Source: Cytophagales bacterium (GTDB lineage Bacteria; Bacteroidota; Bacteroidia; Cytophagales; Spirosomataceae). Taken from it: a stretch of 64,000 nucleotides of DNA. Every line of letters starts with the position of its first letter. The stretch's first letter is position 1. The notes under the pieces were generated by a model, which searched no databases, was not told the origin of the DNA, and was given only the letters and a program-made list of their open reading frames with translations. Location: contig JAAFJE010000005.1 of NCBI GenBank assembly GCA_013298025.1, positions 62,001 through 126,000 on the forward strand, given 5' to 3'. The translations under genes were made by a program, and so were the position numbers. Positions 1 to 64,000 of the stretch are shown here, piece by piece.

Positions 1-23
1 AGGGAAATATTTAGGAAAAAAAC

Positions 24-31
24 TATATTTG
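24..31 (+). promoter_or_regulatory. Candidate -7 promoter box (TATATTTG)
   Basis: The octamer fits the Bacteroidota -7 consensus TAnnTTTG and lies about 90 bases before the first gene. No good TTTG -33 box can be checked because the window begins just upstream. The rest of bases 1-121 shows no convincing gene; a short reading frame there overlaps the aminotransferase in another frame. Confidence 0.35.
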
Positions 32-121
32 AAATGAGGGTGTATGAAGTGTCGGATAAAATGACTGACGAGTCAACAACGATGCTCATGCTACGCTCGC
101 TCACTTCAATAATCAAACTAG

Positions 122-1291
122 ATGAATTTAAGTTGTCAGAAAGCCCTATTCAACCTCGACGAAGGGGTTCATTACATCAACTGTGCCACCATGTCGCCCA
201 ACCTTATCAGTGTAGAAACGGCTGGCATACAGGGTATTTTACGAAAATCGCAGCCGCAAAACATTACTTCGCAAGACTTTTTTGAGGTTACGCAGCCTGT
301 CAAGAATGCTTATGCCAAACTGATTAATTGTCCAGACCCCGAACGCCTCGTAATGATTCCTTCTACGTCTTATGGCATGGCTATTGTAGCGAAGAATTTG
401 CCCCATAAAGCAGGCTTGCAAGCCCAACAACGCATTGTGATGGTAGCCGAAGAATTTCCATCAGATGTGTATGCTTGGGAAGAAGTTTGTGCCGAACAAA
501 ACTTGCGTATGCACGTGGTGGCTGCTCCGCCAAGCTTACAAGACCGAGGGAAACAATGGAATGAGCAACTCTTGGCTGCCATTACGCCAAACACCTGTAT
601 GGTGGTGATTTCGCCTGTGCATTGGGCCGATGGCACGCAGTTCGACTTGGTGGCTATTGGCAAGCAATGCCGTGCGGTAGGGGCATGGTTGGTGTTAGAC
701 GGAACGCAGGCCATTGGAGCGATGCCTTTCGACTGGGCATTGGTACAGCCCGATGCCATTGTCAATGTGGGGTATAAATGGCTTTTGGGGCCTTATGCCT
801 CTGGTATCATGTATTTGGGGCCTTGTTTCGACGAAGGGCGACCGCTCGAACGCAATTGGATTAATCGGGTGGGGTCGGATGATTTCAAAAATTTGGTACA
901 ATACCAAACGGCTTATAGGCCTAAAGCCGAACGCTACAACATGGGTGAGCGAAGCAATTTTATCCTAAACCCTATGCTTGCCACCGCTATTGAGCAAATC
1001 AATGCTTGGGGCGTAGGAGCAATTCAGGCGTATTGCCAGCAATTATTGGCAGAACCTTTGGCTTTGCTGCAACAAAAAGGTTGTTGGGTCGAAGAGGAGG
1101 CATACCGAAGTAAACACTTGGTTGGCGTGCGACTGCCCAGCCATGCCCGTACAGAACGCATCCGACAGCAATTGCATGAACGCAATATTTTTGTTTCGTT
1201 TAGAGGGGAGGCTATTCGGATTGCTCCACACGTGTATAACGATGCCAACGACATGGCTGCCTTGGTCGATGCTTTGTTGAAAGGATTGTAA
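122..1291 (+). CDS. Aminotransferase class V-fold PLP-dependent enzyme
   Basis: This 389-residue protein belongs to the class V aminotransferase/cysteine desulfurase fold, which uses pyridoxal phosphate. The cofactor lysine is expected in the motif NVGYKWLLGP near residue 219, preceded by the aspartate-containing stretch LVLDGTQAIGA that packs on the cofactor ring. Length and order of these motifs are normal for the family. The substrate cannot be told from sequence; related proteins include kynureninase-like and isopenicillin N epimerase-like enzymes, and a true cysteine desulfurase would need a catalytic cysteine loop that I do not clearly see. It stands alone, with a terminator-like hairpin just downstream, and converges on the hsdR gene. 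Confidence 0.85.
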   Translation: MNLSCQKALFNLDEGVHYINCATMSPNLISVETAGIQGILRKSQPQNITSQDFFEVTQPVKNAYAKLINCPDPERLVMIPSTSYGMAIVAKNLPHKAGLQAQQRIVMVAEEFPSDVYAWEEVCAEQNLRMHVVAAPPSLQDRGKQWNEQLLAAITPNTCMVVISPVHWADGTQFDLVAIGKQCRAVGAWLVLDGTQAIGAMPFDWALVQPDAIVNVGYKWLLGPYASGIMYLGPCFDEGRPLERNWINRVGSDDFKNLVQYQTAYRPKAERYNMGERSNFILNPMLATAIEQINAWGVGAIQAYCQQLLAEPLALLQQKGCWVEEEAYRSKHLVGVRLPSHARTERIRQQLHERNIFVSFRGEAIRIAPHVYNDANDMAALVDALLKGL

Positions 1292-1299
1292 CGATGGTA

Positions 1300-1339
1300 C
1301 TCCGCTTGGGTGTTGGTTTGCCATTCAGGCGGAGGCATT
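1300..1339 (+). terminator. Terminator-like hairpin after the aminotransferase gene
   Basis: A nine-base stem (CTCCGCTTG at 1300-1308 with CAGGCGGAG at 1326-1334, one G-T wobble) is followed by a short T-rich stretch. It lies between two convergent genes. Confidence 0.5.
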
Positions 1340-1346
1340 TTTCATA

Positions 1347-4300
1347 TTATCCAACCATTGCTTTGCGGTTGGTTTCTTCGATGATTTGAATGATTTTTTG
1401 GTCATTGGTTGGAAAAACGCCACTGACACCGCTTTCGTGAAATTTGGTAAAGGGTGGCTCAAAAAGCATTTCGGGGTCTATTTTACCATTGGCGGTGAAT
1501 TGCTTGATGATAAATTCGATAAAGGTTATCTGTTCTGATGTTAATGGGCCATTAGAAAGAAAAGAGGAAAAAGCTTCTCTTACAGCCTGAACGTCCATAC
1601 CCAATATAGAACGAACAAATTCGCCAAGGGGCTTGTCGCCTATGATTTTTTTGAACTCTTCGTGCGTTGCTACGCCCGATTGCTCGAATAGCATTTTATC
1701 AAGAGCATCTAATTCAAAGCTCGTAATGGCTTGATTGGTGTGTAGCCTATGAATGGTTAGATTATGAGCATTTTCTAAAACGATTTTTTTCAATTTTGCA
1801 TAATGACTTTCAAAATTTCCATAGCTGCCAGCGAAGTCTTCTATTACTAAAGGGGCTGTGATTTCGTCTTGAAAATTGGTGTAAAATATCCCTTTCCCTG
1901 TGCCTACTTCTATCAATTTACTCAAATCTCGTATGGCTATACGCACTTGTTCAAGGCTTGGAATAGATACGCTTTCCCAGTATTCTTGTTGTACCAACAT
2001 TGCTAAAACAGGCTTTTTTTGAGCAATCGAAGGTACTTCGTCTGCCTTTCTCAGCAATTCGCCAGCCATTACTTTGAGCTTTTCAACATAGCCTCTTTGC
2101 GACCGCTCGTTTCTTAGGATAGCTAATTGCATTTTGACCATCATTAAATCAAAACGCTTGACTAATTCATGGCTTTCTTCGTTTTGGATTAAAGGGGCAA
2201 TATGTTCTCGTAAATCTTGTAAATCGTTGTTGTTGAGCGAACTCCAACTACTGATTTTGCTATAATGCTCTACCTGCCTGAGATGCAACCGTACTTCAAA
2301 ACCACTATTGGCTTCGAGGTTGCTTACTTGGCTTTGCAGGTTTTCTGCCAGGGCTTTTGCTAAAGCGAAGTCTTCGCTTTCAGGATGAGCGTTACCTTGT
2401 GTTTGTAACAAAAACACCAATTCGCATCGTGAAACAAAGGTATTGGCTGTAACAGACATTGATTTGCTCGGAATTATACCAGCAGGATTGAGTCCAAAAA
2501 AATCGAATGTACCACAAACATCAAACACGAAAAAGTCTTGTTTGTCTTCATCTGGGGCAAATATATCTTTGCAAAGCCTTGTACCTCTTCCCAACATTTG
2601 CCAAAACTTTGCTGCTGAAAAAACAGGTTTAAAAAATACCAAATTCAGAATTTCGGGAACATCAATACCTGTATCAAGCATATCAACCGAAATGGCAAGT
2701 TGAGGATACTTTTGTTTGAGTCTGAAATCATCAATACTTCGCTCGGCATTGGTATCGTAGTTGTCGATTACTTTTGCAAAAGAGGCATCCTGGTGTGGAT
2801 AAAGCTGATAGAATCGCTCAAATATAAATTCGGCGTGTTTGTGATTGCGGGCAAAAATGATGGTTTTACCTAATTTGTCGCCTCCTTCTACTTTATGCCC
2901 ATATTCCATCAACGATTGAAGTACTTTATCAACCGTATCTTGGTTGAATAGCCATTGATTTATCGCACCTGAATCTATTTCGTCGATGATTTCACCCGTA
3001 GCAGGGTCATAAAATTTCCTTTCCCATTCTCTCTTTTCTTCTTCTGATAAATCGGCATAGCATATGCCTTGCGTTGGGAATTTAAGTGGTAATTTGATTT
3101 TTTTTACAGGTACTAAAAACGCATCGGCAATGGCTGTTTCGTACTCATAAGCATCGGTTGGCTCTTCTTGCAAATGATGAAAAAGGGCATAAGTATCTCT
3201 ATCAGTTTCGTTTTTGGGGGTGGCTGTCAAGCCTAAATAAAGGGCATCGAAGTACTCGAATACCGAACCGTATTTGTCATAAATAGAACGGTGTGCTTCG
3301 TCGATAATCACTAAATCAAAATGCCCAATGCCGTAATATCGCTTTTCGTTTCGATAATCGCTGTCTATGCGGTTGATAATGGTCTGATACGTAGAAAAAA
3401 CCATCCGTGCCTTGCCGTCGTCCTCTTCTTTGGTGAGGTCGATACCCGTGAGGTTTGGTAAATATTGGTTGAAGTTATTTTTGGCTTGTGTCACCAAAGC
3501 GTTGCGGTCTGCTAAAAATAAGATTTTTTTGGCCCATTGTGCCTTGGTAAGCATATCTACAATGGCGGCTGAAACCCTCGTTTTGCCCGTACCTGTTGCC
3601 ATGACCAACAAAGCCCTGCGTTGTTTTTCTTGCTCAAATCGCTCGGCTACTCTTCTGATGGCTCTTTCTTGATAATATCGGTTGGCAATATGTTGATTTA
3701 CCTTTTGTTCTTTCAGTACTTTACGCTGTGCTTTTCGTACAAAAACTCTTTGTAGTTCTTCTGCATTTAAAAAGCCAAATACTTTGCGTGGGGGATATTG
3801 GGCATCATCCCACAAATAGGTATCGTACCCGTTGGTATAAAAAATGATAGGACGCTGCCCATACGTTTGTTCAAGGGCATCGGCATAATGCTTGGCTTGG
3901 TTTCTGCCTCGTTCTACGGCTACACTGGTGCGTTTGGCTTCTATCACCGCCAAAGGTTTGCCATCATTGCCCCAAAGTACATAATCTGCCTTTAGTGTTG
4001 TGGTCTTTTTGCTGGCTTCGTCGGTGGCTTGTATCGGAAACTCCTGTACGTTGGGGGCTTCAATATCCCAACCCGACTGGCGTAGCATGACATCAATATA
4101 GAGCTTGCGGGTTTCTTTCTCCGATAATACCAAGGGGGCTGTCACCTCCCCGTTTTGTTGGCTGATTTGCTGATAATGAGCCAACTGTAAGCGTATTTGT
4201 TCTAATTCTTCTTGTGTCTGATTGAGTTCGGCTGTTCTTCGCTCTAATTCTATGCTTTTTTGTGCTGCTACTTCTTTGCGTATTTTTTCAATCTCTTTTT

Positions 4301-4751
4301 CTGTGAGTGCCAAAGATGTTTGGCTCGTCAGCTTTTCATCGAATGCCTGATAAGCTGGTTGATTTTCAGAGAAGGTTCTGGCTACGGCAAAACAAAACCG
4401 AAACAGGTATTTTACACAGGCAAGGGCTTCATTACTTGGAATATTGATGCTTTTGTGTGCAGCATCGTTGCCTCTACTTTTGATAAAACTCAATTCTTTG
4501 CCAAAGTGCTTTCCCCACGTTTGTTGAAAACTTTGCTCCCAAATCAAATCATTTAGGTTGATTTGGCTTTTGTTGGGCAATGCCAAGGTACTGTCATGGT
4601 CGTAGAGCCATGTCAGCATTTCTTCTAGGGCTTTTCTGCTCAATAAAGCAGCATATACAGGCTCTTGATAAACGTTACTTTCAGCTTTCTGAGCTGTTTT
4701 GTAGATTTCCGACCAATCGTTTATAAGAAAAGCAAAGTTTGAGGTATTCAT
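1347..4751 (-). CDS. hsdR: Type I restriction enzyme subunit R (HsdR)
   Basis: This 1134-residue protein is the motor and nuclease subunit of a type I restriction-modification complex. Residues 1-130 resemble a DUF4145-type N-terminal domain and are followed by a coiled coil at about 150-200. The nuclease core shows the PD-(D/E)XK pattern D256 and E271-A-K273. The helicase begins with Walker A ATGTGKT near 385-391, has DEAH at 484-487, and later the motif with QMLGRGTRL. The C-terminal third matches EcoEI-type HsdR. It cleaves unmodified DNA after ATP-driven translocation, acting with HsdM and HsdS. It is the last gene of the leftward operon, separated from hsdM by 364 bases of tandem repeats. 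Confidence 0.95.
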   Translation of the reverse strand: MNTSNFAFLINDWSEIYKTAQKAESNVYQEPVYAALLSRKALEEMLTWLYDHDSTLALPNKSQINLNDLIWEQSFQQTWGKHFGKELSFIKSRGNDAAHKSINIPSNEALACVKYLFRFCFAVARTFSENQPAYQAFDEKLTSQTSLALTEKEIEKIRKEVAAQKSIELERRTAELNQTQEELEQIRLQLAHYQQISQQNGEVTAPLVLSEKETRKLYIDVMLRQSGWDIEAPNVQEFPIQATDEASKKTTTLKADYVLWGNDGKPLAVIEAKRTSVAVERGRNQAKHYADALEQTYGQRPIIFYTNGYDTYLWDDAQYPPRKVFGFLNAEELQRVFVRKAQRKVLKEQKVNQHIANRYYQERAIRRVAERFEQEKQRRALLVMATGTGKTRVSAAIVDMLTKAQWAKKILFLADRNALVTQAKNNFNQYLPNLTGIDLTKEEDDGKARMVFSTYQTIINRIDSDYRNEKRYYGIGHFDLVIIDEAHRSIYDKYGSVFEYFDALYLGLTATPKNETDRDTYALFHHLQEEPTDAYEYETAIADAFLVPVKKIKLPLKFPTQGICYADLSEEEKREWERKFYDPATGEIIDEIDSGAINQWLFNQDTVDKVLQSLMEYGHKVEGGDKLGKTIIFARNHKHAEFIFERFYQLYPHQDASFAKVIDNYDTNAERSIDDFRLKQKYPQLAISVDMLDTGIDVPEILNLVFFKPVFSAAKFWQMLGRGTRLCKDIFAPDEDKQDFFVFDVCGTFDFFGLNPAGIIPSKSMSVTANTFVSRCELVFLLQTQGNAHPESEDFALAKALAENLQSQVSNLEANSGFEVRLHLRQVEHYSKISSWSSLNNNDLQDLREHIAPLIQNEESHELVKRFDLMMVKMQLAILRNERSQRGYVEKLKVMAGELLRKADEVPSIAQKKPVLAMLVQQEYWESVSIPSLEQVRIAIRDLSKLIEVGTGKGIFYTNFQDEITAPLVIEDFAGSYGNFESHYAKLKKIVLENAHNLTIHRLHTNQAITSFELDALDKMLFEQSGVATHEEFKKIIGDKPLGEFVRSILGMDVQAVREAFSSFLSNGPLTSEQITFIEFIIKQFTANGKIDPEMLFEPPFTKFHESGVSGVFPTNDQKIIQIIEETNRKAMVG

Positions 4752-5115
4752 GTGTAGGTAATTTTATAATTTGAAGATTTGGTAATTTGAAAATTTGAAA
4801 ATAAGTTTAATTTGAAGATTTGAAAATTTGAAGATTTGGTGATTTGAAAATGGATTTAATTTGAAAATTTGATGATTTGGTGATTTGAAAATGGATTTAA
4901 TTTGAAAATTTGATGATTTGGTGATTTGAAAATGGATTTAATTTGAAAATTTGAAGATTTGGTGATTTGAAAATGGATTTAATTTGAAAATTTGATGATT
5001 TGGTGATTTGAAAATGGACTAATTTAGAAATTTTCAAACTGAGTTCATCTTCAAATTTTCAAATTTTCAAATTACCAAATTGAGTTCATCTTCAAATTTT
5101 CAAATTCTCTCATTT
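4752..5115. repeat. 41-bp tandem repeats and an inverted partner between hsdR and hsdM
   Basis: This gap contains no gene. Five copies of a 41-bp unit run from 4817 to 5021; the marker TGGATTT recurs at 4851, 4892, 4933, 4974 and, as TGGACT, at 5015. Units differ mainly in one base (GAAGAT or GATGAT). From 5041 the complementary wording appears (GAGTTCATCTTCAAATTTTC at 5041 and again at 5082, also 41 bases apart), so the two halves can pair as a long imperfect hairpin. Similar TTCAAATTTTC wording recurs at 8915-8965. The copies abut without spacers, so this is not a CRISPR array. In the operon transcript it would form an intercistronic structure between hsdM and hsdR. Confidence 0.9.
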
Positions 5116-6585
5116 TCAAATCTTCAATAAAGCTTCCAAAGCTGATAGGCCTTTTTGGCGTTCGATGTCTAAAAGATGTATTTTTTCAAGAATCACAGAA
5201 GGCTTTTCGTAGTGTTTTTCTTGGTGAATTACTTCTTTATAACGGTTGATACTAAGGTCGTAATTATTTGCCTGAATTTCATTGAATGGCACAAAAAAAG
5301 ATTTATCCGTGCGTTTGCGGTCTTGTTCTTGAACCAAATTATGGTAGCGTGCTACGATGTCTGGAATGTCGTTCTGGTCGGGGGTTTCTTGGCGTTTGTC
5401 GTCGAGGCTGTAGCCATCTGCTTGCATATCATAAAACCAAACTTTATCTGTTCCGCCCGAATTGGTTTTTGAAAAAATCAAAATGGCGGTGCTTACCCCT
5501 GCATAAGGTTTGAATACGCCCGAAGGCATCGAAATTACTGCCTTCAACTGATGCCCTTCTATGATTTCTTTCCTGATTTGTACGTGTGCTTTCGATGAGC
5601 CAAACAATACGCCGTCGGGTACGATTACCGCCGCTCGTCCGCCAATTTTTAAGCCTCTGAGTATAAGCCCTAAAAATAGCAATTCTGTTTTCTTGGAGCT
5701 AACAAGCGAAAGAATATTTTTCTCTACGGCATCGTGGTCGAGGCTTCCTTTAAAAGGCGGATTGGCCAATACCAAACTGGCTTTGTTCACAAAACCGCTA
5801 TTTCCTTCCGAAAGTGCATCTACGTCTATCAAATTGGGTTTTTCGATGCCGTGCATGAGCATATTCATCGAACCAATCCGAATCATGGTTGCGTCAAATT
5901 CAGTTCCGATAAACATATCTTCGTTGAAATGCTTTCTGAAATGCGGGTCTGTAATAAAGCGTTCTTCGTACTTTTCTTGAATGTACTCGGCTGAGGCTAC
6001 CAAAAAGCCACAAGTACCTGCCGAGGGGTCACAAATGGTATCTTGGGGTGTGGGTTGCATCATATCAACCATCATCTTGATAATGTGGCGTGGTGTACGA
6101 AACTGCCCGTTTGTGCCTGCCGTGGCAATTTTAGACAACAAGTACTCGTAAATATCGCCTTTGGCATCTCGTGAGGTCATCGACACATCGCTGAGTAAAT
6201 CCACTACTTGCGTTAAAAGCCTGGGTGTCGGAATCATAAAAGTTGCCCCTTTCATAAAGCGACTGAATGAGTTGTCTTGCCCCATATTTTTCATAAAATC
6301 GAATACGCCGTTTTCTTTGGTAAAGAGTCGGTACAAATCTTCGGCTTCACGGTCTTTGAAATAGCTCCAACGCAATTCTTGTTGTGTTTCGTCAAAAATA
6401 GGCGATTCTATGGCTTTGCCCAAACGATTGGCTTTCAATTCTTTGACTGCTTGAAGTTCGTCGAGCCTTTTGATAAATAACAAATACGTAATCTGTTCAA
6501 TTACGGTCAATGGGTTAGAAACTCCGCCTGTCCAAAAGGCATTCCAGATTTTATCTATTTGTGTGCGTTTTTCGCCTGTAAGCAT
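5116..6585 (-). CDS. hsdM: Type I restriction-modification methyltransferase subunit (HsdM)
   Basis: This 489-residue protein is the N6-adenine methyltransferase subunit of the type I complex. It has an N-terminal HsdM helical domain (about 1-130), the S-adenosylmethionine motif DPSAGTCGF at 186-194, and the catalytic NPPF motif at 275-278. Two copies join one HsdS to methylate hemimethylated sites, and with HsdR they form the restriction complex. Length is typical. It is followed by hsdR and preceded by the toxin-antitoxin pair on the same strand. Confidence 0.95.
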   Translation of the reverse strand: MLTGEKRTQIDKIWNAFWTGGVSNPLTVIEQITYLLFIKRLDELQAVKELKANRLGKAIESPIFDETQQELRWSYFKDREAEDLYRLFTKENGVFDFMKNMGQDNSFSRFMKGATFMIPTPRLLTQVVDLLSDVSMTSRDAKGDIYEYLLSKIATAGTNGQFRTPRHIIKMMVDMMQPTPQDTICDPSAGTCGFLVASAEYIQEKYEERFITDPHFRKHFNEDMFIGTEFDATMIRIGSMNMLMHGIEKPNLIDVDALSEGNSGFVNKASLVLANPPFKGSLDHDAVEKNILSLVSSKKTELLFLGLILRGLKIGGRAAVIVPDGVLFGSSKAHVQIRKEIIEGHQLKAVISMPSGVFKPYAGVSTAILIFSKTNSGGTDKVWFYDMQADGYSLDDKRQETPDQNDIPDIVARYHNLVQEQDRKRTDKSFFVPFNEIQANNYDLSINRYKEVIHQEKHYEKPSVILEKIHLLDIERQKGLSALEALLKI

Positions 6586-6967
6586 CTTTATATTGAGTGA
6601 ATTAGTGAATGAGTGAGTTAGTGAATTGTTGAGTTAAGTTTTTTATTTTCAGGTATTTATGTTGTATTGTTACTTGCCAAATACCTTCTTTTCCGACACC
6701 TTTTCCGACATTTTTTTGGTGTTTTCTCCGACATTTTCTCCGACATCGCTATTTCTTTTTGTCTGATTTCAAACATTGCACTGGCAAACATTGCACTGGC
6801 AAACATTGCACCGGCAAGCATTGCACTGGCAAACATTGCACCGACAAAATCATAGTTGGATGCTTCCTTATGCTTGATAAAGAGTCAATCGTTTTTGCGT
6901 TATTTTCTCCAACCATTGGTTGGAGAGTTGGATAGGGATTCTTGGGAAAAGAAAACACGGTGTTATG
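6586..6967. repeat. Short tandem repeats between vapC and hsdM
   Basis: No convincing gene lies here. Five abutting copies of a 15-bp unit (AAACATTGCACTGGC and one- or two-base variants) occupy 6771-6845. Next to it, at about 6690-6746, a shorter unit around TTTTCTCCGACAT recurs. A third simple-sequence stretch of GAGTGA/GTTAGTGAA type is at 6596-6640. A minus-strand frame through the 15-mers would encode repeats of QCLPV and is treated as an accident of the repeat. Confidence 0.85.
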
Positions 6968-7363
6968 TTACCTATATTTTCGGGGGTTAAGGTAACGTAA
7001 ATGTGGAATCTTTCCGAAATCTGAATCATTATCTGATAATAGTATCAAATCATGGCATAAAGCAGTAGCTGCAATGATAGCATCAGGAAGTTTTATTTTA
7101 TAAAGTTTTCTAAGCTCTATTGTTTTTAACACAATAGGCTCTGAAAGACTGTATTCTTCGCAAACATCTAAAAAAAGGTAAATAGTTTTTAAGAGTTCTT
7201 CATTCTTAGGTGAAAAACTTAGCAATTCGATACGAGTAATGATAGATATTTGACTTTCAGATGCTTCAAGTATCGTATCTATCAAGGATAAACCTTGTTC
7301 TGAAAGTGTTTCTTCAAAATACTTGGTGACTACATTAGTGTCAATTAAATATCTCTTTCCCAT
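6968..7363 (-). CDS. vapC: PIN-domain toxin, VapC family
   Basis: This 131-residue protein has the PIN ribonuclease layout: DTN near residues 8-10, an acidic residue in ITRIELLSF near 62, the DAIIAATA helix near 94-101, and a final acidic SDNDSDF near 109-115. VapC toxins cut RNA, often initiator tRNA or rRNA, when freed from their antitoxin. It overlaps the upstream antitoxin gene by 19 bases. Its position inside a type I restriction operon is unusual. Confidence 0.88.
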   Translation of the reverse strand: MGKRYLIDTNVVTKYFEETLSEQGLSLIDTILEASESQISIITRIELLSFSPKNEELLKTIYLFLDVCEEYSLSEPIVLKTIELRKLYKIKLPDAIIAATALCHDLILLSDNDSDFGKIPHLRYLNPRKYR

Positions 7364-7605
7364 TCATTTCGGCTATTCTCAAAGTAATGCTTAATTTCTT
7401 CTTTGTCTTGTGAAGTAATATTTTTCCAAGCACCTCTCAATGCTCCCTTCAATGTTGAGGCTGGCACAAATGAGGCTGGTGTTGCGTCTGTGTTTACTTC
7501 TTCTTCTGTAAACATGACAAATACCCTTACTTTATGGGTAACTGCTGGTTTTTCTTTAAGAATTATCTGACCGTTGTCATAAATTCCTTCTATGGCTGTA
7601 AGCAT
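7345..7605 (-). CDS. Antitoxin of the VapC-like toxin (AF2212/DUF104-like)
   Basis: This 86-residue protein starts with TAIEGIYDNGQIILKEKP, the N-terminal beta-strand wording of the small antitoxins of the AF2212/DUF2281 group. Its C-terminal half is charged and probably wraps the toxin. It lies directly before the PIN toxin gene and overlaps it, as expected of an antitoxin. These antitoxins usually repress their own promoter; I cannot point to an operator. The pair sits between hsdS and hsdM. Confidence 0.75.
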   Translation of the reverse strand: MLTAIEGIYDNGQIILKEKPAVTHKVRVFVMFTEEEVNTDATPASFVPASTLKGALRGAWKNITSQDKEEIKHYFENSRNEWERDI

Positions 7606-7642
7606 ATCATTTTGTTTTATCTTCTATCAAATATACACATTT

Positions 7643-8836
7643 CTACCCAAAATACTCCGCCAAAAGCCCCTCAAACAATGCCTCACTCTCCGCCAACGAT
7701 TGCTGTACCAAACTTTTCTGTGCCTCTATCTCTTCTACTATCTTGGCAAAATGCTGCTGGAGAGGGAGGGGGGGAATGGGGATTGGAAGAGATTTTAGCG
7801 ATTCTGTGTTTATATTGTAATTCCCTGCTGTTGTTGTTGCTTTCTTTAAAATAATTGGTCTGTATGTTTCATAAGAAATTATGAACTGAATTATTTGAGG
7901 TAAAATGATAGTATCTTTTTTTAACCTAGCCCTTATGAGGTAAGATGCAAATCCACATTTCTGTTCATCAAAAAAAACAGCACATCTTCCAATGTATGCT
8001 GGATTACCATTACTTCTGACAAACAGTAAATCACCATTTTTCAATTCTACCTCAGACATTTCTTTTTCTGATAATTCAGAATATTTTAAGTCTCTAAAGT
8101 TAACTTTATTATCTAATACATTAGGAATCCTAATTATCGGTATGGTATTTTCATATCTTATACTATCTGATTTTTCATTAGTACCATACTTGAACTTTTC
8201 TACAACCTCCCCCAACTTCTTCACCTCCCAACCCTTTTCATTTTTCACAGGGTCGCCAAACAACTCAATAAAAGTACTTTGCAAAAGCTCATCGTAATAG
8301 CCCAAAAGCTGACGGTTTTGTTGGCGTAAAGCATCGGCTTGGTCTAATACTTGGGCAATGTGTTGTTGGGTGGCGAGGGCTCTTACTTTAATATCAAGCT
8401 CATTTATGTATCTTGATAGTTGTAAATTAATGATACCAGTAGTTTTATTTTGAAATTTGAGTGTATTCTTAGATTGATGATTATGAAAAAGAAACCAAAA
8501 GAAATACTTTGAGTCAAAGTTTTTATCTTTTAATCTTAATACAGAAGTAAAATTATTGCAGAGGAATATTTCATTAGTGATGTCAAAATAAACTACTCGT
8601 CCAACAGGTTGGCTTGGGCTGCCTCCTGATTTTTCAATTATTGTGTCTCCAAATTCTAATTTTTTCTTTTCAATCTTTTTTAAATCAACATTACGGCATA
8701 CAACTTCAGACAAATTTAGCTTGCCCTCATTTGTAAAATTTGTGGTACGAATTATTTTAACATTGTTGCCTTCATCTCCCCATTCTCCCGATATAGGCTC
8801 GTAAATTACCTCACTTACTTTCTTCCAATTCATCAT
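7643..8836 (-). CDS. hsdS: Type I restriction-modification specificity subunit (HsdS)
   Basis: This 397-residue protein carries two target-recognition domains of the type I S family, each followed by a helical spacer. The first spacer includes ATQQHIAQVLDQADALRQQN (about residues 155-175) and the second PLQQHFAKIVEEIEAQK near the C-terminus. The two domains each read half of a bipartite DNA site. It is the first gene of the operon, with a good promoter box upstream. No second or inverted hsdS fragment is visible, so there is no sign here of shuffling of specificity. Confidence 0.93.
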   Translation of the reverse strand: MMNWKKVSEVIYEPISGEWGDEGNNVKIIRTTNFTNEGKLNLSEVVCRNVDLKKIEKKKLEFGDTIIEKSGGSPSQPVGRVVYFDITNEIFLCNNFTSVLRLKDKNFDSKYFFWFLFHNHQSKNTLKFQNKTTGIINLQLSRYINELDIKVRALATQQHIAQVLDQADALRQQNRQLLGYYDELLQSTFIELFGDPVKNEKGWEVKKLGEVVEKFKYGTNEKSDSIRYENTIPIIRIPNVLDNKVNFRDLKYSELSEKEMSEVELKNGDLLFVRSNGNPAYIGRCAVFFDEQKCGFASYLIRARLKKDTIILPQIIQFIISYETYRPIILKKATTTAGNYNINTESLKSLPIPIPPLPLQQHFAKIVEEIEAQKSLVQQSLAESEALFEGLLAEYFG

Positions 8837-8861
8837 TTGTCTAATGGTGTTTTATTTTATG

Positions 8862-8893
8862 CAAAAATAAGGTGTAGTAAGTTGTAAAGCCAA
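8862..8893 (-). promoter_or_regulatory. Candidate promoter of the hsd operon
   Basis: Read on the minus strand, TATTTTTG (8862-8869) fits the -7 consensus TAnnTTTG and a TTG lies at 8891-8893, 21 bases upstream. The hsdS start codon is about 26 bases downstream of the box. Confidence 0.55.
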
Positions 8894-8972
8894 GCCTAGC
8901 CACAACAAACCATTTTCAAATTTTCAAATCATCAAATTTTCAAATTCCTAAACCTTCAAATTACCCATACGC

Positions 8973-9926
8973 TTAAAACACACTACGCACAAACGCAACG
9001 AGAGCGTCCAGCAAGCCAGTAGCCAAGGGTAGGTTTGGGTTTTGGTAATTCTGCAAGGTTTCGGCTCTGTCGAGCGAGCCATGTTTCAAAACATGGTTCA
9101 TTTGTGGGATAATTTGATAGACAGCATGAGGTACAGCTTGGTGCAGGCGTTCGGCCTCTTGCACCGCCACTTGTATATCGGCATCACCCTGAAGAATCGC
9201 CACAGGCACAGGCACTTTGGCTATTTCTTGTTGGGGCGTATAACGTAACCACGAAATCATGTAGGGCTGCACCGTAGTACGAAAAAGGCTATAAATCACG
9301 AGGTGTTGCATGATTTTAGGAATGGTTTTGCCTTGTTTGAGTTGGGCAAAATACGCCTCAATCGTAGTATTCACCGAGTCGGGGAGGGTTTGGGCTTTGA
9401 GTTGGTCTTTGATAACCTCATCGGCCGAGCGAGCGATACCAGCCAACGAAACAAAGCCATGCACCTTTTTTTGCTGTGCCAACAACATTCCCACAAGCGA
9501 GCCTTCTGAATGTCCTACAATGATAATATGCTTGAAACGAGGCATTGTTTGAAGGGTGTCTAAAAACCGACCAGCGTCTTTTACGCCATCTTCAAAACGC
9601 ATATCAATCTCTTTCATGCCAGCCGTAAAGCTTTGGGCAATGCCTCTTTTATCGTACCGAAAACTAGCAATGCCTTGTTTGGCTAGGGCTTCTGCCAACA
9701 AGCGATAAGGCTGTGCTTTTACACCCAAGGGGTTGTTGCCTTGGCGGTCGGTTGGCCCAGAACCAGCAATGATAAGCACCAACGCACAAGGCTGATTTCC
9801 TTCGGGGGCAAGTAAAGTGCCTTCTAAACTTCCTTTGTCTTGCAGCATACGAATGGTTTGCTCTTGTTGTGCCAATCCTTTGAAGCTCAGGAGGATAAAA
9901 AGGATAAATGCTAAAAGATGTTTCAT
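8973..9926 (-). CDS. Secreted alpha/beta hydrolase
   Basis: This 317-residue protein has a signal peptide (hydrophobic residues 4-18, then GLAQ as likely cleavage site). The fold is alpha/beta hydrolase: an oxyanion-type GSGPTDR stretch near 56-62, nucleophile elbow GHSEG near 138-142, and a late histidine in MNHVLKH near 276-282. Relatives are described as dienelactone-hydrolase- or esterase-like. The substrate is unknown. It is monocistronic, transcribed away from the ATPase gene. Confidence 0.85.
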   Translation of the reverse strand: MKHLLAFILFILLSFKGLAQQEQTIRMLQDKGSLEGTLLAPEGNQPCALVLIIAGSGPTDRQGNNPLGVKAQPYRLLAEALAKQGIASFRYDKRGIAQSFTAGMKEIDMRFEDGVKDAGRFLDTLQTMPRFKHIIIVGHSEGSLVGMLLAQQKKVHGFVSLAGIARSADEVIKDQLKAQTLPDSVNTTIEAYFAQLKQGKTIPKIMQHLVIYSLFRTTVQPYMISWLRYTPQQEIAKVPVPVAILQGDADIQVAVQEAERLHQAVPHAVYQIIPQMNHVLKHGSLDRAETLQNYQNPNLPLATGLLDALVAFVRSVF

Positions 9927-10024
9927 GGTAAGGGGGGATGTTTTTCGTTATCAGCACTCATATTTAGTAGATTATCGTTGTTAATTTTAAAATTACCAAA
10001 GTAAATATATCAAGTTCTATTTTA

Positions 10025-10032
10025 TAACTTTG
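10025..10032 (+). promoter_or_regulatory. Candidate -7 box (TAACTTTG) of the ATPase-nuclease pair
   Basis: The octamer fits TAnnTTTG and ends 18 bases before the ATPase start codon. No clear -33 TTTG is present at the usual distance. Confidence 0.45.
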
Positions 10033-10050
10033 TAAGAAATGTAAGCCCTT

Positions 10051-11322
10051 ATGAACGTAGAAAGAATACACATAGAAAATTTCGGAGGAATAAATAATAT
10101 GACGTTTGACTTTAAGTCAATCAACTTACTTATTGGTCCACAGGGTTCTGGAAAAAGTGTGACGGTAAAGTTATTATACTTTTTTAAAAACTTCATGAAT
10201 GAAATCATAAAAAGCATTGAGAATGAAGAAACAAAAAGAGACTTAGACCAAAGGCAAAAAGAAACTTTTATAAACTTTTTCCCCAAAGAATCTTGGAGTA
10301 AAGACGATTTTTTTATTACATATTCTTATGAAAATACGTCCATTGATATTCGGAAAATCGACCATAAAATCAGTTTTACTTATTCAGAAAACATTAAGGC
10401 TGTATTAAAAAAAGGCAAAAAGATTTACCAAGAAGAAAAGGCCAAATTACTCGAAAATAGAAAAGTACCTAATTTTAATATAAAAAGGCAAATCAACGAA
10501 AAGATTCAGGATTGTGTTAAAAATGAACTAGGAAGCCTATCTACTTTTGACCAATTTTTTATTCCTGCTGGTAGGAGTTTCTTTGCCAATATCCAAAGTA
10601 GCATATTTTCTTTTTTGAGTGATAATAGGTCATTAGACCCATTTTTAATTGAATTTGGGTCGTTTTATGAAAATCTAAAACGTTTTTACAGTGACGTATT
10701 AGCAGAGGATAAAAATGACAAAGAATATGATGAATTGATTGCGGAGGTGTTGAATAGTACGTATATCAGAGAAAAAGAAAAAGACTATCTCGTACATAAA
10801 GACCAAAGAAAGGTTAATTTAACCAACGCTTCTTCTGGTCAACAAGAAACATTGCCATTGGTTATTATTCTTAAAACGCTCACAAAAATTAGTTCTGTAG
10901 GCGGAGGTATTACGCTTTACATTGAAGAGCCAGAAGCACATTTATTTCCTAGTGCCCAAAAACGAATAGTAGAACTATTGGCTCGTACTTTTAATAGTAC
11001 CGATAACAAGTTTCAAATATTTGTTACAACGCATAGCCCATATATACTTTCTTCTTTCAATAACTTAATTTATGCTGGAAATATCAAAAACAGGTTGAAG
11101 TTGGAAGGAAAAAAGTATGATAAATTAAACAAAATTATCTCTACAAAAGAACAACTGACAAGCGACTTATTTAGTGTGTATTCCTTGAGTAACAACGAGC
11201 AAAAAGATTTAATTGAGCAAGAATCAAACCTTATTTCTCAAACTATTTTAGATGCTGTTTCGGATGAAATTTCAATAGCATTTGATAAACTTTTAAACAT
11301 TGACTTCTCGAATGAATTGTAA
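10051..11322 (+). CDS. AAA_15/OLD-type ABC ATPase, candidate defence protein
   Basis: This 423-residue protein is an SMC/ABC-like ATPase of the AAA_15/AAA_21 type. It has Walker A GPQGSGKS at 29-36, signature ASSGQQ at 260-265, Walker B LYIEEPEAHLF at 289-299 and the switch histidine TTHSP at 326-330. The insert between is short and helical. No TOPRIM nuclease domain is fused, unlike OLD or GajA. ATPases of this class often drive a partner nuclease in phage defence (for example PARIS, Septu or RloA/B-like pairs). Here the partner would be the small overlapping downstream gene. The defence role is inference from this arrangement and from the nearby restriction operon. Confidence 0.88.
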   Translation: MNVERIHIENFGGINNMTFDFKSINLLIGPQGSGKSVTVKLLYFFKNFMNEIIKSIENEETKRDLDQRQKETFINFFPKESWSKDDFFITYSYENTSIDIRKIDHKISFTYSENIKAVLKKGKKIYQEEKAKLLENRKVPNFNIKRQINEKIQDCVKNELGSLSTFDQFFIPAGRSFFANIQSSIFSFLSDNRSLDPFLIEFGSFYENLKRFYSDVLAEDKNDKEYDELIAEVLNSTYIREKEKDYLVHKDQRKVNLTNASSGQQETLPLVIILKTLTKISSVGGGITLYIEEPEAHLFPSAQKRIVELLARTFNSTDNKFQIFVTTHSPYILSSFNNLIYAGNIKNRLKLEGKKYDKLNKIISTKEQLTSDLFSVYSLSNNEQKDLIEQESNLISQTILDAVSDEISIAFDKLLNIDFSNEL

Positions 11323-11713
11323 GAAAGAATCATCTCAGAAACTATTTACATTTGAGCAAAACAGAAGCAAATTAACGCTTGAAAATGTTGACCAAGTTAA
11401 GTCAATAGAAATACTTGTAGATGGCTGCGAAATAAACGACAATACGCTCAGATGCGATTATATGTTACTGGCCAAAGGAATAGAGTTTTACATAGAACTT
11501 AAAGGACAAGACTTACTGCATGCTGTAAGCCAGATTAAGGCAACAATCAAGCGTTTATCACCCGAATTTAAGAATAAAAACAAAAAAGCATACGTCATTT
11601 GCACAAGAAGTCCTCTTAGTTCTACTCAAATTCAATCTTTAAAATATGATTTATTAAAGAACTTTAATGCCGACCTACAAGTGAAATGTTCACCACACAA
11701 AGACAAATATTAA
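11312..11713 (+). CDS. Small PD-(D/E)XK-like protein coupled to the ATPase
   Basis: I chose ATG 11312, which overlaps the ATPase stop by 11 bases; a TTG twelve bases earlier is possible. The product is 133 residues. Its core CDY at 48-50 and IELKGQ at 61-66 gives a D49 and E62-L-K64 pattern, followed by a helix AVSQIKATIKRL, like the PD-(D/E)XK nuclease fold. I do not recognise a named family; it does not resemble the HNH protein PtuB or the TOPRIM protein AriB. The tight overlap suggests translational coupling and a joint complex. Confidence 0.65.
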   Translation: MNCKKESSQKLFTFEQNRSKLTLENVDQVKSIEILVDGCEINDNTLRCDYMLLAKGIEFYIELKGQDLLHAVSQIKATIKRLSPEFKNKNKKAYVICTRSPLSSTQIQSLKYDLLKNFNADLQVKCSPHKDKY

Positions 11714-11734
11714 AGACTCGGCCATAATACACTT

Positions 11735-13420
11735 TTACTTCCTTGCACTCGTACCTACCAAATCAAACGTAAGGGCAAACACCACAACCAATACACAGCC
11801 AATGAGGTTGAGCCATAAAAAGGCGGTGAGGTCTATCCACCAAGCATAAATAACGAAGATTTCGGCTAAAATGGCTGCCCAAAATACGGCACTTCCTCGA
11901 ATATGTTTGAGGTAAAACGCCACCAGAAAAACGCCCAAAATAGTGCCATAAAACCAAGACCCCAAGATGTTTACGGCTTCTATCAAACTGCCAATATTGG
12001 CTGTAAATTGTGCTACAATGATACAGAAAATGCCCCAGCCTAGCGTTACCCAACGAGATACATTGAGGTAATGTTGGTCGGAGTCTTGCCCATGGATGAG
12101 CCTTTTGTAAATGTCGATAATGGTACAAGAAGTAAGCGAGCCAAACGCCGATGCCATCGACCCCATCGAGGCAAGCAGAATGACAGCAATGAGCAAACCA
12201 ACCATGCCCACGGGTAAATATTGCGTAACAAAAGAAAGAAAGATATAATTGGTATCGTTGGTGTCGGCGTGCTGGTCTTGTGCCTTAATCAAATCTTTGG
12301 TGGCGTTGCGTAGCTCGTTGTGGGCTTGGTCGGCTTTTTGGACGGCTTGTTGTTGTTGGGCTATAGCCTCGGCATCATCTTTTTGTAGGGCTGTGACCAA
12401 TTGATTTACTGCCGCTTTTTTGTGCACAAATACTTCGTGTTGGGCGGTTTCCAAAGCCTTATAACTGGCTTGCTTGCTTACTTTGTCGAGTATGGTTTTA
12501 TTGAAAAAAAGTGGCGGTTGGTTGAATTGATAAAAAACAAATACCAATGCCCCTACCAACAAAATCAAGAATTGCATGGGTATTTTTAGGATGCCGTTCA
12601 TGAGTAATCCAAGGCGGCTTTCGCCAACAGACTCGCCCGACAAATAACGCCCCACCTGCGATTGGTCTGTGCCAAAGTACGATAGTTGCAAAAAGAACCC
12701 ACCTATCAGCCCCGACCATACATTATAGCGGTTGTTGAGGTCGAATTTCCAGTCTATCGCATTCAGTTTGCCCATTTTGCCTGCAACTTTGAGCGTATCA
12801 ATAAAGCCCATGTTGGAAGGAAGCAAATGCACCACCATGTAGCCCGCCAAAAACATCCCTACCAATACCACAAACATTTGTTGCATTTGGGTATAAGAAA
12901 TGGTTTTTGAGCCACCAATCATGCAATAGAGCGTTACGACTGTTCCCGTCAGGATATTCGTCCAATACAAGTCCCAACCCAAAATGGTGGACAAAATAAT
13001 AGACGGAGCAGCGATGGTTACGCCTGTGGATAAAGCCCTTGGGATAAGGAATAGGAACGACGTAAGAATGCGTGTTTTGAGGTCGAAACGTCCTTCTAAA
13101 AATTCATAAGCCGTATAAACATTGAGTTTTTTGAAGATTGGAATAAACGTCACCGAAAGGACTATCATGGCAAGAGGTAAGCCAAAATAAAACTGAACAA
13201 AACGCATTCCGTCGGTATAAGCTTGTCCTGGTGCCGACAAAAACGTAATGGCACTGGCTTGCGTTGCCATCACCGAAAGCGTAACATGGTACCAAGGTAG
13301 TTGCTTATCAGCTAATAAGAAGCCCTCTACGCTTTTGCGTGAAGCACGACCTTTCCAGATACCAAAAGTAATGATAGTACCCAAGGTGAGTACCAATACA
13401 AGCCAGTCTATAGTATTCAT
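11735..13420 (-). CDS. Sodium:solute symporter with a soluble coiled-coil insert
   Basis: This 561-residue inner-membrane protein belongs to the SSS family (SglT/PutP-like), importing a solute with sodium. The first twelve or so membrane segments include family wording near residues 45-75 and 240-262 (SYFGTDQSQVGRYLSG). Between about 305 and 388 lies a hydrophilic, Q/A/K-rich segment predicted to be helical, not part of the usual fold; the membrane part resumes at NYIFLSFVTQYLP. The substrate is unknown; a sugar or sialic-acid-like compound would fit the neighbouring sialidase-fold protein, but that is a guess. A 40-residue membrane protein is encoded just upstream. Confidence 0.9.
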   Translation of the reverse strand: MNTIDWLVLVLTLGTIITFGIWKGRASRKSVEGFLLADKQLPWYHVTLSVMATQASAITFLSAPGQAYTDGMRFVQFYFGLPLAMIVLSVTFIPIFKKLNVYTAYEFLEGRFDLKTRILTSFLFLIPRALSTGVTIAAPSIILSTILGWDLYWTNILTGTVVTLYCMIGGSKTISYTQMQQMFVVLVGMFLAGYMVVHLLPSNMGFIDTLKVAGKMGKLNAIDWKFDLNNRYNVWSGLIGGFFLQLSYFGTDQSQVGRYLSGESVGESRLGLLMNGILKIPMQFLILLVGALVFVFYQFNQPPLFFNKTILDKVSKQASYKALETAQHEVFVHKKAAVNQLVTALQKDDAEAIAQQQQAVQKADQAHNELRNATKDLIKAQDQHADTNDTNYIFLSFVTQYLPVGMVGLLIAVILLASMGSMASAFGSLTSCTIIDIYKRLIHGQDSDQHYLNVSRWVTLGWGIFCIIVAQFTANIGSLIEAVNILGSWFYGTILGVFLVAFYLKHIRGSAVFWAAILAEIFVIYAWWIDLTAFLWLNLIGCVLVVVFALTFDLVGTSARK

Positions 13421-13502
13421 CTAATTAATCAAGAGCGATTTTGTGGGTTTTGAGCAAGATAATCTCTAGCAATAACCCCAACTAAGTACTTTGTATTTTG
13501 GG

Positions 13503-13625
13503 TTATTTAAAATATTCGCTAAAGAGATAAAATAAGCCTATCATCAGTACGAGGTTGCCGACGACAATCCAGTAGAGTTGTTGCCAAGATTTGATAAAAG
13601 GAGGCAAGGATTTATCTTTTTCCAT
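13503..13625 (-). CDS. Small single-pass membrane protein upstream of the symporter
   Basis: The product from ATG at 13625 is 40 residues: a charged, proline-containing head (MEKDKSLPPFIKSWQQ) and one hydrophobic segment (about 18-36). A longer frame to 13802 exists but its extra part runs through the inverted repeat and looks non-coding. It lies 82 bases before the symporter gene on the same strand. Small membrane proteins beside SSS or DASS transporters are common, so it may be an accessory; this is inference. Confidence 0.6.
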   Translation of the reverse strand: MEKDKSLPPFIKSWQQLYWIVVGNLVLMIGLFYLFSEYFK

Positions 13626-13758
13626 AAGGATAACCGTATATGTTTTATCAAATATAAAATGCTTCGTGTTAAAAAGCAAAGACACAAAGCGGCTAGGCTT
13701 TGTGTCTTTGCTACATGATACACAAGAATAATAAAAACTTTGCTTATGCCAAGATAGC

Positions 13759-13820
13759 TTATTGAGTGAGTTAAGTTTTTGAAAATAAGGATTATAACTC
13801 ACAATTCACTCACTCAATAA
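13759..13820. repeat. Inverted repeat of the GAGTGAGT low-complexity family
   Basis: TTATTGAGTGAGT (13759-13771) and ACTCACTCAATAA (13808-13820) are a perfect 13-bp inverted repeat with a 36-bp loop, between susD and the small membrane gene. It may end susCD transcription on the minus strand. Similar direct wording occurs at 6596-6640 and 26457-26500. Confidence 0.7.
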
Positions 13821-13825
13821 ATTCA

Positions 13826-15244
13826 TTAATAGCCATTATTTTGAATAATAGCTGGATTTTGAGAGCGAACCGTTTGGGGAATGGGTAAAAGTAATTTGTC
13901 GGTAGTAATGGCTTTGCCTTTCGGTTGCAATACCGCAATAGCCCTATTGTTGCGTTTCAAGTCGAACCAGCGGTGAAATTCTAGGGCTAGTTCAACCCTT
14001 CTTTCGTGTTCGATGGCCAAACTTATCGTTGAATAAGCAGCAGGATAATTGGCTTCGCCAAATTTTGGTAAACCCGCTCTTGTTCTTACTTGATTCAGAT
14101 AGGTGGCATCTCCTGTTGCCTCCGCAAGCATCAACAATACATCGGCATAACGCAACACCATAAAATTATTGTTGGAAAGCGGATTCCCGTTTCCTAGCAC
14201 GGCATTGGTGTGTGTCCATTTAATTGGATATTTCTGAGCAATAAAAGTACTTCCGTTGTTGTAGCCTAGTGCAATAGACAAATCACGGCGAGGGTCATTG
14301 GCTTCGTATTCGTTATATAAATCGTCGGTTACTTGGTTCATTCCCGTACCATAGAAGCCGAGGAAATTATTGTTTGGATAAAACCCTTGGTAATACCTAC
14401 TATAAGGTGCAGAGGCAGAACCACCAAGATATTGTATTTCAAAAATAGACTCCTTGGTATTTTTTACATTAGGTCCCCACAAACTAGCATAAGTAGAAAG
14501 AAGTGCATATTGTCCACTGTTATACACTTCTTTTAAAACTGTTGCGGCCGATGTTTTATCGCCCATCGACAAATACACTTTTCCGAGGAGCGTTTGGGCT
14601 GCACCTTTAGAGGCACGTCCGATTTTGGCACTTGGGATGTCGGAGGCTAGAGAGAGTTTATCAATAGCAAAAAGAAGGTCTTTTTTGATAAAATCATACA
14701 CTTCTGTTTGTGGCGAACGCAATACGGCATAAGCTTCATCGCCAGAAAGAGGCTGCGTAACCAATGGAATATCGCCCCAAGTTTGTACCATATTGTAGTA
14801 AAATAAGGCCCTTAAAAAACGCATTTGGGCACGTACTTCATTTTTGTAGGCATCGCTCAAGCTGGCACTTTCAATTTTACTCAGTACAATATTGGTACTA
14901 AAAATTGCTTTGTAATAATCTTGCCAAAATTGATACACCATCGTATTGGTGGTCATCAGGCTATAATCTTTAAACTGCCATTTATCAGCCTGAATACCAG
15001 AAATATTATACATAATGGCATTATCGCTCATTTGTTCGTTGCAATACGAAACCGCACCTTCTGGATGATAAATCGTATATAACGACGCATAGGCCGAATT
15101 GATGGCTAATTCAAAATCATCTGTTGTTTTGAAATTATCTGCCGTAGCATTTGAAATAGGCGTTAGTTCTAAGAAAGAATCACTACAACTGCCTGTAATA
15201 AAAGCGATTATAACTAATGAATATATTTTTATGATTGTTTTCAT
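13826..15244 (-). CDS. susD: RagB/SusD family nutrient-binding outer-membrane lipoprotein
   Basis: This 472-residue protein has a lipoprotein signal (hydrophobic residues 5-17, lipobox TGSC with Cys20) and the SusD-like alpha-helical TPR core, with the typical C-terminal wording on ELALEFHRWFDLKR. It sits on the cell surface and caps the SusC pore, binding a glycan or other nutrient. It follows susC by 35 bases on the same strand. The ligand cannot be read from sequence. Confidence 0.93.
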   Translation of the reverse strand: MKTIIKIYSLVIIAFITGSCSDSFLELTPISNATADNFKTTDDFELAINSAYASLYTIYHPEGAVSYCNEQMSDNAIMYNISGIQADKWQFKDYSLMTTNTMVYQFWQDYYKAIFSTNIVLSKIESASLSDAYKNEVRAQMRFLRALFYYNMVQTWGDIPLVTQPLSGDEAYAVLRSPQTEVYDFIKKDLLFAIDKLSLASDIPSAKIGRASKGAAQTLLGKVYLSMGDKTSAATVLKEVYNSGQYALLSTYASLWGPNVKNTKESIFEIQYLGGSASAPYSRYYQGFYPNNNFLGFYGTGMNQVTDDLYNEYEANDPRRDLSIALGYNNGSTFIAQKYPIKWTHTNAVLGNGNPLSNNNFMVLRYADVLLMLAEATGDATYLNQVRTRAGLPKFGEANYPAAYSTISLAIEHERRVELALEFHRWFDLKRNNRAIAVLQPKGKAITTDKLLLPIPQTVRSQNPAIIQNNGY

Positions 15245-15279
15245 GGCTATCTGTCATTTGAGGGTTGAAAAACCATTTG

Positions 15280-18200
15280 TTAAAAATCCAACTTCGCACC
15301 GATGGTAATTACTCTTGGAATGGGATAAGAGCCATAGTCAACGCCAATAAATGCACCATTGGGGGCGTTACCTGATGCGTTCAAGCCGCTAGAAATGTTT
15401 CCGTTGGCTTCTCCCGAAAAGTTAGACGAATTGTACGTTGTGTTTTCAGGGTCGTAGTTGGTGTATTTACTCCACAAATACACATTTTCGGCATTGACAT
15501 ACACACGGGCTGTTTTCAGGTGTAGCTTTTTCGTCACTACAGAGGGGATGGTATAAGATACCCTGATGTTCTTCAAGCGTACAAAAGAGGCATCTTCAAC
15601 CCACAAGCTTGTAAACTGATCTTGCAAGCCAGTCAGACCTAAAGTAGCTCTAAAGTGTGTTCCATCGCCAGGGTCGCTTTCCGAACGCCAGCGATTGGCT
15701 ACGCCAGCATACATATTACGACCATTGTTCCAAAATCCTGAATAACGGAAGTTTTGGTTAACGATTTCTCCACCAAATGACCCTTGAAACATAAACGACA
15801 AGTCGATGCCTTTGAATGAAAAATTATTGGTAATACCTGCCATAAAATCGGGTTGATAGTTGCCCAAGGTGGTGCGGTCATCTACTGTGATTTTGCCATC
15901 GTTGTTTACATCTCTGATAATCGGGTCGCCGGGTTTTGTAGTGCTATAATGTGGTGCAGCATCTACGGCTGCTTGATTTTTGAACACGCCATCTACGATA
16001 TAGCCAAAGAAATTAGAAATCGGCTGCCCTACTTCAGTTTTGACAGTCACCACAAAATCGGTGTAAATGATAGGAGCATTGTTTTGTCCAAGTTGTAGCA
16101 CATTGTTACGGTTTCTACTAAAATTAATATCGGTTGACCAACGCAATTTACCCGTTGTGTTTTGGGTATTGAGGTTCAGTTCTATGCCTTTGTTTTCCAT
16201 TTTACCAATATTGGTCAATTGCGTAGAAAAGCCCGTAATATCTGGTACTGGCACGTTCAAAAGCATATCGTTGGTTGTCGAATTATAATATTCTGCCGAT
16301 AAACCGATGCGGTTGTTGAAGGCTTTCAAGTCGAAACCTACGTTGAATTGTGTGGTACGCTCCCATTTCAGATTGGTATTGGCAATATTTGAAATAGCCA
16401 AACCCGAAGCCAGTGTACCACCTGCCACATAATTGGAAGACGAAAGCAAACTGGTAGAGCCATAATTCGGAATTTGGTTGTTGCCTGCTACCCCATAGCT
16501 TATTCTCAATTTGAGGTTATTGATGGCATTAACATTACTCATGAAATTTTCGTCCGACAACACCCATGCCGCCGATACCGAAGGGAAATATCCCCAACGG
16601 CTATTGGCCCCAAATCTCGAACTTCCATCACGGCGAATAGCGGCAGTAAAGAAATATTTATTTAAAAAATTGTATTGTGTTCTGGCAATGTACGAAAGCA
16701 TTGTCCATTCGGTAGCATTGGTAAAACCACTCGACACCACGCCAGCATTGAGGGTTTCCACAAGGTCGTTCGGAAAGTTTCCTGAAGTGATAGACGCAAA
16801 TTCGTTACGCTGACTTTGCGACGAATATCCCAACAAAAAGGTTAGGTTATGATTGCCAAAGCTTTTATCATAAGTTAATGTGTTTTCACTCAGCCAGTTG
16901 AGCATATAACCACTGGTCGAATAACCCTCTGCGGGTAAAATGCCCGAATAGCCATATCCTTGCTTATTTACCCGATAGGAGTTATAACGTGTATTATACA
17001 AATTGGCATTGATGCTGGTACGCAAACGCAAACCGTCCATAATACGATATTCAAGAAAGGCTGTACCCAGTGTATTAAAAGTCTTGTTTTGCTTGTGGAT
17101 GTACCGTGTAAGCGAATACGGATGCCACAAGTTGAGGTCGTTGTAGGCGACATATTTATTCCAAACAGAGTTGGGGTCACGATAGCCAATATTTCCATTT
17201 TCGTTGTAAACAGGAAAAATGGGGTCGCTTTGTAAGCCCAAGCTCACCACATCGCTTTTGCCTTGTGTGCCGTCGGTTCTATCGAAAATACTGGTAAAGC
17301 CTAAATTCAGCCCAATCGTAACGTTGTTACTTAGTTGATGCTTGATATTAGAACGCACGGCTAGGCGTTTGTAATAATTTTGGTCTAATACTGCTTCTTG
17401 GTTGAGGTAAGCTGCCGAAAACATAAACTGTGTTTTGTCTGTACCACCCGATGCCGAAAATTGAGCATTTTGTGACGGAGCCGCCCGAAACATCACATCT
17501 TGCCAGTCGGTGCCTTTGCCAAATTGTTGCGGATTCGTCAAGAAATCTTCTGGAATTTTGTAAACCGACGTTCTAACACTATTGGGGTCGCTTGCCTTGT
17601 TTTTGGCAGGATTGAGGTCCACCCAAGCGTTGTTGTGGGCATCTATATAGTAATCAATCCATTGCTGGGCATCCATCATTTTCACCCGTCTTTCTACAGT
17701 CTGAATACCCGATTCATAGCCTAAGCTAAAGGTTGTTTTACCGGGCTTGCCTAGTTTGGTTGTCACCAAAATTACACCATTAGCCCCCCTCGACCCATAG
17801 ATGGCAGCCGAAGAAGCATCTTTCAAAATCTCTACAGATTCGATGTCTTGTGGGTTGACCATGTTTAGGTTGAAGTTTTCTAAAGGTACGCCATCCACTA
17901 CAAACAGAGGATTGGTGCCCGCTGTAATAGAGCTTACTCCTCTGATACGAATAATAGGCGAAACGCCTGGCGCGCCTTGGCTTTGTGAGATGTTTACGCC
18001 TGCTACTTGTCCAGCCAAAGCTTGTGTAACATTACTAAAAGACCTGTCTTGAAAGTCTTTGAATCCAATAGATGAAACAGCGCCCGAAACAGCTCTTTTG
18101 CTTTGTGTTCCGTAGCCAACCACTACTACTTCTTCAAGCGATTGCTGGTCTATTGTCATCGAAATCGTAAAAGTTGTACGCTTGCCAACAACCATTTCTT

Positions 18201-18792
18201 GTTTGTTGTATCCTACATAACTAAAAACCAAGATAGCATTTTCGTCAGTAACTTCGAGCTTAAACTGTCCATTGGCATCGGTATTTGTGCCTTTGGTTGT
18301 GCCTTTGATGGTGATATTTACCCCTGGAAGAGCCTTCCCTTTTTCGTCGGTTACTACGCCCGAAACGGTAGGTTGTGCTATGACAGTGGCTTCGGGCTTC
18401 TCGATTTTCTCGACTGGTGCAACGGAGGGAACGTCTATTTTACGCAAAACAATTTGCTTATTAACAATAACATACGTTACAGATAACGGCTTTAGTAAAC
18501 GTTCGAGTACATCGGCAAGCCTTTCGTTGGTAGCCGAAATTGTCACCGTGCGATTCAAGGGTACAACTTGCGAGTTGTACGAAATCCTGATTTGAGCGGT
18601 TCGCTCTATTTTGTGTAAAGCCGATTTAAGAACTATTCCATCTAGCATTATACTAATTTTCTTGTTGAGTTCTTCTTGAGCCGATGTCTTAGCCCATGAA
18701 AAACTAGCGAGGAATAGAATCATGAAAAACTGAATGCCAGTAATTCTCATAATAGTAAGCCAAAAAGCCTTTGATTGTCGATTTTTTTTCAT
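15280..18792 (-). CDS. susC: SusC/RagA TonB-dependent transporter with STN domain
   Basis: This 1170-residue outer-membrane transporter has a signal segment (about 13-38), an STN domain (about 45-115) that talks to an anti-sigma factor, a carboxypeptidase-regulatory-like domain (about 143-215), a plug with the hallmark EEVVVVGYGTQ, and a C-terminal 22-strand barrel ending in an aromatic/Phe terminus (AKLDF). It imports a substrate caught by SusD, with TonB energy. The STN domain fits the FecR and ECF sigma genes just upstream: ligand binding is expected to release the sigma factor and raise its own expression. Confidence 0.95.
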   Translation of the reverse strand: MKKNRQSKAFWLTIMRITGIQFFMILFLASFSWAKTSAQEELNKKISIMLDGIVLKSALHKIERTAQIRISYNSQVVPLNRTVTISATNERLADVLERLLKPLSVTYVIVNKQIVLRKIDVPSVAPVEKIEKPEATVIAQPTVSGVVTDEKGKALPGVNITIKGTTKGTNTDANGQFKLEVTDENAILVFSYVGYNKQEMVVGKRTTFTISMTIDQQSLEEVVVVGYGTQSKRAVSGAVSSIGFKDFQDRSFSNVTQALAGQVAGVNISQSQGAPGVSPIIRIRGVSSITAGTNPLFVVDGVPLENFNLNMVNPQDIESVEILKDASSAAIYGSRGANGVILVTTKLGKPGKTTFSLGYESGIQTVERRVKMMDAQQWIDYYIDAHNNAWVDLNPAKNKASDPNSVRTSVYKIPEDFLTNPQQFGKGTDWQDVMFRAAPSQNAQFSASGGTDKTQFMFSAAYLNQEAVLDQNYYKRLAVRSNIKHQLSNNVTIGLNLGFTSIFDRTDGTQGKSDVVSLGLQSDPIFPVYNENGNIGYRDPNSVWNKYVAYNDLNLWHPYSLTRYIHKQNKTFNTLGTAFLEYRIMDGLRLRTSINANLYNTRYNSYRVNKQGYGYSGILPAEGYSTSGYMLNWLSENTLTYDKSFGNHNLTFLLGYSSQSQRNEFASITSGNFPNDLVETLNAGVVSSGFTNATEWTMLSYIARTQYNFLNKYFFTAAIRRDGSSRFGANSRWGYFPSVSAAWVLSDENFMSNVNAINNLKLRISYGVAGNNQIPNYGSTSLLSSSNYVAGGTLASGLAISNIANTNLKWERTTQFNVGFDLKAFNNRIGLSAEYYNSTTNDMLLNVPVPDITGFSTQLTNIGKMENKGIELNLNTQNTTGKLRWSTDINFSRNRNNVLQLGQNNAPIIYTDFVVTVKTEVGQPISNFFGYIVDGVFKNQAAVDAAPHYSTTKPGDPIIRDVNNDGKITVDDRTTLGNYQPDFMAGITNNFSFKGIDLSFMFQGSFGGEIVNQNFRYSGFWNNGRNMYAGVANRWRSESDPGDGTHFRATLGLTGLQDQFTSLWVEDASFVRLKNIRVSYTIPSVVTKKLHLKTARVYVNAENVYLWSKYTNYDPENTTYNSSNFSGEANGNISSGLNASGNAPNGAFIGVDYGSYPIPRVITIGAKLDF

Positions 18793-18828
18793 ATACTTGA
18801 TAGTTTTCTGTAAAATGAAACAAAAAAT

Positions 18829-18876
18829 ATCCCCTTACCCTTTTTAAAGGGTATGTTGAGCAGACGAGAAGGGGAT
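18829..18876 (-). promoter_or_regulatory. Nested hairpin in the susC leader
   Basis: An outer arm ATCCCCTT (18829-18836) pairs with AAGGGGAT (18869-18876), and an inner palindrome TACCCTTT-tt-AAAGGGTA covers 18836-18853. On the minus strand it lies between fecR and susC, about 40 bases before the susC start. It could be an attenuator or a terminator for fecR. Confidence 0.45.
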
Positions 18877-18964
18877 GTTACTCAGGTGTTGGTTGTGCTG
18901 GCACACAGCTAACACCGTTTTTTTTATGGAGGAAGTGGGAATATAAAATATTTCATGTGCTTAC

Positions 18965-20038
18965 TTATTGATTACAACCGAGTGATTGAATAATGATTTT
19001 TTCGTTTACTAATTCAAATTTTGTATTAGGCCCTATCGCTTCGCAAATGATTTGTAGCTTTTCAAAAAGAGGCTCATCGCCCAAATTAGTCGTAAGAGAG
19101 CAATCGGACAAAAGCTTTTGGTCGAAATAAATCGTGATACCATAAGCTTTTTCTAAGGTTTTGAATACCTCCACCACAGGGCTATCACTAAACTCTAAGA
19201 CAGGCTTGCTATGTGAGGTAAGGGCTTGTACTTGTGCCTCCGAAACCCTCGAAGCTAACAACTGATGTTGCTCATTTACAATCCCTTGCTGATTGGGCAA
19301 CAAGGTCATCGCTCGTGTTGTGGGCTGGTCTTGCTCGGCTTCATACACCATCACTTTGCCTGTTTTTACAATCACTTTTACAGCCTTGCTTTCGTTGTTG
19401 GCCTGTACCGTAAAACTTGTGCCTAGCACTTTTACTACGACATTGTTGATATGTACTAAAAATGGCTTTTGTGGATTTTTGATGACTTCAAAAAAGGCTT
19501 GCCCTTCTAAATACACTTCTCTGGTTGTGGTTTCACTAAAATTGTCTGGATAACGAATCGTTCCTTGGGGCTGTAACAACACCGTGCTACCATCAGGCAA
19601 CTTGACGGGCATTTTTTGCTCACTTTCATTTTTTTTGAACAATAACGTAGGAACATTCGAGGCAATCGACAGTTGGCTATCTTGCTGTTTCACCTTATCG
19701 AACACTCCAAAAGTGAGGAGTAGCAATACAGATGCGGCTGCACTCCACAACCAAAACGGCGACTTATACCAAGCAATAGGTGTTTCTTCTACATAAATTC
19801 TATGCAATGTTTGGGCTATCAGGTTTTCAACTTGGCTGTCGCTCACTGCTGGCTCTTCAATTCTCGAAGCCATAATAAAATCTTTGGCTTGCTGCATGAT
19901 GCCATGCTGCTCGGCGTGGGCATCAAACCACCTAGTCCAAAAATGCGTTGCATCTTTGTGACCTTCGCCGATGACCCAATCTACAAAAGTTGCATCCGTT
20001 ATAAAATCTTCAGTCGTGTAATCACTATATTTTTTCAT
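18965..20038 (-). CDS. FecR-family anti-sigma factor
   Basis: This 357-residue inner-membrane protein has a cytoplasmic N-terminal helical part (about 1-85), one membrane segment (about 88-106, rich in L/A/W), the periplasmic FecR domain (about 130-240, with LPDGSTVLLQPQGTIRYP) and a C-terminal DUF4974-like part (about 275-350) that should contact the STN domain of SusC. It holds the ECF sigma factor until the transporter is occupied. The gene lies between the sigma gene and susC. Confidence 0.92.
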   Translation of the reverse strand: MKKYSDYTTEDFITDATFVDWVIGEGHKDATHFWTRWFDAHAEQHGIMQQAKDFIMASRIEEPAVSDSQVENLIAQTLHRIYVEETPIAWYKSPFWLWSAAASVLLLLTFGVFDKVKQQDSQLSIASNVPTLLFKKNESEQKMPVKLPDGSTVLLQPQGTIRYPDNFSETTTREVYLEGQAFFEVIKNPQKPFLVHINNVVVKVLGTSFTVQANNESKAVKVIVKTGKVMVYEAEQDQPTTRAMTLLPNQQGIVNEQHQLLASRVSEAQVQALTSHSKPVLEFSDSPVVEVFKTLEKAYGITIYFDQKLLSDCSLTTNLGDEPLFEKLQIICEAIGPNTKFELVNEKIIIQSLGCNQ

Positions 20039-20238
20039 AAAAAAGTAATAAACCGTTCTATATACAGTAGAAGATTTCTGCTGGGTTTATACTGCTTTTT
20101 AGTAAAAAAAAATGAAAATTTTATAAAAAAGAAAGAATAAAAAGGAACGAGAATAACTAAAAATACAAGAAAAAAAAGTGCATATTGTTGTTAATCAATA
20201 TTATACATTGAAAGCAACTATACTTTTGCTTGGCTCAA

Positions 20239-20841
20239 TTAGGCAATAAAAAAAAGCAGCGAGCCTATCCACAAGGCATCATCAGGAAATAAGGTACGGA
20301 GCAAAGACAGTGCTTCGTGAACAAGATTACTGACCGATTGGTATTTAACGCCCATCAGTTCGGCTATTTCTTGGTTGGAAAGCTCTTTGAAGAATTTTAA
20401 ATAAATGACTTCTTTTTGTCTTTTAGGAAGATTGTTGAGATGTTGGTTGATGAGTTTTATCCTCTGTAATTCTGTTTCGTCTTGAACAATTTTTTCTTCT
20501 ATCGAAAAAACAACGTCAAAATATTCAGGGGAAGAATATGCTTGTAAAGAAAGCAACTCGTTTTTTTTGAGTTCTGCTATAATTCTTCGCCTTACGGCTG
20601 CAAATAAGTAAGCTTTTACCGAACCCACGTCAGCTTTAAGCGTATGATGATATTGCCAAAGTTGGATGAATACTTCTTGAATACAGTCTTCGATAAGTGC
20701 ATCATCATTGACCATTTTTCGCCCATAACTAATCAGCGACTTGGCATATAGTCGTAGAAGCTTGGCTAATGCTGCTTCATTTCCATTACGCAAATCATGC
20801 CATAATGTTAATTCATCATATTTTAGGGATGAATCAGACAT
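20239..20841 (-). CDS. ECF-type RNA polymerase sigma factor
   Basis: From ATG 20841 the product is 200 residues, normal for the group; an in-frame upstream ATG at 20913 would add 24 hydrophobic residues unlike a sigma factor. Region 2 includes EDCIQEVFIQLWQY, the contact to core polymerase and the -10 box; region 4 has LPKRQKEVIYLKFFKELSNQ and the helix-turn-helix NQEIAELMGVKYQSVSN. It should transcribe susC and susD in response to the substrate. A 200-base spacer separates it from fecR. Confidence 0.92.
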   Translation of the reverse strand: MSDSSLKYDELTLWHDLRNGNEAALAKLLRLYAKSLISYGRKMVNDDALIEDCIQEVFIQLWQYHHTLKADVGSVKAYLFAAVRRRIIAELKKNELLSLQAYSSPEYFDVVFSIEEKIVQDETELQRIKLINQHLNNLPKRQKEVIYLKFFKELSNQEIAELMGVKYQSVSNLVHEALSLLRTLFPDDALWIGSLLFFIA

Positions 20842-21040
20842 AGTTGAGGGTTTAGAGAAATTACTTTTCCAAAAAAGGTTAAACAAAAGCAAATAATACT
20901 CAAAAATAAGCATTTAAAATCTATAATCTCTCAATATAGGTATAAAACATCTACTAAAATTTATAAATCATTCAACTAATGAGTATTTTTTGATAAAAAC
21001 ACTCAGGATTATAGCAGACACATAAATAGCTTGATACGTG

Positions 21041-21048
21041 TATTTTTG
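21041..21048 (+). promoter_or_regulatory. Candidate -7 box (TATTTTTG) of the sialidase-fold gene
   Basis: The octamer fits TAnnTTTG and lies 32 bases before the start codon. The -33 position is not convincing. Confidence 0.4.
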
Positions 21049-21080
21049 TTAATCTAAACGTTCATTTTACTCAATTTTCT

Positions 21081-22106
21081 ATGACACTCAAAAAAGTTTA
21101 TCTTATTTGCTTGGTATGCTGCGTTGGTTTTTATCAAGCATTGGCCCAAAAAGGCGTAGTTGTACAAGAAAACATTTTTCCAACCAACACCTTTCCCGAA
21201 TGCCACGCCTCCACGATTGTTGAAACCCCAACGGGCTTGGTAAGTGCTTGGTTTGCAGGCACAGAAGAGAAAAACCCCGATGTGTCTATTTACCTGAGCC
21301 GTTTGGTCAAAGGCCGCTGGAGCAAGCCCCTAGAAGTAGCCAACGGCGTACAAAACGCCAGTTTGCGTTATCCTTGCTGGAATCCGGTATTGTTTCAAAT
21401 TCCTAAAGGCGATTTGCTTCTTTTCTACAAAGTTGGTCCCGACCCCGTGCATTGGTGGGGTATGCTGATGCGTTCGGCAGATGGAGGCAAAACATGGACA
21501 AGCCCTGAAAAGCTCCCCGAAGGAATTTTAGGGCCTATCAAAAATAAGCCTGTTTGGTTGTCGGATGGCACAATTTTATGTCCAACCAGTACCGAATTGG
21601 GGGCTTGGAAAGTGTATTTTGAATACAGCAAAGACCAAGGAAAAAGTTGGCAAAAAACCGATTTTATCAACGATGGCATTACGCTGTCGGCCATCCAACC
21701 TAGTGTATTGTTTCGTGGTAAACAACAATTACAGCTTTTATGCCGCAGCCAAAACGATGCACTTTTAGAGGCATTTTCACAAGACAATGGTAAAACGTGG
21801 ACGCCCCTCAGCAAAACCGCTTTGCCAAATCCCAACTCAGGAACAGATGCCGTAACGCTCAAAGACGGCCGACAAGTCTTGGTTTTTAATCCGACTATCC
21901 GATACAAAGGCAAGTGGGGCGGGCCTCGCTATCCGCTTTGTATTGGGGTTTCGGCAGATGGCAAAAGCTGGTCGATTGCAGCCGTTTTTGAAAATCAGGT
22001 GGGCGAATTTTCGTATCCTGCCATTATTCAAACCAAAGATGGGCTCGTACACCTTACTTATACCGCCAACCGCAAGACCATCAAACACGTGGTGGTGAAA
22101 ATATAA
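21081..22106 (+). CDS. Secreted sialidase-fold (BNR-repeat) protein
   Basis: This 341-residue protein has a signal peptide (hydrophobic 7-20, ALAQ cleavage at about 23) and at least four Asp-boxes of the S-x-D-x-G-x-x-W type: SADGGKTW, SKDQGKSW, SQDNGKTW and the shorter SADGKSW, which mark a six-bladed propeller. It is annotated in relatives as exo-alpha-sialidase, but the FRIP arginine motif of GH33 is not obvious, and the start FPECHASTIVETPTG with ACGTEEKNPDV-type wording matches a separate bacterial and plant branch of unknown substrate. It is divergent from the sigma-fecR-susCD cluster and may act on the same glycan. Confidence 0.8.
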   Translation: MTLKKVYLICLVCCVGFYQALAQKGVVVQENIFPTNTFPECHASTIVETPTGLVSAWFAGTEEKNPDVSIYLSRLVKGRWSKPLEVANGVQNASLRYPCWNPVLFQIPKGDLLLFYKVGPDPVHWWGMLMRSADGGKTWTSPEKLPEGILGPIKNKPVWLSDGTILCPTSTELGAWKVYFEYSKDQGKSWQKTDFINDGITLSAIQPSVLFRGKQQLQLLCRSQNDALLEAFSQDNGKTWTPLSKTALPNPNSGTDAVTLKDGRQVLVFNPTIRYKGKWGGPRYPLCIGVSADGKSWSIAAVFENQVGEFSYPAIIQTKDGLVHLTYTANRKTIKHVVVKI

Positions 22107-22210
22107 ATAGCCTAACCAGCAAGCGATTTGGAGCATGTAAAAAAAGATATTTTGTTAAATAATTGATTATAAGATTGATATAAAATATTTGTATTTTTTT
22201 TGAAAAAAAC

Positions 22211-22241
22211 TTTGCAAACAAAAAACTAATAACTAATTTTG
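22211..22241 (+). promoter_or_regulatory. Promoter of the tRNA-Leu gene
   Basis: TTTG (22211-22214), a 19-base spacer and TAATTTTG (22234-22241) match the Bacteroidota promoter consensus well. The mature tRNA starts 17 bases after the box. Confidence 0.75.
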
Positions 22242-22257
22242 CAACTCCAAAACGCAA

Positions 22258-22339
22258 GCGGGCGTGGTGGAATTGGTAGACATACCAGACTTAGGATCTG
22301 GCGCCGCGAGGCATGGGGGTTCGAGTCCCTCCGCCCGTA
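22258..22339 (+). tRNA. tRNA-Leu (anticodon UAG)
   Basis: The acceptor arms GCGGGCG (22258-22264) and CGCCCGT (22332-22338) pair over seven bases with discriminator A22339. The anticodon arm is CCAGA-CTTAGGA-TCTGG, giving UAG, which reads CUA and other CUN leucine codons. A long variable arm and the T loop GTTCGAGTC confirm a class II tRNA. CCA is not encoded. Confidence 0.95.
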
Positions 22340-22347
22340 CTATCTCG

Positions 22348-22385
22348 AAGCCCTCTCAACCGGCAAGGTTTTGAGGGCTTTTTGC
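22348..22385 (+). terminator. Rho-independent terminator after tRNA-Leu
   Basis: AAGCCCTC at 22348-22355 pairs with GAGGGCTT at 22373-22380, followed by a T run (to 22383). It ends the tRNA transcript before the trigger factor gene. Confidence 0.75.
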
Positions 22386-22504
22386 TTGTGGGCAACAGGA
22401 TTGCGGCTTTCAGATGTATATAATATTTGAATAGTTTTCTAAAAAGCTCCACTTTCAGCATTATTCCCGCAATCTATTATCGCAAAATCAGAAATCTCAA
22501 TAAA

Positions 22505-23839
22505 ATGAACATTACGCTCGAAAAAAGTAGCAACGTAAATGCCAAGCTTATCGTAGCTGTGGCTGAGGAGGATTACAAAGCCCAAGTTGAAAAAACGTTA
22601 AAAGACTACCGTAAACGTGCCAATATCAAAGGTTTTCGTCCGGGTACAGTACCAATGACTATGGTACAAAAAATGTTTGGTAAGTCTATCTTAGCCGACG
22701 AAATCAACAACTTGTTGGGTAGTTCTGTTCAAAAATATATTACAGAAAACAAATTAAACCTTGTTGGCGACCCACTTCCAGTAATTGATGAAAACATCGA
22801 TTGGAACCAAAAAGAGTTTACTTTTACTTATGAATTAGGCTTGGCTGGCGATTTCGTAGTAGATTTCCAAGCTCTTCCTGCGGTAACTTCTTACGAAATT
22901 CAAGCGACAGACAAAGAAGTAGAGGAGGCTATCGAAACCTTGAAAAAACAATACGCTGAACAAATTCACCCTGAAGTTGCCGAAGAAGGCGATATGCTTT
23001 TCGGTACGTTTGCCCAAGGCGAATGGTCTGAAAAATCGGCTATTCCTGCCAAAGCTATCAAAGACGAAGCGAAGGCTATCTTCATTGGTGCAAGCAAAGA
23101 TGCTGTATTGACGTTTGATGTTGATGCCGTATTTGTAGATGAAAAAGCGAAAGGCTTGGCTACCAACAAAAAAGGGGAGGAAATTGCAGCCCTTACAGGT
23201 GAAGTGACGTTTACCGTAGAAGATATTACCCGCTCTGCTGACGCTATACTCGACCAAGCATTTTTCGACAAAGTATTGGGCGAAGGAAAGGTATCGTCGG
23301 AAGAAGAATTTAGAAATGAAATTCTTGCCATCATCCAAGACAACTACAAGCGTGAAGCAGCATATTTGTTGAGAATTGATGCCGAAAAATCACTTGTCGA
23401 AAACATCGACATTGAGTTGCCAGAAGAGTTTTTGAAAAACTGGTTGGTGAAAGTAAACGAAGGTAAATATACTTTGGAACAAATTGAAGCTGATTTCGAT
23501 GCCGTAAAACGTGACATCCGTTGGAGCTTAATCAAAAACGACCTTGCCGATAAGCACGGTATCAAAGTAGATTACCCAGAAGTAATTGAAAAAACCAAAG
23601 ACATGGTTCGTGGGCAGTTTGGTATGTACGGCAACGCCGCCGACCCTCAAATGGAAGAAATGATTGAGCGTATTGCCAATGGCTATTTGACTGACAAAGC
23701 CAACAGCGATAATTTCTCGAAAATTTTCAACCAAGTATTCGCCGACAAAGTTGCCGAAGTGATTGTAAGCAACGTGAAAGCAGAAACAAAAGCAATCGAC
23801 GTAGAAGGATTCAAGTCGCTTGTGGGGTCTGATAACTAA
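22505..23839 (+). CDS. tig: Trigger factor (ribosome-bound chaperone)
   Basis: The product from ATG 22505 is 444 residues and starts MNITLEKSSNVNAKL, the normal start in this phylum; upstream frame extension is not conserved-looking. The N-terminal ribosome-binding domain carries the signature GFRPGTVP near 43-50. A degenerate FKBP-like prolyl isomerase domain follows (about 150-245; Bacteroidota trigger factors have a diverged version) and the helical C-terminal chaperone arms (about 260-440). It binds nascent chains at the exit tunnel. Confidence 0.95.
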   Translation: MNITLEKSSNVNAKLIVAVAEEDYKAQVEKTLKDYRKRANIKGFRPGTVPMTMVQKMFGKSILADEINNLLGSSVQKYITENKLNLVGDPLPVIDENIDWNQKEFTFTYELGLAGDFVVDFQALPAVTSYEIQATDKEVEEAIETLKKQYAEQIHPEVAEEGDMLFGTFAQGEWSEKSAIPAKAIKDEAKAIFIGASKDAVLTFDVDAVFVDEKAKGLATNKKGEEIAALTGEVTFTVEDITRSADAILDQAFFDKVLGEGKVSSEEEFRNEILAIIQDNYKREAAYLLRIDAEKSLVENIDIELPEEFLKNWLVKVNEGKYTLEQIEADFDAVKRDIRWSLIKNDLADKHGIKVDYPEVIEKTKDMVRGQFGMYGNAADPQMEEMIERIANGYLTDKANSDNFSKIFNQVFADKVAEVIVSNVKAETKAIDVEGFKSLVGSDN

Positions 23840-23888
23840 TGGACGATAATTGCTGACATCGTAATTTTGCTTATCTTTGATTAATGTT

Positions 23889-23950
23889 GTACGAAGGATT
23901 GAAGTTATTTGATTTTGAAATATAAAACATATCATTTCAATCCTTTGTAC
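23889..23950. repeat. 62-bp inverted-repeat element with GTACGAAGG ends
   Basis: GTACGAAGGATTGAA (23889-23903) and TTCAATCCTTTGTAC (23936-23950) form a 15-bp inverted repeat with one mismatch around a 32-bp AT-rich centre, just after tig. Elements with the same GTACGAA ends occur at 26537-26675 and 60375-60413. Confidence 0.7.
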
Positions 23951-23984
23951 GCTAGTTATCTTATGACTCATAATATGCTTGACA

Positions 23985-24281
23985 ATGGATACAATCAAGA
24001 TAAACGTAAATAAACAAATAGATGGATACTCTTTTAGTATTGCTCCGTCTATCCGTGATTCTATTAAAAAACGTTTTCCTAATGCCCATCCAGCCAACAA
24101 CATCTTCGTTGGATACGACACCAAGAGCGACTTTGAAGTTTATGTAGGCAAGCTCGAAAACCATATTTATCCAGCATTATTAGGTTTTGACAATGACGAA
24201 GATTTGAGTTATTTTGCTGAAATTCAATTCATTGATACACATACAGGAAATGTTTTACATACATTAACACCTCGTGACTAA
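23985..24281 (+). CDS. Hypothetical protein, first of a coupled pair
   Basis: The product from ATG 23985 is 98 residues (a TTG two codons earlier is possible). It is soluble, begins with a short hydrophilic beta-rich section, and has no motif that I recognise. Its end overlaps the next gene by 8 bases, so the two are probably translated together. Given the partner it may be an immunity or antitoxin protein, or a targeting subunit; that is only inference. Confidence 0.65.
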   Translation: MDTIKINVNKQIDGYSFSIAPSIRDSIKKRFPNAHPANNIFVGYDTKSDFEVYVGKLENHIYPALLGFDNDEDLSYFAEIQFIDTHTGNVLHTLTPRD

Positions 24282-24750
24282 AAAATTTAATCAATATCTA
24301 GGCAAGGCTGGACATTTGTATGTCATGTCAGAGTTTCTAATGCTCGGTTGGAATGTCGCAATTCCTGAAGTTGATATTGGAGATGACATTTTTGTTGTTC
24401 AGGATGATAATGGAACACTAAGAAGAGTTCAAGTTAAAACATCTACTTCGACAGGTAGAAAAGAAGGTTTTAGCGGTCAATTCAGTGTTTCCCTCAAAAA
24501 CCTTCGTAATATTTCTACTATTTTAGTTCATTATATATTTCTGGTTAGACACAATGATGAATGGGCGAAACCTGTAATAATTAGACAAGATTATTTACTC
24601 GACCATTTTGAAAATGATAAAGTAGGCTCAGAAGCTAAAGGGAATGTTACTTTTTACTTTTCCTATACTAAAGGAAAGGTAGAATGCTCTGGAAAAGACT
24701 TCACAAATTACATCAAAGATTTCACTGATTTTCCCAAAATAGAACACTGA
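24274..24750 (+). CDS. PD-(D/E)XK-like protein (DUF4365-type)
   Basis: The frame opens with GTG at 24274, inside the end of the preceding gene. The 158-residue product has the layout of restriction-endonuclease-like folds: GHLYVMSEFLMLGWNV with E20, then DIGDDIFVV with D34/D37/D38, and RVQVKTS with Q53-V-K55. DUF4365 and related families show this pattern in small nuclease-like proteins of unknown role. The C-terminal half is less clear. With the upstream 98-residue protein it forms a two-gene unit closed by a terminator. Confidence 0.7.
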   Translation: MTKKFNQYLGKAGHLYVMSEFLMLGWNVAIPEVDIGDDIFVVQDDNGTLRRVQVKTSTSTGRKEGFSGQFSVSLKNLRNISTILVHYIFLVRHNDEWAKPVIIRQDYLLDHFENDKVGSEAKGNVTFYFSYTKGKVECSGKDFTNYIKDFTDFPKIEH

Positions 24751-24775
24751 AATTTGCGAGCAGATATAATCACGC

Positions 24776-24816
24776 AAAAGGGATGTTTACCACAGGTAGG
24801 CATCCCTTTTGTTTTT
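24776..24816 (+). terminator. Terminator after the nuclease-like gene
   Basis: AAAAGGGATG (24776-24785) pairs with CATCCCTTTT (24801-24810), a perfect 10-bp stem with a 15-base loop, followed by a T-rich run. Confidence 0.85.
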
Positions 24817-24926
24817 ACGCTTCGTTCTATTTTACCTCAAAAATACCAATCCGAATGTGGGTATGGTGGTGTTGTTTTTTTTGTTTACATTTCGTAAAGT
24901 TTTGATAATCATTTTAACGACTACCC

Positions 24927-26450
24927 ATGAAAAAGCACTTCACCATCTTGGGGCTTATTGTAGCCTTATTTATTTCTTGTAAAACAACGCAACAGCAAAA
25001 CATTGTTCCTATTACGTTTTTGCACCTCAACGATGTGTATGAAATTGCACCACTCGAAGGCGGCAAAGCAGGAGGCATGGCAAGGGTGGCTACCGTAAGA
25101 AAGGAATTGCTTACTGAAAACCCTAATACCCTCACGGTATTGGCTGGCGATTTCTTGAATCCATCCTTGATTGCCACGTTCAAATACGAAGGCAAAAGCA
25201 TCAAAGGCCGCCAAATGGTAGAAGCCATGAATGCCACGGGCATCGACTGGGTGGGCTTGGGCAACCACGAGTTTGATTTGGACGAAGCCGATTTGCAAAA
25301 AAGAATCGACGAATCAACCTTTGGCTGGTTGGCAAGCAATGCTTGGCATAAAGTTGGAGAAAAACTTGTGCCTTTTGCCAAACAAACCCGTGGACAAGAA
25401 GAGCCTTTTCCCTCAAGTAAAATTTTTACGTTTAGCAATGCCGCAGGTAAAACCGTGAAAATGGGGATGTTTTCGATAGTGCTCCCTTCCAACCCCAAAG
25501 CGTATGTGCATTACGACGACTTCTTTGCCACTGCCCAAAAAACCTATAAGGAACTGCAAAGCCAATGCGATTTTGTGGTAGCCATTACCCATATCAACAA
25601 AGCAGATGATGCCAAATTAGCCCAACTTCTTCCCGACCTAAAGCTTATCATGGGTGGTCACGACCACGACAATATGTTGCAAAAAGTAGGAAATACGGTC
25701 ATCGCCAAGGCCGATGCCAACGCCAAAACGGTGTATATCCATCGTTTGGCCTATAATACACAGACCAAAGCCTTGCAAATCAATAGCGAATTACGCAAAA
25801 TCAATGAGCAAATCGCCGATGAACCTGCCGTGGCGACGGTTGTACAAAAGTGGGAAGAGATTCTGGATGCGGCGATGAAAAAATTGGGATTGGATAAAAA
25901 CGACGTGATTGCCGACCTCAAAACGCCTTTAGATGGCAGAGAAAGCATGATTCGGAATAGCCACACCAACCTAGGCGATTTGATTGCCCAAGCCATGACC
26001 GCCGCCGCTACCAAACCCGTGGACTGTACGATTTTTAACAGTGGCTCGGTACGCATAGACGACCAAGTGGCGGGTAAAATAACCCAACTCGATGTGATGC
26101 GTATTTTGCCTTTTGGCGGTAAAATTGTGGAGGCAACCATGACAGGAGAACTGCTGGCAAAAGTATTGGCAACGGGTCTAGCCAACAAAGGCAATGGCGG
26201 TTTCTTGCAGTGGGATAAAGTAGCCCTTCAAGGGAATACTTGGCTGATTGATGGCAAAGCCTTGGAAACAACGCAAACCTATCGGGTGATGATGCCTTTG
26301 TTTTTGATAGAAGGCAAGGAAACCAATTTTGGCTACCTCACAGCCCAAAATCCAGCCGTAAAATCAGTTGAGATACCCGACGACAAAAACACCAATGACC
26401 TTCGCAACGACATTCGTAAAGCCTTGATTGCTTTTATGAAAAAAGGGTAA
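24927..26450 (+). CDS. 5'-nucleotidase/2',3'-cyclic phosphodiesterase family lipoprotein
   Basis: This 507-residue protein has a lipoprotein signal (lipobox FISC, Cys18). The N-terminal metallophosphoesterase domain (about 30-270) shows the metal motifs HLNDVYE, GDFLNPS, GNHEFD and GGHDHD. The C-terminal 5'-nucleotidase domain (about 310-490) contains NSGSVRID and the substrate loop around LPFGG. It should dephosphorylate nucleotides, or a related phosphoester, in the periplasm for scavenging. It is monocistronic. Confidence 0.92.
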   Translation: MKKHFTILGLIVALFISCKTTQQQNIVPITFLHLNDVYEIAPLEGGKAGGMARVATVRKELLTENPNTLTVLAGDFLNPSLIATFKYEGKSIKGRQMVEAMNATGIDWVGLGNHEFDLDEADLQKRIDESTFGWLASNAWHKVGEKLVPFAKQTRGQEEPFPSSKIFTFSNAAGKTVKMGMFSIVLPSNPKAYVHYDDFFATAQKTYKELQSQCDFVVAITHINKADDAKLAQLLPDLKLIMGGHDHDNMLQKVGNTVIAKADANAKTVYIHRLAYNTQTKALQINSELRKINEQIADEPAVATVVQKWEEILDAAMKKLGLDKNDVIADLKTPLDGRESMIRNSHTNLGDLIAQAMTAAATKPVDCTIFNSGSVRIDDQVAGKITQLDVMRILPFGGKIVEATMTGELLAKVLATGLANKGNGGFLQWDKVALQGNTWLIDGKALETTQTYRVMMPLFLIEGKETNFGYLTAQNPAVKSVEIPDDKNTNDLRNDIRKALIAFMKKG

Positions 26451-26536
26451 AGGAGAGTAATTGAGTGAATGAGTGATTGAGCGAGTTGTGAGTTAAGGTT
26501 TTAATTTTTTAGTATAAGCTTAATTAACAATTATAG

Positions 26537-26675
26537 TGTACGAAGGTTTATTTCTTTCAAATAAAAAGCGGTAACGTTTGCTTTACCACATTCAAAATGG
26601 CAACGGAAAGGGTTGGCACTACACAAAAATACTAATGATAAGAACGCTTTTGAACAAAATAAAATCCTTCGTACA
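26537..26675. repeat. 139-bp element with perfect TGTACGAAGG terminal inverted repeats
   Basis: TGTACGAAGG (26537-26546) and CCTTCGTACA (26666-26675) bound 119 bases with no gene. The ends match those at 23889-23950. No target-site duplication is evident. The preceding bases 26457-26500 are the GAGTGAATGAGTGATTGAG simple-sequence type. Together these explain the 276-bp gap. Confidence 0.6.
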
Positions 26676-26726
26676 GCCCTAATTGGCAATACAACCTTTT
26701 AAACCAAAGCCCCCAAAGTTAAAGTC

Positions 26727-27458
26727 ATGAAAATAAATATTTCAGAAGGTAGGTGTTCAGAATCCTTCTTAGAAAAAGTCGAATCATTTGTCGTTCCTAT
26801 TATTAAATCAGAAGTTGTTCCTTATGTGAAAGAATCACTTTTGTGGATAGGATTGTCTATTCGTAAGAACGATGATAATAATTCAATATACCACTTTTGC
26901 ATGATTAAGGTGTTAGTTGCAAAAGCCGCATTGAGAATCTGGGATGTAGAGCTTCACTGGCGTTCACCAAATGGCAGTATTGTATTAGCTTCTGATGAGG
27001 TCGCAGACAAAGAAATCAGCTTTTGGATTGAGAATATGCCATCACAAGAACGATTAAAACAGGTAATTGAGCGTAATGAATATATGTGGAAACGTCCTTC
27101 TAAAGAAGTAACAATAGACAAAAAGCTCTATCGGTTTAAGATTCGAGAAATGGGCTGGTTTGGTTCTTCATTTCCAGAGATTGGCATCAGAATAAAGACC
27201 TCTGTAAACATCGAAATTTTAGCTGAATTTATCGGGAATACCATTGACTCTTATAACCAAAAGAGTTTGCTAAAAGATGATTTTGATGAAAATGACATGA
27301 CAAATCTAGGCTTAATCCATCATTGTAGCTATGAAAAGAAAAAGAAAAACGTCTATCTCTTCACACTAGATATGGGTTCAGCCCTTGATGGGGTGGATGC
27401 AATTCTACAGGCCTTAAATAATTCAGATTTTGAGATTGAATTAATTACCTTGGAGTAG
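26727..27458 (+). CDS. Hypothetical protein (orphan)
   Basis: This 243-residue soluble protein has no signal peptide or membrane segment and no motif that I recognise. It looks like an alpha/beta domain with a long, charged middle and ends in an acidic tail. It stands alone at the left edge of a decayed island that carries broken genes, which suggests a recently acquired accessory gene. It could be an immunity-type protein, but nothing in the sequence proves it. Confidence 0.6.
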   Translation: MKINISEGRCSESFLEKVESFVVPIIKSEVVPYVKESLLWIGLSIRKNDDNNSIYHFCMIKVLVAKAALRIWDVELHWRSPNGSIVLASDEVADKEISFWIENMPSQERLKQVIERNEYMWKRPSKEVTIDKKLYRFKIREMGWFGSSFPEIGIRIKTSVNIEILAEFIGNTIDSYNQKSLLKDDFDENDMTNLGLIHHCSYEKKKKNVYLFTLDMGSALDGVDAILQALNNSDFEIELITLE

Positions 27459-27593
27459 CACCTTTTCGAGTTATTTCAGCCATGAACAAGACAATCATGC
27501 GTTTGTTGGAAAAATATCCAACAAGAGTGAAAAAGAAGTTATTTGTTAAGCGTATCCGATAGCCGTTAACTTGTGCAATAGGCATGGCTAAAA

Positions 27594-27814
27594 CTAACTA
27601 TATAGCTTTTCTAAAAGTACAATAGCCAATTGATGCGATATACCCGTTTTACCGTTTTCAATTCTCGATAACTTATACGACGAAATGCCAACGATGTAGG
27701 CAAGATATGCTTGTTTCCATCCTTTTTTATCCTTAATTCTTTGATTATTGTGCCGTTGAGTGCTGGAAATGTGCTTAATGTGTCTTTATTGAGGTTGTAC
27801 ATGGTGATTTTCAT
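27594..27814 (-). pseudogene. XRE-family regulator broken by a homopolymer frameshift
   Basis: The frame from ATG 27814 gives a normal start (MYNLNKDTL..NGTIIKELRIKK) but then leaves the family. One frame away the sequence continues GWKQAYLAYIVGISSYKLSR, then IENGKTGISHQLAIV, which is a Cro/C1 helix-turn-helix, to a stop at 27594. The switch is at a run of six A (T6 on the plus strand, 27723-27728); one more A would restore a single 70-residue-class HTH protein. It is a relic, a slippage-controlled gene or a sequencing error. Confidence 0.75.
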
Positions 27815-28117
27815 AGGTTATAAGCCAGACAAGCTGTATGCAAATATGTTTGATAGAGGAATTTACGAGAGCTAAAATAAGTTGGGCGTTAAATTACTAG
27901 GATTTACGTAGAAAAGAAAGATTTTTTTCATAAATCACTTGCAAAAACTGCAAGCAATTTATGAAAGTATTTCTATAAAAAATATCATTATATTCGATAG
28001 CTTTGACACACTATTCTAACATTTCTAAACGGCAATCAGAAAAAGATGAAAACAGCTACACCATTACAATGGGGGATTCCTTCGCAAACGTGTTGGAACA
28101 TTAATTAAAAACAACGT
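27815..28117. other. Gap of 303 bases without a recognisable gene
   Basis: AT-rich sequence with a self-complementary stretch around 27942-27970 (CACTTGCAAAAACTGCAAG). A 20-codon frame from ATG 28045 and a 23-codon overlapping one are too short and unlike coding sequence to call. It probably holds the promoter of the secreted paralogues. Confidence 0.5.
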
Positions 28118-28684
28118 ATGAAACAAACACTGCTCTTTTTCTTATGCTTAGGCTTTTGTATGAGCCAAAGCCAAGCCCAAACCGACTCTTTACCCGATTT
28201 GCCGCAGTTGGTGGTAAAAGATACCTCGATGATTGCCTTTATCAAAAGCTCTATTCGGTACTTTAAAAACCATGATAAGTACTGGAAAGCCTATTATTAC
28301 CTAGATATTAATTTAACGCCACGAGATATTCATATTAATAATAGTGTACTCATATTGGCTCATGCAGGTTATGGTATAGCTCCTAGAGGCGACTTCAATC
28401 CTCAATCTTTTAACAGATTTTATGCTGATGTGATAGGCTATACCTTTGTAGATGGCGTAACGGTTTTATTTAGAAAACAAATAGGTTATGATATTCCTGG
28501 CCTTGGTTGGGGTGGGGTATTTCAATTCTCGGAGAAGAGTTTAAGGCATCTATTCGATATTTTGAAAAGAAACGATACAAGGGACAAAACCCCCAAAAAA
28601 GAAGGAGATATACTTGAAGGTACATATACCATAGGTAATTACTTATATTTAACGGAGGATAGAAAGATAAAGTCTGACCATTGA
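28118..28684 (+). CDS. Secreted hypothetical protein, tandem copy 1
   Basis: This 188-residue protein has a signal peptide (residues 1-21, ending SQAQ) followed by DSLPDLPQLVVKDTS. The mature part has many aromatic residues (Y, W, F) and no cysteines, and is not membrane-spanning. It is unlike any family that I know. It is a duplicate of the next gene, with about four fifths of residues alike, and both share the leader AAAAACAACGT before the start and the same downstream hairpin. Confidence 0.75.
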   Translation: MKQTLLFFLCLGFCMSQSQAQTDSLPDLPQLVVKDTSMIAFIKSSIRYFKNHDKYWKAYYYLDINLTPRDIHINNSVLILAHAGYGIAPRGDFNPQSFNRFYADVIGYTFVDGVTVLFRKQIGYDIPGLGWGGVFQFSEKSLRHLFDILKRNDTRDKTPKKEGDILEGTYTIGNYLYLTEDRKIKSDH

Positions 28685-28690
28685 TGTATC

Positions 28691-28730
28691 AAAGGCATGG
28701 CATGAAGGTTGTCATTCATGCCATGCCTTT
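28691..28730. terminator. 16-bp perfect hairpin after copy 1
   Basis: AAAGGCATGGCATGAA (28691-28706) and TTCATGCCATGCCTTT (28715-28730) pair perfectly around the loop GGTTGTCA. A T-run is short. The same structure with covarying bases follows copy 2 at 29329-29362. Confidence 0.8.
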
Positions 28731-28758
28731 GCTGGGCTTGGGAAACTAAAAACAACGT

Positions 28759-29319
28759 ATGAAACAAACACTGCTTTTATTCTTATGCTTGGTCTTTTGT
28801 ATGAGCCAAAGCCAAGCCCAAACGGACTCTTTACCTGATTTGCCGCAGTTGGTGGTAAAAGATACCTCGATGATTGCCTTTATCAAAAGCTCTATTCGGT
28901 ACTTTAAAAATGAGGATAAACGCTGGAAAGACTATTATTACCTAGATATTGATTTAACGCCACAGAATATTCGTCATGGGAATAGCGTACTTATATTAGC
29001 TGATGCAGGTTATGGTATAGCTCCTAGAGAGGACTTTCATCCTCAATCTTTTAACAGAGATTATGCTTCTGTAATAGGCTATACCTTTATAGATGGCGTA
29101 ACGGTTTTATTTAGAAAACAAATAGGTTACTATATTCCTGGCCTTGGCTGGGGTGGGTTATTTCAATTCTCGGAGAAGAGTTTAAGGCATCTATTCGATA
29201 TTTTGAAAAGAAACGATACAAGACCCCCTAAGAAAGTTGGGGAGGTATTTGATGGGATATATATGATAAGTAACACTTTATACCTAACTAAGGATGAAAA
29301 GATAAAGTCTGACCATTGA
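28759..29319 (+). CDS. Secreted hypothetical protein, tandem copy 2
   Basis: This 186-residue paralogue of the preceding gene has the same signal peptide and the same block LPDLPQLVVKDTSMIAFIKS, with most differences in the middle (KDYYYLDIDLTPQNIRHGN) and C-terminus. The pair arose by a duplication of about 640 bases that carried the leader and hairpin. The function is unknown; a surface or periplasmic role is likely. Confidence 0.75.
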   Translation: MKQTLLLFLCLVFCMSQSQAQTDSLPDLPQLVVKDTSMIAFIKSSIRYFKNEDKRWKDYYYLDIDLTPQNIRHGNSVLILADAGYGIAPREDFHPQSFNRDYASVIGYTFIDGVTVLFRKQIGYYIPGLGWGGLFQFSEKSLRHLFDILKRNDTRPPKKVGEVFDGIYMISNTLYLTKDEKIKSDH

Positions 29320-29328
29320 TGTATCAAA

Positions 29329-29362
29329 CGCATGGCATGAAGATTGTCATTCATGCCATGCG
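29329..29362. terminator. 13-bp hairpin after copy 2
   Basis: CGCATGGCATGAA (29329-29341) and TTCATGCCATGCG (29350-29362) pair perfectly around GATTGTCA. Compared with copy 1 a G-C pair has become C-G, so both arms changed together. Confidence 0.75.
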
Positions 29363-29377
29363 TAAGAATATACAAGA

Positions 29378-29720
29378 ATGATGGAAATTAAAAAAACTAT
29401 AATTCTAATTTTACTAACTACCTATACTTTATTTGGGCAGTACACACAGCTAGATACCCTCCAACAATTTGAAGGGCATTGGGTTTTTAAGATGGCGATT
29501 AATCCAGATTTTACAGAAGAGAAGTGAGCAAAAACTTCGGCGGATTCAAGCACCTAAAGCATATATCTACCAACATAAAGATATAAAAACGAAAAAGTAT
29601 CTTGTTAAAGAAGAAGGAAATTATGCTCAGATAATATGTTATCCCGACCCAGAAATAACTAAAATCAAAAAAATAGAAGGCTGGCTAAAAAAAGAGGATA
29701 TAGTTATATTGGAACACTAA
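29378..29720 (+). pseudogene. Frameshifted secreted protein gene
   Basis: A frame from ATG 29378 gives a signal peptide (MMEIKKTIILILLTTYTLFG) and about 30 more residues to a stop at 29525-29527. The other frame, open from 29469 to 29720, continues with QKLRRIQAPKAYIYQ and VKEEGNYAQIICYPD, a short beta-rich, SH3-like segment ending DIVILEH. The two parts overlap in different frames, so one frameshift between about 29469 and 29525 explains the break. It would be a roughly 110-residue secreted protein. Confidence 0.65.
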
Positions 29721-29793
29721 GCTTGAGTTACTTATAGCATGACTTATCAAACGATTGTGTGAAAATAGAAAATTCTCAACGAATGGAACTTAA

Positions 29794-30057
29794 AAAGTTG
29801 AGGCATCTGCCAGTACTGTAAATGTTCGTGGTCTCAAAATGACATCAACTTTTATTGGGAATAGTACCTCATTGATGACGCTTTGGAAAAGAGTGTCAGA
29901 ACAGTTTAATGCCATGTTTCGTCGTAAGGCATTTTTACATTGGTACACAGACACAAGCGAGTTCACTGACAACGAATCTACAGAGGCAAAATCTCAAATG
30001 GATTTAACCTCTTTTGTGCAAGGGTATTTGGCTTACCAAGAGTCAATTAGCCAATAA
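29794..30057 (+). pseudogene. Beta-tubulin C-terminal fragment
   Basis: The open frame after the TAA at 29791 runs 87 codons to 30057; its first ATG is at 29839 (72 residues). Residues after that ATG include [24 protein letters not shown] and TEAKSQM, ending [10 protein letters not shown]. These match the C-terminal helices H11-H12 region of beta-tubulin (family wording [36 protein letters not shown]), preceded by RGLKM as in the family. The N-terminal 350 or so residues, with the GTP-binding part, are missing, and upstream frames are interrupted. It is a fragment, not a working tubulin. Neighbouring genes are bacterial. Confidence 0.8.
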
Positions 30058-30503
30058 AACACCTCGTGAAAATACGAGATTTATTAGGTTTGTATTACTT
30101 TACAGTATAGCAATGTAAAGCTACAATGAATGGTAAAAGAATACTAAACCTAACCTAGGGGCTAGTAAAATTCGTTAAATTGTTTCAATAAATTTTTAAA
30201 GCCAATGAGCCACTCACCCCTGTATCGAGCCTGAAATGAGTGTGAGTGGCTATTGCCGATACACTTGCCAATGGCAAGCGGGTAACGATTAAAGCGGCTG
30301 CCCTTGGTATTTGTGGTAAAGAAAATGAGATAAAACGGAAATCAAGCCCTCATTCCTCAATGATTGCTTGGCGATGAATGCCAGCGAGTGCTTCATGAGT
30401 GGTTTTTTCACAGAAAAAGACAAAAGGATAAAGTATAATTGTTTTTTGAGTATTTTTGACAAGTAAGAAATACTTTCACTAAAACTATTAAACTATCCAA
30501 TCT
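30058..30503. other. 446-bp gap with hairpins, no gene found
   Basis: The stretch holds small inverted repeats: CTCGT/ACGAG near 30063-30078, CTTTACA/TGTAAAG near 30100-30120, AGCCACTCAC (30208-30217) with GTGAGTGGCT (30242-30251), and CTTGCCA/TGGCAAG near 30266-30280. All frames are interrupted. It may be the remains of a mobile or regulatory element; no transposase is recognisable. Confidence 0.5.
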
Positions 30504-31502
30504 GTGAGCTCAAATAACGCTGTTGCTTTTCGTTGGGGTATTATCGGCTGTGGTAAAATCGCCCAGAAATTTGCTGATGATTTAATGAACGTGCCAGGTG
30601 CCGTATTGCATGCGGTGGCTTCTCGTGATTTGGCAAAAGCCCAAGCTTTTGCTCGTCCGTATGATTGTCCTCATGCCTTCGGAAGTTATCAAGAAATGGT
30701 CAGCAGTGGCTTGGTCGATGTGATATACATTGCTACGCCTCATGCCCAGCACCACGAAAATACCTTGTTGTGTTTAGAGGCCGGCATTCCGGTTTTGTGT
30801 GAAAAAGCTTTTGCCATCAATGCTTCGATGGTAAAAGAAATGATTCAAAAATCGCAAGAAAAACAAGTTTTTTTGATGGAAGCCATCTGGACTCGCTTTC
30901 ATCCTGCCATTCAGCAAATAGAATCGTTGATTGCCGCCGATACCATTGGTAAAATTGTACATATCGTAGCCGACTTTGGTTTCTTGGCCGATTACAAACC
31001 CGAAGAACGCCTCTTCAATCCTGCACTTACGGGCGGTTCTTTGATGGATATTGGCATTTATCCTTTGTTTATCAGTAAGTTACTTCTAGGAAAACCGACA
31101 GAAGTAAAAGCCGTGGGCGTACTAGCACCAACGGGCGTAGATATGAATTTATCGGTAGCAATGGCGTTCGGGTCGGGGGCTACGGCTTCGTTGTTTTCTA
31201 CTTTTGCCGCCCAAACCGACACCACTTGTACCATTTATGGCACAAAAGGTAAAATTTATATCCACAGCCGTTTCCACGAAACCCTTGGCTTTACCTTGCA
31301 ACTTACAGGCGAAGAACCGCAAAGCATCGCAACTGAACGCCTTGGCTGGGGCTATGGCTATGAAGCACTTGATGTACAACGCTGTTTGGCGGAAAATCGG
31401 GTAGAAAACGATAAGTTACCCCTACAGTTTAGTTTAGAACTGATGGAGTTAATGGACGAAATTCGTAGGCAAATTGGACTAACTTATCCGCAAGAAGCCT
31501 AA
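30504..31502 (+). CDS. Gfo/Idh/MocA family oxidoreductase
   Basis: This 332-residue protein opens with GTG at 30504 and shows the Rossmann motif GIIGCGKIA near 13-21 for NAD(P). The catalytic motif EKAFAIN near 107-113 replaces the usual EKP. The C-terminal domain includes DIGIYPLFISKLLLG. Such enzymes oxidise or reduce sugars and polyols; trans-1,2-dihydrobenzene-1,2-diol dehydrogenase-like members share this length. It is 55 bases before an aldo/keto reductase, so the two may work on the same sugar. Confidence 0.9.
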   Translation: MSSNNAVAFRWGIIGCGKIAQKFADDLMNVPGAVLHAVASRDLAKAQAFARPYDCPHAFGSYQEMVSSGLVDVIYIATPHAQHHENTLLCLEAGIPVLCEKAFAINASMVKEMIQKSQEKQVFLMEAIWTRFHPAIQQIESLIAADTIGKIVHIVADFGFLADYKPEERLFNPALTGGSLMDIGIYPLFISKLLLGKPTEVKAVGVLAPTGVDMNLSVAMAFGSGATASLFSTFAAQTDTTCTIYGTKGKIYIHSRFHETLGFTLQLTGEEPQSIATERLGWGYGYEALDVQRCLAENRVENDKLPLQFSLELMELMDEIRRQIGLTYPQEA

Positions 31503-31557
31503 CCACAATATACATTAAACAGCATCACATTTACCTTTCAACACATAAAACTTACGT

Positions 31558-32550
31558 ATGACCTATTTAGCAAATCCTGCTCGCTACGAAACGATGGAAT
31601 ACCGCCGTTGTGGTAAAAGTGGCATTAAACTTTCGGCTGTTTCGCTGGGGTTGTGGCATAATTTCGGCGGTGTTGACGTGATGGAAAACTACCGTGCCAT
31701 TGTACGTTTGGCTTTCGATAGCGGCATTACCCATTTCGACCTTGCCAATAACTACGGGCCTCCGCCGGGTTCGGCAGAAGAAAATTTTGGTATTTTGTTG
31801 AAAAAAGATTTTGCTGCCCATCGTGACGAAATGATTATTTCGTCGAAAGCAGGCTATACTATGTGGCAAGGTCCTTATGGCGATTGGGGTTCTAAAAAAT
31901 ACTTGGTGGCTAGTCTCGACCAAAGCCTTAAACGCATGGGACTCGACTACGTTGATATTTTCTACCATCATCGACCCGACCCCGAAACGCCCCTAGAAGA
32001 AACCATGTCGGTCCTCGACTTATTGGTACGCCAAGGCAAGGCATTGTATGTGGGTTTGTCGAACTATAGTGCCGAAGATACGGCAAAAGCCAGTAAAATA
32101 CTCAAAGAATTGGGTACGCCTTGCCTGATTCATCAGCCTAAATATTCGATGTTTGTGCGTTGGATAGAAGAGGGTTTACTCGATGTGTTGGAGCAAGAAG
32201 GCATTGGCTGTATTCCGTTTTCGCCTTTGGCTCAGGGTTTATTGACCAACAAATACCTTGGTGGTGTACCCGATGGCTCTAGGGCATCGAAGGCTCATGG
32301 CTTTTTGAAAAAAGAAATGATTACGCCCGAAGTTTTGCTTAAAATACAAGCACTCAACCAACTTGCCTTGGCAAGAGAACAGACCTTAGCCCAAATGGCC
32401 TTGGCTTGGGTACTGAAAGATAAGCGTATCACAACGGTGCTGATTGGTGCTAGTCGCCCCGAACAACTCAGCGATTCGTTGCTATGCCTCAAAAACACGT
32501 CTTTTTCCTCAGAAGAATTAGGGAAAATTAATGAAATTTTGAGAGATTAA
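31558..32550 (+). CDS. Aldo/keto reductase (YghZ-like)
   Basis: This 330-residue TIM-barrel reductase has the active-site set: D59-type aspartate in THFDLANNYG, tyrosine of the same motif, lysine in SSKAGYTMW and histidine in YHHRPDPETPL. The NADPH site is in the C-terminal part (TVLIGASRPEQL). It is like L-glyceraldehyde-3-phosphate reductase of the YghZ/Gpr group, which removes toxic aldehydes, but the exact substrate is unsure. A GxxPPPGSAEENFG region agrees with this group. Confidence 0.9.
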   Translation: MTYLANPARYETMEYRRCGKSGIKLSAVSLGLWHNFGGVDVMENYRAIVRLAFDSGITHFDLANNYGPPPGSAEENFGILLKKDFAAHRDEMIISSKAGYTMWQGPYGDWGSKKYLVASLDQSLKRMGLDYVDIFYHHRPDPETPLEETMSVLDLLVRQGKALYVGLSNYSAEDTAKASKILKELGTPCLIHQPKYSMFVRWIEEGLLDVLEQEGIGCIPFSPLAQGLLTNKYLGGVPDGSRASKAHGFLKKEMITPEVLLKIQALNQLALAREQTLAQMALAWVLKDKRITTVLIGASRPEQLSDSLLCLKNTSFSSEELGKINEILRD

Positions 32551-32584
32551 GCTACAGTATTTTCGAGCTATTGGGGATTGAGGA

Positions 32585-32621
32585 TGTTGGAAATATGGCC
32601 AATACAGGTATATTTCCAACA
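32585..32621. terminator. Hairpin between the reductase and rodA
   Basis: TGTTGGAAATAT (32585-32596) pairs with ATATTTCCAACA (32610-32621) around a 13-base loop; no T-run follows on either strand, so its role as a terminator is likely but not certain. The two genes converge. Confidence 0.5.
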
Positions 32622-32671
32622 CCCGCTAATGAGTGATTTTTAAAACCCTTCGTATCTTACTCACAACTAGC

Positions 32672-33961
32672 CTACCACCTCGATAGCATTTGCGAGCGGT
32701 GTGCGTCTAGTTTTAAAAAGATAAACAACAGAATAGAAAACGACCAAAGCGACGAGCCTCCGTAACTAAAAAAAGGAAGCGGAATGCCTATCACTGGCAT
32801 TAAACCGATGGTCATGCCGATGTTTACGAGAAAATGGAAGAAAATAATGGAGGCAACACCATAGCCATAGACCCGAGCAAAACGAGATTTTTGCCGTTCT
32901 GCCAAGTAAATTACCCGAAACAACAGTGAAACAAATAAGCCCACGACTATCAAACTGCCCATAAAGCCAAATTCTTCGCCAACGGTACAAAAAATAAAGT
33001 CGGTGCTTTGTTCGGGTACAAAGTCAAATTTGGTTTGTGTGCCTTGCAAATACCCTTTCCCGATAAGTCCCCCCGAACCGATGGCAATTTTGGCTTGACG
33101 CACGTTATACCCTGTCTTTTTTCTATCAAAATCGGGGTCAACCAACACCCGAATACGGTTGCGTTGGTGTTCTTTTAGGATATTGTTCACCGCCCAATCG
33201 ACTCCCGTCGTAAACAAGCCCATGCACAAAGTCACAGCTGCAATGGTGACGATATTCTTGGTTTTGCGTTCGTATCTTGGCATTGCCCAAATCACTAAGC
33301 CCAACAATACTGCCAAGCCTACATAAATTTTCCATTCTTCAAAAACCAAAGAGAGAATAAAAAGAACAATGATACTCAGAAAAATCCCTGGATAAATCCC
33401 TGGTAAACCTTCTCTATACAACAAAATCATGAAGGTCGAGAAAACCAACGCCACCCCCGTTTCATTCGATACGAGAATCAAAATGGGTGGCACGGCTATG
33501 ATTAAGGCTACATTGAGTTGGTCTCTGAAACGAGCAAGGTTGATTTGTGGCGTACTGAGGTATTTGGCCAAAGCCAAAGCCGTTGCCATTTTTGAAAACT
33601 CGGCTGGTTGCAATTGAAACGCCCCAATCCTAAACCACGAATGCGAGCCTTTCACTTCTGTTCCTACCACCAATACCGCTATGAGCAAAAACACAAAGAA
33701 GCCATAAATGAAAAAAGCGAAGGTATCATAAAAACGGTAATCTATGACCAAAATAGCAATAATCAACAAGACGGTTGTACCAATCCATATCAATTGTTTT
33801 CCTGAATTGGTATCAAAAAAACCTTTATCGAAAATCCATATCGGATGTTCGGGGTTATAAATGGCAGCATAAATGTTCATCCATCCTGCCACCACGCAAA
33901 AGATAAATAAAGTGACCGTTACCCAATCGAGGTTGCGGGATATTTGTTCTTCTCTGTTCAA
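32672..33961 (-). CDS. rodA: Rod-shape SEDS glycosyltransferase RodA
   Basis: This 429-residue membrane protein is of the SEDS family, a peptidoglycan polymerase that works with PBP2 in lateral wall growth. It has about ten membrane segments and SEDS wording such as TQTKFDFVPEQSTDFIFCTV and GIPLPFFSYGGSS near the C-terminus, with the periplasmic loop carrying the catalytic aspartate region. It starts ten bases after the PBP2 gene on the same strand. Confidence 0.95.
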   Translation of the reverse strand: MNREEQISRNLDWVTVTLFIFCVVAGWMNIYAAIYNPEHPIWIFDKGFFDTNSGKQLIWIGTTVLLIIAILVIDYRFYDTFAFFIYGFFVFLLIAVLVVGTEVKGSHSWFRIGAFQLQPAEFSKMATALALAKYLSTPQINLARFRDQLNVALIIAVPPILILVSNETGVALVFSTFMILLYREGLPGIYPGIFLSIIVLFILSLVFEEWKIYVGLAVLLGLVIWAMPRYERKTKNIVTIAAVTLCMGLFTTGVDWAVNNILKEHQRNRIRVLVDPDFDRKKTGYNVRQAKIAIGSGGLIGKGYLQGTQTKFDFVPEQSTDFIFCTVGEEFGFMGSLIVVGLFVSLLFRVIYLAERQKSRFARVYGYGVASIIFFHFLVNIGMTIGLMPVIGIPLPFFSYGGSSLWSFSILLFIFLKLDAHRSQMLSRW

Positions 33962-33970
33962 GGTTTGTAA

Positions 33971-36034
33971 TTATTTGATTTTGTACGGAATAACTTTTTT
34001 TAAGGTATTCGTTTTATTTTGAGGAAGAATAGCTTCTGGTTTGGTTGGCCCATGTCCTTGCAAAGGTTGTACGGGTTGTTTGCCTTGTAATAATAGCTTG
34101 CTCAATTGCGAGTTTTTCAACTGATAATCTTCCTCTGTCGAGTCTTTGGGTTGTGGTTTGTTTACTTTTTCGGTTGTTTTACTTGCGGTAGTGGTGTTGC
34201 TTTTTACGCTCAATACATTAAATAAATAGCTCTTGTTCATCCATTTGGTCTCCATTGCTTTGCGTTCAACGTGGCGTTTCAAGTATTTTTCAATACAAAG
34301 CGAGGCAATCGGAGCAGCGTGCGTACCTCCAAAACCAGCATTTTCGACAAATACAGCAATGGCAATTTTAGGGTTTTCTTTCGGGGCAAAAGCAATAAAA
34401 ATAGCGTGGTCCTCTCCTCTACGGTTTTGCGATGTTCCTGTTTTACCGCACATCTGAATATCTGCCATACGAGCTTCGGCGGCTACAGTACCTTGATTTA
34501 CCGCCCCAATCATGCCTTCTATCACGGGTTCAAAGTGTCGGCGGTCGATGCCTACCGAGATTTGCTCTTTGTATTTGGGGTCGATGCTGCCAATATTGTT
34601 GATGCCTTTTACCAAATGTGGGCGAATATACCAACCTCGGTTGGCAATAATGGCCGCTACATTCGCCATTTTCAAAGGGTTGATGACAATTTCGCCTTCG
34701 CCAATGCCAAGTGAATAAATATTAGAAAATTTCCAACGTAAAGAGCCTTTATATACTTTGTCGTAATATTCTACGCTTGGAAGTTTGCCCTTGGTTTCGT
34801 TCGGAAGGTCCACGCCAAGTTGTTGTCCGATGCCAAAACGAGCCGCCATTTCGTTCCATTTGTTCAGCCCTGTTGCCGATTTTTTGAAAACATTTTGCTC
34901 GTGATTATTATAAATAATTCTTTTGAAAACATGGTAAAAATAAGGGTTACACGAGTTTTTGATGCCTTGCTGGATATTCGACGAATTGCCTCCACAGTGA
35001 CATTTGAGGGGTGCGCCGGCATGGCTGAACCCTGATGATGGATACACCACGCCCATTTGCAGGCCTATCAATGCTTGTATGAGCTTAAACGTAGAACCTG
35101 GCCGATAATAAGCACTCGGCGGACGGTTGATAAGCGGGTGTAGCGGATTGAGGTTGAGTGTTTGAAAATATTTAGAAAAAGTACGTCCCGAAAGCAAGGT
35201 AGGGTCATAGGTTGGTGCCGATACCATCGCAAGGATTTCACCCGTTTGGGGTTCTATGGCTACTACGCTGCCTACTTTGTGCTGCATGAGGCTATCGGCA
35301 TAATCTTGCAATTCAATATCGACCGAAGAAATAAGGTTTTTGCCTGCCACAGGGTCACGGTCGAACTCTCCGTTTTTGAAAGAACCTTTTTCTACGCCTC
35401 GGCTATTGACCATCATGTACTTTTCGCCTCGTTGCCCTCGGAGTTCTTCTTCGTAATAACGCTCCAAACCCGTTACGCCTACATAGTCGCCTTGGCGGTA
35501 ATAGTCGTTGCCTTTTTCTTCTTCTTTGGCAAGGCGTTCGGGACTAATTTCACCAACGTAGCCCAAGGCATTGGCCATGCTTTTGGTCTGATACGTCCGC
35601 AACGAACTTACCTGAAAAGAAAACCCCGGATAGTCAACCATCATATCTTGCACACGGGCATACTCTTCTCTGGAAAGCTGACGCAAAAACAAGGAAGGTC
35701 GCACGGGCGAAAATACCCTTGCTTGATGCGTTAGGCTATCGAACTCGTTGCGTGTAATTCCAAAAATGCTGCAAAAACGCAAGGTGTCTTGCACCTTCGC
35801 TTTCTTGGGCGTAATGTACAAATCATACACAGGGGTATTATAGACGATGAGCTTTTTGTTGCGGTCGTATATTAATCCCCTGAATGGTACTTGAATGATT
35901 TTCCGAATGGCGTTGTTTTGGGCATCTAGTTTATAAGTATCGTCAATTACTTGTAAATAGAATAACCGACAAATATATAAGAGTGCAATGATGACAAAAA
36001 AAACTTGTATGAATCGCTTTCTAATCTCGTCCAC
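33971..36034 (-). CDS. mrdA: Penicillin-binding protein 2 (transpeptidase)
   Basis: This 687-residue protein has an N-terminal membrane anchor (about 12-28), a pedestal domain, and a transpeptidase with the active-site motifs SxxK (GSTFK near 318-322), SxN (SCN near 363-365) and KTGT (near 528-531). It cross-links peptidoglycan together with RodA for cell elongation. The C-terminal tail after about residue 590 is long, charged and P/Q/T-rich. mreBCD are not next to this pair. Confidence 0.95.
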   Translation of the reverse strand: MDEIRKRFIQVFFVIIALLYICRLFYLQVIDDTYKLDAQNNAIRKIIQVPFRGLIYDRNKKLIVYNTPVYDLYITPKKAKVQDTLRFCSIFGITRNEFDSLTHQARVFSPVRPSLFLRQLSREEYARVQDMMVDYPGFSFQVSSLRTYQTKSMANALGYVGEISPERLAKEEEKGNDYYRQGDYVGVTGLERYYEEELRGQRGEKYMMVNSRGVEKGSFKNGEFDRDPVAGKNLISSVDIELQDYADSLMQHKVGSVVAIEPQTGEILAMVSAPTYDPTLLSGRTFSKYFQTLNLNPLHPLINRPPSAYYRPGSTFKLIQALIGLQMGVVYPSSGFSHAGAPLKCHCGGNSSNIQQGIKNSCNPYFYHVFKRIIYNNHEQNVFKKSATGLNKWNEMAARFGIGQQLGVDLPNETKGKLPSVEYYDKVYKGSLRWKFSNIYSLGIGEGEIVINPLKMANVAAIIANRGWYIRPHLVKGINNIGSIDPKYKEQISVGIDRRHFEPVIEGMIGAVNQGTVAAEARMADIQMCGKTGTSQNRRGEDHAIFIAFAPKENPKIAIAVFVENAGFGGTHAAPIASLCIEKYLKRHVERKAMETKWMNKSYLFNVLSVKSNTTTASKTTEKVNKPQPKDSTEEDYQLKNSQLSKLLLQGKQPVQPLQGHGPTKPEAILPQNKTNTLKKVIPYKIK

Positions 36035-36178
36035 TTTACTATTAGTTTTAAGGATGTTAAGTAAGAATGATGGGGTTCTGTTTTTTGATTGTGGTATTTG
36101 GAAAAAGGCTTACACAAGCACGTGGTTTATCCGAAATCAAAAACTGTCTTGGTTGAACGCACCATTTTCTACGTATTG

Positions 36179-36388
36179 TTATTCTTTTGGAATACTTCTA
36201 ATCAATAAATAAATCGCAATAAAAATAAATACCAACGAACACCCCACCGAAAACCAAGGCGTTTTTGTCTGGAAATGAACATCAAGCCAATTCCCAATAA
36301 ATACTCCCAGTGCAATGGTTACGAGCATTTGCGTGCCAGCACCCATATAGCGCATATATTTGTTGGCGTTTGAATCGGGTTGTTTCAT
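36179..36388 (-). CDS. AtpZ/AtpI-family small membrane protein
   Basis: The 69-residue protein has two membrane segments (about 19-37 and 46-64) with a GNWLDV motif between, typical of the AtpZ/AtpI family that sits beside ATP synthase genes and may handle magnesium or help c-ring assembly. Here it is far from ATP synthase genes and upstream of PBP2 with a 144-base gap. Confidence 0.75.
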   Translation of the reverse strand: MKQPDSNANKYMRYMGAGTQMLVTIALGVFIGNWLDVHFQTKTPWFSVGCSLVFIFIAIYLLIRSIPKE

Positions 36389-36540
36389 GGCTTTTTATTA
36401 AGACAAATAGTATAGAACAAAATTACAGGATACACACCGAATCTGATAATAAATTTTGTTTAATTTGCGTTTGCGAAAATATAGACCATCATTGCTTACC
36501 GTATAACGCATACAAACGCCCCTGACTTGCCCCAATTTCC

Positions 36541-38667
36541 ATGAAAAAAACAACCATTTTTATGCTCTTGACCATCATTGTAGGTGCGTGTTCGCAATAC
36601 AGCCGTGCCCCTTTGAGCGTTGGGTTTCACAACCTCAATGCCAAATACAATGCCTTGTTTCAAGCCCAAGAAAAAATGGCGATAATAGAAAAGCAGTTGT
36701 TTGACAATAGACAAGAAAATTATACCCAATTATTGCCTATTCTGCTACCCCTCGACTCAACGGCGGCAAGTGCCGAGGCCGAAGCCCTCACGTCTGTTAT
36801 CAAAAAAGCCTCGATGGTGGTTGAGCGTCACCAAAATTCTAAATGGCTCGACCAAGCGTATTACCTGATTGGCAAGGCTCGCTTGATGAAAGAAGATTAC
36901 GCCAACGCCCTCGAAACGTTCAAGTATATCAACACTACCGCCACAGACCCCGATGCCCGCCACGCAGCCCTCATCGGTTTAATGCGGACGTACATCGAGC
37001 AAAAAGCTTTCCCTACCGCTCTTCGGGTAGCCGAATTGTTGCGTGAAGCACCGCTCAACAAAGACAATACCGTGGCTTTTTACCTGACCAAAGCCTACTT
37101 ACACCAACAAAGAAGAGAATTTGCCTTGGCCTTGGCGATTGTCGAACAAGCCCTGCCTTTGCTGTCAAACAACGAGCAAAAAGCCCGCTTGATTTACACC
37201 ACAGCCCAATTATATGAGGTGACAGGACAAACCGAAAAGGCGATTAAAAAATACGCTTTAAGCCGCAAGGGTCGGGCTTCTTTCGAGTTGCGGTTTTATG
37301 CTTCGCTCAACGAGGCTATTTTGAAAGGTGAGCGTTTAGCTTTAGAAAGGATGCTAAAAGACCCTAAAAACGCCGAGGTCAAAGATAAAATTTATAGTGC
37401 CTTAGCCGATTTAGCTTTACAAAATGGGAATAAAAACCAAGGACTTGCCTTGTTGAAAAACGCCACTGCATCGAGCAAAGACCCTCGCCAATTGGCTACT
37501 ACATACCTCCATTTGGCCGATATGTATTACCAACAATTAGGGCAATATGAGCAAGCGTATGCTTATTATGATAGTTGTCTTACGGTGCTTTCGCCACAAG
37601 ATAAAGTTTTTACACAGGTAAAAGAAAAACACAACGCCTTGGCCTCATACGTCAAACAAGCCAATGTAATTGTTTTGGAAGATTCTTTACAAAAACTCGC
37701 CAAACTCCCAATGGGACAAGTGGATTTTATATTAGATAATATCATTCGTGCCAACCGTGCCAAAGAAGCGGCTCGTATGCAACAAGCACCCATAGGAATG
37801 TACGACAGCAAGGCAAAGCCCAATGCTAATACCTCCACACAACAACTTGATTGGTACTTTAGCAATCCGATGGCGGTATCGCAGGGGCAAGCAGCATTTT
37901 TGGTCAAATGGGGAAGCAGAGCCTTAGAAGATAACTGGCGAAGAAGCAGCCGTGACGATGCCACCTTGTTTGGTGCTACCGCCAACACGCCCAACGCAGG
38001 CTTGACTACCACCAACGCAAGCTCCAGCAACAGCCCCAACGATGGCGATTGGGCGGTTGAAAGAAGCCAAATGAAGAGCAAAATTCCGTTTACACCGCAG
38101 GCTTTAGATGCCTCTAATCGACGCAAAGAACAAGCTTTGTTTGAGCTAGGAAAGGTTTGTAAGCTCCAACTCAACGAACCACAACGGGCTATCCAAACGT
38201 TTGAAAAACTGTTACAAATATTCCCTACTTCTACCTACGAAGCAGAAACCCTGTACTTGTTGTGTTTGCTGTACGATAACCAAAGCCCCAAAGAAACCTA
38301 CCAAAAGCGTTTATTTGAGCAATATCCCGACTCATATTTTGCCCGTTTACTGAAAAGAAATGCCGCACAGCCTTTGAGTTCCGACAAAGAAACCGTTGTA
38401 CAAAATATGTATGAAAAAGCCTTTACCGCCTATCAGCAAGGGCAATACACCGATGCCTCTGTTTCGGTAGAAAAAATCCTACAGACCTATCCTAGCAGTA
38501 AAATCGAAGATAAAGTAGTATTTCTCAAAGCTTTGTTGGTCGCCAAACTGCAAAACAAACAAGCCTATATTTTGGCATTAGACAATTTTGTAAAAGATTT
38601 TCCGAAAAGTAGTCTTTTGCCACTGGTGAAAGAATACCTCGCCGCCGCCAATCTTTCGAGCCGTTAA
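36541..38667 (+). CDS. sprE: TPR lipoprotein, SprE/PorW-like (type IX secretion and gliding)
   Basis: This 708-residue protein has a lipobox (VGAC, Cys17) and the N-terminal wording SVGFHNLNAKYNALFQAQE, close to SprE/PorW relatives, in which it follows the lipid-modified cysteine. Many tetratricopeptide repeats follow (about 85-270, 290-400 and 530-700). SprE/PorW acts in the periplasm to link the type IX secretion machine. Its length is shorter than that of some relatives. I rate the function by this N-terminal match and by repeats. Confidence 0.75.
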   Translation: MKKTTIFMLLTIIVGACSQYSRAPLSVGFHNLNAKYNALFQAQEKMAIIEKQLFDNRQENYTQLLPILLPLDSTAASAEAEALTSVIKKASMVVERHQNSKWLDQAYYLIGKARLMKEDYANALETFKYINTTATDPDARHAALIGLMRTYIEQKAFPTALRVAELLREAPLNKDNTVAFYLTKAYLHQQRREFALALAIVEQALPLLSNNEQKARLIYTTAQLYEVTGQTEKAIKKYALSRKGRASFELRFYASLNEAILKGERLALERMLKDPKNAEVKDKIYSALADLALQNGNKNQGLALLKNATASSKDPRQLATTYLHLADMYYQQLGQYEQAYAYYDSCLTVLSPQDKVFTQVKEKHNALASYVKQANVIVLEDSLQKLAKLPMGQVDFILDNIIRANRAKEAARMQQAPIGMYDSKAKPNANTSTQQLDWYFSNPMAVSQGQAAFLVKWGSRALEDNWRRSSRDDATLFGATANTPNAGLTTTNASSSNSPNDGDWAVERSQMKSKIPFTPQALDASNRRKEQALFELGKVCKLQLNEPQRAIQTFEKLLQIFPTSTYEAETLYLLCLLYDNQSPKETYQKRLFEQYPDSYFARLLKRNAAQPLSSDKETVVQNMYEKAFTAYQQGQYTDASVSVEKILQTYPSSKIEDKVVFLKALLVAKLQNKQAYILALDNFVKDFPKSSLLPLVKEYLAAANLSSR

Positions 38668-38687
38668 GCCAAATGCACAAGCCTTGT

Positions 38688-38715
38688 TTTGCTTCGTAAA
38701 AAATGTGTATTTTTG
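38688..38715 (+). promoter_or_regulatory. Candidate promoter of the GT39 gene
   Basis: TTTG (38688-38691), 16 bases, then TATTTTTG (38708-38715) fits the consensus with a slightly short spacer; the start codon at 38755 is 40 bases downstream. Confidence 0.5.
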
Positions 38716-38754
38716 CATGATTACGCAAACATTTCGCACACGACACGCTTTACT

Positions 38755-40407
38755 ATGCAAGCAAAACAATTTCCATACTTATGGTTGGCTGTTCTCGGAG
38801 CAGTTTTTTTTATCCCTTATCTAGGTGCTTCTCATTTGTTTGATTGGGATGAAATCAATTTTGCAGAATCGGCCAGAGAAATGTTGCTTACGGGCAATTA
38901 TGCTACCGTACAAATCAATTACCAACCTTTTTGGGAAAAACCGCCCTTGTTTTTCTGGATGCAAGTCGCTGCCATGAAATGCTTCGATGTGTTCAACCCT
39001 CAATCAGGTTTTTCTCCTGAATTTGCCGCTCGTTTTCCCAATGCTATCATTGGTATTATTACGCTGTTGGTTTTTTATCGTTTGGGCAAAAAATTGTATA
39101 ACCATACCTTTGGCGTATTGTGGGCTTTGGGGTATTTGGGTGCATTTGCTCCTCATTTATATTTCAAAACGGGGATTATCGACCCTACTTTTAACCTGTT
39201 CATCTTCTTGGGCGTATGGTATTTAAACCAAAGTCTTGCTATTACAGGTAAATTTATGCCTCCTACCAAAAGGCGTTATGCCCTGTGGGCGGGCTTCTTT
39301 GTGGGCTTGGCCATCCTGACCAAAGGCCCTGTGGGTGGTTTACTGTGGGGGCTTACCTACCTTACGTATTGGGGCATGAACCGTTTTAGCAAAAACTTTT
39401 TCCTCGAAACCTACCAAGCTGTACTGATTGCCATAGCCGTGGCTTTTGTGCTTGCCTGTGTATGGTTTGGCTTGTCGATTTATGAAAATGGCTGGGGACT
39501 TTTCGCCGATTTTATCCAATACCAAATACGCCTGCTTACCACTGGTGATGCCGGACACGAGCAACCTTTTTACTATCATTTTTTGGTGGTACTACTAGGC
39601 TGTTTTCCTCTTTCAGTATTGGCTATTCGAGGGTTATTTCCTACAAAAGATGTTTATGTAGAAAATGCTTCGGGCGAACGATTCAAAAAATGGATGATGT
39701 ATTTGTTTTGGGTAGTGATGATTTTGTTTACTATTGTTAAAACCAAAATCGTACATTACTCGTCAATGGCTTGGTTTCCTGTGTCTTATCTTGCCGCTTA
39801 TCATGTGTACCAATTGAAAGAGGGGCAATGGACTTGGTCGAAATGGCTTTCGGCGGGTCTGTTGTTTATTGGCGTGCTGATGGGAATTGTATTGGCGGCT
39901 GTGCCCATTGTGGGGCAACACGCTACAGCACTAACGCCTTATATCAAAGACCCTTTTGCCGTGGGTAATTTACAGGCAAAAGTAGCATGGCTTGGCTGGG
40001 AGCAGTACATTGGTGTGCTGTATCTGCTGGGCGTAACAGGCTTAGTTGTTACCAAAAAAATCAAAGAGTTATATCTCTTAACAGCCTGTATTCTTTTTGC
40101 CTACACCGCCCTTGTTGTTCCTAAAATCGAAGCTTATACCCAACGGGCAGCTATTAGTTTTTATGAGTCACTCAAAGGACAAGATGTGTATGTCGAACCT
40201 GTTGGGTTTAAGTCGTATGCCCAATTATTTTATTTTCAGAAAATGCCTCAGCAGGCTATTAGTGCCGAAGAACTTCTGACAAAACCCAAGCTCGATAAAC
40301 CAGCGTACTTTGTCATGAAAATTACGGCTGATAGTGCCACAAAAGCCAATCCGAATTTGACGTTTATCAAAGAAGAAAATGGCTTTTTATTTTTTAAAAG
40401 AAAATAA
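38755..40407 (+). CDS. Glycosyltransferase family 39 (ArnT/PMT-like)
   Basis: From ATG 38755 the product is 550 residues; the upstream extension passes through the promoter-like TTTG boxes. It is a multi-pass membrane protein with the acidic motif DWDE near 28-31 in the first periplasmic loop and EKPPLFFWM near 61-69, both typical of dolichyl- or polyprenyl-phosphate sugar transferases of the GT39/GT83 type. It probably moves a sugar from undecaprenyl-phosphate to lipid A or a protein in the periplasm. The C-terminal soluble part is unassigned. Confidence 0.88.
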   Translation: MQAKQFPYLWLAVLGAVFFIPYLGASHLFDWDEINFAESAREMLLTGNYATVQINYQPFWEKPPLFFWMQVAAMKCFDVFNPQSGFSPEFAARFPNAIIGIITLLVFYRLGKKLYNHTFGVLWALGYLGAFAPHLYFKTGIIDPTFNLFIFLGVWYLNQSLAITGKFMPPTKRRYALWAGFFVGLAILTKGPVGGLLWGLTYLTYWGMNRFSKNFFLETYQAVLIAIAVAFVLACVWFGLSIYENGWGLFADFIQYQIRLLTTGDAGHEQPFYYHFLVVLLGCFPLSVLAIRGLFPTKDVYVENASGERFKKWMMYLFWVVMILFTIVKTKIVHYSSMAWFPVSYLAAYHVYQLKEGQWTWSKWLSAGLLFIGVLMGIVLAAVPIVGQHATALTPYIKDPFAVGNLQAKVAWLGWEQYIGVLYLLGVTGLVVTKKIKELYLLTACILFAYTALVVPKIEAYTQRAAISFYESLKGQDVYVEPVGFKSYAQLFYFQKMPQQAISAEELLTKPKLDKPAYFVMKITADSATKANPNLTFIKEENGFLFFKRK

Positions 40408-40450
40408 AAAAATCGCTAGGAAATGGGAGATTACTGATTTTAGAAACATA

Positions 40451-40484
40451 AAAAAACACCCTATTTTGTTGTAAAATAGGGTGT
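40451..40484 (-). terminator. Terminator of the thiamine operon
   Basis: ACACCCTATTTT (40456-40467) and AAAATAGGGTGT (40473-40484) form a perfect 12-bp stem with loop GTTGT; on the minus strand it is followed by a seven-T run. It may also serve the plus-strand GT39 gene. Confidence 0.85.
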
Positions 40485-40525
40485 AAAATCCGAAATCAAT
40501 TCCCGTATTTGAGGAATGCTTTGGG

Positions 40526-41653
40526 CTATTGGCTGAAAGCTTGTTGCAACACATTATCCCAGTTTTTCCAAACGGGTTCGTACCCTTGCGACACAATCAC
40601 TTGGGCAATTTCGGCAGGACTTCTCTCGTCGCTTATGTCAAATTGTTCGAGCGAACTTGGCTCTACAATATAACCTCCGGGGTTGGTCTTAGACCCTGCA
40701 CTCATCGACGTTACGCCTAGCTTAATGACATGGTTGCGAAAAGCCTCCCGTTCTCTTGTCGAAATAGAAAGCTCTACTTCTTCATCCAGTAGCCGATAGG
40801 CACATATCAGTTGCACCAATTGGCGGTCTGTCATGGCTACTTTGGGTTCTAAACCTCCCGAAAAAGGGCGTAACCGTGGAAACGAAATGGTATATACACT
40901 ACGCCAGTATTGTTTTTCTAAATATTTGAGATGCAAAGCCGTATAGAAACAATCCACACGCCAATCTTCTAAGCCAATCAATACGCCCAACCCTATTTTA
41001 TGAATGCCAGCCTTGCCAAGTCTATCGGGCGTTTCGAGGCGATACATAAAATTAGATTTCTTGCCTTTGGGATGGTGTTTTTTGTAATCTTCTTCGTGGT
41101 AGGTTTCTTGATATACCAATACCGCATGAACTCCTTCGGCTACCAATAGTTCGTATTCGTCTTGGTCGAGGGGCTGCACTTCTATCGAAATTTGGGCAAA
41201 ATGAGGTTTTATCAACCGAATCACCCGTTGCAAATACGCCACACCTACAGTCTGATTCGCCTCGCCTGTCACCAATAGTACGTGGTCGAACCCCATTTGT
41301 TTGATAACCGCCACTTCTCGCATAATCTCATCGTCGGTCAAGGTTTTACGACGAATCTTATTATCGAAACTAAAGCCACAATAGGTACAAATGTTTTGAC
41401 ATTCGTTAGACAAATACAAAGGCACATACATTTGAATCGTCTTTCCAAAGCGTTTTTGGGTAAGGCGATGACTCAACTGGGCCATTTCTTCTAAAAATGC
41501 CTCCGCCGCAGGCGAAACCAATGCCATGAAATCTTCTACATCTCTGTTGCCTTGTTTGCCTAAAGCTTTTTGTACATCTGCCTTTGTTTTGGCATAAATA
41601 CGGGCTTTGACGTTTTCCCAAGGGTATTGTTTGAAAACTTGATAAAAATCCAT
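40526..41653 (-). CDS. thiH: 2-iminoacetate synthase ThiH
   Basis: This 375-residue radical-SAM enzyme splits tyrosine to give dehydroglycine for the thiazole ring of thiamine. The iron-sulfur motif CxxxCxxC is visible as CQNICTYCGF near residues 84-93. It is the last gene of the operon. ThiH uses no oxygen, in contrast to ThiO, so it suggests that this route can work with little oxygen. Confidence 0.95.
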   Translation of the reverse strand: MDFYQVFKQYPWENVKARIYAKTKADVQKALGKQGNRDVEDFMALVSPAAEAFLEEMAQLSHRLTQKRFGKTIQMYVPLYLSNECQNICTYCGFSFDNKIRRKTLTDDEIMREVAVIKQMGFDHVLLVTGEANQTVGVAYLQRVIRLIKPHFAQISIEVQPLDQDEYELLVAEGVHAVLVYQETYHEEDYKKHHPKGKKSNFMYRLETPDRLGKAGIHKIGLGVLIGLEDWRVDCFYTALHLKYLEKQYWRSVYTISFPRLRPFSGGLEPKVAMTDRQLVQLICAYRLLDEEVELSISTREREAFRNHVIKLGVTSMSAGSKTNPGGYIVEPSSLEQFDISDERSPAEIAQVIVSQGYEPVWKNWDNVLQQAFSQ

Positions 41654-41717
41654 TTGTATAAAATAGGGCTAAAAAACTTGTGTAAACCCGAAACCAATCG
41701 TTTTCAGCATTTTATTG

Positions 41718-42494
41718 TCAAAACTCTTCGCTCAAAAAGCTGGTGAGCGGACTACTCGCAATAGCGTATTGGCTCACACCTGCCAGTTTTGCTTCAAAAG
41801 CCATGCGTCCTGCTTCTACTGCCATTTTGAAAGCTTGTGCCATTTGTACTGGATTTTGCGAAACGGCAATAGCCGTATTGACCAATACCGCATCTGCTCC
41901 GATTTCCATTGCTTTGGCAGCGTCGGAAGGTGCACCAATGCCCGCATCCACTACCACAGGCACGGTGCTTTGCTCAATGATGATTTCTAAAAAATCTATT
42001 GTTTTTAGTCCTTTATTGCTTCCGATAGGTGCACCCAAAGGCATCACAGCGGCCACGCCAACTTCTTCTAGGCGTTTGCACAATACGGGGTCGGCATGGA
42101 TGTAGGGCAATACCACAAAACCCAATTTGACCAATGCCTCGGCTGCTTGAAGGGTTTCGATGGGGTCGGGCATCAGGTATTTGGGGTCTGGATGAATCTC
42201 CAACTTTAACCAATTGGTTTCTAGGGCTTCTCTTGCCAATTGTGCGGCAAAAACAGCTTCTTTAGCATTTCGCACACCCGAAGTATTGGGAAGTAAATTG
42301 AACTGTGGATGAGCCAAATAGCTCAACAAATCTTCTTCTTTCTTTTGTAAATCTACTCGTTTTAGGGCTACTGTCACCAACTCCGAACCTGAAGCAACAA
42401 GGCTTTCTTCCATCAAAGCGGCAGAACTAAATTTACCCGTTCCTGTAAATAAACGAGAAGTAAATGTTTTATCGGCAATTTGTAATATCGACAC
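41718..42494 (-). CDS. thiG: Thiazole synthase ThiG
   Basis: This 258-residue TIM-barrel enzyme joins DXP, dehydroglycine and ThiS-thiocarboxylate into the thiazole. The Schiff-base lysine lies in [14 protein letters not shown] (near residue 97). The [17 protein letters not shown] motif near 149-165 is also normal. A 64-base gap separates it from thiH. Confidence 0.95.
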
Positions 42495-42533
42495 GAGGAT
42501 TCAATGTTTAAATGTGTAAGTAGTCCAAAAATA

Positions 42534-43199
42534 TTAGCCCAAGTGAGCTACATTGGTGTAGCGTTGTGGGGCTTCAAGTGCTTGTAAAAATGCTTGGGCA
42601 ACGCTCGCTGGTGCTGGAGCTAAATTGATGACCGATGAAACAGCTACACCATGCAAACCTGTTTCCAACAATGCTGGAATATCGTCTAATACAATACCTC
42701 CAATGCCAATCACTGGCACTGCCAAGGGGTTTTGCAAATAAACGGCAAGGCGTTCTTGGTAGCCCGTAAACCCTACTATCGGACTAAGGTTCTTTTTGGT
42801 AGGCGTAAATCGCAAGGGCCCTAAACCAAGGTATTGTACCGTTTGGGTGGCTATTAAGCCAAGCATATCGTCGAGGGTATTAGAAGTACCGCCAATAATA
42901 AAGCTATCGCCCAATAGGGTACGTGCTTCTACGGGCGACATATCGGTTTTACCCAAATGCACACCATCGGCTTTGACACGCTTGGCCAAGGCTGGGTTGT
43001 CGTTGATAATAAACGTAGCTTGGTACTGCTGACAAATCTCTTTGGTACGCCAAGCTTCTTCTTCCCAAGCTTCTGCCGATAGCGTTTTGGCACGTAATTG
43101 TACCCATTTTACGCCTCCTTCGCAGGCTTTTTGGGCTTGTTGCCAATGGTTGATATGGGGCAAATCTTGGGTGATATAATGCAATGAGGCGATGTTCAT
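42534..43199 (-). CDS. thiE: Thiamine-phosphate synthase ThiE
   Basis: The 221-residue protein has the TIM-barrel core of ThiE with WVQLRAKT, DGVHLGKTDM, GGTSNT, and LGLGPLRFTPTKKN, which bind the pyrophosphate and pyrimidine. It couples HMP-PP with thiazole phosphate. It precedes thiG by 39 bases on the minus strand. Confidence 0.92.
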   Translation of the reverse strand: MNIASLHYITQDLPHINHWQQAQKACEGGVKWVQLRAKTLSAEAWEEEAWRTKEICQQYQATFIINDNPALAKRVKADGVHLGKTDMSPVEARTLLGDSFIIGGTSNTLDDMLGLIATQTVQYLGLGPLRFTPTKKNLSPIVGFTGYQERLAVYLQNPLAVPVIGIGGIVLDDIPALLETGLHGVAVSSVINLAPAPASVAQAFLQALEAPQRYTNVAHLG

Positions 43200-43220
43200 A
43201 AAAAATAACAGTTTAAAAAT

Positions 43221-43826
43221 TTATAACCACTGTTGAAAACTTGCTACAGGATTGGGCGTTTGCCAGATACTTCCTAATAAAGCAATATGCTGCATACCAA
43301 TGGCGTGCAATTGGGGTAAATTGTCTTGTTGGATACCCCCCAGTGCCACCAATGCTGGCTTGGGCGGTGCTACCGACAAATAGTGCCGTACTGCCTCAAA
43401 GTCGATATTGCCCACATAGTTTGCTTTTGAAATACTATCAAAAAAGGGACTTAAAAACACGTAATCGAGGGAAGTGGGCAGTTGTTTGATTTCATCGAGC
43501 GTATGGGTTGAAGCACTGACACTTAACCCTCTTTTTTGCAAAGGACGAATATAGGCTTTCAACTTATGTTGTTCGAGTAAGGCTTGCCAAACACGACTGG
43601 TCAGGTGAATCCCTTTTAAATTATAACGGTTTACCAAAGTATAGTGACTGTGTATTACTATTCTTTTGAGATACACTGGTTGAATTTTTTGTAAAAAATC
43701 AACCAACTGTTCTTGCGAAGCATGAGGCTTGCGTACATGCAAGATGGTCAATCCAGCGTTGAAAAGCTGATTGATAAGCTCGGTTTCTTCTTCAAAGAAA
43801 GTTGGAAGCGTTAGGAGAATGAGCAT
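43221..43826 (-). CDS. ThiE/TenI-like protein
   Basis: The 201-residue protein is a ThiE-fold paralogue with LHVRKPHA, KGIHLTSR, VSASTHTL, SPFFDSISK and VALGGI. The pyrophosphate residues differ from true ThiE and resemble TenI, the thiazole tautomerase. It is encoded directly before thiE, 21 bases apart, so the operon has two members of the family. Confidence 0.8.
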   Translation of the reverse strand: MLILLTLPTFFEEETELINQLFNAGLTILHVRKPHASQEQLVDFLQKIQPVYLKRIVIHSHYTLVNRYNLKGIHLTSRVWQALLEQHKLKAYIRPLQKRGLSVSASTHTLDEIKQLPTSLDYVFLSPFFDSISKANYVGNIDFEAVRHYLSVAPPKPALVALGGIQQDNLPQLHAIGMQHIALLGSIWQTPNPVASFQQWL

Positions 43827-43865
43827 GGTACAGCACAGGTTTGGATGAAACGATAATTGAGCAAC

Positions 43866-44069
43866 TCAACCACCTTGACTAGCCCTAATGATGGTAACAT
43901 GGCTCTGGTTGTCTAAAAAATACGTTTCCCATTCAGCTTTTGGCACAACCACATCGTTGATGGCCACCGCTAATCCTTTTAAATGACTCATTTCTTTCTG
44001 TTCGAGCAGTTGAGCAATGGTAATTTCGGACGAACAGTCTTCTGGTTCGTTGTTGATAAATAATTGCAT
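43866..44069 (-). CDS. thiS: Sulfur-carrier protein ThiS
   Basis: This 67-residue ubiquitin-like protein ends in Gly-Gly (IIRASQGG), where ThiF would add AMP and a sulfur transferase would make the thiocarboxylate used by ThiG. ThiF itself is not in this operon. It is the first gene after the TPP riboswitch. Confidence 0.9.
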   Translation of the reverse strand: MQLFINNEPEDCSSEITIAQLLEQKEMSHLKGLAVAINDVVVPKAEWETYFLDNQSHVTIIRASQGG

Positions 44070-44220
44070 ATCAGTAAATTATTACGATTGCGGAAGAAAA
44101 GCAGGATAAATGTTTTTTGATAAAATACATACCAAGGCTTTTTACGAAGCTTGTTTTTGGTCGAATGTATCAAACATTTATAAAAGAAAATACATAGATA
44201 AGATTGGCATTTTCGTTGCT

Positions 44221-44297
44221 TTTTCCTTCGCAACCATTACGTTGTTCAGGTTCAAAGGGTATAATCTCAGCCTGTAAAGTAAGGCACCCCTAAAGTC
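44221..44297 (-). promoter_or_regulatory. TPP riboswitch (THI element)
   Basis: Read on the minus strand the stretch shows the conserved blocks GGGGTGCC, then GGCTGAGATTATACCC, then TTTGAACCTGA, and the final GCGAAGGAAAA, in order. It lies 152 bases before thiS. Thiamine pyrophosphate binding should cut expression of the operon. The bases 44070-44220 between it and thiS are the expression-platform leader; no gene is seen. Confidence 0.95.
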
Positions 44298-44419
44298 TGC
44301 TACAAACTTACATTAGGATTCTCAGAGAAAAAAGAAGTATGCTTAAAAAAATCGTTGGCAACTCATCAATAACAGTTTACGAGCTAACAACGGTCATTCG
44401 TAATGCCTCAAGTGGCATC

Positions 44420-44427
44420 TACCTTTG
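44420..44427 (+). promoter_or_regulatory. Candidate -7 box (TACCTTTG) of ldhA
   Basis: The octamer fits TAnnTTTG and lies 24 bases before the start codon at 44452. Confidence 0.5.
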
Positions 44428-44451
44428 CATAAACAAACATATCGTATCCCT

Positions 44452-45420
44452 ATGAAAGCATTAATTTATAGTACCAAAGAATTTGAAAAATCGTATTTAA
44501 TTCGTTCCAACGCCCATAAGCACGATTTAACGGTGACGAACCAATCATTAACCTTGGCATCTGCTGATTTAGCCAAAGGTTTTGATGCCGTTGTGCTGTT
44601 TACCAACGACGATGCCTCCGAGCCTGTACTCAGACAACTTGCCGCTTTGGGCGTAAAATATATTGCTACCCGTTCGGTTGGCACAGACCATATCAATTTG
44701 AAAGTAGCCGCCGAGTTGGGACTCAGCGTAGCCAATGTTCCTGCCTATTCGCCTTACTCGGTTGCCGAACATACCGTAGCCATGATGATGGCTCTCAACC
44801 GCAAACTCATCATGGCCGATGCCAAGAGTCATGCGTATCAGTTTGATTTGAGCAGCCTGATAGGTTTTGATATGCACCAAAAAACTGTGGGTATCATAGG
44901 ATTAGGAACAATTGGCGAAGTTGTAGCTGATATATTGCGAGGCTTTGGCTGCCATATCCTTGTGCATGACGATTATGCCCAACCACATAAAAGCCATTTA
45001 CCGCACGTGACTTTTGTCCCTTTGACACAGCTTTTGGCAACGTCCGATATTATTACCCTTCATGCCCCGCTCACAGACGAAACCAAACATTTGATAGCTG
45101 CACCACAATTGGCTCAAATGAAAAAAAATGTAATGCTTATCAACACCAGTAGAGGAGGCTTGATAGACACGAAAGCTGTATTGGCGGCTTTAAAAGAAGG
45201 AAAGATAGGTTATGTAGGGCTTGATGTTTATGAAAATGAAAGAGGTATTTTCTTTAAAAACCATTTCGATACAGAAGGGAAAGACCCACTTTTGCTAGAA
45301 TTGATGAACTACAACAATGTGCTGATTACGGGGCATCAGGCGTTCTTAACACAGGAAGCCTTAACCAATATTGCCGATAAAACCATTCAAAACCTCACCG
45401 AATGGGAACAACCCGAATAA
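44452..45420 (+). CDS. ldhA: D-lactate dehydrogenase (2-hydroxyacid dehydrogenase)
   Basis: From ATG 44452 the product is 322 residues. It has the NAD motif GIIGLGTIGEVVAD, the substrate arginine in NTSRGG, and the catalytic histidine in ITGHQAFLT, with the dimer arm NVPAYSPYSVAEH. It resembles the LdhA branch that reduces pyruvate to D-lactate. It is monocistronic. Its promoter box at 44420 overlaps a TTG start that is 27 bases earlier and was not chosen. Confidence 0.9.
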   Translation: MKALIYSTKEFEKSYLIRSNAHKHDLTVTNQSLTLASADLAKGFDAVVLFTNDDASEPVLRQLAALGVKYIATRSVGTDHINLKVAAELGLSVANVPAYSPYSVAEHTVAMMMALNRKLIMADAKSHAYQFDLSSLIGFDMHQKTVGIIGLGTIGEVVADILRGFGCHILVHDDYAQPHKSHLPHVTFVPLTQLLATSDIITLHAPLTDETKHLIAAPQLAQMKKNVMLINTSRGGLIDTKAVLAALKEGKIGYVGLDVYENERGIFFKNHFDTEGKDPLLLELMNYNNVLITGHQAFLTQEALTNIADKTIQNLTEWEQPE

Positions 45421-45458
45421 TGCTAAAGTGATTATGTGTTAGTATTGAGTAAATACAG

Positions 45459-45489
45459 AAAGCATCTCATATCAATGAGGTGCTTTTTT
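45459..45489 (+). terminator. Terminator of ldhA
   Basis: AAAGCATCTCA (45459-45469) pairs with TGAGGTGCTT (45476-45485), one G-T wobble, followed by T run to 45489. Confidence 0.85.
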
Positions 45490-45511
45490 GTGATGCCTCG
45501 CCAACAACAAA

Positions 45512-45539
45512 AATGGCTTTCCCAATTGGGAAAGCCATT
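45512..45539 (-). terminator. 28-bp perfect palindrome, terminator of the minus-strand gene
   Basis: AATGGCTTTCCC (45512-45523) and GGGAAAGCCATT (45528-45539) pair around AATT; on the minus strand a T run (TTTTTG) follows. It closes the 137-residue hypothetical gene. Confidence 0.8.
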
Positions 45540-45592
45540 CAAATCTATCTCTAAACCACTTGTTATTTCTTTATAAAATGATACTTGGCACG

Positions 45593-46006
45593 CTAATCCA
45601 TGAGGTCGGACATACATTCATAAAACGTGTGTCTGGTTTGCCAAAAATCAAGAGCCAAAGCGTGCAAACGAGTGCGGAAGCTCCGATGTTTTTTATAATG
45701 CTCTTCGTTGAGGTGAAAGTCTTTTTCTTTTATCTCTAGGTCAAAAAGCACTACTTCGTGCTTGATGGCGTTCGTTAATTCGATACAAACAAACTTCTGT
45801 TGTATCAATTGTTCAAGCAAGCCTAGGCGTTTGTTTTGTACATAAATGGGCAAATTGAGCGTAGCCAATTGTGTTAAGCGTTTTTCAAAATAAACCATTT
45901 CAGTTTTAAAAAACTGCAATTGAGTCAACCACTGCTGGTTTTCTCGATGGTACAATTCATACCTCAGCGAACCCGTTGATAGGCTTGTGCTACTGTGTAT
46001 TTCCAT
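45593..46006 (-). CDS. Hypothetical helical protein, paralogue A
   Basis: From ATG 46006 the product is 137 residues. It is all-helical and charged, with the opening LRYELYHRENQQWLTQLQFF. The adjacent gene's product has the same layout (FKYQFYHRENTGWLSSLAFF) and a matching C-terminal part (EEHYKKHRSFRTRLHALA in this one, EEIYNRHVGIRERFQQAE in that one). The function is unknown. Both lie next to stress genes (thioredoxin-like, UspA). A palindromic TGATATTAGTCA lies 90 bases upstream. Confidence 0.7.
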   Translation of the reverse strand: MEIHSSTSLSTGSLRYELYHRENQQWLTQLQFFKTEMVYFEKRLTQLATLNLPIYVQNKRLGLLEQLIQQKFVCIELTNAIKHEVVLFDLEIKEKDFHLNEEHYKKHRSFRTRLHALALDFWQTRHTFYECMSDLMD

Positions 46007-46095
46007 GTAAGTCGATAGACAATGATTTGTTGGTTGATGGAACAAAGTTGAAGCTTTTTATCGAATAATGATAAAGCAATAATCATATCAAATAC

Positions 46096-46107
46096 TGATA
46101 TTAGTCA
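46096..46107. promoter_or_regulatory. Candidate operator TGATATTAGTCA before paralogue A
   Basis: The site is nearly palindromic and resembles CTGACTTTAGTCAG at 47291-47304 upstream of the UspA gene. Both may be bound by the same Crp/Fnr-type regulator. Confidence 0.35.
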
Positions 46108-46226
46108 AGTTTTGAAAAACGGTTTTCCGAAGCCAGAAAACCGTTGTATATCCCAAACTAACAAATAAAATGCAAGCATCAACGCTCTTGTTGAGCCCGA
46201 TACGGTTCAGGCTTTATCCCAGTCCT

Positions 46227-46634
46227 TTATAATACTTTACACAAAAATTTATACAAACGATGTTTGATGTCGAGAAATGACTTTTCTGCTTGTTGAAAAC
46301 GTTCTCTAATACCTACGTGTCTGTTGTAAATCTCTTCTCCTAGCAAGAAATCTCTGCCCATAGCGTCGTCGTCAAAGCCCCATTCTTCTTCTATAATGGA
46401 TTGTTTGATTTCGTCTATGGCTTGGTTGAATGCTTCTAATTCTTTTTCAAAAACAAAGGTTTGATTACGAATTTCCAAAGCGGTGTTTTTATCATTTACA
46501 TTGGCCAACAAACTAGCGAAATAAGGCAATTCTTCTTTGAAAAACGCCAAAGACGAAAGCCATCCGGTGTTTTCACGGTGATAAAACTGATACTTAAAAG
46601 TACGGTCGATTTCGTGGGTGGTCAAATTGCTCAT
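46227..46634 (-). CDS. Hypothetical helical protein, paralogue B
   Basis: From ATG 46634 the product is 135 residues; an upstream frame adds 62 residues of hydrophobic, non-conserved sequence and is rejected. The core YQFYHRENTGWLSSLAFFKEE is shared with paralogue A. Helical and charged, without signal or cysteines. It is separated from A by 220 bases, so the two are probably not one transcript. Confidence 0.7.
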   Translation of the reverse strand: MSNLTTHEIDRTFKYQFYHRENTGWLSSLAFFKEELPYFASLLANVNDKNTALEIRNQTFVFEKELEAFNQAIDEIKQSIIEEEWGFDDDAMGRDFLLGEEIYNRHVGIRERFQQAEKSFLDIKHRLYKFLCKVL

Positions 46635-46843
46635 GGGTTGATATGTTTGGTTAAAACTTTGTTTTGTTATAAGCAAGGCGTTTTTTTGTCCTTGTTTGAT
46701 GAAGTAAAATTGCTTTAAAATTGAAAAACAAAGCAGGATAAAGCTCAGTTTAAAACATGATTTTTGTAAGAATCTTTTACTTTTGAGGGTAAAAGTGGTT
46801 AGGTCGAAACTTAGGCACAAATACTTGTAGAGGCACTTTTATA

Positions 46844-47137
46844 CTAGATAAAAGCCTCTTTGTTGATGGGCTCAAGTAAAGACAAATTACTTTTCAGGAC
46901 ATCCAGCGTAATCATACCTGTATGTCGCCAACATTCTTTGCCATTTTTTAAAAGCAAAAATGTGGGAACTTCTATTACCTTAAAGGTTTTGGCTACTTCT
47001 GGATTATTTCTTGCATTTACTGAAAGATAGCTGGCAATACTTGGGCTTTCTTTTTTTAATTGCTCAAAAACATCCAGACCCTCGCTTCGAGATTCATAAA
47101 ATAGCATGAGGACTGGTATTTGTTCGTGGCTTGCCAT
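46844..47137 (-). CDS. Thioredoxin-fold protein without CXXC
   Basis: The 97-residue protein has the thioredoxin fold with the cis-proline motif EVPTFLLLKNG near 56-66 and the strand VLMLFYESRSEG, but where CGPC should be it has ESRSEG. It has only one other cysteine, in ECWRHTG. It cannot do disulfide exchange in the usual way and could be a binding or regulatory member. It faces the UspA gene across a 258-base gap that includes a palindrome. Confidence 0.75.
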   Translation of the reverse strand: MASHEQIPVLMLFYESRSEGLDVFEQLKKESPSIASYLSVNARNNPEVAKTFKVIEVPTFLLLKNGKECWRHTGMITLDVLKSNLSLLEPINKEAFI

Positions 47138-47290
47138 AATAAGATAAATGTTTTAAATTCTGTTTGAGATTCTCTTGTGCCAATAGCATTGTGCGAGGGT
47201 TTCATGGGTGTTGCTCATGAAACCTTTGTTGTTGATAACAAATATTCAAGAAAAAAAGAAGCGACTGAATGAGATTGGAGGGTTTTAAGG

Positions 47291-47304
47291 CTGACTTTAG
47301 TCAG
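47291..47304. promoter_or_regulatory. Palindromic operator candidate CTGACTTTAGTCAG
   Basis: A perfect 6+2+6 palindrome lies between the divergent thioredoxin-like and UspA genes, 92 bases before the latter. Directly after it is TTGACTTTTGTCA, an imperfect second site. This gap (47138-47395) holds no gene. Confidence 0.4.
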
Positions 47305-47395
47305 TTGACTTTTGTCATTATTTTGAGTAACATTCCTCATGTTGCAAGCTTGTTTTTTTGGTCAATTTTGAGCTAAAACATTCCTCTTTTGTGCC

Positions 47396-48241
47396 ATGAA
47401 AACAATCTTATTGCCTACCGACTTTAGTAAAAATGCCCAACACGCCGCCGCTTTTGCTGTGTCATTAAGCGAATTGTTTGAGGCACACCTTGTGCTCGTT
47501 CATGCGTATGCACCGCCTGTTTCTACAACGCCTTTTGTGTTGCCCCTTCCTCAACAAGGGCTAATGGAAGAAGCCTTTTTAGAAGCACAAGAAGCCCTTC
47601 AATCTTTTAAAACGGCTTTAGAAACAGCGTATCCGCACAAACCTTGGCAACAACTTGAAACCAAAATGCTGTTTGGCAATGCCAGTGACAACATTCTTGC
47701 GTTGGCACAAAACCTACAAGCCGATTGCATTGTGATGGGCACTGTGAGCCACCCTTCTTTGTTGTGCAAAGTGTTTGGTTCGACTACCCTTAGCGTCGTA
47801 CAAAAAGCCGAGTGTCCTGTGTGGGTTGTACCGCAAAAAGCTGAAATACATGGGCTAAAACGAGTGCTGTATGCCTCCGATTTGGAAGGAGATGAAATGA
47901 ATTGTTTGCATACTTTAGTAGAAATGAAGAGCCTGTTGCAGTTTGATAAAGCCCGATTGGTACACGTGCATGAAACCAACGAACCTGAAGTTTTTCCGTC
48001 GGATGAAATTATTGAGATGCTAGAAGAATCGTTTGATAAAGAACAAATTACCTTTCGGAATTTGCATAGAAATGATACCATTGTGGGGCTAGAAACCTAC
48101 ATTCGTCACCAAAAGCCCGACCTTGTAGTATTGGCCAAACGCCCCAAGGGCATACTAGAACGCTTGTTTCATACCAGCGTACTAAAGCACCTGACCCTAT
48201 CGTCGCAAGTACCTTTGTTGGTTTTACAGAAAAAATATTAA
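47396..48241 (+). CDS. Tandem universal stress protein (UspA)
   Basis: The 281-residue protein contains two UspA domains. The first (about 1-145) has MKTILLPTDFSKNA and a late segment MGTVSHPSLLCKVFGSTTLSVV that resembles the G2XG9XG(S/T) nucleotide loop. The second (about 150-280) lacks the glycines, so it may not bind ATP. These proteins respond to starvation, low oxygen and redox stress. A strong terminator follows. Confidence 0.9.
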   Translation: MKTILLPTDFSKNAQHAAAFAVSLSELFEAHLVLVHAYAPPVSTTPFVLPLPQQGLMEEAFLEAQEALQSFKTALETAYPHKPWQQLETKMLFGNASDNILALAQNLQADCIVMGTVSHPSLLCKVFGSTTLSVVQKAECPVWVVPQKAEIHGLKRVLYASDLEGDEMNCLHTLVEMKSLLQFDKARLVHVHETNEPEVFPSDEIIEMLEESFDKEQITFRNLHRNDTIVGLETYIRHQKPDLVVLAKRPKGILERLFHTSVLKHLTLSSQVPLLVLQKKY

Positions 48242-48244
48242 GCC

Positions 48245-48281
48245 AAAAAAGCCGTCGCAAAACCATTGCGACGGCTTTTTT
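48245..48281. terminator. Bidirectional terminator between uspA and bshB1
   Basis: GCCGTCGCAA (48251-48260) and TTGCGACGGC (48266-48275) form a perfect stem, with an A run before and a T run after it, so it can stop both convergent transcripts. Confidence 0.9.
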
Positions 48282-48296
48282 ATTCAACAAAAATCC

Positions 48297-49016
48297 TTAC
48301 AAAAGGCTGTGTAAATCTTTCACTCCTATTTTTTTATAACTTGTAAAACCCTCGCCATACGTTGTACCAATGGCATGACCCATTTCTCGGTGTCGGGCAT
48401 CGACAAATTTCAAAAACTCTGGCGTTGACAAATACGATTGGGGTTCTTTGGAATGTGGGTCGTGAAACTGGCTCTTAAATGCCCGAATCGCCGCTTCTTT
48501 TTTATCCCAAAAAGCCGTAATATCTACAATAAAATCAGGCTCAAGGTATCGGTCTTGGATGTAATGATACAAATTTTTAGGTCGCCATGCCTGTTGTGGA
48601 TTTCCCTCCTCGTCGAAGGTTTCAATCATGCGTAATCCTGCTTTGAAACAAGCATCTTCGGCAAGTTCAGCCCCTTTGACATGGTCGGGATGGCGGTCGT
48701 AAATGGCATTTGCCAACACAATTTCGGGCTTATATTTCCGAATTACCTGAATGAGCTTCATCAAATGGGCTTCGTCATTGACAAAGAAGCCATCTCTAAA
48801 GCCCAAGTTTTCTCGTGCATGAATGCCCATAATTTCACTGGCGGCATCCGATTCGGCTTGTCTGATTTCGGGCGTTCCTCTTGTTCCCAATTCTCCACGG
48901 GTAAAATCGACAATCCCTACCTTTTTTCCTTGGGCAATATGCGACAAAATCGTTCCAGAACAACTCAGTTCGGCATCGTCGGGATGAGCAGCCATTACTA
49001 AAATATCTAATTTCAT
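48297..49016 (-). CDS. bshB1: Bacillithiol biosynthesis deacetylase BshB1
   Basis: The 239-residue LmbE/PIG-L-type zinc enzyme has the motif AAHPDD near 9-14 and a second metal histidine in RHPDHVKGAE (near 107-116). The group BshB1 removes acetyl from GlcNAc-malate in bacillithiol synthesis, a thiol used in Firmicutes and many Bacteroidota. The close BshB1 wording includes DFTRGELGTRGT. It is monocistronic. Confidence 0.93.
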   Translation of the reverse strand: MKLDILVMAAHPDDAELSCSGTILSHIAQGKKVGIVDFTRGELGTRGTPEIRQAESDAASEIMGIHARENLGFRDGFFVNDEAHLMKLIQVIRKYKPEIVLANAIYDRHPDHVKGAELAEDACFKAGLRMIETFDEEGNPQQAWRPKNLYHYIQDRYLEPDFIVDITAFWDKKEAAIRAFKSQFHDPHSKEPQSYLSTPEFLKFVDARHREMGHAIGTTYGEGFTSYKKIGVKDLHSLL

Positions 49017-49277
49017 CTCTATAAAAATAAGTCTATTGTTTAATCAAAAGTAGGACTATACAAAGAATGTCTGTGTTGGATTTTAGATAATTGTTCAGTT
49101 ATACACTAGACAATAAAAAGTTTGCTTGAACCTTTTTATCCAAATGCCGAAATCAAAAACCTCATCCAACCATAGCATTATATCCTTCGTAGCGTTTCAA
49201 ATCAAAAGTAATGATTCATCGGGATTTATTCGTGTATTTACATCAATTTATTGTATTGTCGGTTGCAATACTGGTCT

Positions 49278-49865
49278 TTATTTCTTCGTAATTTTTTTCC
49301 GTATTTTACTCAAAAACTCAGGCGAAATACCCAAATACGATGCAATATAATGCTGTGGCACACGTTGCGGAAGGCTCGGATAGCGGCTGATAAAATCAAG
49401 GTATTTTTCTTGGGCAGGTTGTGCAATGGTCTGACAAAGACGGTTTTGCATAACTGACAAATTACGCTGTACCAACAAACGGAAAAAACGCTCAAACTTG
49501 GGCATACTTTTCAATAGCAGTTCTTTGGTTGTGGGGGTGAGTATCCACAATTCGCAGGCTTCGAGGGTTTCGATATACAATTTACTCGGCGTTTGTTCGT
49601 GAAAACTAGCAATGTCGCTCAACCACCATCCTTCTATGGCCAATTGCAATATCACTTCTGTGCCGTGTTCATTGACATAATACACTCTTGCACAGCCTTT
49701 TATGATAAAAGCTTCTATGCTACACACTTCACCAGCCTGCAATAAAAAAGTTTTCTTTGGTACACGCTTGTAGGTCAGAATTGAGTTGAAATACGTCAAT
49801 TCACTTGCTTCAAAAGCTACATATTTCGTAACAGATTCATTAATTGAATCGAATTGCTGTGCCAT
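49278..49865 (-). CDS. Crp/Fnr-family transcription regulator
   Basis: The 195-residue protein has the cyclic-nucleotide-binding beta-roll (about 20-130) and a C-terminal helix-turn-helix (QHYIASYLGISPEFLSKIRK) near 170-190. No cluster of four cysteines is seen, so it is not a FNR oxygen sensor of the E. coli kind. Its target is unknown. Confidence 0.88.
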   Translation of the reverse strand: MAQQFDSINESVTKYVAFEASELTYFNSILTYKRVPKKTFLLQAGEVCSIEAFIIKGCARVYYVNEHGTEVILQLAIEGWWLSDIASFHEQTPSKLYIETLEACELWILTPTTKELLLKSMPKFERFFRLLVQRNLSVMQNRLCQTIAQPAQEKYLDFISRYPSLPQRVPQHYIASYLGISPEFLSKIRKKITKK

Positions 49866-49993
49866 AAGGATTATTGATTGAAAAGTTAAAATTAAAACTA
49901 AAATGGCATTGGTCTGCTATGCTTCGAGCAAAAACTAATAAAAATCAGTGCTGATACTCCATAAAAACATTTTTTTCGCTCCCTAAGCTACTC

Positions 49994-50001
49994 TACTTTT
50001 G
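49994..50001 (+). promoter_or_regulatory. Candidate -7 box (TACTTTTG) of the U32 gene
   Basis: The octamer fits TAnnTTTG and lies 64 bases before the start. The -33 region has only TTTTTTCG. Confidence 0.45.
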
Positions 50002-50065
50002 TAAGTTTCACCAAGTAATCTAGCTTGGTTGGGATTCTTACATAACTATTCTTTTTTGAGAAAAA

Positions 50066-51310
50066 ATGCAACAATCTTCTATAGAAATCATGGCACCTGC
50101 GGGGTCTTGGGAATCAATGATGGCGGCAATCAAAGCGGGTGCTCATTCGGTGTATTTTGGGGTTGAGCAACTCAATATGCGTGCCAGACAAACCAATAAC
50201 TTTACCGTTGAAGACCTACCCGAAGTAGCTCGTATTTGTTCCGAAAATCAGGTAAAAAGTTATATAACCCTCAATACCATCATTTATGACCATGACATCA
50301 GCCTGATGCGGCGGATTATCGACCAAGCCAAAGAAGCTGGCATCACGGCAGTAATTGCTTCCGATTTGGCAGTGATGAATTATTGTCGTAAAAAAGGCAT
50401 GGAATTGCATATATCAACGCAATCGAATATTACCAATATCGAAACGGTAGAGTTGTATGCCGACTATGCCGATGTAATGGTGATGGCACGAGAACTGACC
50501 CTCAAACAAGTACACGATATTGTTAAAACTATTCAGCGTCAGCACATTACTGGGCCTTCGGGGCGTTTGGTTGAAATAGAAATTTTTGCACATGGAGCGT
50601 TGTGTATGGCTGTTTCGGGGAAATGTTACCTAAGCTTACACACACATCATGCCTCCGCCAACCGTGGTGCTTGTATCCAGAATTGTCGCCGAGAATATAC
50701 CGTCACCGACGAAGAAGGCATCGAATTGGCAATTGACAACGAATACATCATGTCGGCAAAGGATTTATGTACCATTGATTTTTTGGATAAAATACTTGAG
50801 GCAGGTGTCAAAGTATTAAAAATTGAAGGCCGAGGTCGAGCCGCCGACTATGTCTATACTACCACTCGTTGCTATCGAGAAGCGATAGAAGCCATCGAAA
50901 CGGGTACTTACACACCTGAAAAAATCGCCCACTGGAAAGAGGAATTGAGCAAAGTGTATAACCGTGGGTTTTGGGATGGCTACTATTTAGGACGTAAAAT
51001 GGGCGAATGGAGCAACCAATACGGCTCTGTGGCTACCCAAAAGAAAATATATTTGGGCAAAGGGCTCAAGTATTTCGACAAAATTGGCGTTGGCGAATTT
51101 CTGCTCGAAAGCCACGACATCGCTTTGGGCGATAGCATCGTCATTACAGGCCCTACTACGGGCTACGTAGCCACTACTGTAGCCGAGCTTCGCAACGCAG
51201 ACGGTTTAGTCATCGACAAAGCCAACAAAGGTCATACTTTCTCAATGCCTATGCCTGAAAAAATTCGTCCTTCCGACAAACTGTATAAAATTGTGCCAGC
51301 CCATGCCTAA
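50066..51310 (+). CDS. trhP: Peptidase U32-family protein, TrhP-like
   Basis: The 414-residue protein has the U32 TIM-barrel signature AGSWESMMAAIKAGAHSVYFG and the cysteine cluster around ALCMAVSGKCYLS and ANRGACIQNCRREY (near 180-212), which binds an iron-sulfur cluster. Family members of this length include TrhP (YegQ, YrrO), which hydroxylates uridine 34 of tRNA with prephenate. It overlaps a ferredoxin gene by eight bases. I favour TrhP by length and pairing, but a related U32 hydroxylase is possible. Confidence 0.8.
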   Translation: MQQSSIEIMAPAGSWESMMAAIKAGAHSVYFGVEQLNMRARQTNNFTVEDLPEVARICSENQVKSYITLNTIIYDHDISLMRRIIDQAKEAGITAVIASDLAVMNYCRKKGMELHISTQSNITNIETVELYADYADVMVMARELTLKQVHDIVKTIQRQHITGPSGRLVEIEIFAHGALCMAVSGKCYLSLHTHHASANRGACIQNCRREYTVTDEEGIELAIDNEYIMSAKDLCTIDFLDKILEAGVKVLKIEGRGRAADYVYTTTRCYREAIEAIETGTYTPEKIAHWKEELSKVYNRGFWDGYYLGRKMGEWSNQYGSVATQKKIYLGKGLKYFDKIGVGEFLLESHDIALGDSIVITGPTTGYVATTVAELRNADGLVIDKANKGHTFSMPMPEKIRPSDKLYKIVPAHA

Positions 51311-51524
51311 GCTTATTCATTACCGCAACCGTTGCATTGGTTGCAACGCCTGTGTAGAAATTGCGTTTGAGCGTTGGCGTATGTCGAAAAAAGACGGGAA
51401 AGCTGTGTTGTTGGGTGCAGTAGAGAAAAAAGGCATTTATCAGGTAACTATCACCGAATACGAACGAGCCGCCAACCAACAAGCCTTAGAAGCTTGTCCT
51501 GTAAAAATTATCCAATTGGTATAA
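51303..51524 (+). CDS. Small ferredoxin coupled to the U32 gene
   Basis: From ATG 51303 the product is 73 residues. It has CIGCNACVE near 13-21 and a later CP in ACPVKIIQLV, so three cysteines plus one near the end, enough for one 4Fe-4S cluster. It starts inside the end of the U32 gene, so the proteins should be made together, and it may feed electrons to that enzyme. Confidence 0.85.
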   Translation: MPKLIHYRNRCIGCNACVEIAFERWRMSKKDGKAVLLGAVEKKGIYQVTITEYERAANQQALEACPVKIIQLV

Positions 51525-51679
51525 AAAAAGCCGTGGTACAAGGCTGTATCTCATGTATGAGAGAAAAGTACTAGAACCTTTACGCAGACAACCGACAGCC
51601 GTAAAAGGTCTATCATCAAAACCGTATAGAGCCATGCCACGACCCTATACGGGGATAATACCTTAAACCCAAAAAAGTA
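51525..51679. other. Short gap with hairpins
   Basis: CCGTATAG (51622-51629) and CTATACGG (51645-51652) pair perfectly, and a second stem ACCTTTACG/CGTAAAAGGT lies at about 51575-51608. It may stop both the ferredoxin and the GNAT transcripts. Confidence 0.45.
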
Positions 51680-52159
51680 CTAGGCTTTTACAAACTGTAT
51701 CTCCATTTTTATATCGGCTCGGCTGTAGGGCGTTTCGCCCATAGACACTTCTACAAAACCTAATTGACTGTACATACGCAAAGCGGGTGTCAATTGTCGG
51801 CTCGACTCTAGCCAAAGTTGCGTAGCTCCTGCCTCTTGTGCGGCTTCTATGGCTTTGGCACAAAGGGCTTTGCCTGCACCAATGCCTCTGTAACGGGTAG
51901 TTACGCCCATTTTGGCCAGTTCGTAATCGCTTTCCGTATTTTTGATTAGGGCTACCGTACCGACCACTTCGCCTTTGTACAAAGCAAAAAAGATTTGTCC
52001 GCCCTTCGATAAAATATATCCTTCGGGGTCGTCGAGTTGTTCTAGGTCGTGGGGTTCTACCTTGAAATATTGTTCAATCCATTCAATGTTTAAGCTCTTA
52101 AAATAAGCTTTATACATCGGTTGATACCCTATTACTTGCACGTTGGTTTGTTCTTCCAT
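51680..52159 (-). CDS. GNAT-family acetyltransferase
   Basis: The 159-residue protein has the acetyl-CoA motif MGVTTRYRGIGAGKALC near 88-104 and the strands of the GNAT fold. The substrate is unknown. It is the last gene of a marR-phzF-GNAT operon, 12 bases after phzF. Confidence 0.88.
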   Translation of the reverse strand: MEEQTNVQVIGYQPMYKAYFKSLNIEWIEQYFKVEPHDLEQLDDPEGYILSKGGQIFFALYKGEVVGTVALIKNTESDYELAKMGVTTRYRGIGAGKALCAKAIEAAQEAGATQLWLESSRQLTPALRMYSQLGFVEVSMGETPYSRADIKMEIQFVKA

Positions 52160-52171
52160 TACAAAAGCTAT

Positions 52172-52957
52172 TTATTCGATTGTGATAAAACCTTTCAAAT
52201 AAGGGGCAACTTTTCCTGCAATTTTCACCCGACTTCCTTCTAAAGTACACCATAATTCTCCTTCTCGGCTTGATACTTGTAGGGCAGTAAAGGAAGTTTT
52301 TCCCAATTTCGATGCCCAATAAGGAGCAAGCGTTGTATGTGCCGAGCCCGTTACGGGGTCTTCGTCGATGCCTGTTTGAGGACCAAAGAAGCGGGAAACA
52401 AAATCAACGTTATCGCCTGGTGCCGTTACGATGACTCCTCTGCAAGGCAAAGTAGCAATGAATTGGAAGTGAGGCTTTAAGGTTCTTATTTGTGTTTCAG
52501 TATCCAGCACCACTAAGAAATCAGAGCGACCTTTATATACCTCTTTAGGCACTGCTCCAAGTGCTTCTGCTAGTCCGTTGGGAGTTTCGACTGCCACAAG
52601 CGTATCTGTAGGAAAGTCTAATTCTAGTAAATCTCCTTTGCGTTGTACCTCCAACAGCCCACTTCTGGAAGTAAACACAAGGGTATCGGCTTCATAACCC
52701 TCGTATTGAAATATAACATAAGCAGTTGCTAAGGTTGCATGACCACATAAGTCCACTTCTATGCTAGGCGTAAACCATCGAATATGAAAAACCTCTCCTT
52801 CTCGAACGTAAAAGGCCGTTTCGGGCAAATTATTTTCTAAGGCAATTTTTTGCAATAATCCATCAGACAACCATTGCTGCAAAGGACAAACGGCTGCTGG
52901 ATTACCGCCAAATACTTTTGAGGTAAAAGCATCTACTTGATAAATTGTTTGTTCCAT
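52172..52957 (-). CDS. PhzF-family isomerase-like protein
   Basis: The 261-residue protein has the PhzF signature QVDAFTSKVFGGNPAAV and GHATLATAYVIF near residues 73-85, with the catalytic Glu in the motif NNLPETAFYV, and DEDPVTGSAHTTLAPYW near the C-terminus. PhzF fold proteins are isomerases, but most genome copies have unknown substrates. Confidence 0.88.
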   Translation of the reverse strand: MEQTIYQVDAFTSKVFGGNPAAVCPLQQWLSDGLLQKIALENNLPETAFYVREGEVFHIRWFTPSIEVDLCGHATLATAYVIFQYEGYEADTLVFTSRSGLLEVQRKGDLLELDFPTDTLVAVETPNGLAEALGAVPKEVYKGRSDFLVVLDTETQIRTLKPHFQFIATLPCRGVIVTAPGDNVDFVSRFFGPQTGIDEDPVTGSAHTTLAPYWASKLGKTSFTALQVSSREGELWCTLEGSRVKIAGKVAPYLKGFITIE

Positions 52958-52981
52958 CGTGTCAGAAAATTTAGGTGAAAG

Positions 52982-53473
52982 TTATGGTTGAACTTTCGAG
53001 TTGAGATATGCTTGGTAATGTTTCATGTAATCGTCGGTCATAAAATATTGTTCAAAAGCAGCAACCGATACCATCAAATTATGTGGTTCTTGGGCAATCA
53101 ACTGCTCATTGACCGTTTTGATATTATGCCAAATTTCTTGTAATTGTGGTAAAAAAGCCTTCCCTTTTTCCGTCAAACACAAAGTACGGCGACGGGCATC
53201 ATCAGGCGATTTCTCGGCACTTACCCAACCTTTTTTCTCTAGTTCTTTTGCAAATTGAATCACCGCTGGGTGCGAAATATGCAAATATTCGGCAGCTTCC
53301 ATGATGCCAATATTTTCTTTCTGCGAAAGCAAATAAAACAATGGAAACCACTTGGGTTCAAAGTCGATGTTATGGGTTTTATACACATTGACGGCCTGCT
53401 TAAAAATCAATTCTGCCAATCTTTTCATGCGACTTGCAATCGCCAAAGTGCCTAGTTCTTCAATAATATCCAT
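52982..53473 (-). CDS. MarR-family regulator
   Basis: The 163-residue protein is a winged helix with IMEAAEYLHISHPAVIQFAKELEKKGWVS near 55-83 and SPDDARRRTLCLTEKGKAF near 87-105, typical of MarR. It likely controls the operon that it opens, and a palindromic site lies just before its start. It is divergent from the restriction gene. Confidence 0.9.
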   Translation of the reverse strand: MDIIEELGTLAIASRMKRLAELIFKQAVNVYKTHNIDFEPKWFPLFYLLSQKENIGIMEAAEYLHISHPAVIQFAKELEKKGWVSAEKSPDDARRRTLCLTEKGKAFLPQLQEIWHNIKTVNEQLIAQEPHNLMVSVAAFEQYFMTDDYMKHYQAYLNSKVQP

Positions 53474-53530
53474 AGTAACAACACGATACAGTGTGCTGAG
53501 TGAAAAATTAATAGTTTTGATTTATTTTAG

Positions 53531-53548
53531 TAATTACTTACGTAATTA
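53531..53548. promoter_or_regulatory. Palindrome TAATTAC-N4-GTAATTA between marR and the restriction gene
   Basis: The 7+4+7 inverted repeat, plus an overlapping GTAATTAGTTAC, is 58 bases before marR and 50 before the nuclease start, as expected of a MarR operator or of a restriction-gene control site. Confidence 0.5.
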
Positions 53549-53597
53549 GTTACGAAGTTAGTTGTTTTTTTTGAATTTCATATTATATATTTTTCGT

Positions 53598-55058
53598 ATG
53601 GTTAAAAACTTATGTGAAAAATTTGTTATGTTTGACAATTTTCTTGAAAACCAATACGGTATAATGCAAGAGTTAAACGAATCTCAGACTGTTGACAACA
53701 ATAGACAGTGGCATCCTAATTTTTTGAAGTACACAAACTTCATCGTTAATCATCCAAATTATCAAGGACTTTTCTATGAAAGAGATAAAGAAGAAAGAGT
53801 AAAATGGGTTGTTGCTGGCAAATCTGAGAAAGGTCAAAAACGTAGATTGTGGTGGAATGAGCAATGTGAGAAATATGGCATAAAAATAGAAGCTGGTGCT
53901 TACGCTAAAATTGCTTTAATGATACATCCGACAAAGAAACATACTTGCCAAATTTGTGGACAAGAGTTAAGCATAGAATACATTTATCCCAACAAGCGAA
54001 CCATTACGGCAATCAAAAAAGAGTTTGGTATTTCTGTTGCTCCGTTCTCGAAAGACATTTTTCAGCTTGTGGAGGAACTTGTGAAGGATGAAGAAGACGT
54101 AATAAAAATAAAACATATTTTCAACATAAAATCTTCTGAAGAAACAATTACAACGCACAATATCAATACATATTTGCAACAACATTTTGTTGACAATTAT
54201 GCAAAAAGTTTTCTTTCTCCGGGAGCCATGAGTAATTCGCCTGATAGATTTGATGGCTTTCACTCTGACGGTGCTTGTTGTCGCCATGAAAGCGACAAAG
54301 GTCGTCATAAGTCGAATTTGCAACGGTATGGACAAGACCGAAGAGCGTATGAAAATTGGGCTGATGGCAATTGGAAAAAAGCTGACCGTTTGATGTCTTT
54401 GTTTCGTAAACACAATTTAAGTGCTGACCATATTGGGCCAATTTCGCTTGGATTTTGCCATCGTCCTAAATTTCAACCACTTACTAAAGCTGAAAACGCC
54501 GCAAAAAATAATCGAATGAGCTTTAATGACGTTAAGATATTACTTGATGATGAAAAAAATGAGCAAGTTGTATCTTGGCATTCCAAATTTATTTGGGATA
54601 AACTGAAAAATAAGGTTACAAACGATAAAGATGCCATTACATTAAGCGAGTTGATGAGAAAAAACTTGCATCATATTCTTATCATTTTTTCAATGATCGA
54701 TGAAAGAGGACATGGTGTTTTTTTGGAACAGTTTTTAAATCCACACTATTCTTTCTTTGATTACGAATTTGAGGGGTTTGACGAAAAAACTGGAAATTAT
54801 AAAGCTGTCAGAGAAATCAAAAAAATAGGTAAAAACCAAGCAAATAATAGTGAGCGTTACTACCGCATTTCTTTTGATGTTTTAAAGGATTACAGAGAAA
54901 AAGAAAATCGAAAAACCAAAATTTGGGATAACGTACAAGTTGATACTGCTCTCGAAGCATTGTTTCGCCTGCTAGAAGCAAAGAAAAACGAAGAAGCCAA
55001 GTATCAACTTGAAAATGTGTTCCAAATGTTGGCTGATTTAGCCGCAAGTAACTGGTAA
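53598..55058 (+). CDS. Type IIS restriction endonuclease, Alw26I/Eco31I/Esp3I family
   Basis: The product from ATG 53598 is 486 residues; a further ATG (53628) ten codons on cannot be excluded. The family HNH-type site is seen as SADHIGPISLGF (D277, H278) with N300 in KAENAAKNN, 23 residues after D277. CQIC (C117, C120) and a later CC look like metal ligands. These enzymes recognise GTCTC or six-base versions and cut outside it. The gene runs against the methyltransferase operon and the two stops overlap by 21 bases. Confidence 0.88.
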   Translation: MVKNLCEKFVMFDNFLENQYGIMQELNESQTVDNNRQWHPNFLKYTNFIVNHPNYQGLFYERDKEERVKWVVAGKSEKGQKRRLWWNEQCEKYGIKIEAGAYAKIALMIHPTKKHTCQICGQELSIEYIYPNKRTITAIKKEFGISVAPFSKDIFQLVEELVKDEEDVIKIKHIFNIKSSEETITTHNINTYLQQHFVDNYAKSFLSPGAMSNSPDRFDGFHSDGACCRHESDKGRHKSNLQRYGQDRRAYENWADGNWKKADRLMSLFRKHNLSADHIGPISLGFCHRPKFQPLTKAENAAKNNRMSFNDVKILLDDEKNEQVVSWHSKFIWDKLKNKVTNDKDAITLSELMRKNLHHILIIFSMIDERGHGVFLEQFLNPHYSFFDYEFEGFDEKTGNYKAVREIKKIGKNQANNSERYYRISFDVLKDYREKENRKTKIWDNVQVDTALEALFRLLEAKKNEEAKYQLENVFQMLADLAASNW

Positions 55059-56216
55059 TTTTCCCAGACAAATTTCGTAAAAATCAGTAAATTCTATATC
55101 GCCAGCCATGAGTTTTTCATAAGCTGAAACAGGTTTGTAATGGCAAATCATTTCAAACTCGCCTTCGCCTGTTTTTAATTCGGGTAATCCTCCGATAGCT
55201 TGTTTGACGGTTATGGGCTTTGGTAAGTTTTCATCAGTTGATGAGAATAAACTCTTGGGTTTGCTGATTTTTTCGTTTTTCAACGAACCAACAATAACCA
55301 CTCGTCTTCGTTTTTGTGGAACGCCAAAATCTTCGGCATTGAGCTTGAAGGGGGTGTTTACGTGATAGCCAATGGCTTCAAATGATGCAATAATTTCCTT
55401 CATGGCTTCACCTTTTCGCATGGTCAAAATGCCAGGCACGTTTTCCATTACAAAGATTTCGGGTTGTATTTCATGGACAATCTGCACAAAATCTTTGAAC
55501 AATTGGTTACGTTTATCGTCAGGGTTTCGCCAACCTGCATTGGAAAATCCTTGGCAAGGAGGGCCTCCGATTACGATGCCGATTTCCTGTTGTTTAGAAG
55601 CCGTAATAATTTGTTGCTTGATTGTAGGTAAGGTAATATCTCCTAAAATCAAATTATCTCCTTTGTCATACGCAGCATGGTTTTTCTTGTATGTTTCAAA
55701 AAAGTTTTTCTCAATTTCGTTGGCTGTAACAAGTTGAAAACCTTCTAAAATAAATCCTTCTGACATACCCCCAGCTCCTGCAAACAAATCAACAAAAGTA
55801 TGATTTTTCAAATGAGGCTTCAGCGTTTCTGCAATGGCTCTAGCCAATAAAGGAGGAACGGCATTCCCGATTTGTTTGTATTGTGATGTTTTACTTCCGT
55901 AAAAAACAAAACTATCTCTGAATGATTGTAATCTTGCTCCCTCTCGTGTTGAAATGATACGATTTTGCTTAGGATGAAGATTGCAGCCATTTCCTAAACG
56001 ATTAAAATACGTTGTAATAGTGTAACTTGGTTTTTCAAATTCAAGTCTGCCATAATAAGTCGTTCTCCCTCCCGAACGTCGAATTTGCTCTAAACGCTGT
56101 GAAGGAATATTGGCTGGAATATTTTGCCAATTCCCCCCTTCGGGAATGTGTTGTACCATTTCCCATTCCAACTTGCTCAATCCGGGCGCTATATGATTAT
56201 ACAGTTTCGTGTTCAT
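55038..56216 (-). CDS. C5-cytosine methyltransferase, circularly permuted
   Basis: This 392-residue enzyme methylates cytosine in the Alw26I/Eco31I-type system. The motifs are in a rotated order: motif IX-like STREGARLQSF (89-99) and motif X QIGNAVPPLLARAIA (115-129) come first, then motif I FVDLFAGAGGMSEGF (141-155), the catalytic PPCQG with Cys221, ENVPG (258-262) and QKRRRVVIVG (301-310). The usual order is I-VIII, target domain, IX-X. All key residues are present. Its start overlaps the adenine methyltransferase gene by 20 bases. Confidence 0.9.
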   Translation of the reverse strand: MNTKLYNHIAPGLSKLEWEMVQHIPEGGNWQNIPANIPSQRLEQIRRSGGRTTYYGRLEFEKPSYTITTYFNRLGNGCNLHPKQNRIISTREGARLQSFRDSFVFYGSKTSQYKQIGNAVPPLLARAIAETLKPHLKNHTFVDLFAGAGGMSEGFILEGFQLVTANEIEKNFFETYKKNHAAYDKGDNLILGDITLPTIKQQIITASKQQEIGIVIGGPPCQGFSNAGWRNPDDKRNQLFKDFVQIVHEIQPEIFVMENVPGILTMRKGEAMKEIIASFEAIGYHVNTPFKLNAEDFGVPQKRRRVVIVGSLKNEKISKPKSLFSSTDENLPKPITVKQAIGGLPELKTGEGEFEMICHYKPVSAYEKLMAGDIEFTDFYEICLGKLPVTCG

Positions 56217-58188
56217 ATTGAAATATCTTTTCCGCTTTCTTTTGCTTACTGCTTAAAATATACTGGGTTTCCATTTCTGTCAAACCATATAATTGACAGA
56301 TAACCTCGTCAAAATTTTCTTGGGATAAGTTTTGTAAAGCCGAGTTATCTAAATCAATTATTGGTAGTTCGTCTAACTCATAATTGTTGATATGATTGTT
56401 GCTACTCGTAATTTTGAATCGCCAGTTCAAGAGTTCACTATTGAGTATAAAAAACAACTTTTCTAAATCCGATTCTTTACGTACAGAAACAATGTAATTA
56501 CAAGAATTTCCTAGGATGTCTGTCTTTTCGCAAAACACAAATTTCAAACGTTTTTGCATATCTACATTCGATATTTGCTGGCAAACTAAGCGTTTTTTAT
56601 TATAATCGTTTATTTTAAAATCGTCTGATTTTTTATTGAGAAACGGGGTAATGTCAACAAATTCTTTGTTTTTGTCTATCAACCCATTTTCCGAAATCAT
56701 ATTGCCTCTTACCAATCGCCTGCCTGTGTTGTTTATTGTAATAAACAATTTGTGCAAAGTCAAGTCCAATTCTCCTCTACGATTCCTGATGAAAGGTATT
56801 TCTTTCAGTTTTTTTTGCTTTGAAATTTTCGATAAAATATGCCACCCTGTTGCATCAATCAATGGAATTTCAACATTAGTAGGAAAAATACGCTTGATTG
56901 TTTCAAAATCAATTGAAAAAGTGTCTTCTCCCGTTTCAATACCTATCTTATCTGTCTTTCCATTCTTCTGTAAATAGAAAATAACGGTTGATTGTGATAC
57001 ATTCTCAAATAGCTTCGCTGCTTCAGGATAATAACGAATAGAATGCACTTGGTGGGAGGTCAAGAGATGCTTACGCAGTTTTGTAGAAGTCAAATCGGCA
57101 AATAATGACGAAGGGCAAATCACGCCGATTTGTCCGTTTACTTTGGTCAGCCGTAACATCATTTCGATAGACAACTGGTAGTAATTTAGCATTCCTTCAA
57201 TGGAATACTGGTATATACCCGAATTTCGGAAAAAGTTGATTTCGTTTTGAACTTTATTTTGAACTTTCCTATAGTAACTATGTAGTTTTTGTTGTTCACT
57301 ATCTTTTTTGTTTACTTTCAACAAACAGTAGGGCGGATTTGAAAACACAACATCAAAACCTCCTTTGGCAACGATATTGTTAAAATCGTTTGTGAGGTCA
57401 AGCCCATTTTCGTCATCAGAAAGTAAGGTCACTTTGGGAATCAACGCATTACGATTGAGGATATTACTTGAAAGGGCATTGAGTATGTCGGTGTTAAGAT
57501 GGTTGCAGAGGGCTAATACTTTACAACGCAAAACCAACAAAGCTACTTCGTCTATATCTACCGCAAACAGGTTATTACAAATAATTTGTTGTAAAGTCTG
57601 CTTATATTTTTCTTTTAAAACTTTAACGGCTTCAAAATAAAAGCGTCCTGTTCCACTGGCAAAATCAAGACACGTAATTTTTTGAGGATTGATGTTACCT
57701 TGAACAGCCTTATCAATGGTATTTTCAACCATTTCTTTAGTGATTTCTTGCAACGTATAAACAGCCCCACTTTCTCGCAAATGATGCTTAGATTTTTTTC
57801 TAGTTAATTTTCCGTTACTTACCGAAAATTCAGAATTTAGAAAACTAACGTGTAAGGCTTCAATGATGGCAGGAATATCTAAAATATACTTTTGGGTAAA
57901 CGCATCAATAACAGGGCTTTTTTCAATCTGAAAAATAGTTTGTAATTCATCAAGTTGATGTGAAAACCTTACATGAATATAACAACTAATCAATTCGTTG
58001 ATTAGTTGTTTATGAACTTGAAAAGCAATATTTTGTTCATCTGTCAGGAGTAAGTTAGCATTTATCAAATGAATATCCTCTGATAAGATAGGCTGTATTT
58101 TATCTTTATCCCCAAGAAAATGCTTTTGAATTTCAAGTAAAATGAGTTGTTCTTCTTTCGCTAAGAAATAATTCAAAGTATTGTTCAT
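56197..58188 (-). CDS. N6-adenine DNA methyltransferase of the type IIS system
   Basis: The 663-residue protein has the AdoMet motif LDFASGTGRF (174-183) and catalytic NPPY (284-287), with a long N-terminal helical part and a C-terminal target-recognition region with TaqI/Eco57I-like wording. It resembles the adenine methylase of the Alw26I/Eco31I/Esp3I family, which methylates one strand of the asymmetric site while the C5 enzyme methylates the other. Its start codon overlaps the stop of the XRE gene by four bases. Confidence 0.9.
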   Translation of the reverse strand: MNNTLNYFLAKEEQLILLEIQKHFLGDKDKIQPILSEDIHLINANLLLTDEQNIAFQVHKQLINELISCYIHVRFSHQLDELQTIFQIEKSPVIDAFTQKYILDIPAIIEALHVSFLNSEFSVSNGKLTRKKSKHHLRESGAVYTLQEITKEMVENTIDKAVQGNINPQKITCLDFASGTGRFYFEAVKVLKEKYKQTLQQIICNNLFAVDIDEVALLVLRCKVLALCNHLNTDILNALSSNILNRNALIPKVTLLSDDENGLDLTNDFNNIVAKGGFDVVFSNPPYCLLKVNKKDSEQQKLHSYYRKVQNKVQNEINFFRNSGIYQYSIEGMLNYYQLSIEMMLRLTKVNGQIGVICPSSLFADLTSTKLRKHLLTSHQVHSIRYYPEAAKLFENVSQSTVIFYLQKNGKTDKIGIETGEDTFSIDFETIKRIFPTNVEIPLIDATGWHILSKISKQKKLKEIPFIRNRRGELDLTLHKLFITINNTGRRLVRGNMISENGLIDKNKEFVDITPFLNKKSDDFKINDYNKKRLVCQQISNVDMQKRLKFVFCEKTDILGNSCNYIVSVRKESDLEKLFFILNSELLNWRFKITSSNNHINNYELDELPIIDLDNSALQNLSQENFDEVICQLYGLTEMETQYILSSKQKKAEKIFQYEHETV

Positions 58189-58505
58189 TGAGTATGTTTT
58201 TTAGAAGTTCGTAGATACGCTATTTTAGCTTCAGCTACTTGTAAAATTTCAGAGAAAGAACTTTCTTTTTGAATTTCATCCACAACAATATCACTGTAAA
58301 AAGCAATAAGCAATTTGTCTTTATCTACGTTAAAAATGCTGGCAATTTGCTCAATCATTTGAATATTAGCTCTACGTTCGTCCCGCTCAATTTTACTCAA
58401 CGTTGATTGGTCTATGTCAAGCAATGCGGAAAGCTTACGCAAAGGCATCGCTGCTGCTTCCCGTAACATCCTGATTTGTTTACCAATACTGTCTAAATTT
58501 TGCAT
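58185..58505 (-). CDS. XRE control protein of the restriction system
   Basis: From ATG 58505 the product is 106 residues; the in-frame extension to 58565 crosses the promoter and operator and is rejected. The helix-turn-helix RKLSALLDIDQSTLSKIER is at about 21-40. It is the first gene of the methyltransferase operon, like a controller (C) protein that delays nuclease synthesis. An inverted repeat overlaps its own promoter box. Confidence 0.88.
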   Translation of the reverse strand: MQNLDSIGKQIRMLREAAAMPLRKLSALLDIDQSTLSKIERDERRANIQMIEQIASIFNVDKDKLLIAFYSDIVVDEIQKESSFSEILQVAEAKIAYLRTSKKHTQ

Positions 58506-58524
58506 AGAAAAAATTTTTCTTGAC

Positions 58525-58566
58525 AATTTGTGTCCAAATTTAGCTTTATTTTTAAAAATGAACAAA
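58525..58566 (-). promoter_or_regulatory. Promoter and overlapping palindromic operator of the restriction control gene
   Basis: On the minus strand, TTTG (58563-58566), 20 bases, then TAAATTTG (58535-58542) forms a good promoter. AATTTG-TGTC-CAAATT (58525-58540 on plus) is a perfect inverted repeat that covers the -7 box, so binding would block it. Confidence 0.6.
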
Positions 58567-58655
58567 TAAAATCAAGAAAAGTTATGAAGCATTACACAGA
58601 CAGCGTACTGAAATTTCATAAAGCCATTGTATGTAATGCAACCTAGCTTTACACC

Positions 58656-59687
58656 TTACAAACCTTTCCCAAAATGCTGTTTTACCACTTGCCAAAGTAC
58701 TTTGACAGGCACGGGTTGGAAGCCTTTTTGTTGCTGTTGTATAGAAATATCGGCAATGATACGCCAGTGGTTTGCCAAATCTTTGTAGGCTTGCCATAGC
58801 GAATACTGGGGGTCGTAGATGTGGCCTGGCTCTGAACTCACGCCGTTGAGTTCCATTATCCGAATGTTTTTGCCTTCGTATAAATCTTCGATTGAACGTA
58901 CACGCATATCGAAACGCCCGTAATGAAAGCCCTCAATAGGCAAGGCTATGTTGTTGAAAACTTCGTGTAAGGTGTCGTTGATGAGGTCATTGGCATTGAT
59001 AAACTTCGTGCCTCGGCAGTGGTTGCCGATGGGTTCGAGTAGTACTTTTTCACCTTTCGGATACACCTTTTGCATACCTTCGCCTAGGCGTTTACGCATC
59101 GATGCAAGCTGAAATCTGGCACGGGTGTTGGTTTCCATCAGTTCTTCTACGGTTGATTGACCGTTGCCCACAATTGATAAAAATTCTTTTTGCGTCACCG
59201 AACTCACTTTGCCCCTTGGTTCGTTGGGCATTCGATAGTACAAAACGCCGAGTTCAAGGGTATAATCAATGTATTCTTGAATGATAAAATCAACCGAATT
59301 GTGTTGGCAATAGTGCTGCAACTCGGCTTCTGTCAGCAGTTTTTCTACCTGTGTGCCTCGTTCGCCTATGTTGGGTTTGGCAATGAGTGGGAAGGCAATA
59401 TTTGCCTCCGAAAGCTGTGTACTGAGGTTTGTAAAGCTCGTTCCTTGTGGCACAAATAGCGTTTGAGGCAAATATTCAGGCGGAATTTGACGCAGAATTG
59501 CCATTTTCGATTCGCCAAAAAAGCCCCCATAGTCAATGCAAGGGTCGGCATTGGTAAAAAAAGTGAGCGAACGGGTGCGTAATGCCAAGTATAACCAATA
59601 GGGCAAAAGGGGTAAATAAAATACCCACCATGTCCAATACTCATACGTTGTTATCTTAATCAACCAAAGCGGTTTTTTGAAAGCCAT
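58656..59687 (-). CDS. ATP-grasp protein
   Basis: The 343-residue protein has an ATP-grasp core with IAKPNIGERGTQV near 112-124, IIQEYIDYTLELGVLYYR near 147-164 and a metal site in MELNGVSSEPGH near 283-294. The family includes D-Ala-D-Ala ligase-like carboxylate-amine ligases; the substrate is not known. An N-terminal hydrophobic stretch (about 15-37, many W and L) could be a membrane anchor. It follows a LysE gene by 35 bases on the same strand, so a peptide or amino-acid derivative may be made and exported. Confidence 0.85.
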   Translation of the reverse strand: MAFKKPLWLIKITTYEYWTWWVFYLPLLPYWLYLALRTRSLTFFTNADPCIDYGGFFGESKMAILRQIPPEYLPQTLFVPQGTSFTNLSTQLSEANIAFPLIAKPNIGERGTQVEKLLTEAELQHYCQHNSVDFIIQEYIDYTLELGVLYYRMPNEPRGKVSSVTQKEFLSIVGNGQSTVEELMETNTRARFQLASMRKRLGEGMQKVYPKGEKVLLEPIGNHCRGTKFINANDLINDTLHEVFNNIALPIEGFHYGRFDMRVRSIEDLYEGKNIRIMELNGVSSEPGHIYDPQYSLWQAYKDLANHWRIIADISIQQQQKGFQPVPVKVLWQVVKQHFGKGL

Positions 59688-59722
59688 TTGTCAACTTTGT
59701 TTTAAATACAAAAAATACATTT

Positions 59723-60349
59723 TTATGACCAAACTTTATACAATTGCATCATTGCCATACTCAAAAAGCCTACTCCGACGCACTGGTCGAATCGTTTGGG
59801 ACTCATGTAGGAAAATAGCCACTGACGTTTTTTGAAGGCTATTGTTACATACAAAGCATTCAGCAAAAAAGCTCCTACACTTGCTCCCGATACAAAGCTT
59901 GCTTGTTGACTAATGCTGTGAATCGCCAATGTTTCATAAGCCTGATAAGACACCACCACGACCATCCAAAAGGGCAATAATTGCGGATTAAACAAGGAGA
60001 GTAAAAGCCCCTTGCCGAAGGTTGTGCTGTGCTGTGGCTTAGGTTGCTGCAAGGCAGGCAAAACTCCTGCGGTATAAAAACTATAAATGCCTAAACCGAT
60101 AAAAACTACAATGCAACTCCACCGAATCCAAGCGTACAAACTGGGGTTTTGTTCAAAAAGATGCACGCCCTCTACCGCCAGCCAGCCATACAGCAACTCA
60201 GGCAATACGCCACCGAGTACCATCATGTAGGCTTGCTTTTTTCCATATTTGAGGGCGGTTTGTACAACCGATACATTCAACGAACCCGGATGCACCGACC
60301 CCAAAAAACTAATCAAACAGGTCAGACCGAAAATAGATAAAACTTTCAT
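59723..60349 (-). CDS. LysE/RhtB-family exporter
   Basis: From ATG 60349 the product is 208 residues; the upstream frame adds 23 residues of no family likeness. It has about six membrane segments and the family motif GSVHPGSLNVSVVQTAL near 17-33. These carriers export amino acids or homoserine lactone-like compounds. It is paired with an ATP-grasp enzyme. Confidence 0.85.
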   Translation of the reverse strand: MKVLSIFGLTCLISFLGSVHPGSLNVSVVQTALKYGKKQAYMMVLGGVLPELLYGWLAVEGVHLFEQNPSLYAWIRWSCIVVFIGLGIYSFYTAGVLPALQQPKPQHSTTFGKGLLLSLFNPQLLPFWMVVVVSYQAYETLAIHSISQQASFVSGASVGAFLLNALYVTIAFKKRQWLFSYMSPKRFDQCVGVGFLSMAMMQLYKVWS

Positions 60350-60374
60350 GAGTTGCCTAAGTAATGAATGAAGG

Positions 60375-60413
60375 TTGTACGAATACTTGATTACAGCATC
60401 AGGCTTCGTACAA
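60375..60413. repeat. 39-bp element with TTGTACGAA/TTCGTACAA inverted repeat
   Basis: TTGTACGAA (60375-60383) and TTCGTACAA (60405-60413) form a perfect nine-base inverted repeat between lysE and priA. The ends match those of the elements at 23889 and 26537. Confidence 0.55.
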
Positions 60414-60487
60414 TACAAATCTACGGGATAAAGCCACTTTCACAAAGTCGGGTAGCCGACCAAAATGATTTTTCTGTAAATTGCAGT

Positions 60488-62995
60488 ATGTTTACACAAG
60501 CGCATCATACCGATTTTTTAGAAGAAACGACCATCTTTGCCGATGTCATCGTACCCGTGGCTGTGCCTAATTTGTTTACGTATCGTGTGCCTCGCCAATT
60601 GGCCGAGCATATCCGTATTGGGGCTAGGGTTGTGGTACAATTTGGTAAAACCAAGGTCGTAACGGCGGTGGTGGCTCATTTGCATCACCAGCCGCCACAA
60701 AAATACCAAGCCAAATACATTCTCGAACTCCTCGACGAAACGCCGATGGTGATTCCGCAACAGCTTTCTTTGTTTCAATGGATAGCCGATTATTATATGT
60801 GCCATGTTGGCGAAGTATTGAACGTGGCTCTACCTTCGGGCTTGAAAATTTCGAGTTTGTCGAAAGTACAATTCAATCCAGCATTCGACCAACCCGAACT
60901 TCTTACCGAGAAGGAAGCACTTTTAATAGAAGAACTCAAAAAGCACCAAGCACTTACCTACGACGAACTCGCCCGACTCGCCGATGTGAAGCAAGTGTAT
61001 CACCTGATAAAAACCTTGGTTCAGAAAAGAGCGATTATCATTTTTGAAGAAATTAAGGAAAAATATACGCCTAAAATTCTGAAAAAAATCCGATTAAATG
61101 CTTTTTACGAAAATCCTTCGGCATTGACTAGCCTTTTGCAAGATTTGGAAAGAACGCCCAAGCAACAAGAGGTCGTGCTGCATTATTTACGTTACGTGCC
61201 TGTTTTACGAAGTCCCGAATTGAACCAGAAAGGCGTAGAAAAAAGTGCTTTAAGCAAAGCCAATGTGTCGGAAAGTTCTTTACAAACCTTGCTCAAAAAT
61301 GGTGTATTAGAGCAGTTTGAGGTGATTGTCAGCCGCTTTGAAGACAATCCCGATGATTTTGTGGAAGCCCCAACGCCCATACTTTCGGCTTCGCAAAGCC
61401 AAGCTTTTTCCGAAATTATGGAGGCTTTCCAGCAAAAAGATACGGTATTGCTGCATGGCATTACGGGCAGTGGCAAAACCGAAGTGTATATCAAACTTAT
61501 CGAAGAAGTGCTGGCCAGTGGCTCACAGGTATTGTATTTGCTGCCCGAAATTGCCCTTACCACGCAAATTGTGGTACGCTTACGCAAAGTTTTTGGTGAT
61601 AAAATGGGCATTTATCATTCTCGTTTTTCCGACAACGAACGAGTGGAAGTATGGAAAGGCGTTATTTCGGGGAAATATGCTTTTGTGATAGGCGTGCGTT
61701 CTGCCATTTTTTTACCTTTCGACAACCTAGGTCTGATTATTGTGGACGAAGAGCATGAGGCATCCTACAAACAATTCGACCCAGCCCCACGCTACCACGC
61801 CAGAGATGTAGCCGTTGTCATTGCCCATACCCAACAAGCCAAAGTATTGCTCGGTTCGGCTACGCCTGCCATCGAAACGTATTACAATGCCCTTACAGGA
61901 AGATATGGCTTGGTGAAAATGACCCAGCGTTTTGGTAATGCTCAATTACCTGACATTCAATTGATAGACTTAAAAAATGCCCGAAAGCAAAAAGAAGTCA
62001 AAGGCGATTTTGCGCAGTCGGTTTTGGGGGCTTTACAACACAATTTTGAACAAAAGGAACAAAGTATTATTTTTCAAAACCGAAGAGGCTACGCCCCTTA
62101 TATTCAATGCGACGACTGCGACACCATCGCTTCTTGTCCGAATTGCGACGTAAGTCTTACCCATCATTACAGCCAACACGAACTTCGCTGTCATTACTGT
62201 GGCTATCATGAAGCCATGTACAAAACTTGTCAGGCTTGTGGTTCGGTGAAATTACGCAGCAGAGGATATGGCACCGAAAAAATAGAAGAAGAATTACAAG
62301 AACTCTTTCCTAGTGCTAAAATTGCCCGCATGGATTTAGATACTACTCGTACCAAAACCGCCTTTCAAACCCTTATCAACGAAGTAGAAAGCGGTGCGAT
62401 TGATATTTTGGTAGGTACACAGATGATTTCTAAGGGTTTAGATTTTGAAAAAGTAAGTTTGGTCTGTATTTTCGATGCCGACCGCATCATTCATTTTCCC
62501 GATTTTAGGGCATCGGAAAGAGCCTTTCAGTTGTTTACGCAAGTGGCAGGGCGTGCAGGGCGTAGGAATATTCAGGGAAAAGTGCTGATTCAAACCAATA
62601 ATCCACAACAAAAGCTGTTGCATCAAATTGCCCAAAACGACTACGAAGGACTCTATCAAAGCGAAATAGAAGAACGGCAAGCCTTTGCGTATCCGCCTTT
62701 TACCCGCCTTATTCGCCTTACAATCAAGCACACAGAAGAAGCGTTAGCCAACAAAACAGCACAAGCTTTGAGTAATAAACTAGCCGAAAAACTGAGCAAA
62801 CAGCGAGTGCTAGGCCCAGAAAAACCCTTGGTAGAACGCATACGCAACCAATTTATTTATGAAATTTTAATTAAACTAGAAAAAAGTATCAACCTCAAAG
62901 GAGCGAAACAATACATTCACGAACAAGTAGAAAGCATCATCACCGATAAGCAGTTTAAAGGAGCAAGCATTATTATTGATGTGGATTGTATGTAG
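60488..62995 (+). CDS. priA: Primosomal helicase PriA
   Basis: From ATG 60488 the product is 835 residues and starts MFTQAHHTDFLEETT, normal for the family. The N-terminal DNA-binding domain (about 20-120), Walker A GITGSGKTE near 324-332 and Walker B VDEEHEAS near 417-424 are present. The zinc-binding cysteines lie in CDDCDTIASCPNC and CHYCGYH...CQACG near 540-590. PriA restarts stalled replication forks. It diverges from lysE. Confidence 0.95.
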   Translation: MFTQAHHTDFLEETTIFADVIVPVAVPNLFTYRVPRQLAEHIRIGARVVVQFGKTKVVTAVVAHLHHQPPQKYQAKYILELLDETPMVIPQQLSLFQWIADYYMCHVGEVLNVALPSGLKISSLSKVQFNPAFDQPELLTEKEALLIEELKKHQALTYDELARLADVKQVYHLIKTLVQKRAIIIFEEIKEKYTPKILKKIRLNAFYENPSALTSLLQDLERTPKQQEVVLHYLRYVPVLRSPELNQKGVEKSALSKANVSESSLQTLLKNGVLEQFEVIVSRFEDNPDDFVEAPTPILSASQSQAFSEIMEAFQQKDTVLLHGITGSGKTEVYIKLIEEVLASGSQVLYLLPEIALTTQIVVRLRKVFGDKMGIYHSRFSDNERVEVWKGVISGKYAFVIGVRSAIFLPFDNLGLIIVDEEHEASYKQFDPAPRYHARDVAVVIAHTQQAKVLLGSATPAIETYYNALTGRYGLVKMTQRFGNAQLPDIQLIDLKNARKQKEVKGDFAQSVLGALQHNFEQKEQSIIFQNRRGYAPYIQCDDCDTIASCPNCDVSLTHHYSQHELRCHYCGYHEAMYKTCQACGSVKLRSRGYGTEKIEEELQELFPSAKIARMDLDTTRTKTAFQTLINEVESGAIDILVGTQMISKGLDFEKVSLVCIFDADRIIHFPDFRASERAFQLFTQVAGRAGRRNIQGKVLIQTNNPQQKLLHQIAQNDYEGLYQSEIEERQAFAYPPFTRLIRLTIKHTEEALANKTAQALSNKLAEKLSKQRVLGPEKPLVERIRNQFIYEILIKLEKSINLKGAKQYIHEQVESIITDKQFKGASIIIDVDCM

Positions 62996-63197
62996 GAAGA
63001 TGAGCTTTCTTTGAGATAAGAAATGCCATCTTTTTCATGGAGAAAGCGGAAATGGCGTTGTACGTAAACCGTGGAAAAGTTATCAAAGGCGACAAAAAAT
63101 CTAATTTCCTAAAATTCTCCTAACAATGCACTTCTACTGCATTTTTACCTATTTACTTTGCAGTATCAAAATAAAAACAAGGATTAACAATTGATAT

Positions 63198-64000
63198 ATG
63201 AGTAATAACAGAACGGATGTTGGGTTTATTTTTCAGATTACCGATAAGGTGCTTTGGAATGTGTTTAAGAAAAATGAAATTGGTGATGTGCTATTACCTT
63301 TTGTGGTTATCCGTCGTTTAGACTGTATCCTCGAACCTGTGAATACGAAGGTAAGAGATGCCTACAATAACTTTAAAGAAAAAGTATCAGAAGATAAACT
63401 CGACCCCATCTTGCGTAAAGCCGCAGGCGGTTTGCAGTTTTATAATACGTCAAAACATACCCTCGATTCGCTCAAAGAAAACCCCAAAACCATCGAGATT
63501 GATTTCAATAATTACCTCAATGGCTTTAACAAGGAAGTGCGTGATATTATTGAAAACTTTCAGTTTGATAAAGTGATTGCTCGTCTGGTGAAAAACAAAC
63601 TCCTTTACCGAATGATTGATGCTATATGTAAGGTGGACTTACACACCGACAAAGTGGACAATCACGGCATGGGCTATATCTTTGAAGAGTTGATTCGTAT
63701 CTCAAACGAACAAAGCAACGAAACGGCTGGTGAACACTTTACGCCTCGTGACGTAATCGAGCTTATGATTAAAGTGGTTTTTAGCACCGAAAAAGAAACC
63801 CTCTCTCAAGCGGGTATCATTCGCACCATCTATGACCCTGCTCTCGGAACGGGCGGTATGATTAACTTGGCTAAAAACTATGTACTTGACGAACTCTGCC
63901 AAGATGCCGAGTACAAACCAACTATCAAGACTTACGGACAGGAGATAAACGAACAGTCTTACGCCATTGCCAAATCGGAAGCATTGATTACAGGCGAAAA
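63198..64000 (+). CDS. hsdM: Type I restriction methyltransferase HsdM (partial, runs out of window)
   Basis: The frame from ATG 63198 is open to the end of the window (267 codons seen). It has the N-terminal HsdM helices (VGFIFQITDKVLWNVFKKN), EHFTPRDVIELM and the AdoMet motif DPALGTGGM near 214-222. It belongs to a second type I system, distinct from the first: the N-terminus is a different subgroup. hsdS and hsdR should follow beyond the window. Confidence 0.9.
   Translation, partial: MSNNRTDVGFIFQITDKVLWNVFKKNEIGDVLLPFVVIRRLDCILEPVNTKVRDAYNNFKEKVSEDKLDPILRKAAGGLQFYNTSKHTLDSLKENPKTIEIDFNNYLNGFNKEVRDIIENFQFDKVIARLVKNKLLYRMIDAICKVDLHTDKVDNHGMGYIFEELIRISNEQSNETAGEHFTPRDVIELMIKVVFSTEKETLSQAGIIRTIYDPALGTGGMINLAKNYVLDELCQDAEYKPTIKTYGQEINEQSYAIAKSEALITGE

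Follow-up and report, generated by a model that had tools for sequence, protein, structure and literature searches.

A candidate WonAB-type anti-phage gene pair, an OLD-type ABC ATPase with a small PD-(D/E)XK-like protein, beside type I restriction genes in a Cytophagales bacterium

What a compact pair of overlapping genes does for its host is the question raised by this locus. The window, meaning the whole stretch of 64,000 nucleotides that was analyzed, encodes an ABC ATPase and, overlapping its end, a protein of 133 residues (Table 1), and an earlier note had proposed that the two form a defense unit of an ATPase and a PD-(D/E)XK protein. That proposal was supported by the predicted core of the small protein and by the constancy of the pairing, with the anti-phage role a prediction. 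The pair is an already described kind of defense system and not a new kind. It fits the WonAB type by organization, motifs and primer-encoded peptides, rather than by comparison with the WonA and WonB sequences themselves, and would add a compact Bacteroidota member to that recently described type. By analogy, we consider it likely that the pair is a WonAB-type anti-phage cassette in which a nuclease, held by the ATPase and activated by phage, cuts a target needed for translation such that growth stops. We favor this explanation because of the pairing, the C-D-E-x-K residues, the model, the PDC-M29 matches, the WonAB-like organization and residues, and the apparent transfer of the two genes as a unit.

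Table 1. Features of the window around the ATPase-nuclease gene pair
Feature	Position	Strand	Basis or remark
Aminotransferase-like gene	122-1291		Flank of variable segment
hsdR	1347-4751	-	Named by reading the sequence
hsdM	5116-6585	-	Named by reading the sequence
PIN-domain protein and small upstream partner, VapBC-like by arrangement	6968-7605	-	Between hsdM and hsdS
hsdS	7643-8836	-	Pfam
Leader common to window and F. branchiophilum	10009-10050	+	Holds TAACTTTG at 10025-10032
OLD-type ABC ATPase, WonA-like, PDC-M29A-like	10051-11322	+	423 aa; Pfam, PADLOC, motifs, tree
Overlap of both genes	11312-11322	+	11 bases; ORF coordinates
Small PD-(D/E)XK-like nuclease (predicted), WonB-like, PDC-M29B-like	11312-11713	+	133 aa; D49, E62, K64
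Symporter gene	11735-13420		Flanks the pair

The upstream gene encodes an ATPase for which complete ABC motifs and no fused nuclease had been claimed, and the motifs could be located. Walker A (GPQGSGKS) occupies residues 29-36, PAGRSF residues 172-177, SSGQQ residues 261-265, LYIEEPEAH residues 289-297 and TTHSPY residues 326-331. The Pfam models AAA_15 (E = 3.2e-25, spanning residues 1-332) and AAA_21 (E = 7.3e-22) both scored over their cut-offs, and Pfam found neither a fused nuclease nor a TOPRIM domain in the protein. Rad50 and the OLD family are among its sequence relatives. In PADLOC, the best row was AriA (4e-30), followed by PDC-M29A (1.1e-28), with further matches to PtuA (6.8e-19) and PD-T4-4_A (1.5e-15). 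The portion beyond the H-loop is conserved, and the dN/dS against the homolog of Flavobacterium branchiophilum is 0.066/1.62 (NG86). We note that the host genome holds five more ATPase matches (best E = 9.6e-10), and thus other OLD-like ATPases are present there.

The downstream gene runs from an ATG to its stop as tabulated, with an alternative TTG at 11300 that would give 137 residues, and the coordinates agree with the earlier claim that it starts 11 bases inside the ATPase gene. Its dN/dS against the F. branchiophilum homolog is 0.105/1.37, or about 0.08 (NG86). For this protein, Pfam gave nothing at E up to 1, PHROGs had no family and no match at 0.01, and NCBIfam gave just two weak and unrelated rows (0.03 and 0.15). 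It matches PDC-M29B in PADLOC (4.2e-7). D49, E62 and K64, which had been read as residues of a nuclease fold, were confirmed at those positions. Among 49 small proteins of the family alignment, whose counts are not independent because near-identical copies such as L126, L127 and L130 are included, the column of C48 is always C, that of D49 is D in 46 and E in 3, that of E62 is always E, and that of K64 is K in 48 and Q in one. An upstream D-x-C motif is less constant than these columns, with exceptions present. From the dN/dS and the kept E-x-K residues, we conclude that the sequence argues for a real gene and for a motif beyond chance.

How the small protein folds was approached by prediction. 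An AlphaFold2 model built from the window protein, its F. branchiophilum homolog and nine relatives from viral contigs reached a pLDDT of 87.2 and a pTM of 0.84; of the five models made, two were above a pLDDT of 85 and the other three at 68 or lower. A first model built from two sequences (pLDDT 47.3) was discarded along with its structure search. The core of the good model consists of a strand at residues 50-54, a strand at 57-62, a helix at 68-82, a strand at 90-97 and a helix at 105-118. Strand-strand-helix-strand-helix is the element order of the PD-(D/E)XK core, and in the model D49 immediately precedes the first core strand while E62 ends the second. No solved structure was matched significantly: the likeliest Foldseek rows were the nickase BspD6I (E = 0.038, probability 0.98), NucS and Can2, with EndoMS and others lower and with unrelated entries, a mitoribosomal protein for example, interspersed among the nucleases. 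VIA-align returned Can2, EndoMS, Cdn1, Card1, FokI, NucS and Avs4 at Z of 5.7-6.1 (best about 6), with acetyl-CoA carboxylase and small (Rab-like) GTPases likewise at Z of 5 to 5.9. A sequence search of solved structures gave no relative of the small protein, the few weak rows being unrelated proteins. When 28 rows (27 family members and one false hit, L089) were scanned against Pfam, single relatives touched PDDEXK_9 (0.005, no better than unrelated families at 0.0034-0.009), HSDR_N_2 (0.011) and NERD (0.021), and one relative touched Cas4 in PADLOC (6.4e-4). Thus, a PD-(D/E)XK nuclease fold is very likely from the motif and the model, which gave a confident core of this kind and no non-nuclease fold, and is unproved by the database matches, which are not significant alone. 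Together, the family alignment and the confident model name the residues to mutate.

A survey of homologs found that the small gene keeps its ATPase. In all 40 places that were retrieved through the small protein and kept, the window included, the ATPase gene lies immediately upstream of the small gene on the same strand. Three further places had been dropped before counting: one with three in-frame stops and no ATPase (L032/L071), one with a 41-residue fragment next to a 103-residue ATPase fragment (L026/L072), and one with an E value of 8.6e-4, no E-x-K motif and no ATPase (L081/L089; L089 is still a row of alignment A3, and its neighbors remained in the neighbor set). Three of the loci counted as pairs (L054, L067 and L132) have an ATPase frame that appears broken. 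The two genes overlap by 4 bases in 21 of the 37 loci in which both were called, and the 11-base overlap in the window probably reflects translational coupling.

The pair also appears to travel as such. Its closest relative, from F. branchiophilum, has 88% in common with the ATPase and 80% with the small protein, and DNA homology (81.3%) runs from 10009 to 11714 and ends there, which is the two genes plus 42 bases. Since the homology ends at the edges of the gene pair, we conclude that the two genes appear to move as a mobile two-gene unit, although the upstream edge rests on only 48 bases because the F. branchiophilum contig begins that far before the matching stretch. The unit of transfer would then be the two genes alone. 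The 42 leader bases keep TAACTTTG, whose form is that of a Bacteroidota -7 box. Sigma-70-like patterns were not above shuffles, and no Rfam match was found within 8800-12000. The G+C content is 31% in the pair versus 47% and 44% in the flanking genes.

Relatives of the pair are scattered. The pair is absent from all four congeners, and the small protein as a query found one locus in the genome-contig scan, a match in 2 of 59 related genomes (the host's own included), none in plasmids and one in phages. The small proteins of relatives served as further queries. A PADLOC family search matched 29 of 395 genomes of the phylum, and a search with the small-protein alignment matched 8 of 395 genomes of the class. 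Some relatives of the pair are on plasmids; the window ATPase itself had no plasmid match (tblastn, 1e-15). When viral contigs were scanned, neither the small protein nor its alignments retrieved a relative, and the ATPase alignment retrieved 20 loci there, the 9 best with the small gene next to the ATPase and the 11 weaker without it. The pair is also carried by two unannotated GenBank scaffolds of "Bacteriophage sp." from human feces (L041 and L146). In a tree of 33 ATPases, in which several long branches make the deeper forks unsure, the window and F. branchiophilum ATPases grouped with five from IMG/VR viral contigs (L125, L126, L128, L129 and L133) and with L087 (95/94), such that the window pair clusters with viral-contig pairs, and this clade is separate from a set holding the PDC-M29-type rows (97/94). 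A profile comparison shows homology between the small proteins of both sets (97.6%, E = 3.6e-12). One genome (G222) carries two pairs, L061 and L087, from two clades of the tree.

This distribution bears on whether the genes might instead be a module for DNA repair or for plasmid-style maintenance, made of an OLD/RecF-like ATPase and a nuclease. The kinship of the ATPase with Rad50 and the OLD family and the relatives on plasmids would suit such a module, which we nonetheless regard as highly improbable given the patchy occurrence and the relatives in viral contigs. Moreover, the company kept by related pairs tends to be defensive: 117 neighbors matched 288 PADLOC models at 1e-10 against 38 for 117 control proteins, a trend and not a probability because one protein matches many models. 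The neighbors were taken from 34 loci by a simple ORF call (up to two on each side, at least 100 residues, nine over 950 residues omitted), and the controls were drawn from 16 stretches elsewhere in 16 of these genomes. Finally, the WonAB report describes WonB as no simple toxin silenced by WonA (PMC12137116), which speaks against an addiction module.

Which described system the pair belongs to was decided largely by the partner of the ATPase. PARIS (AriA/AriB) and Septu (PtuA/PtuB) resemble the pair through the ATPase matches to AriA and PtuA given above, and the RloA/RloB arrangement includes RloB, a TOPRIM-like partner. The small protein has no TOPRIM or DUF4435 match and no HNH match at E up to 1 in Pfam or PADLOC, and it has no helicase match; nor does the ATPase carry the fused TOPRIM of Gabija or OLD. 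PARIS, Septu, Gabija and RloAB were rejected because the partner lacks a TOPRIM, HNH or helicase match, and the misfit to PARIS, Septu and RloA/B that had been claimed for the pair was borne out. PD-T4-4, matched by the ATPase, had no match to its B component in the small protein at E up to 1, and the WonAB report calls it similar to WonAB (PMC12137116). Its nuclease may still be a remote relation of the small protein. The candidate defense system PDC-M29 of PADLOC is closer, in that adjacent, overlapping genes match its A and B components, an assignment made by E value with PADLOC's own cut-offs aside, and in that the small-protein alignments of both branches match by profile. Unlike the window pair, however, the other branch matches the B models far better (L043, 5.7e-68), and the window ATPase is in a different clade. 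The name PDC-M29 was not found in the literature examined.

The closest described counterpart is WonAB. According to its report, WonAB is encoded by the WASA-1 prophage of V. cholerae, pairs an ABC ATPase of the OLD type with a small PD-(D/E)xK protein, and protects by abortive infection; WonA and WonB are both needed against phage ICP1, and K34A, R182A, E300A or H333A in WonA, or K71A in WonB, abolishes protection (PMC12137116). That report gives the accessions AWB73975.1 for WonA and AWB73976.1 for WonB, and SHI83489.1 and SHI83462.1 for a pair from Anaerovibrio (PMC12137116). In both systems the small protein follows an ABC ATPase that has OLD-type motifs and lacks a fused nuclease, and K35, R175, E293, H328 and K64 of the window are the counterparts of those five residues. 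Moreover, the published wonA primer encodes PQANGK, with the Walker lysine as its last residue, and the reverse primer for wonB encodes CDWILS in its only open frame (PMC12137116); GPQAxGKS and CDW or CDY are likewise present in viral-contig relatives of the pair. The wonA primer itself was not found in a set of 144 loci, nor the wonB primer in IMG/VR viral contigs. Unlike WonAB, the copy in the window is located next to type I restriction genes on a contig of 250 kb, and not in a known prophage. The authors of that report describe WonAB as part of a larger, still uncharacterized family and tie it to the operon "OLD-ABC ATPase + Novel REase" of an earlier survey by Krishnan et al. (PMC12137116), which is said to include all WonAB homologs and has the same two-gene organization as the window pair (PMC12137116, PMC12409358).

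How the pair would act is carried over from that one system. In the WonAB report, overproduction of WonB is toxic only with active WonA, and WonAB action stops growth and abolishes translation while genomic DNA stays intact, with rRNA or tRNA suggested as the target (PMC12137116). By analogy, the window pair very probably blocks phage infection through a shutdown of the cell, with the ATPase as a likely sensor and regulator. We infer an ABC-style dimer of the ATPase, in which the C-terminal extension would hold and stabilize the small nuclease, the part after the H-loop being a natural docking place. Phage replication would be sensed, ATP turnover would activate the nuclease, and the nuclease would then cut a molecule on which translation depends, probably tRNA or rRNA, so that growth would halt before phage particles are made, as in abortive infection. 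A PD-(D/E)XK enzyme acting on RNA, if true, would be unusual. The structural rows of this fold are mostly DNA cutters (BspD6I nickase, NucS/EndoMS, FokI and EcoT38I), and these, like the OLD and Rad50-type kin of the ATPase, would suit a restriction-like defense in which the ATPase recognizes phage DNA or a replication structure and the nuclease cuts that DNA with no cell shutdown. The intact host DNA and the loss of translation under WonAB argue against such cutting, as does the lack of a DNA-binding domain in either protein by Pfam and NCBIfam, and we consider it unlikely.

An adjoining type I restriction operon had been claimed, and hsdRMS are present; the pair is on the opposite strand, with a hydrolase gene in between. 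In three of the four congeners, the aminotransferase-like gene and the symporter gene are separated by 4.6 to 4.9 kb that hold other genes (in the fourth, the stretch examined ends short of the aminotransferase-like gene), versus a 10.4-kb segment in the window with hsdRMS, the PIN-domain pair, the hydrolase and the ATPase-nuclease pair. Since the same two genes flank different gene sets, the site looks like a variable spot for defense genes. A clean empty site was not found, as the hydrolase and symporter genes are not neighbors in the four congeners.

Alternatively, the pair might guard the restriction system and fire once a phage inhibits the neighboring enzyme. Three loci (L044, L045 and L050) have the pair placed between hsdS and hsdR, all on one strand, and in two others hsdR is downstream on the same strand (L043 and L065). 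At L050 (6390-14232, minus strand), hsdM, hsdS, a macro-domain gene, the ATPase, the nuclease and hsdR follow in a row, and by gene order the pair appears to be built into the operon, similarly to L044 and L045. At most loci, however, the neighbors scanned include no hsd genes adjacent to the pair, the F. branchiophilum homology is limited to the two genes, and the window pair is separated from hsd by strand and by the hydrolase gene. A guard is thus a very doubtful reading of the window. Pairs inside hsd operons nonetheless suggest a testable link between restriction and abortive infection. As a long shot, we speculate that WonAB-like pairs in hsd operons might be a second line when a phage disables restriction, and that the window pair might be a mobile guard of this sort with an RNA-acting nuclease. 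Eight long neighbors scanned singly gave four type I restriction enzymes, one Cas13b and three proteins with no match, and other neighbors of related pairs are ordinary housekeeping genes. The Cas13b-like protein (PADLOC, 3.6e-255) is encoded at L056:11804-15307, about 1 kb from a related pair.
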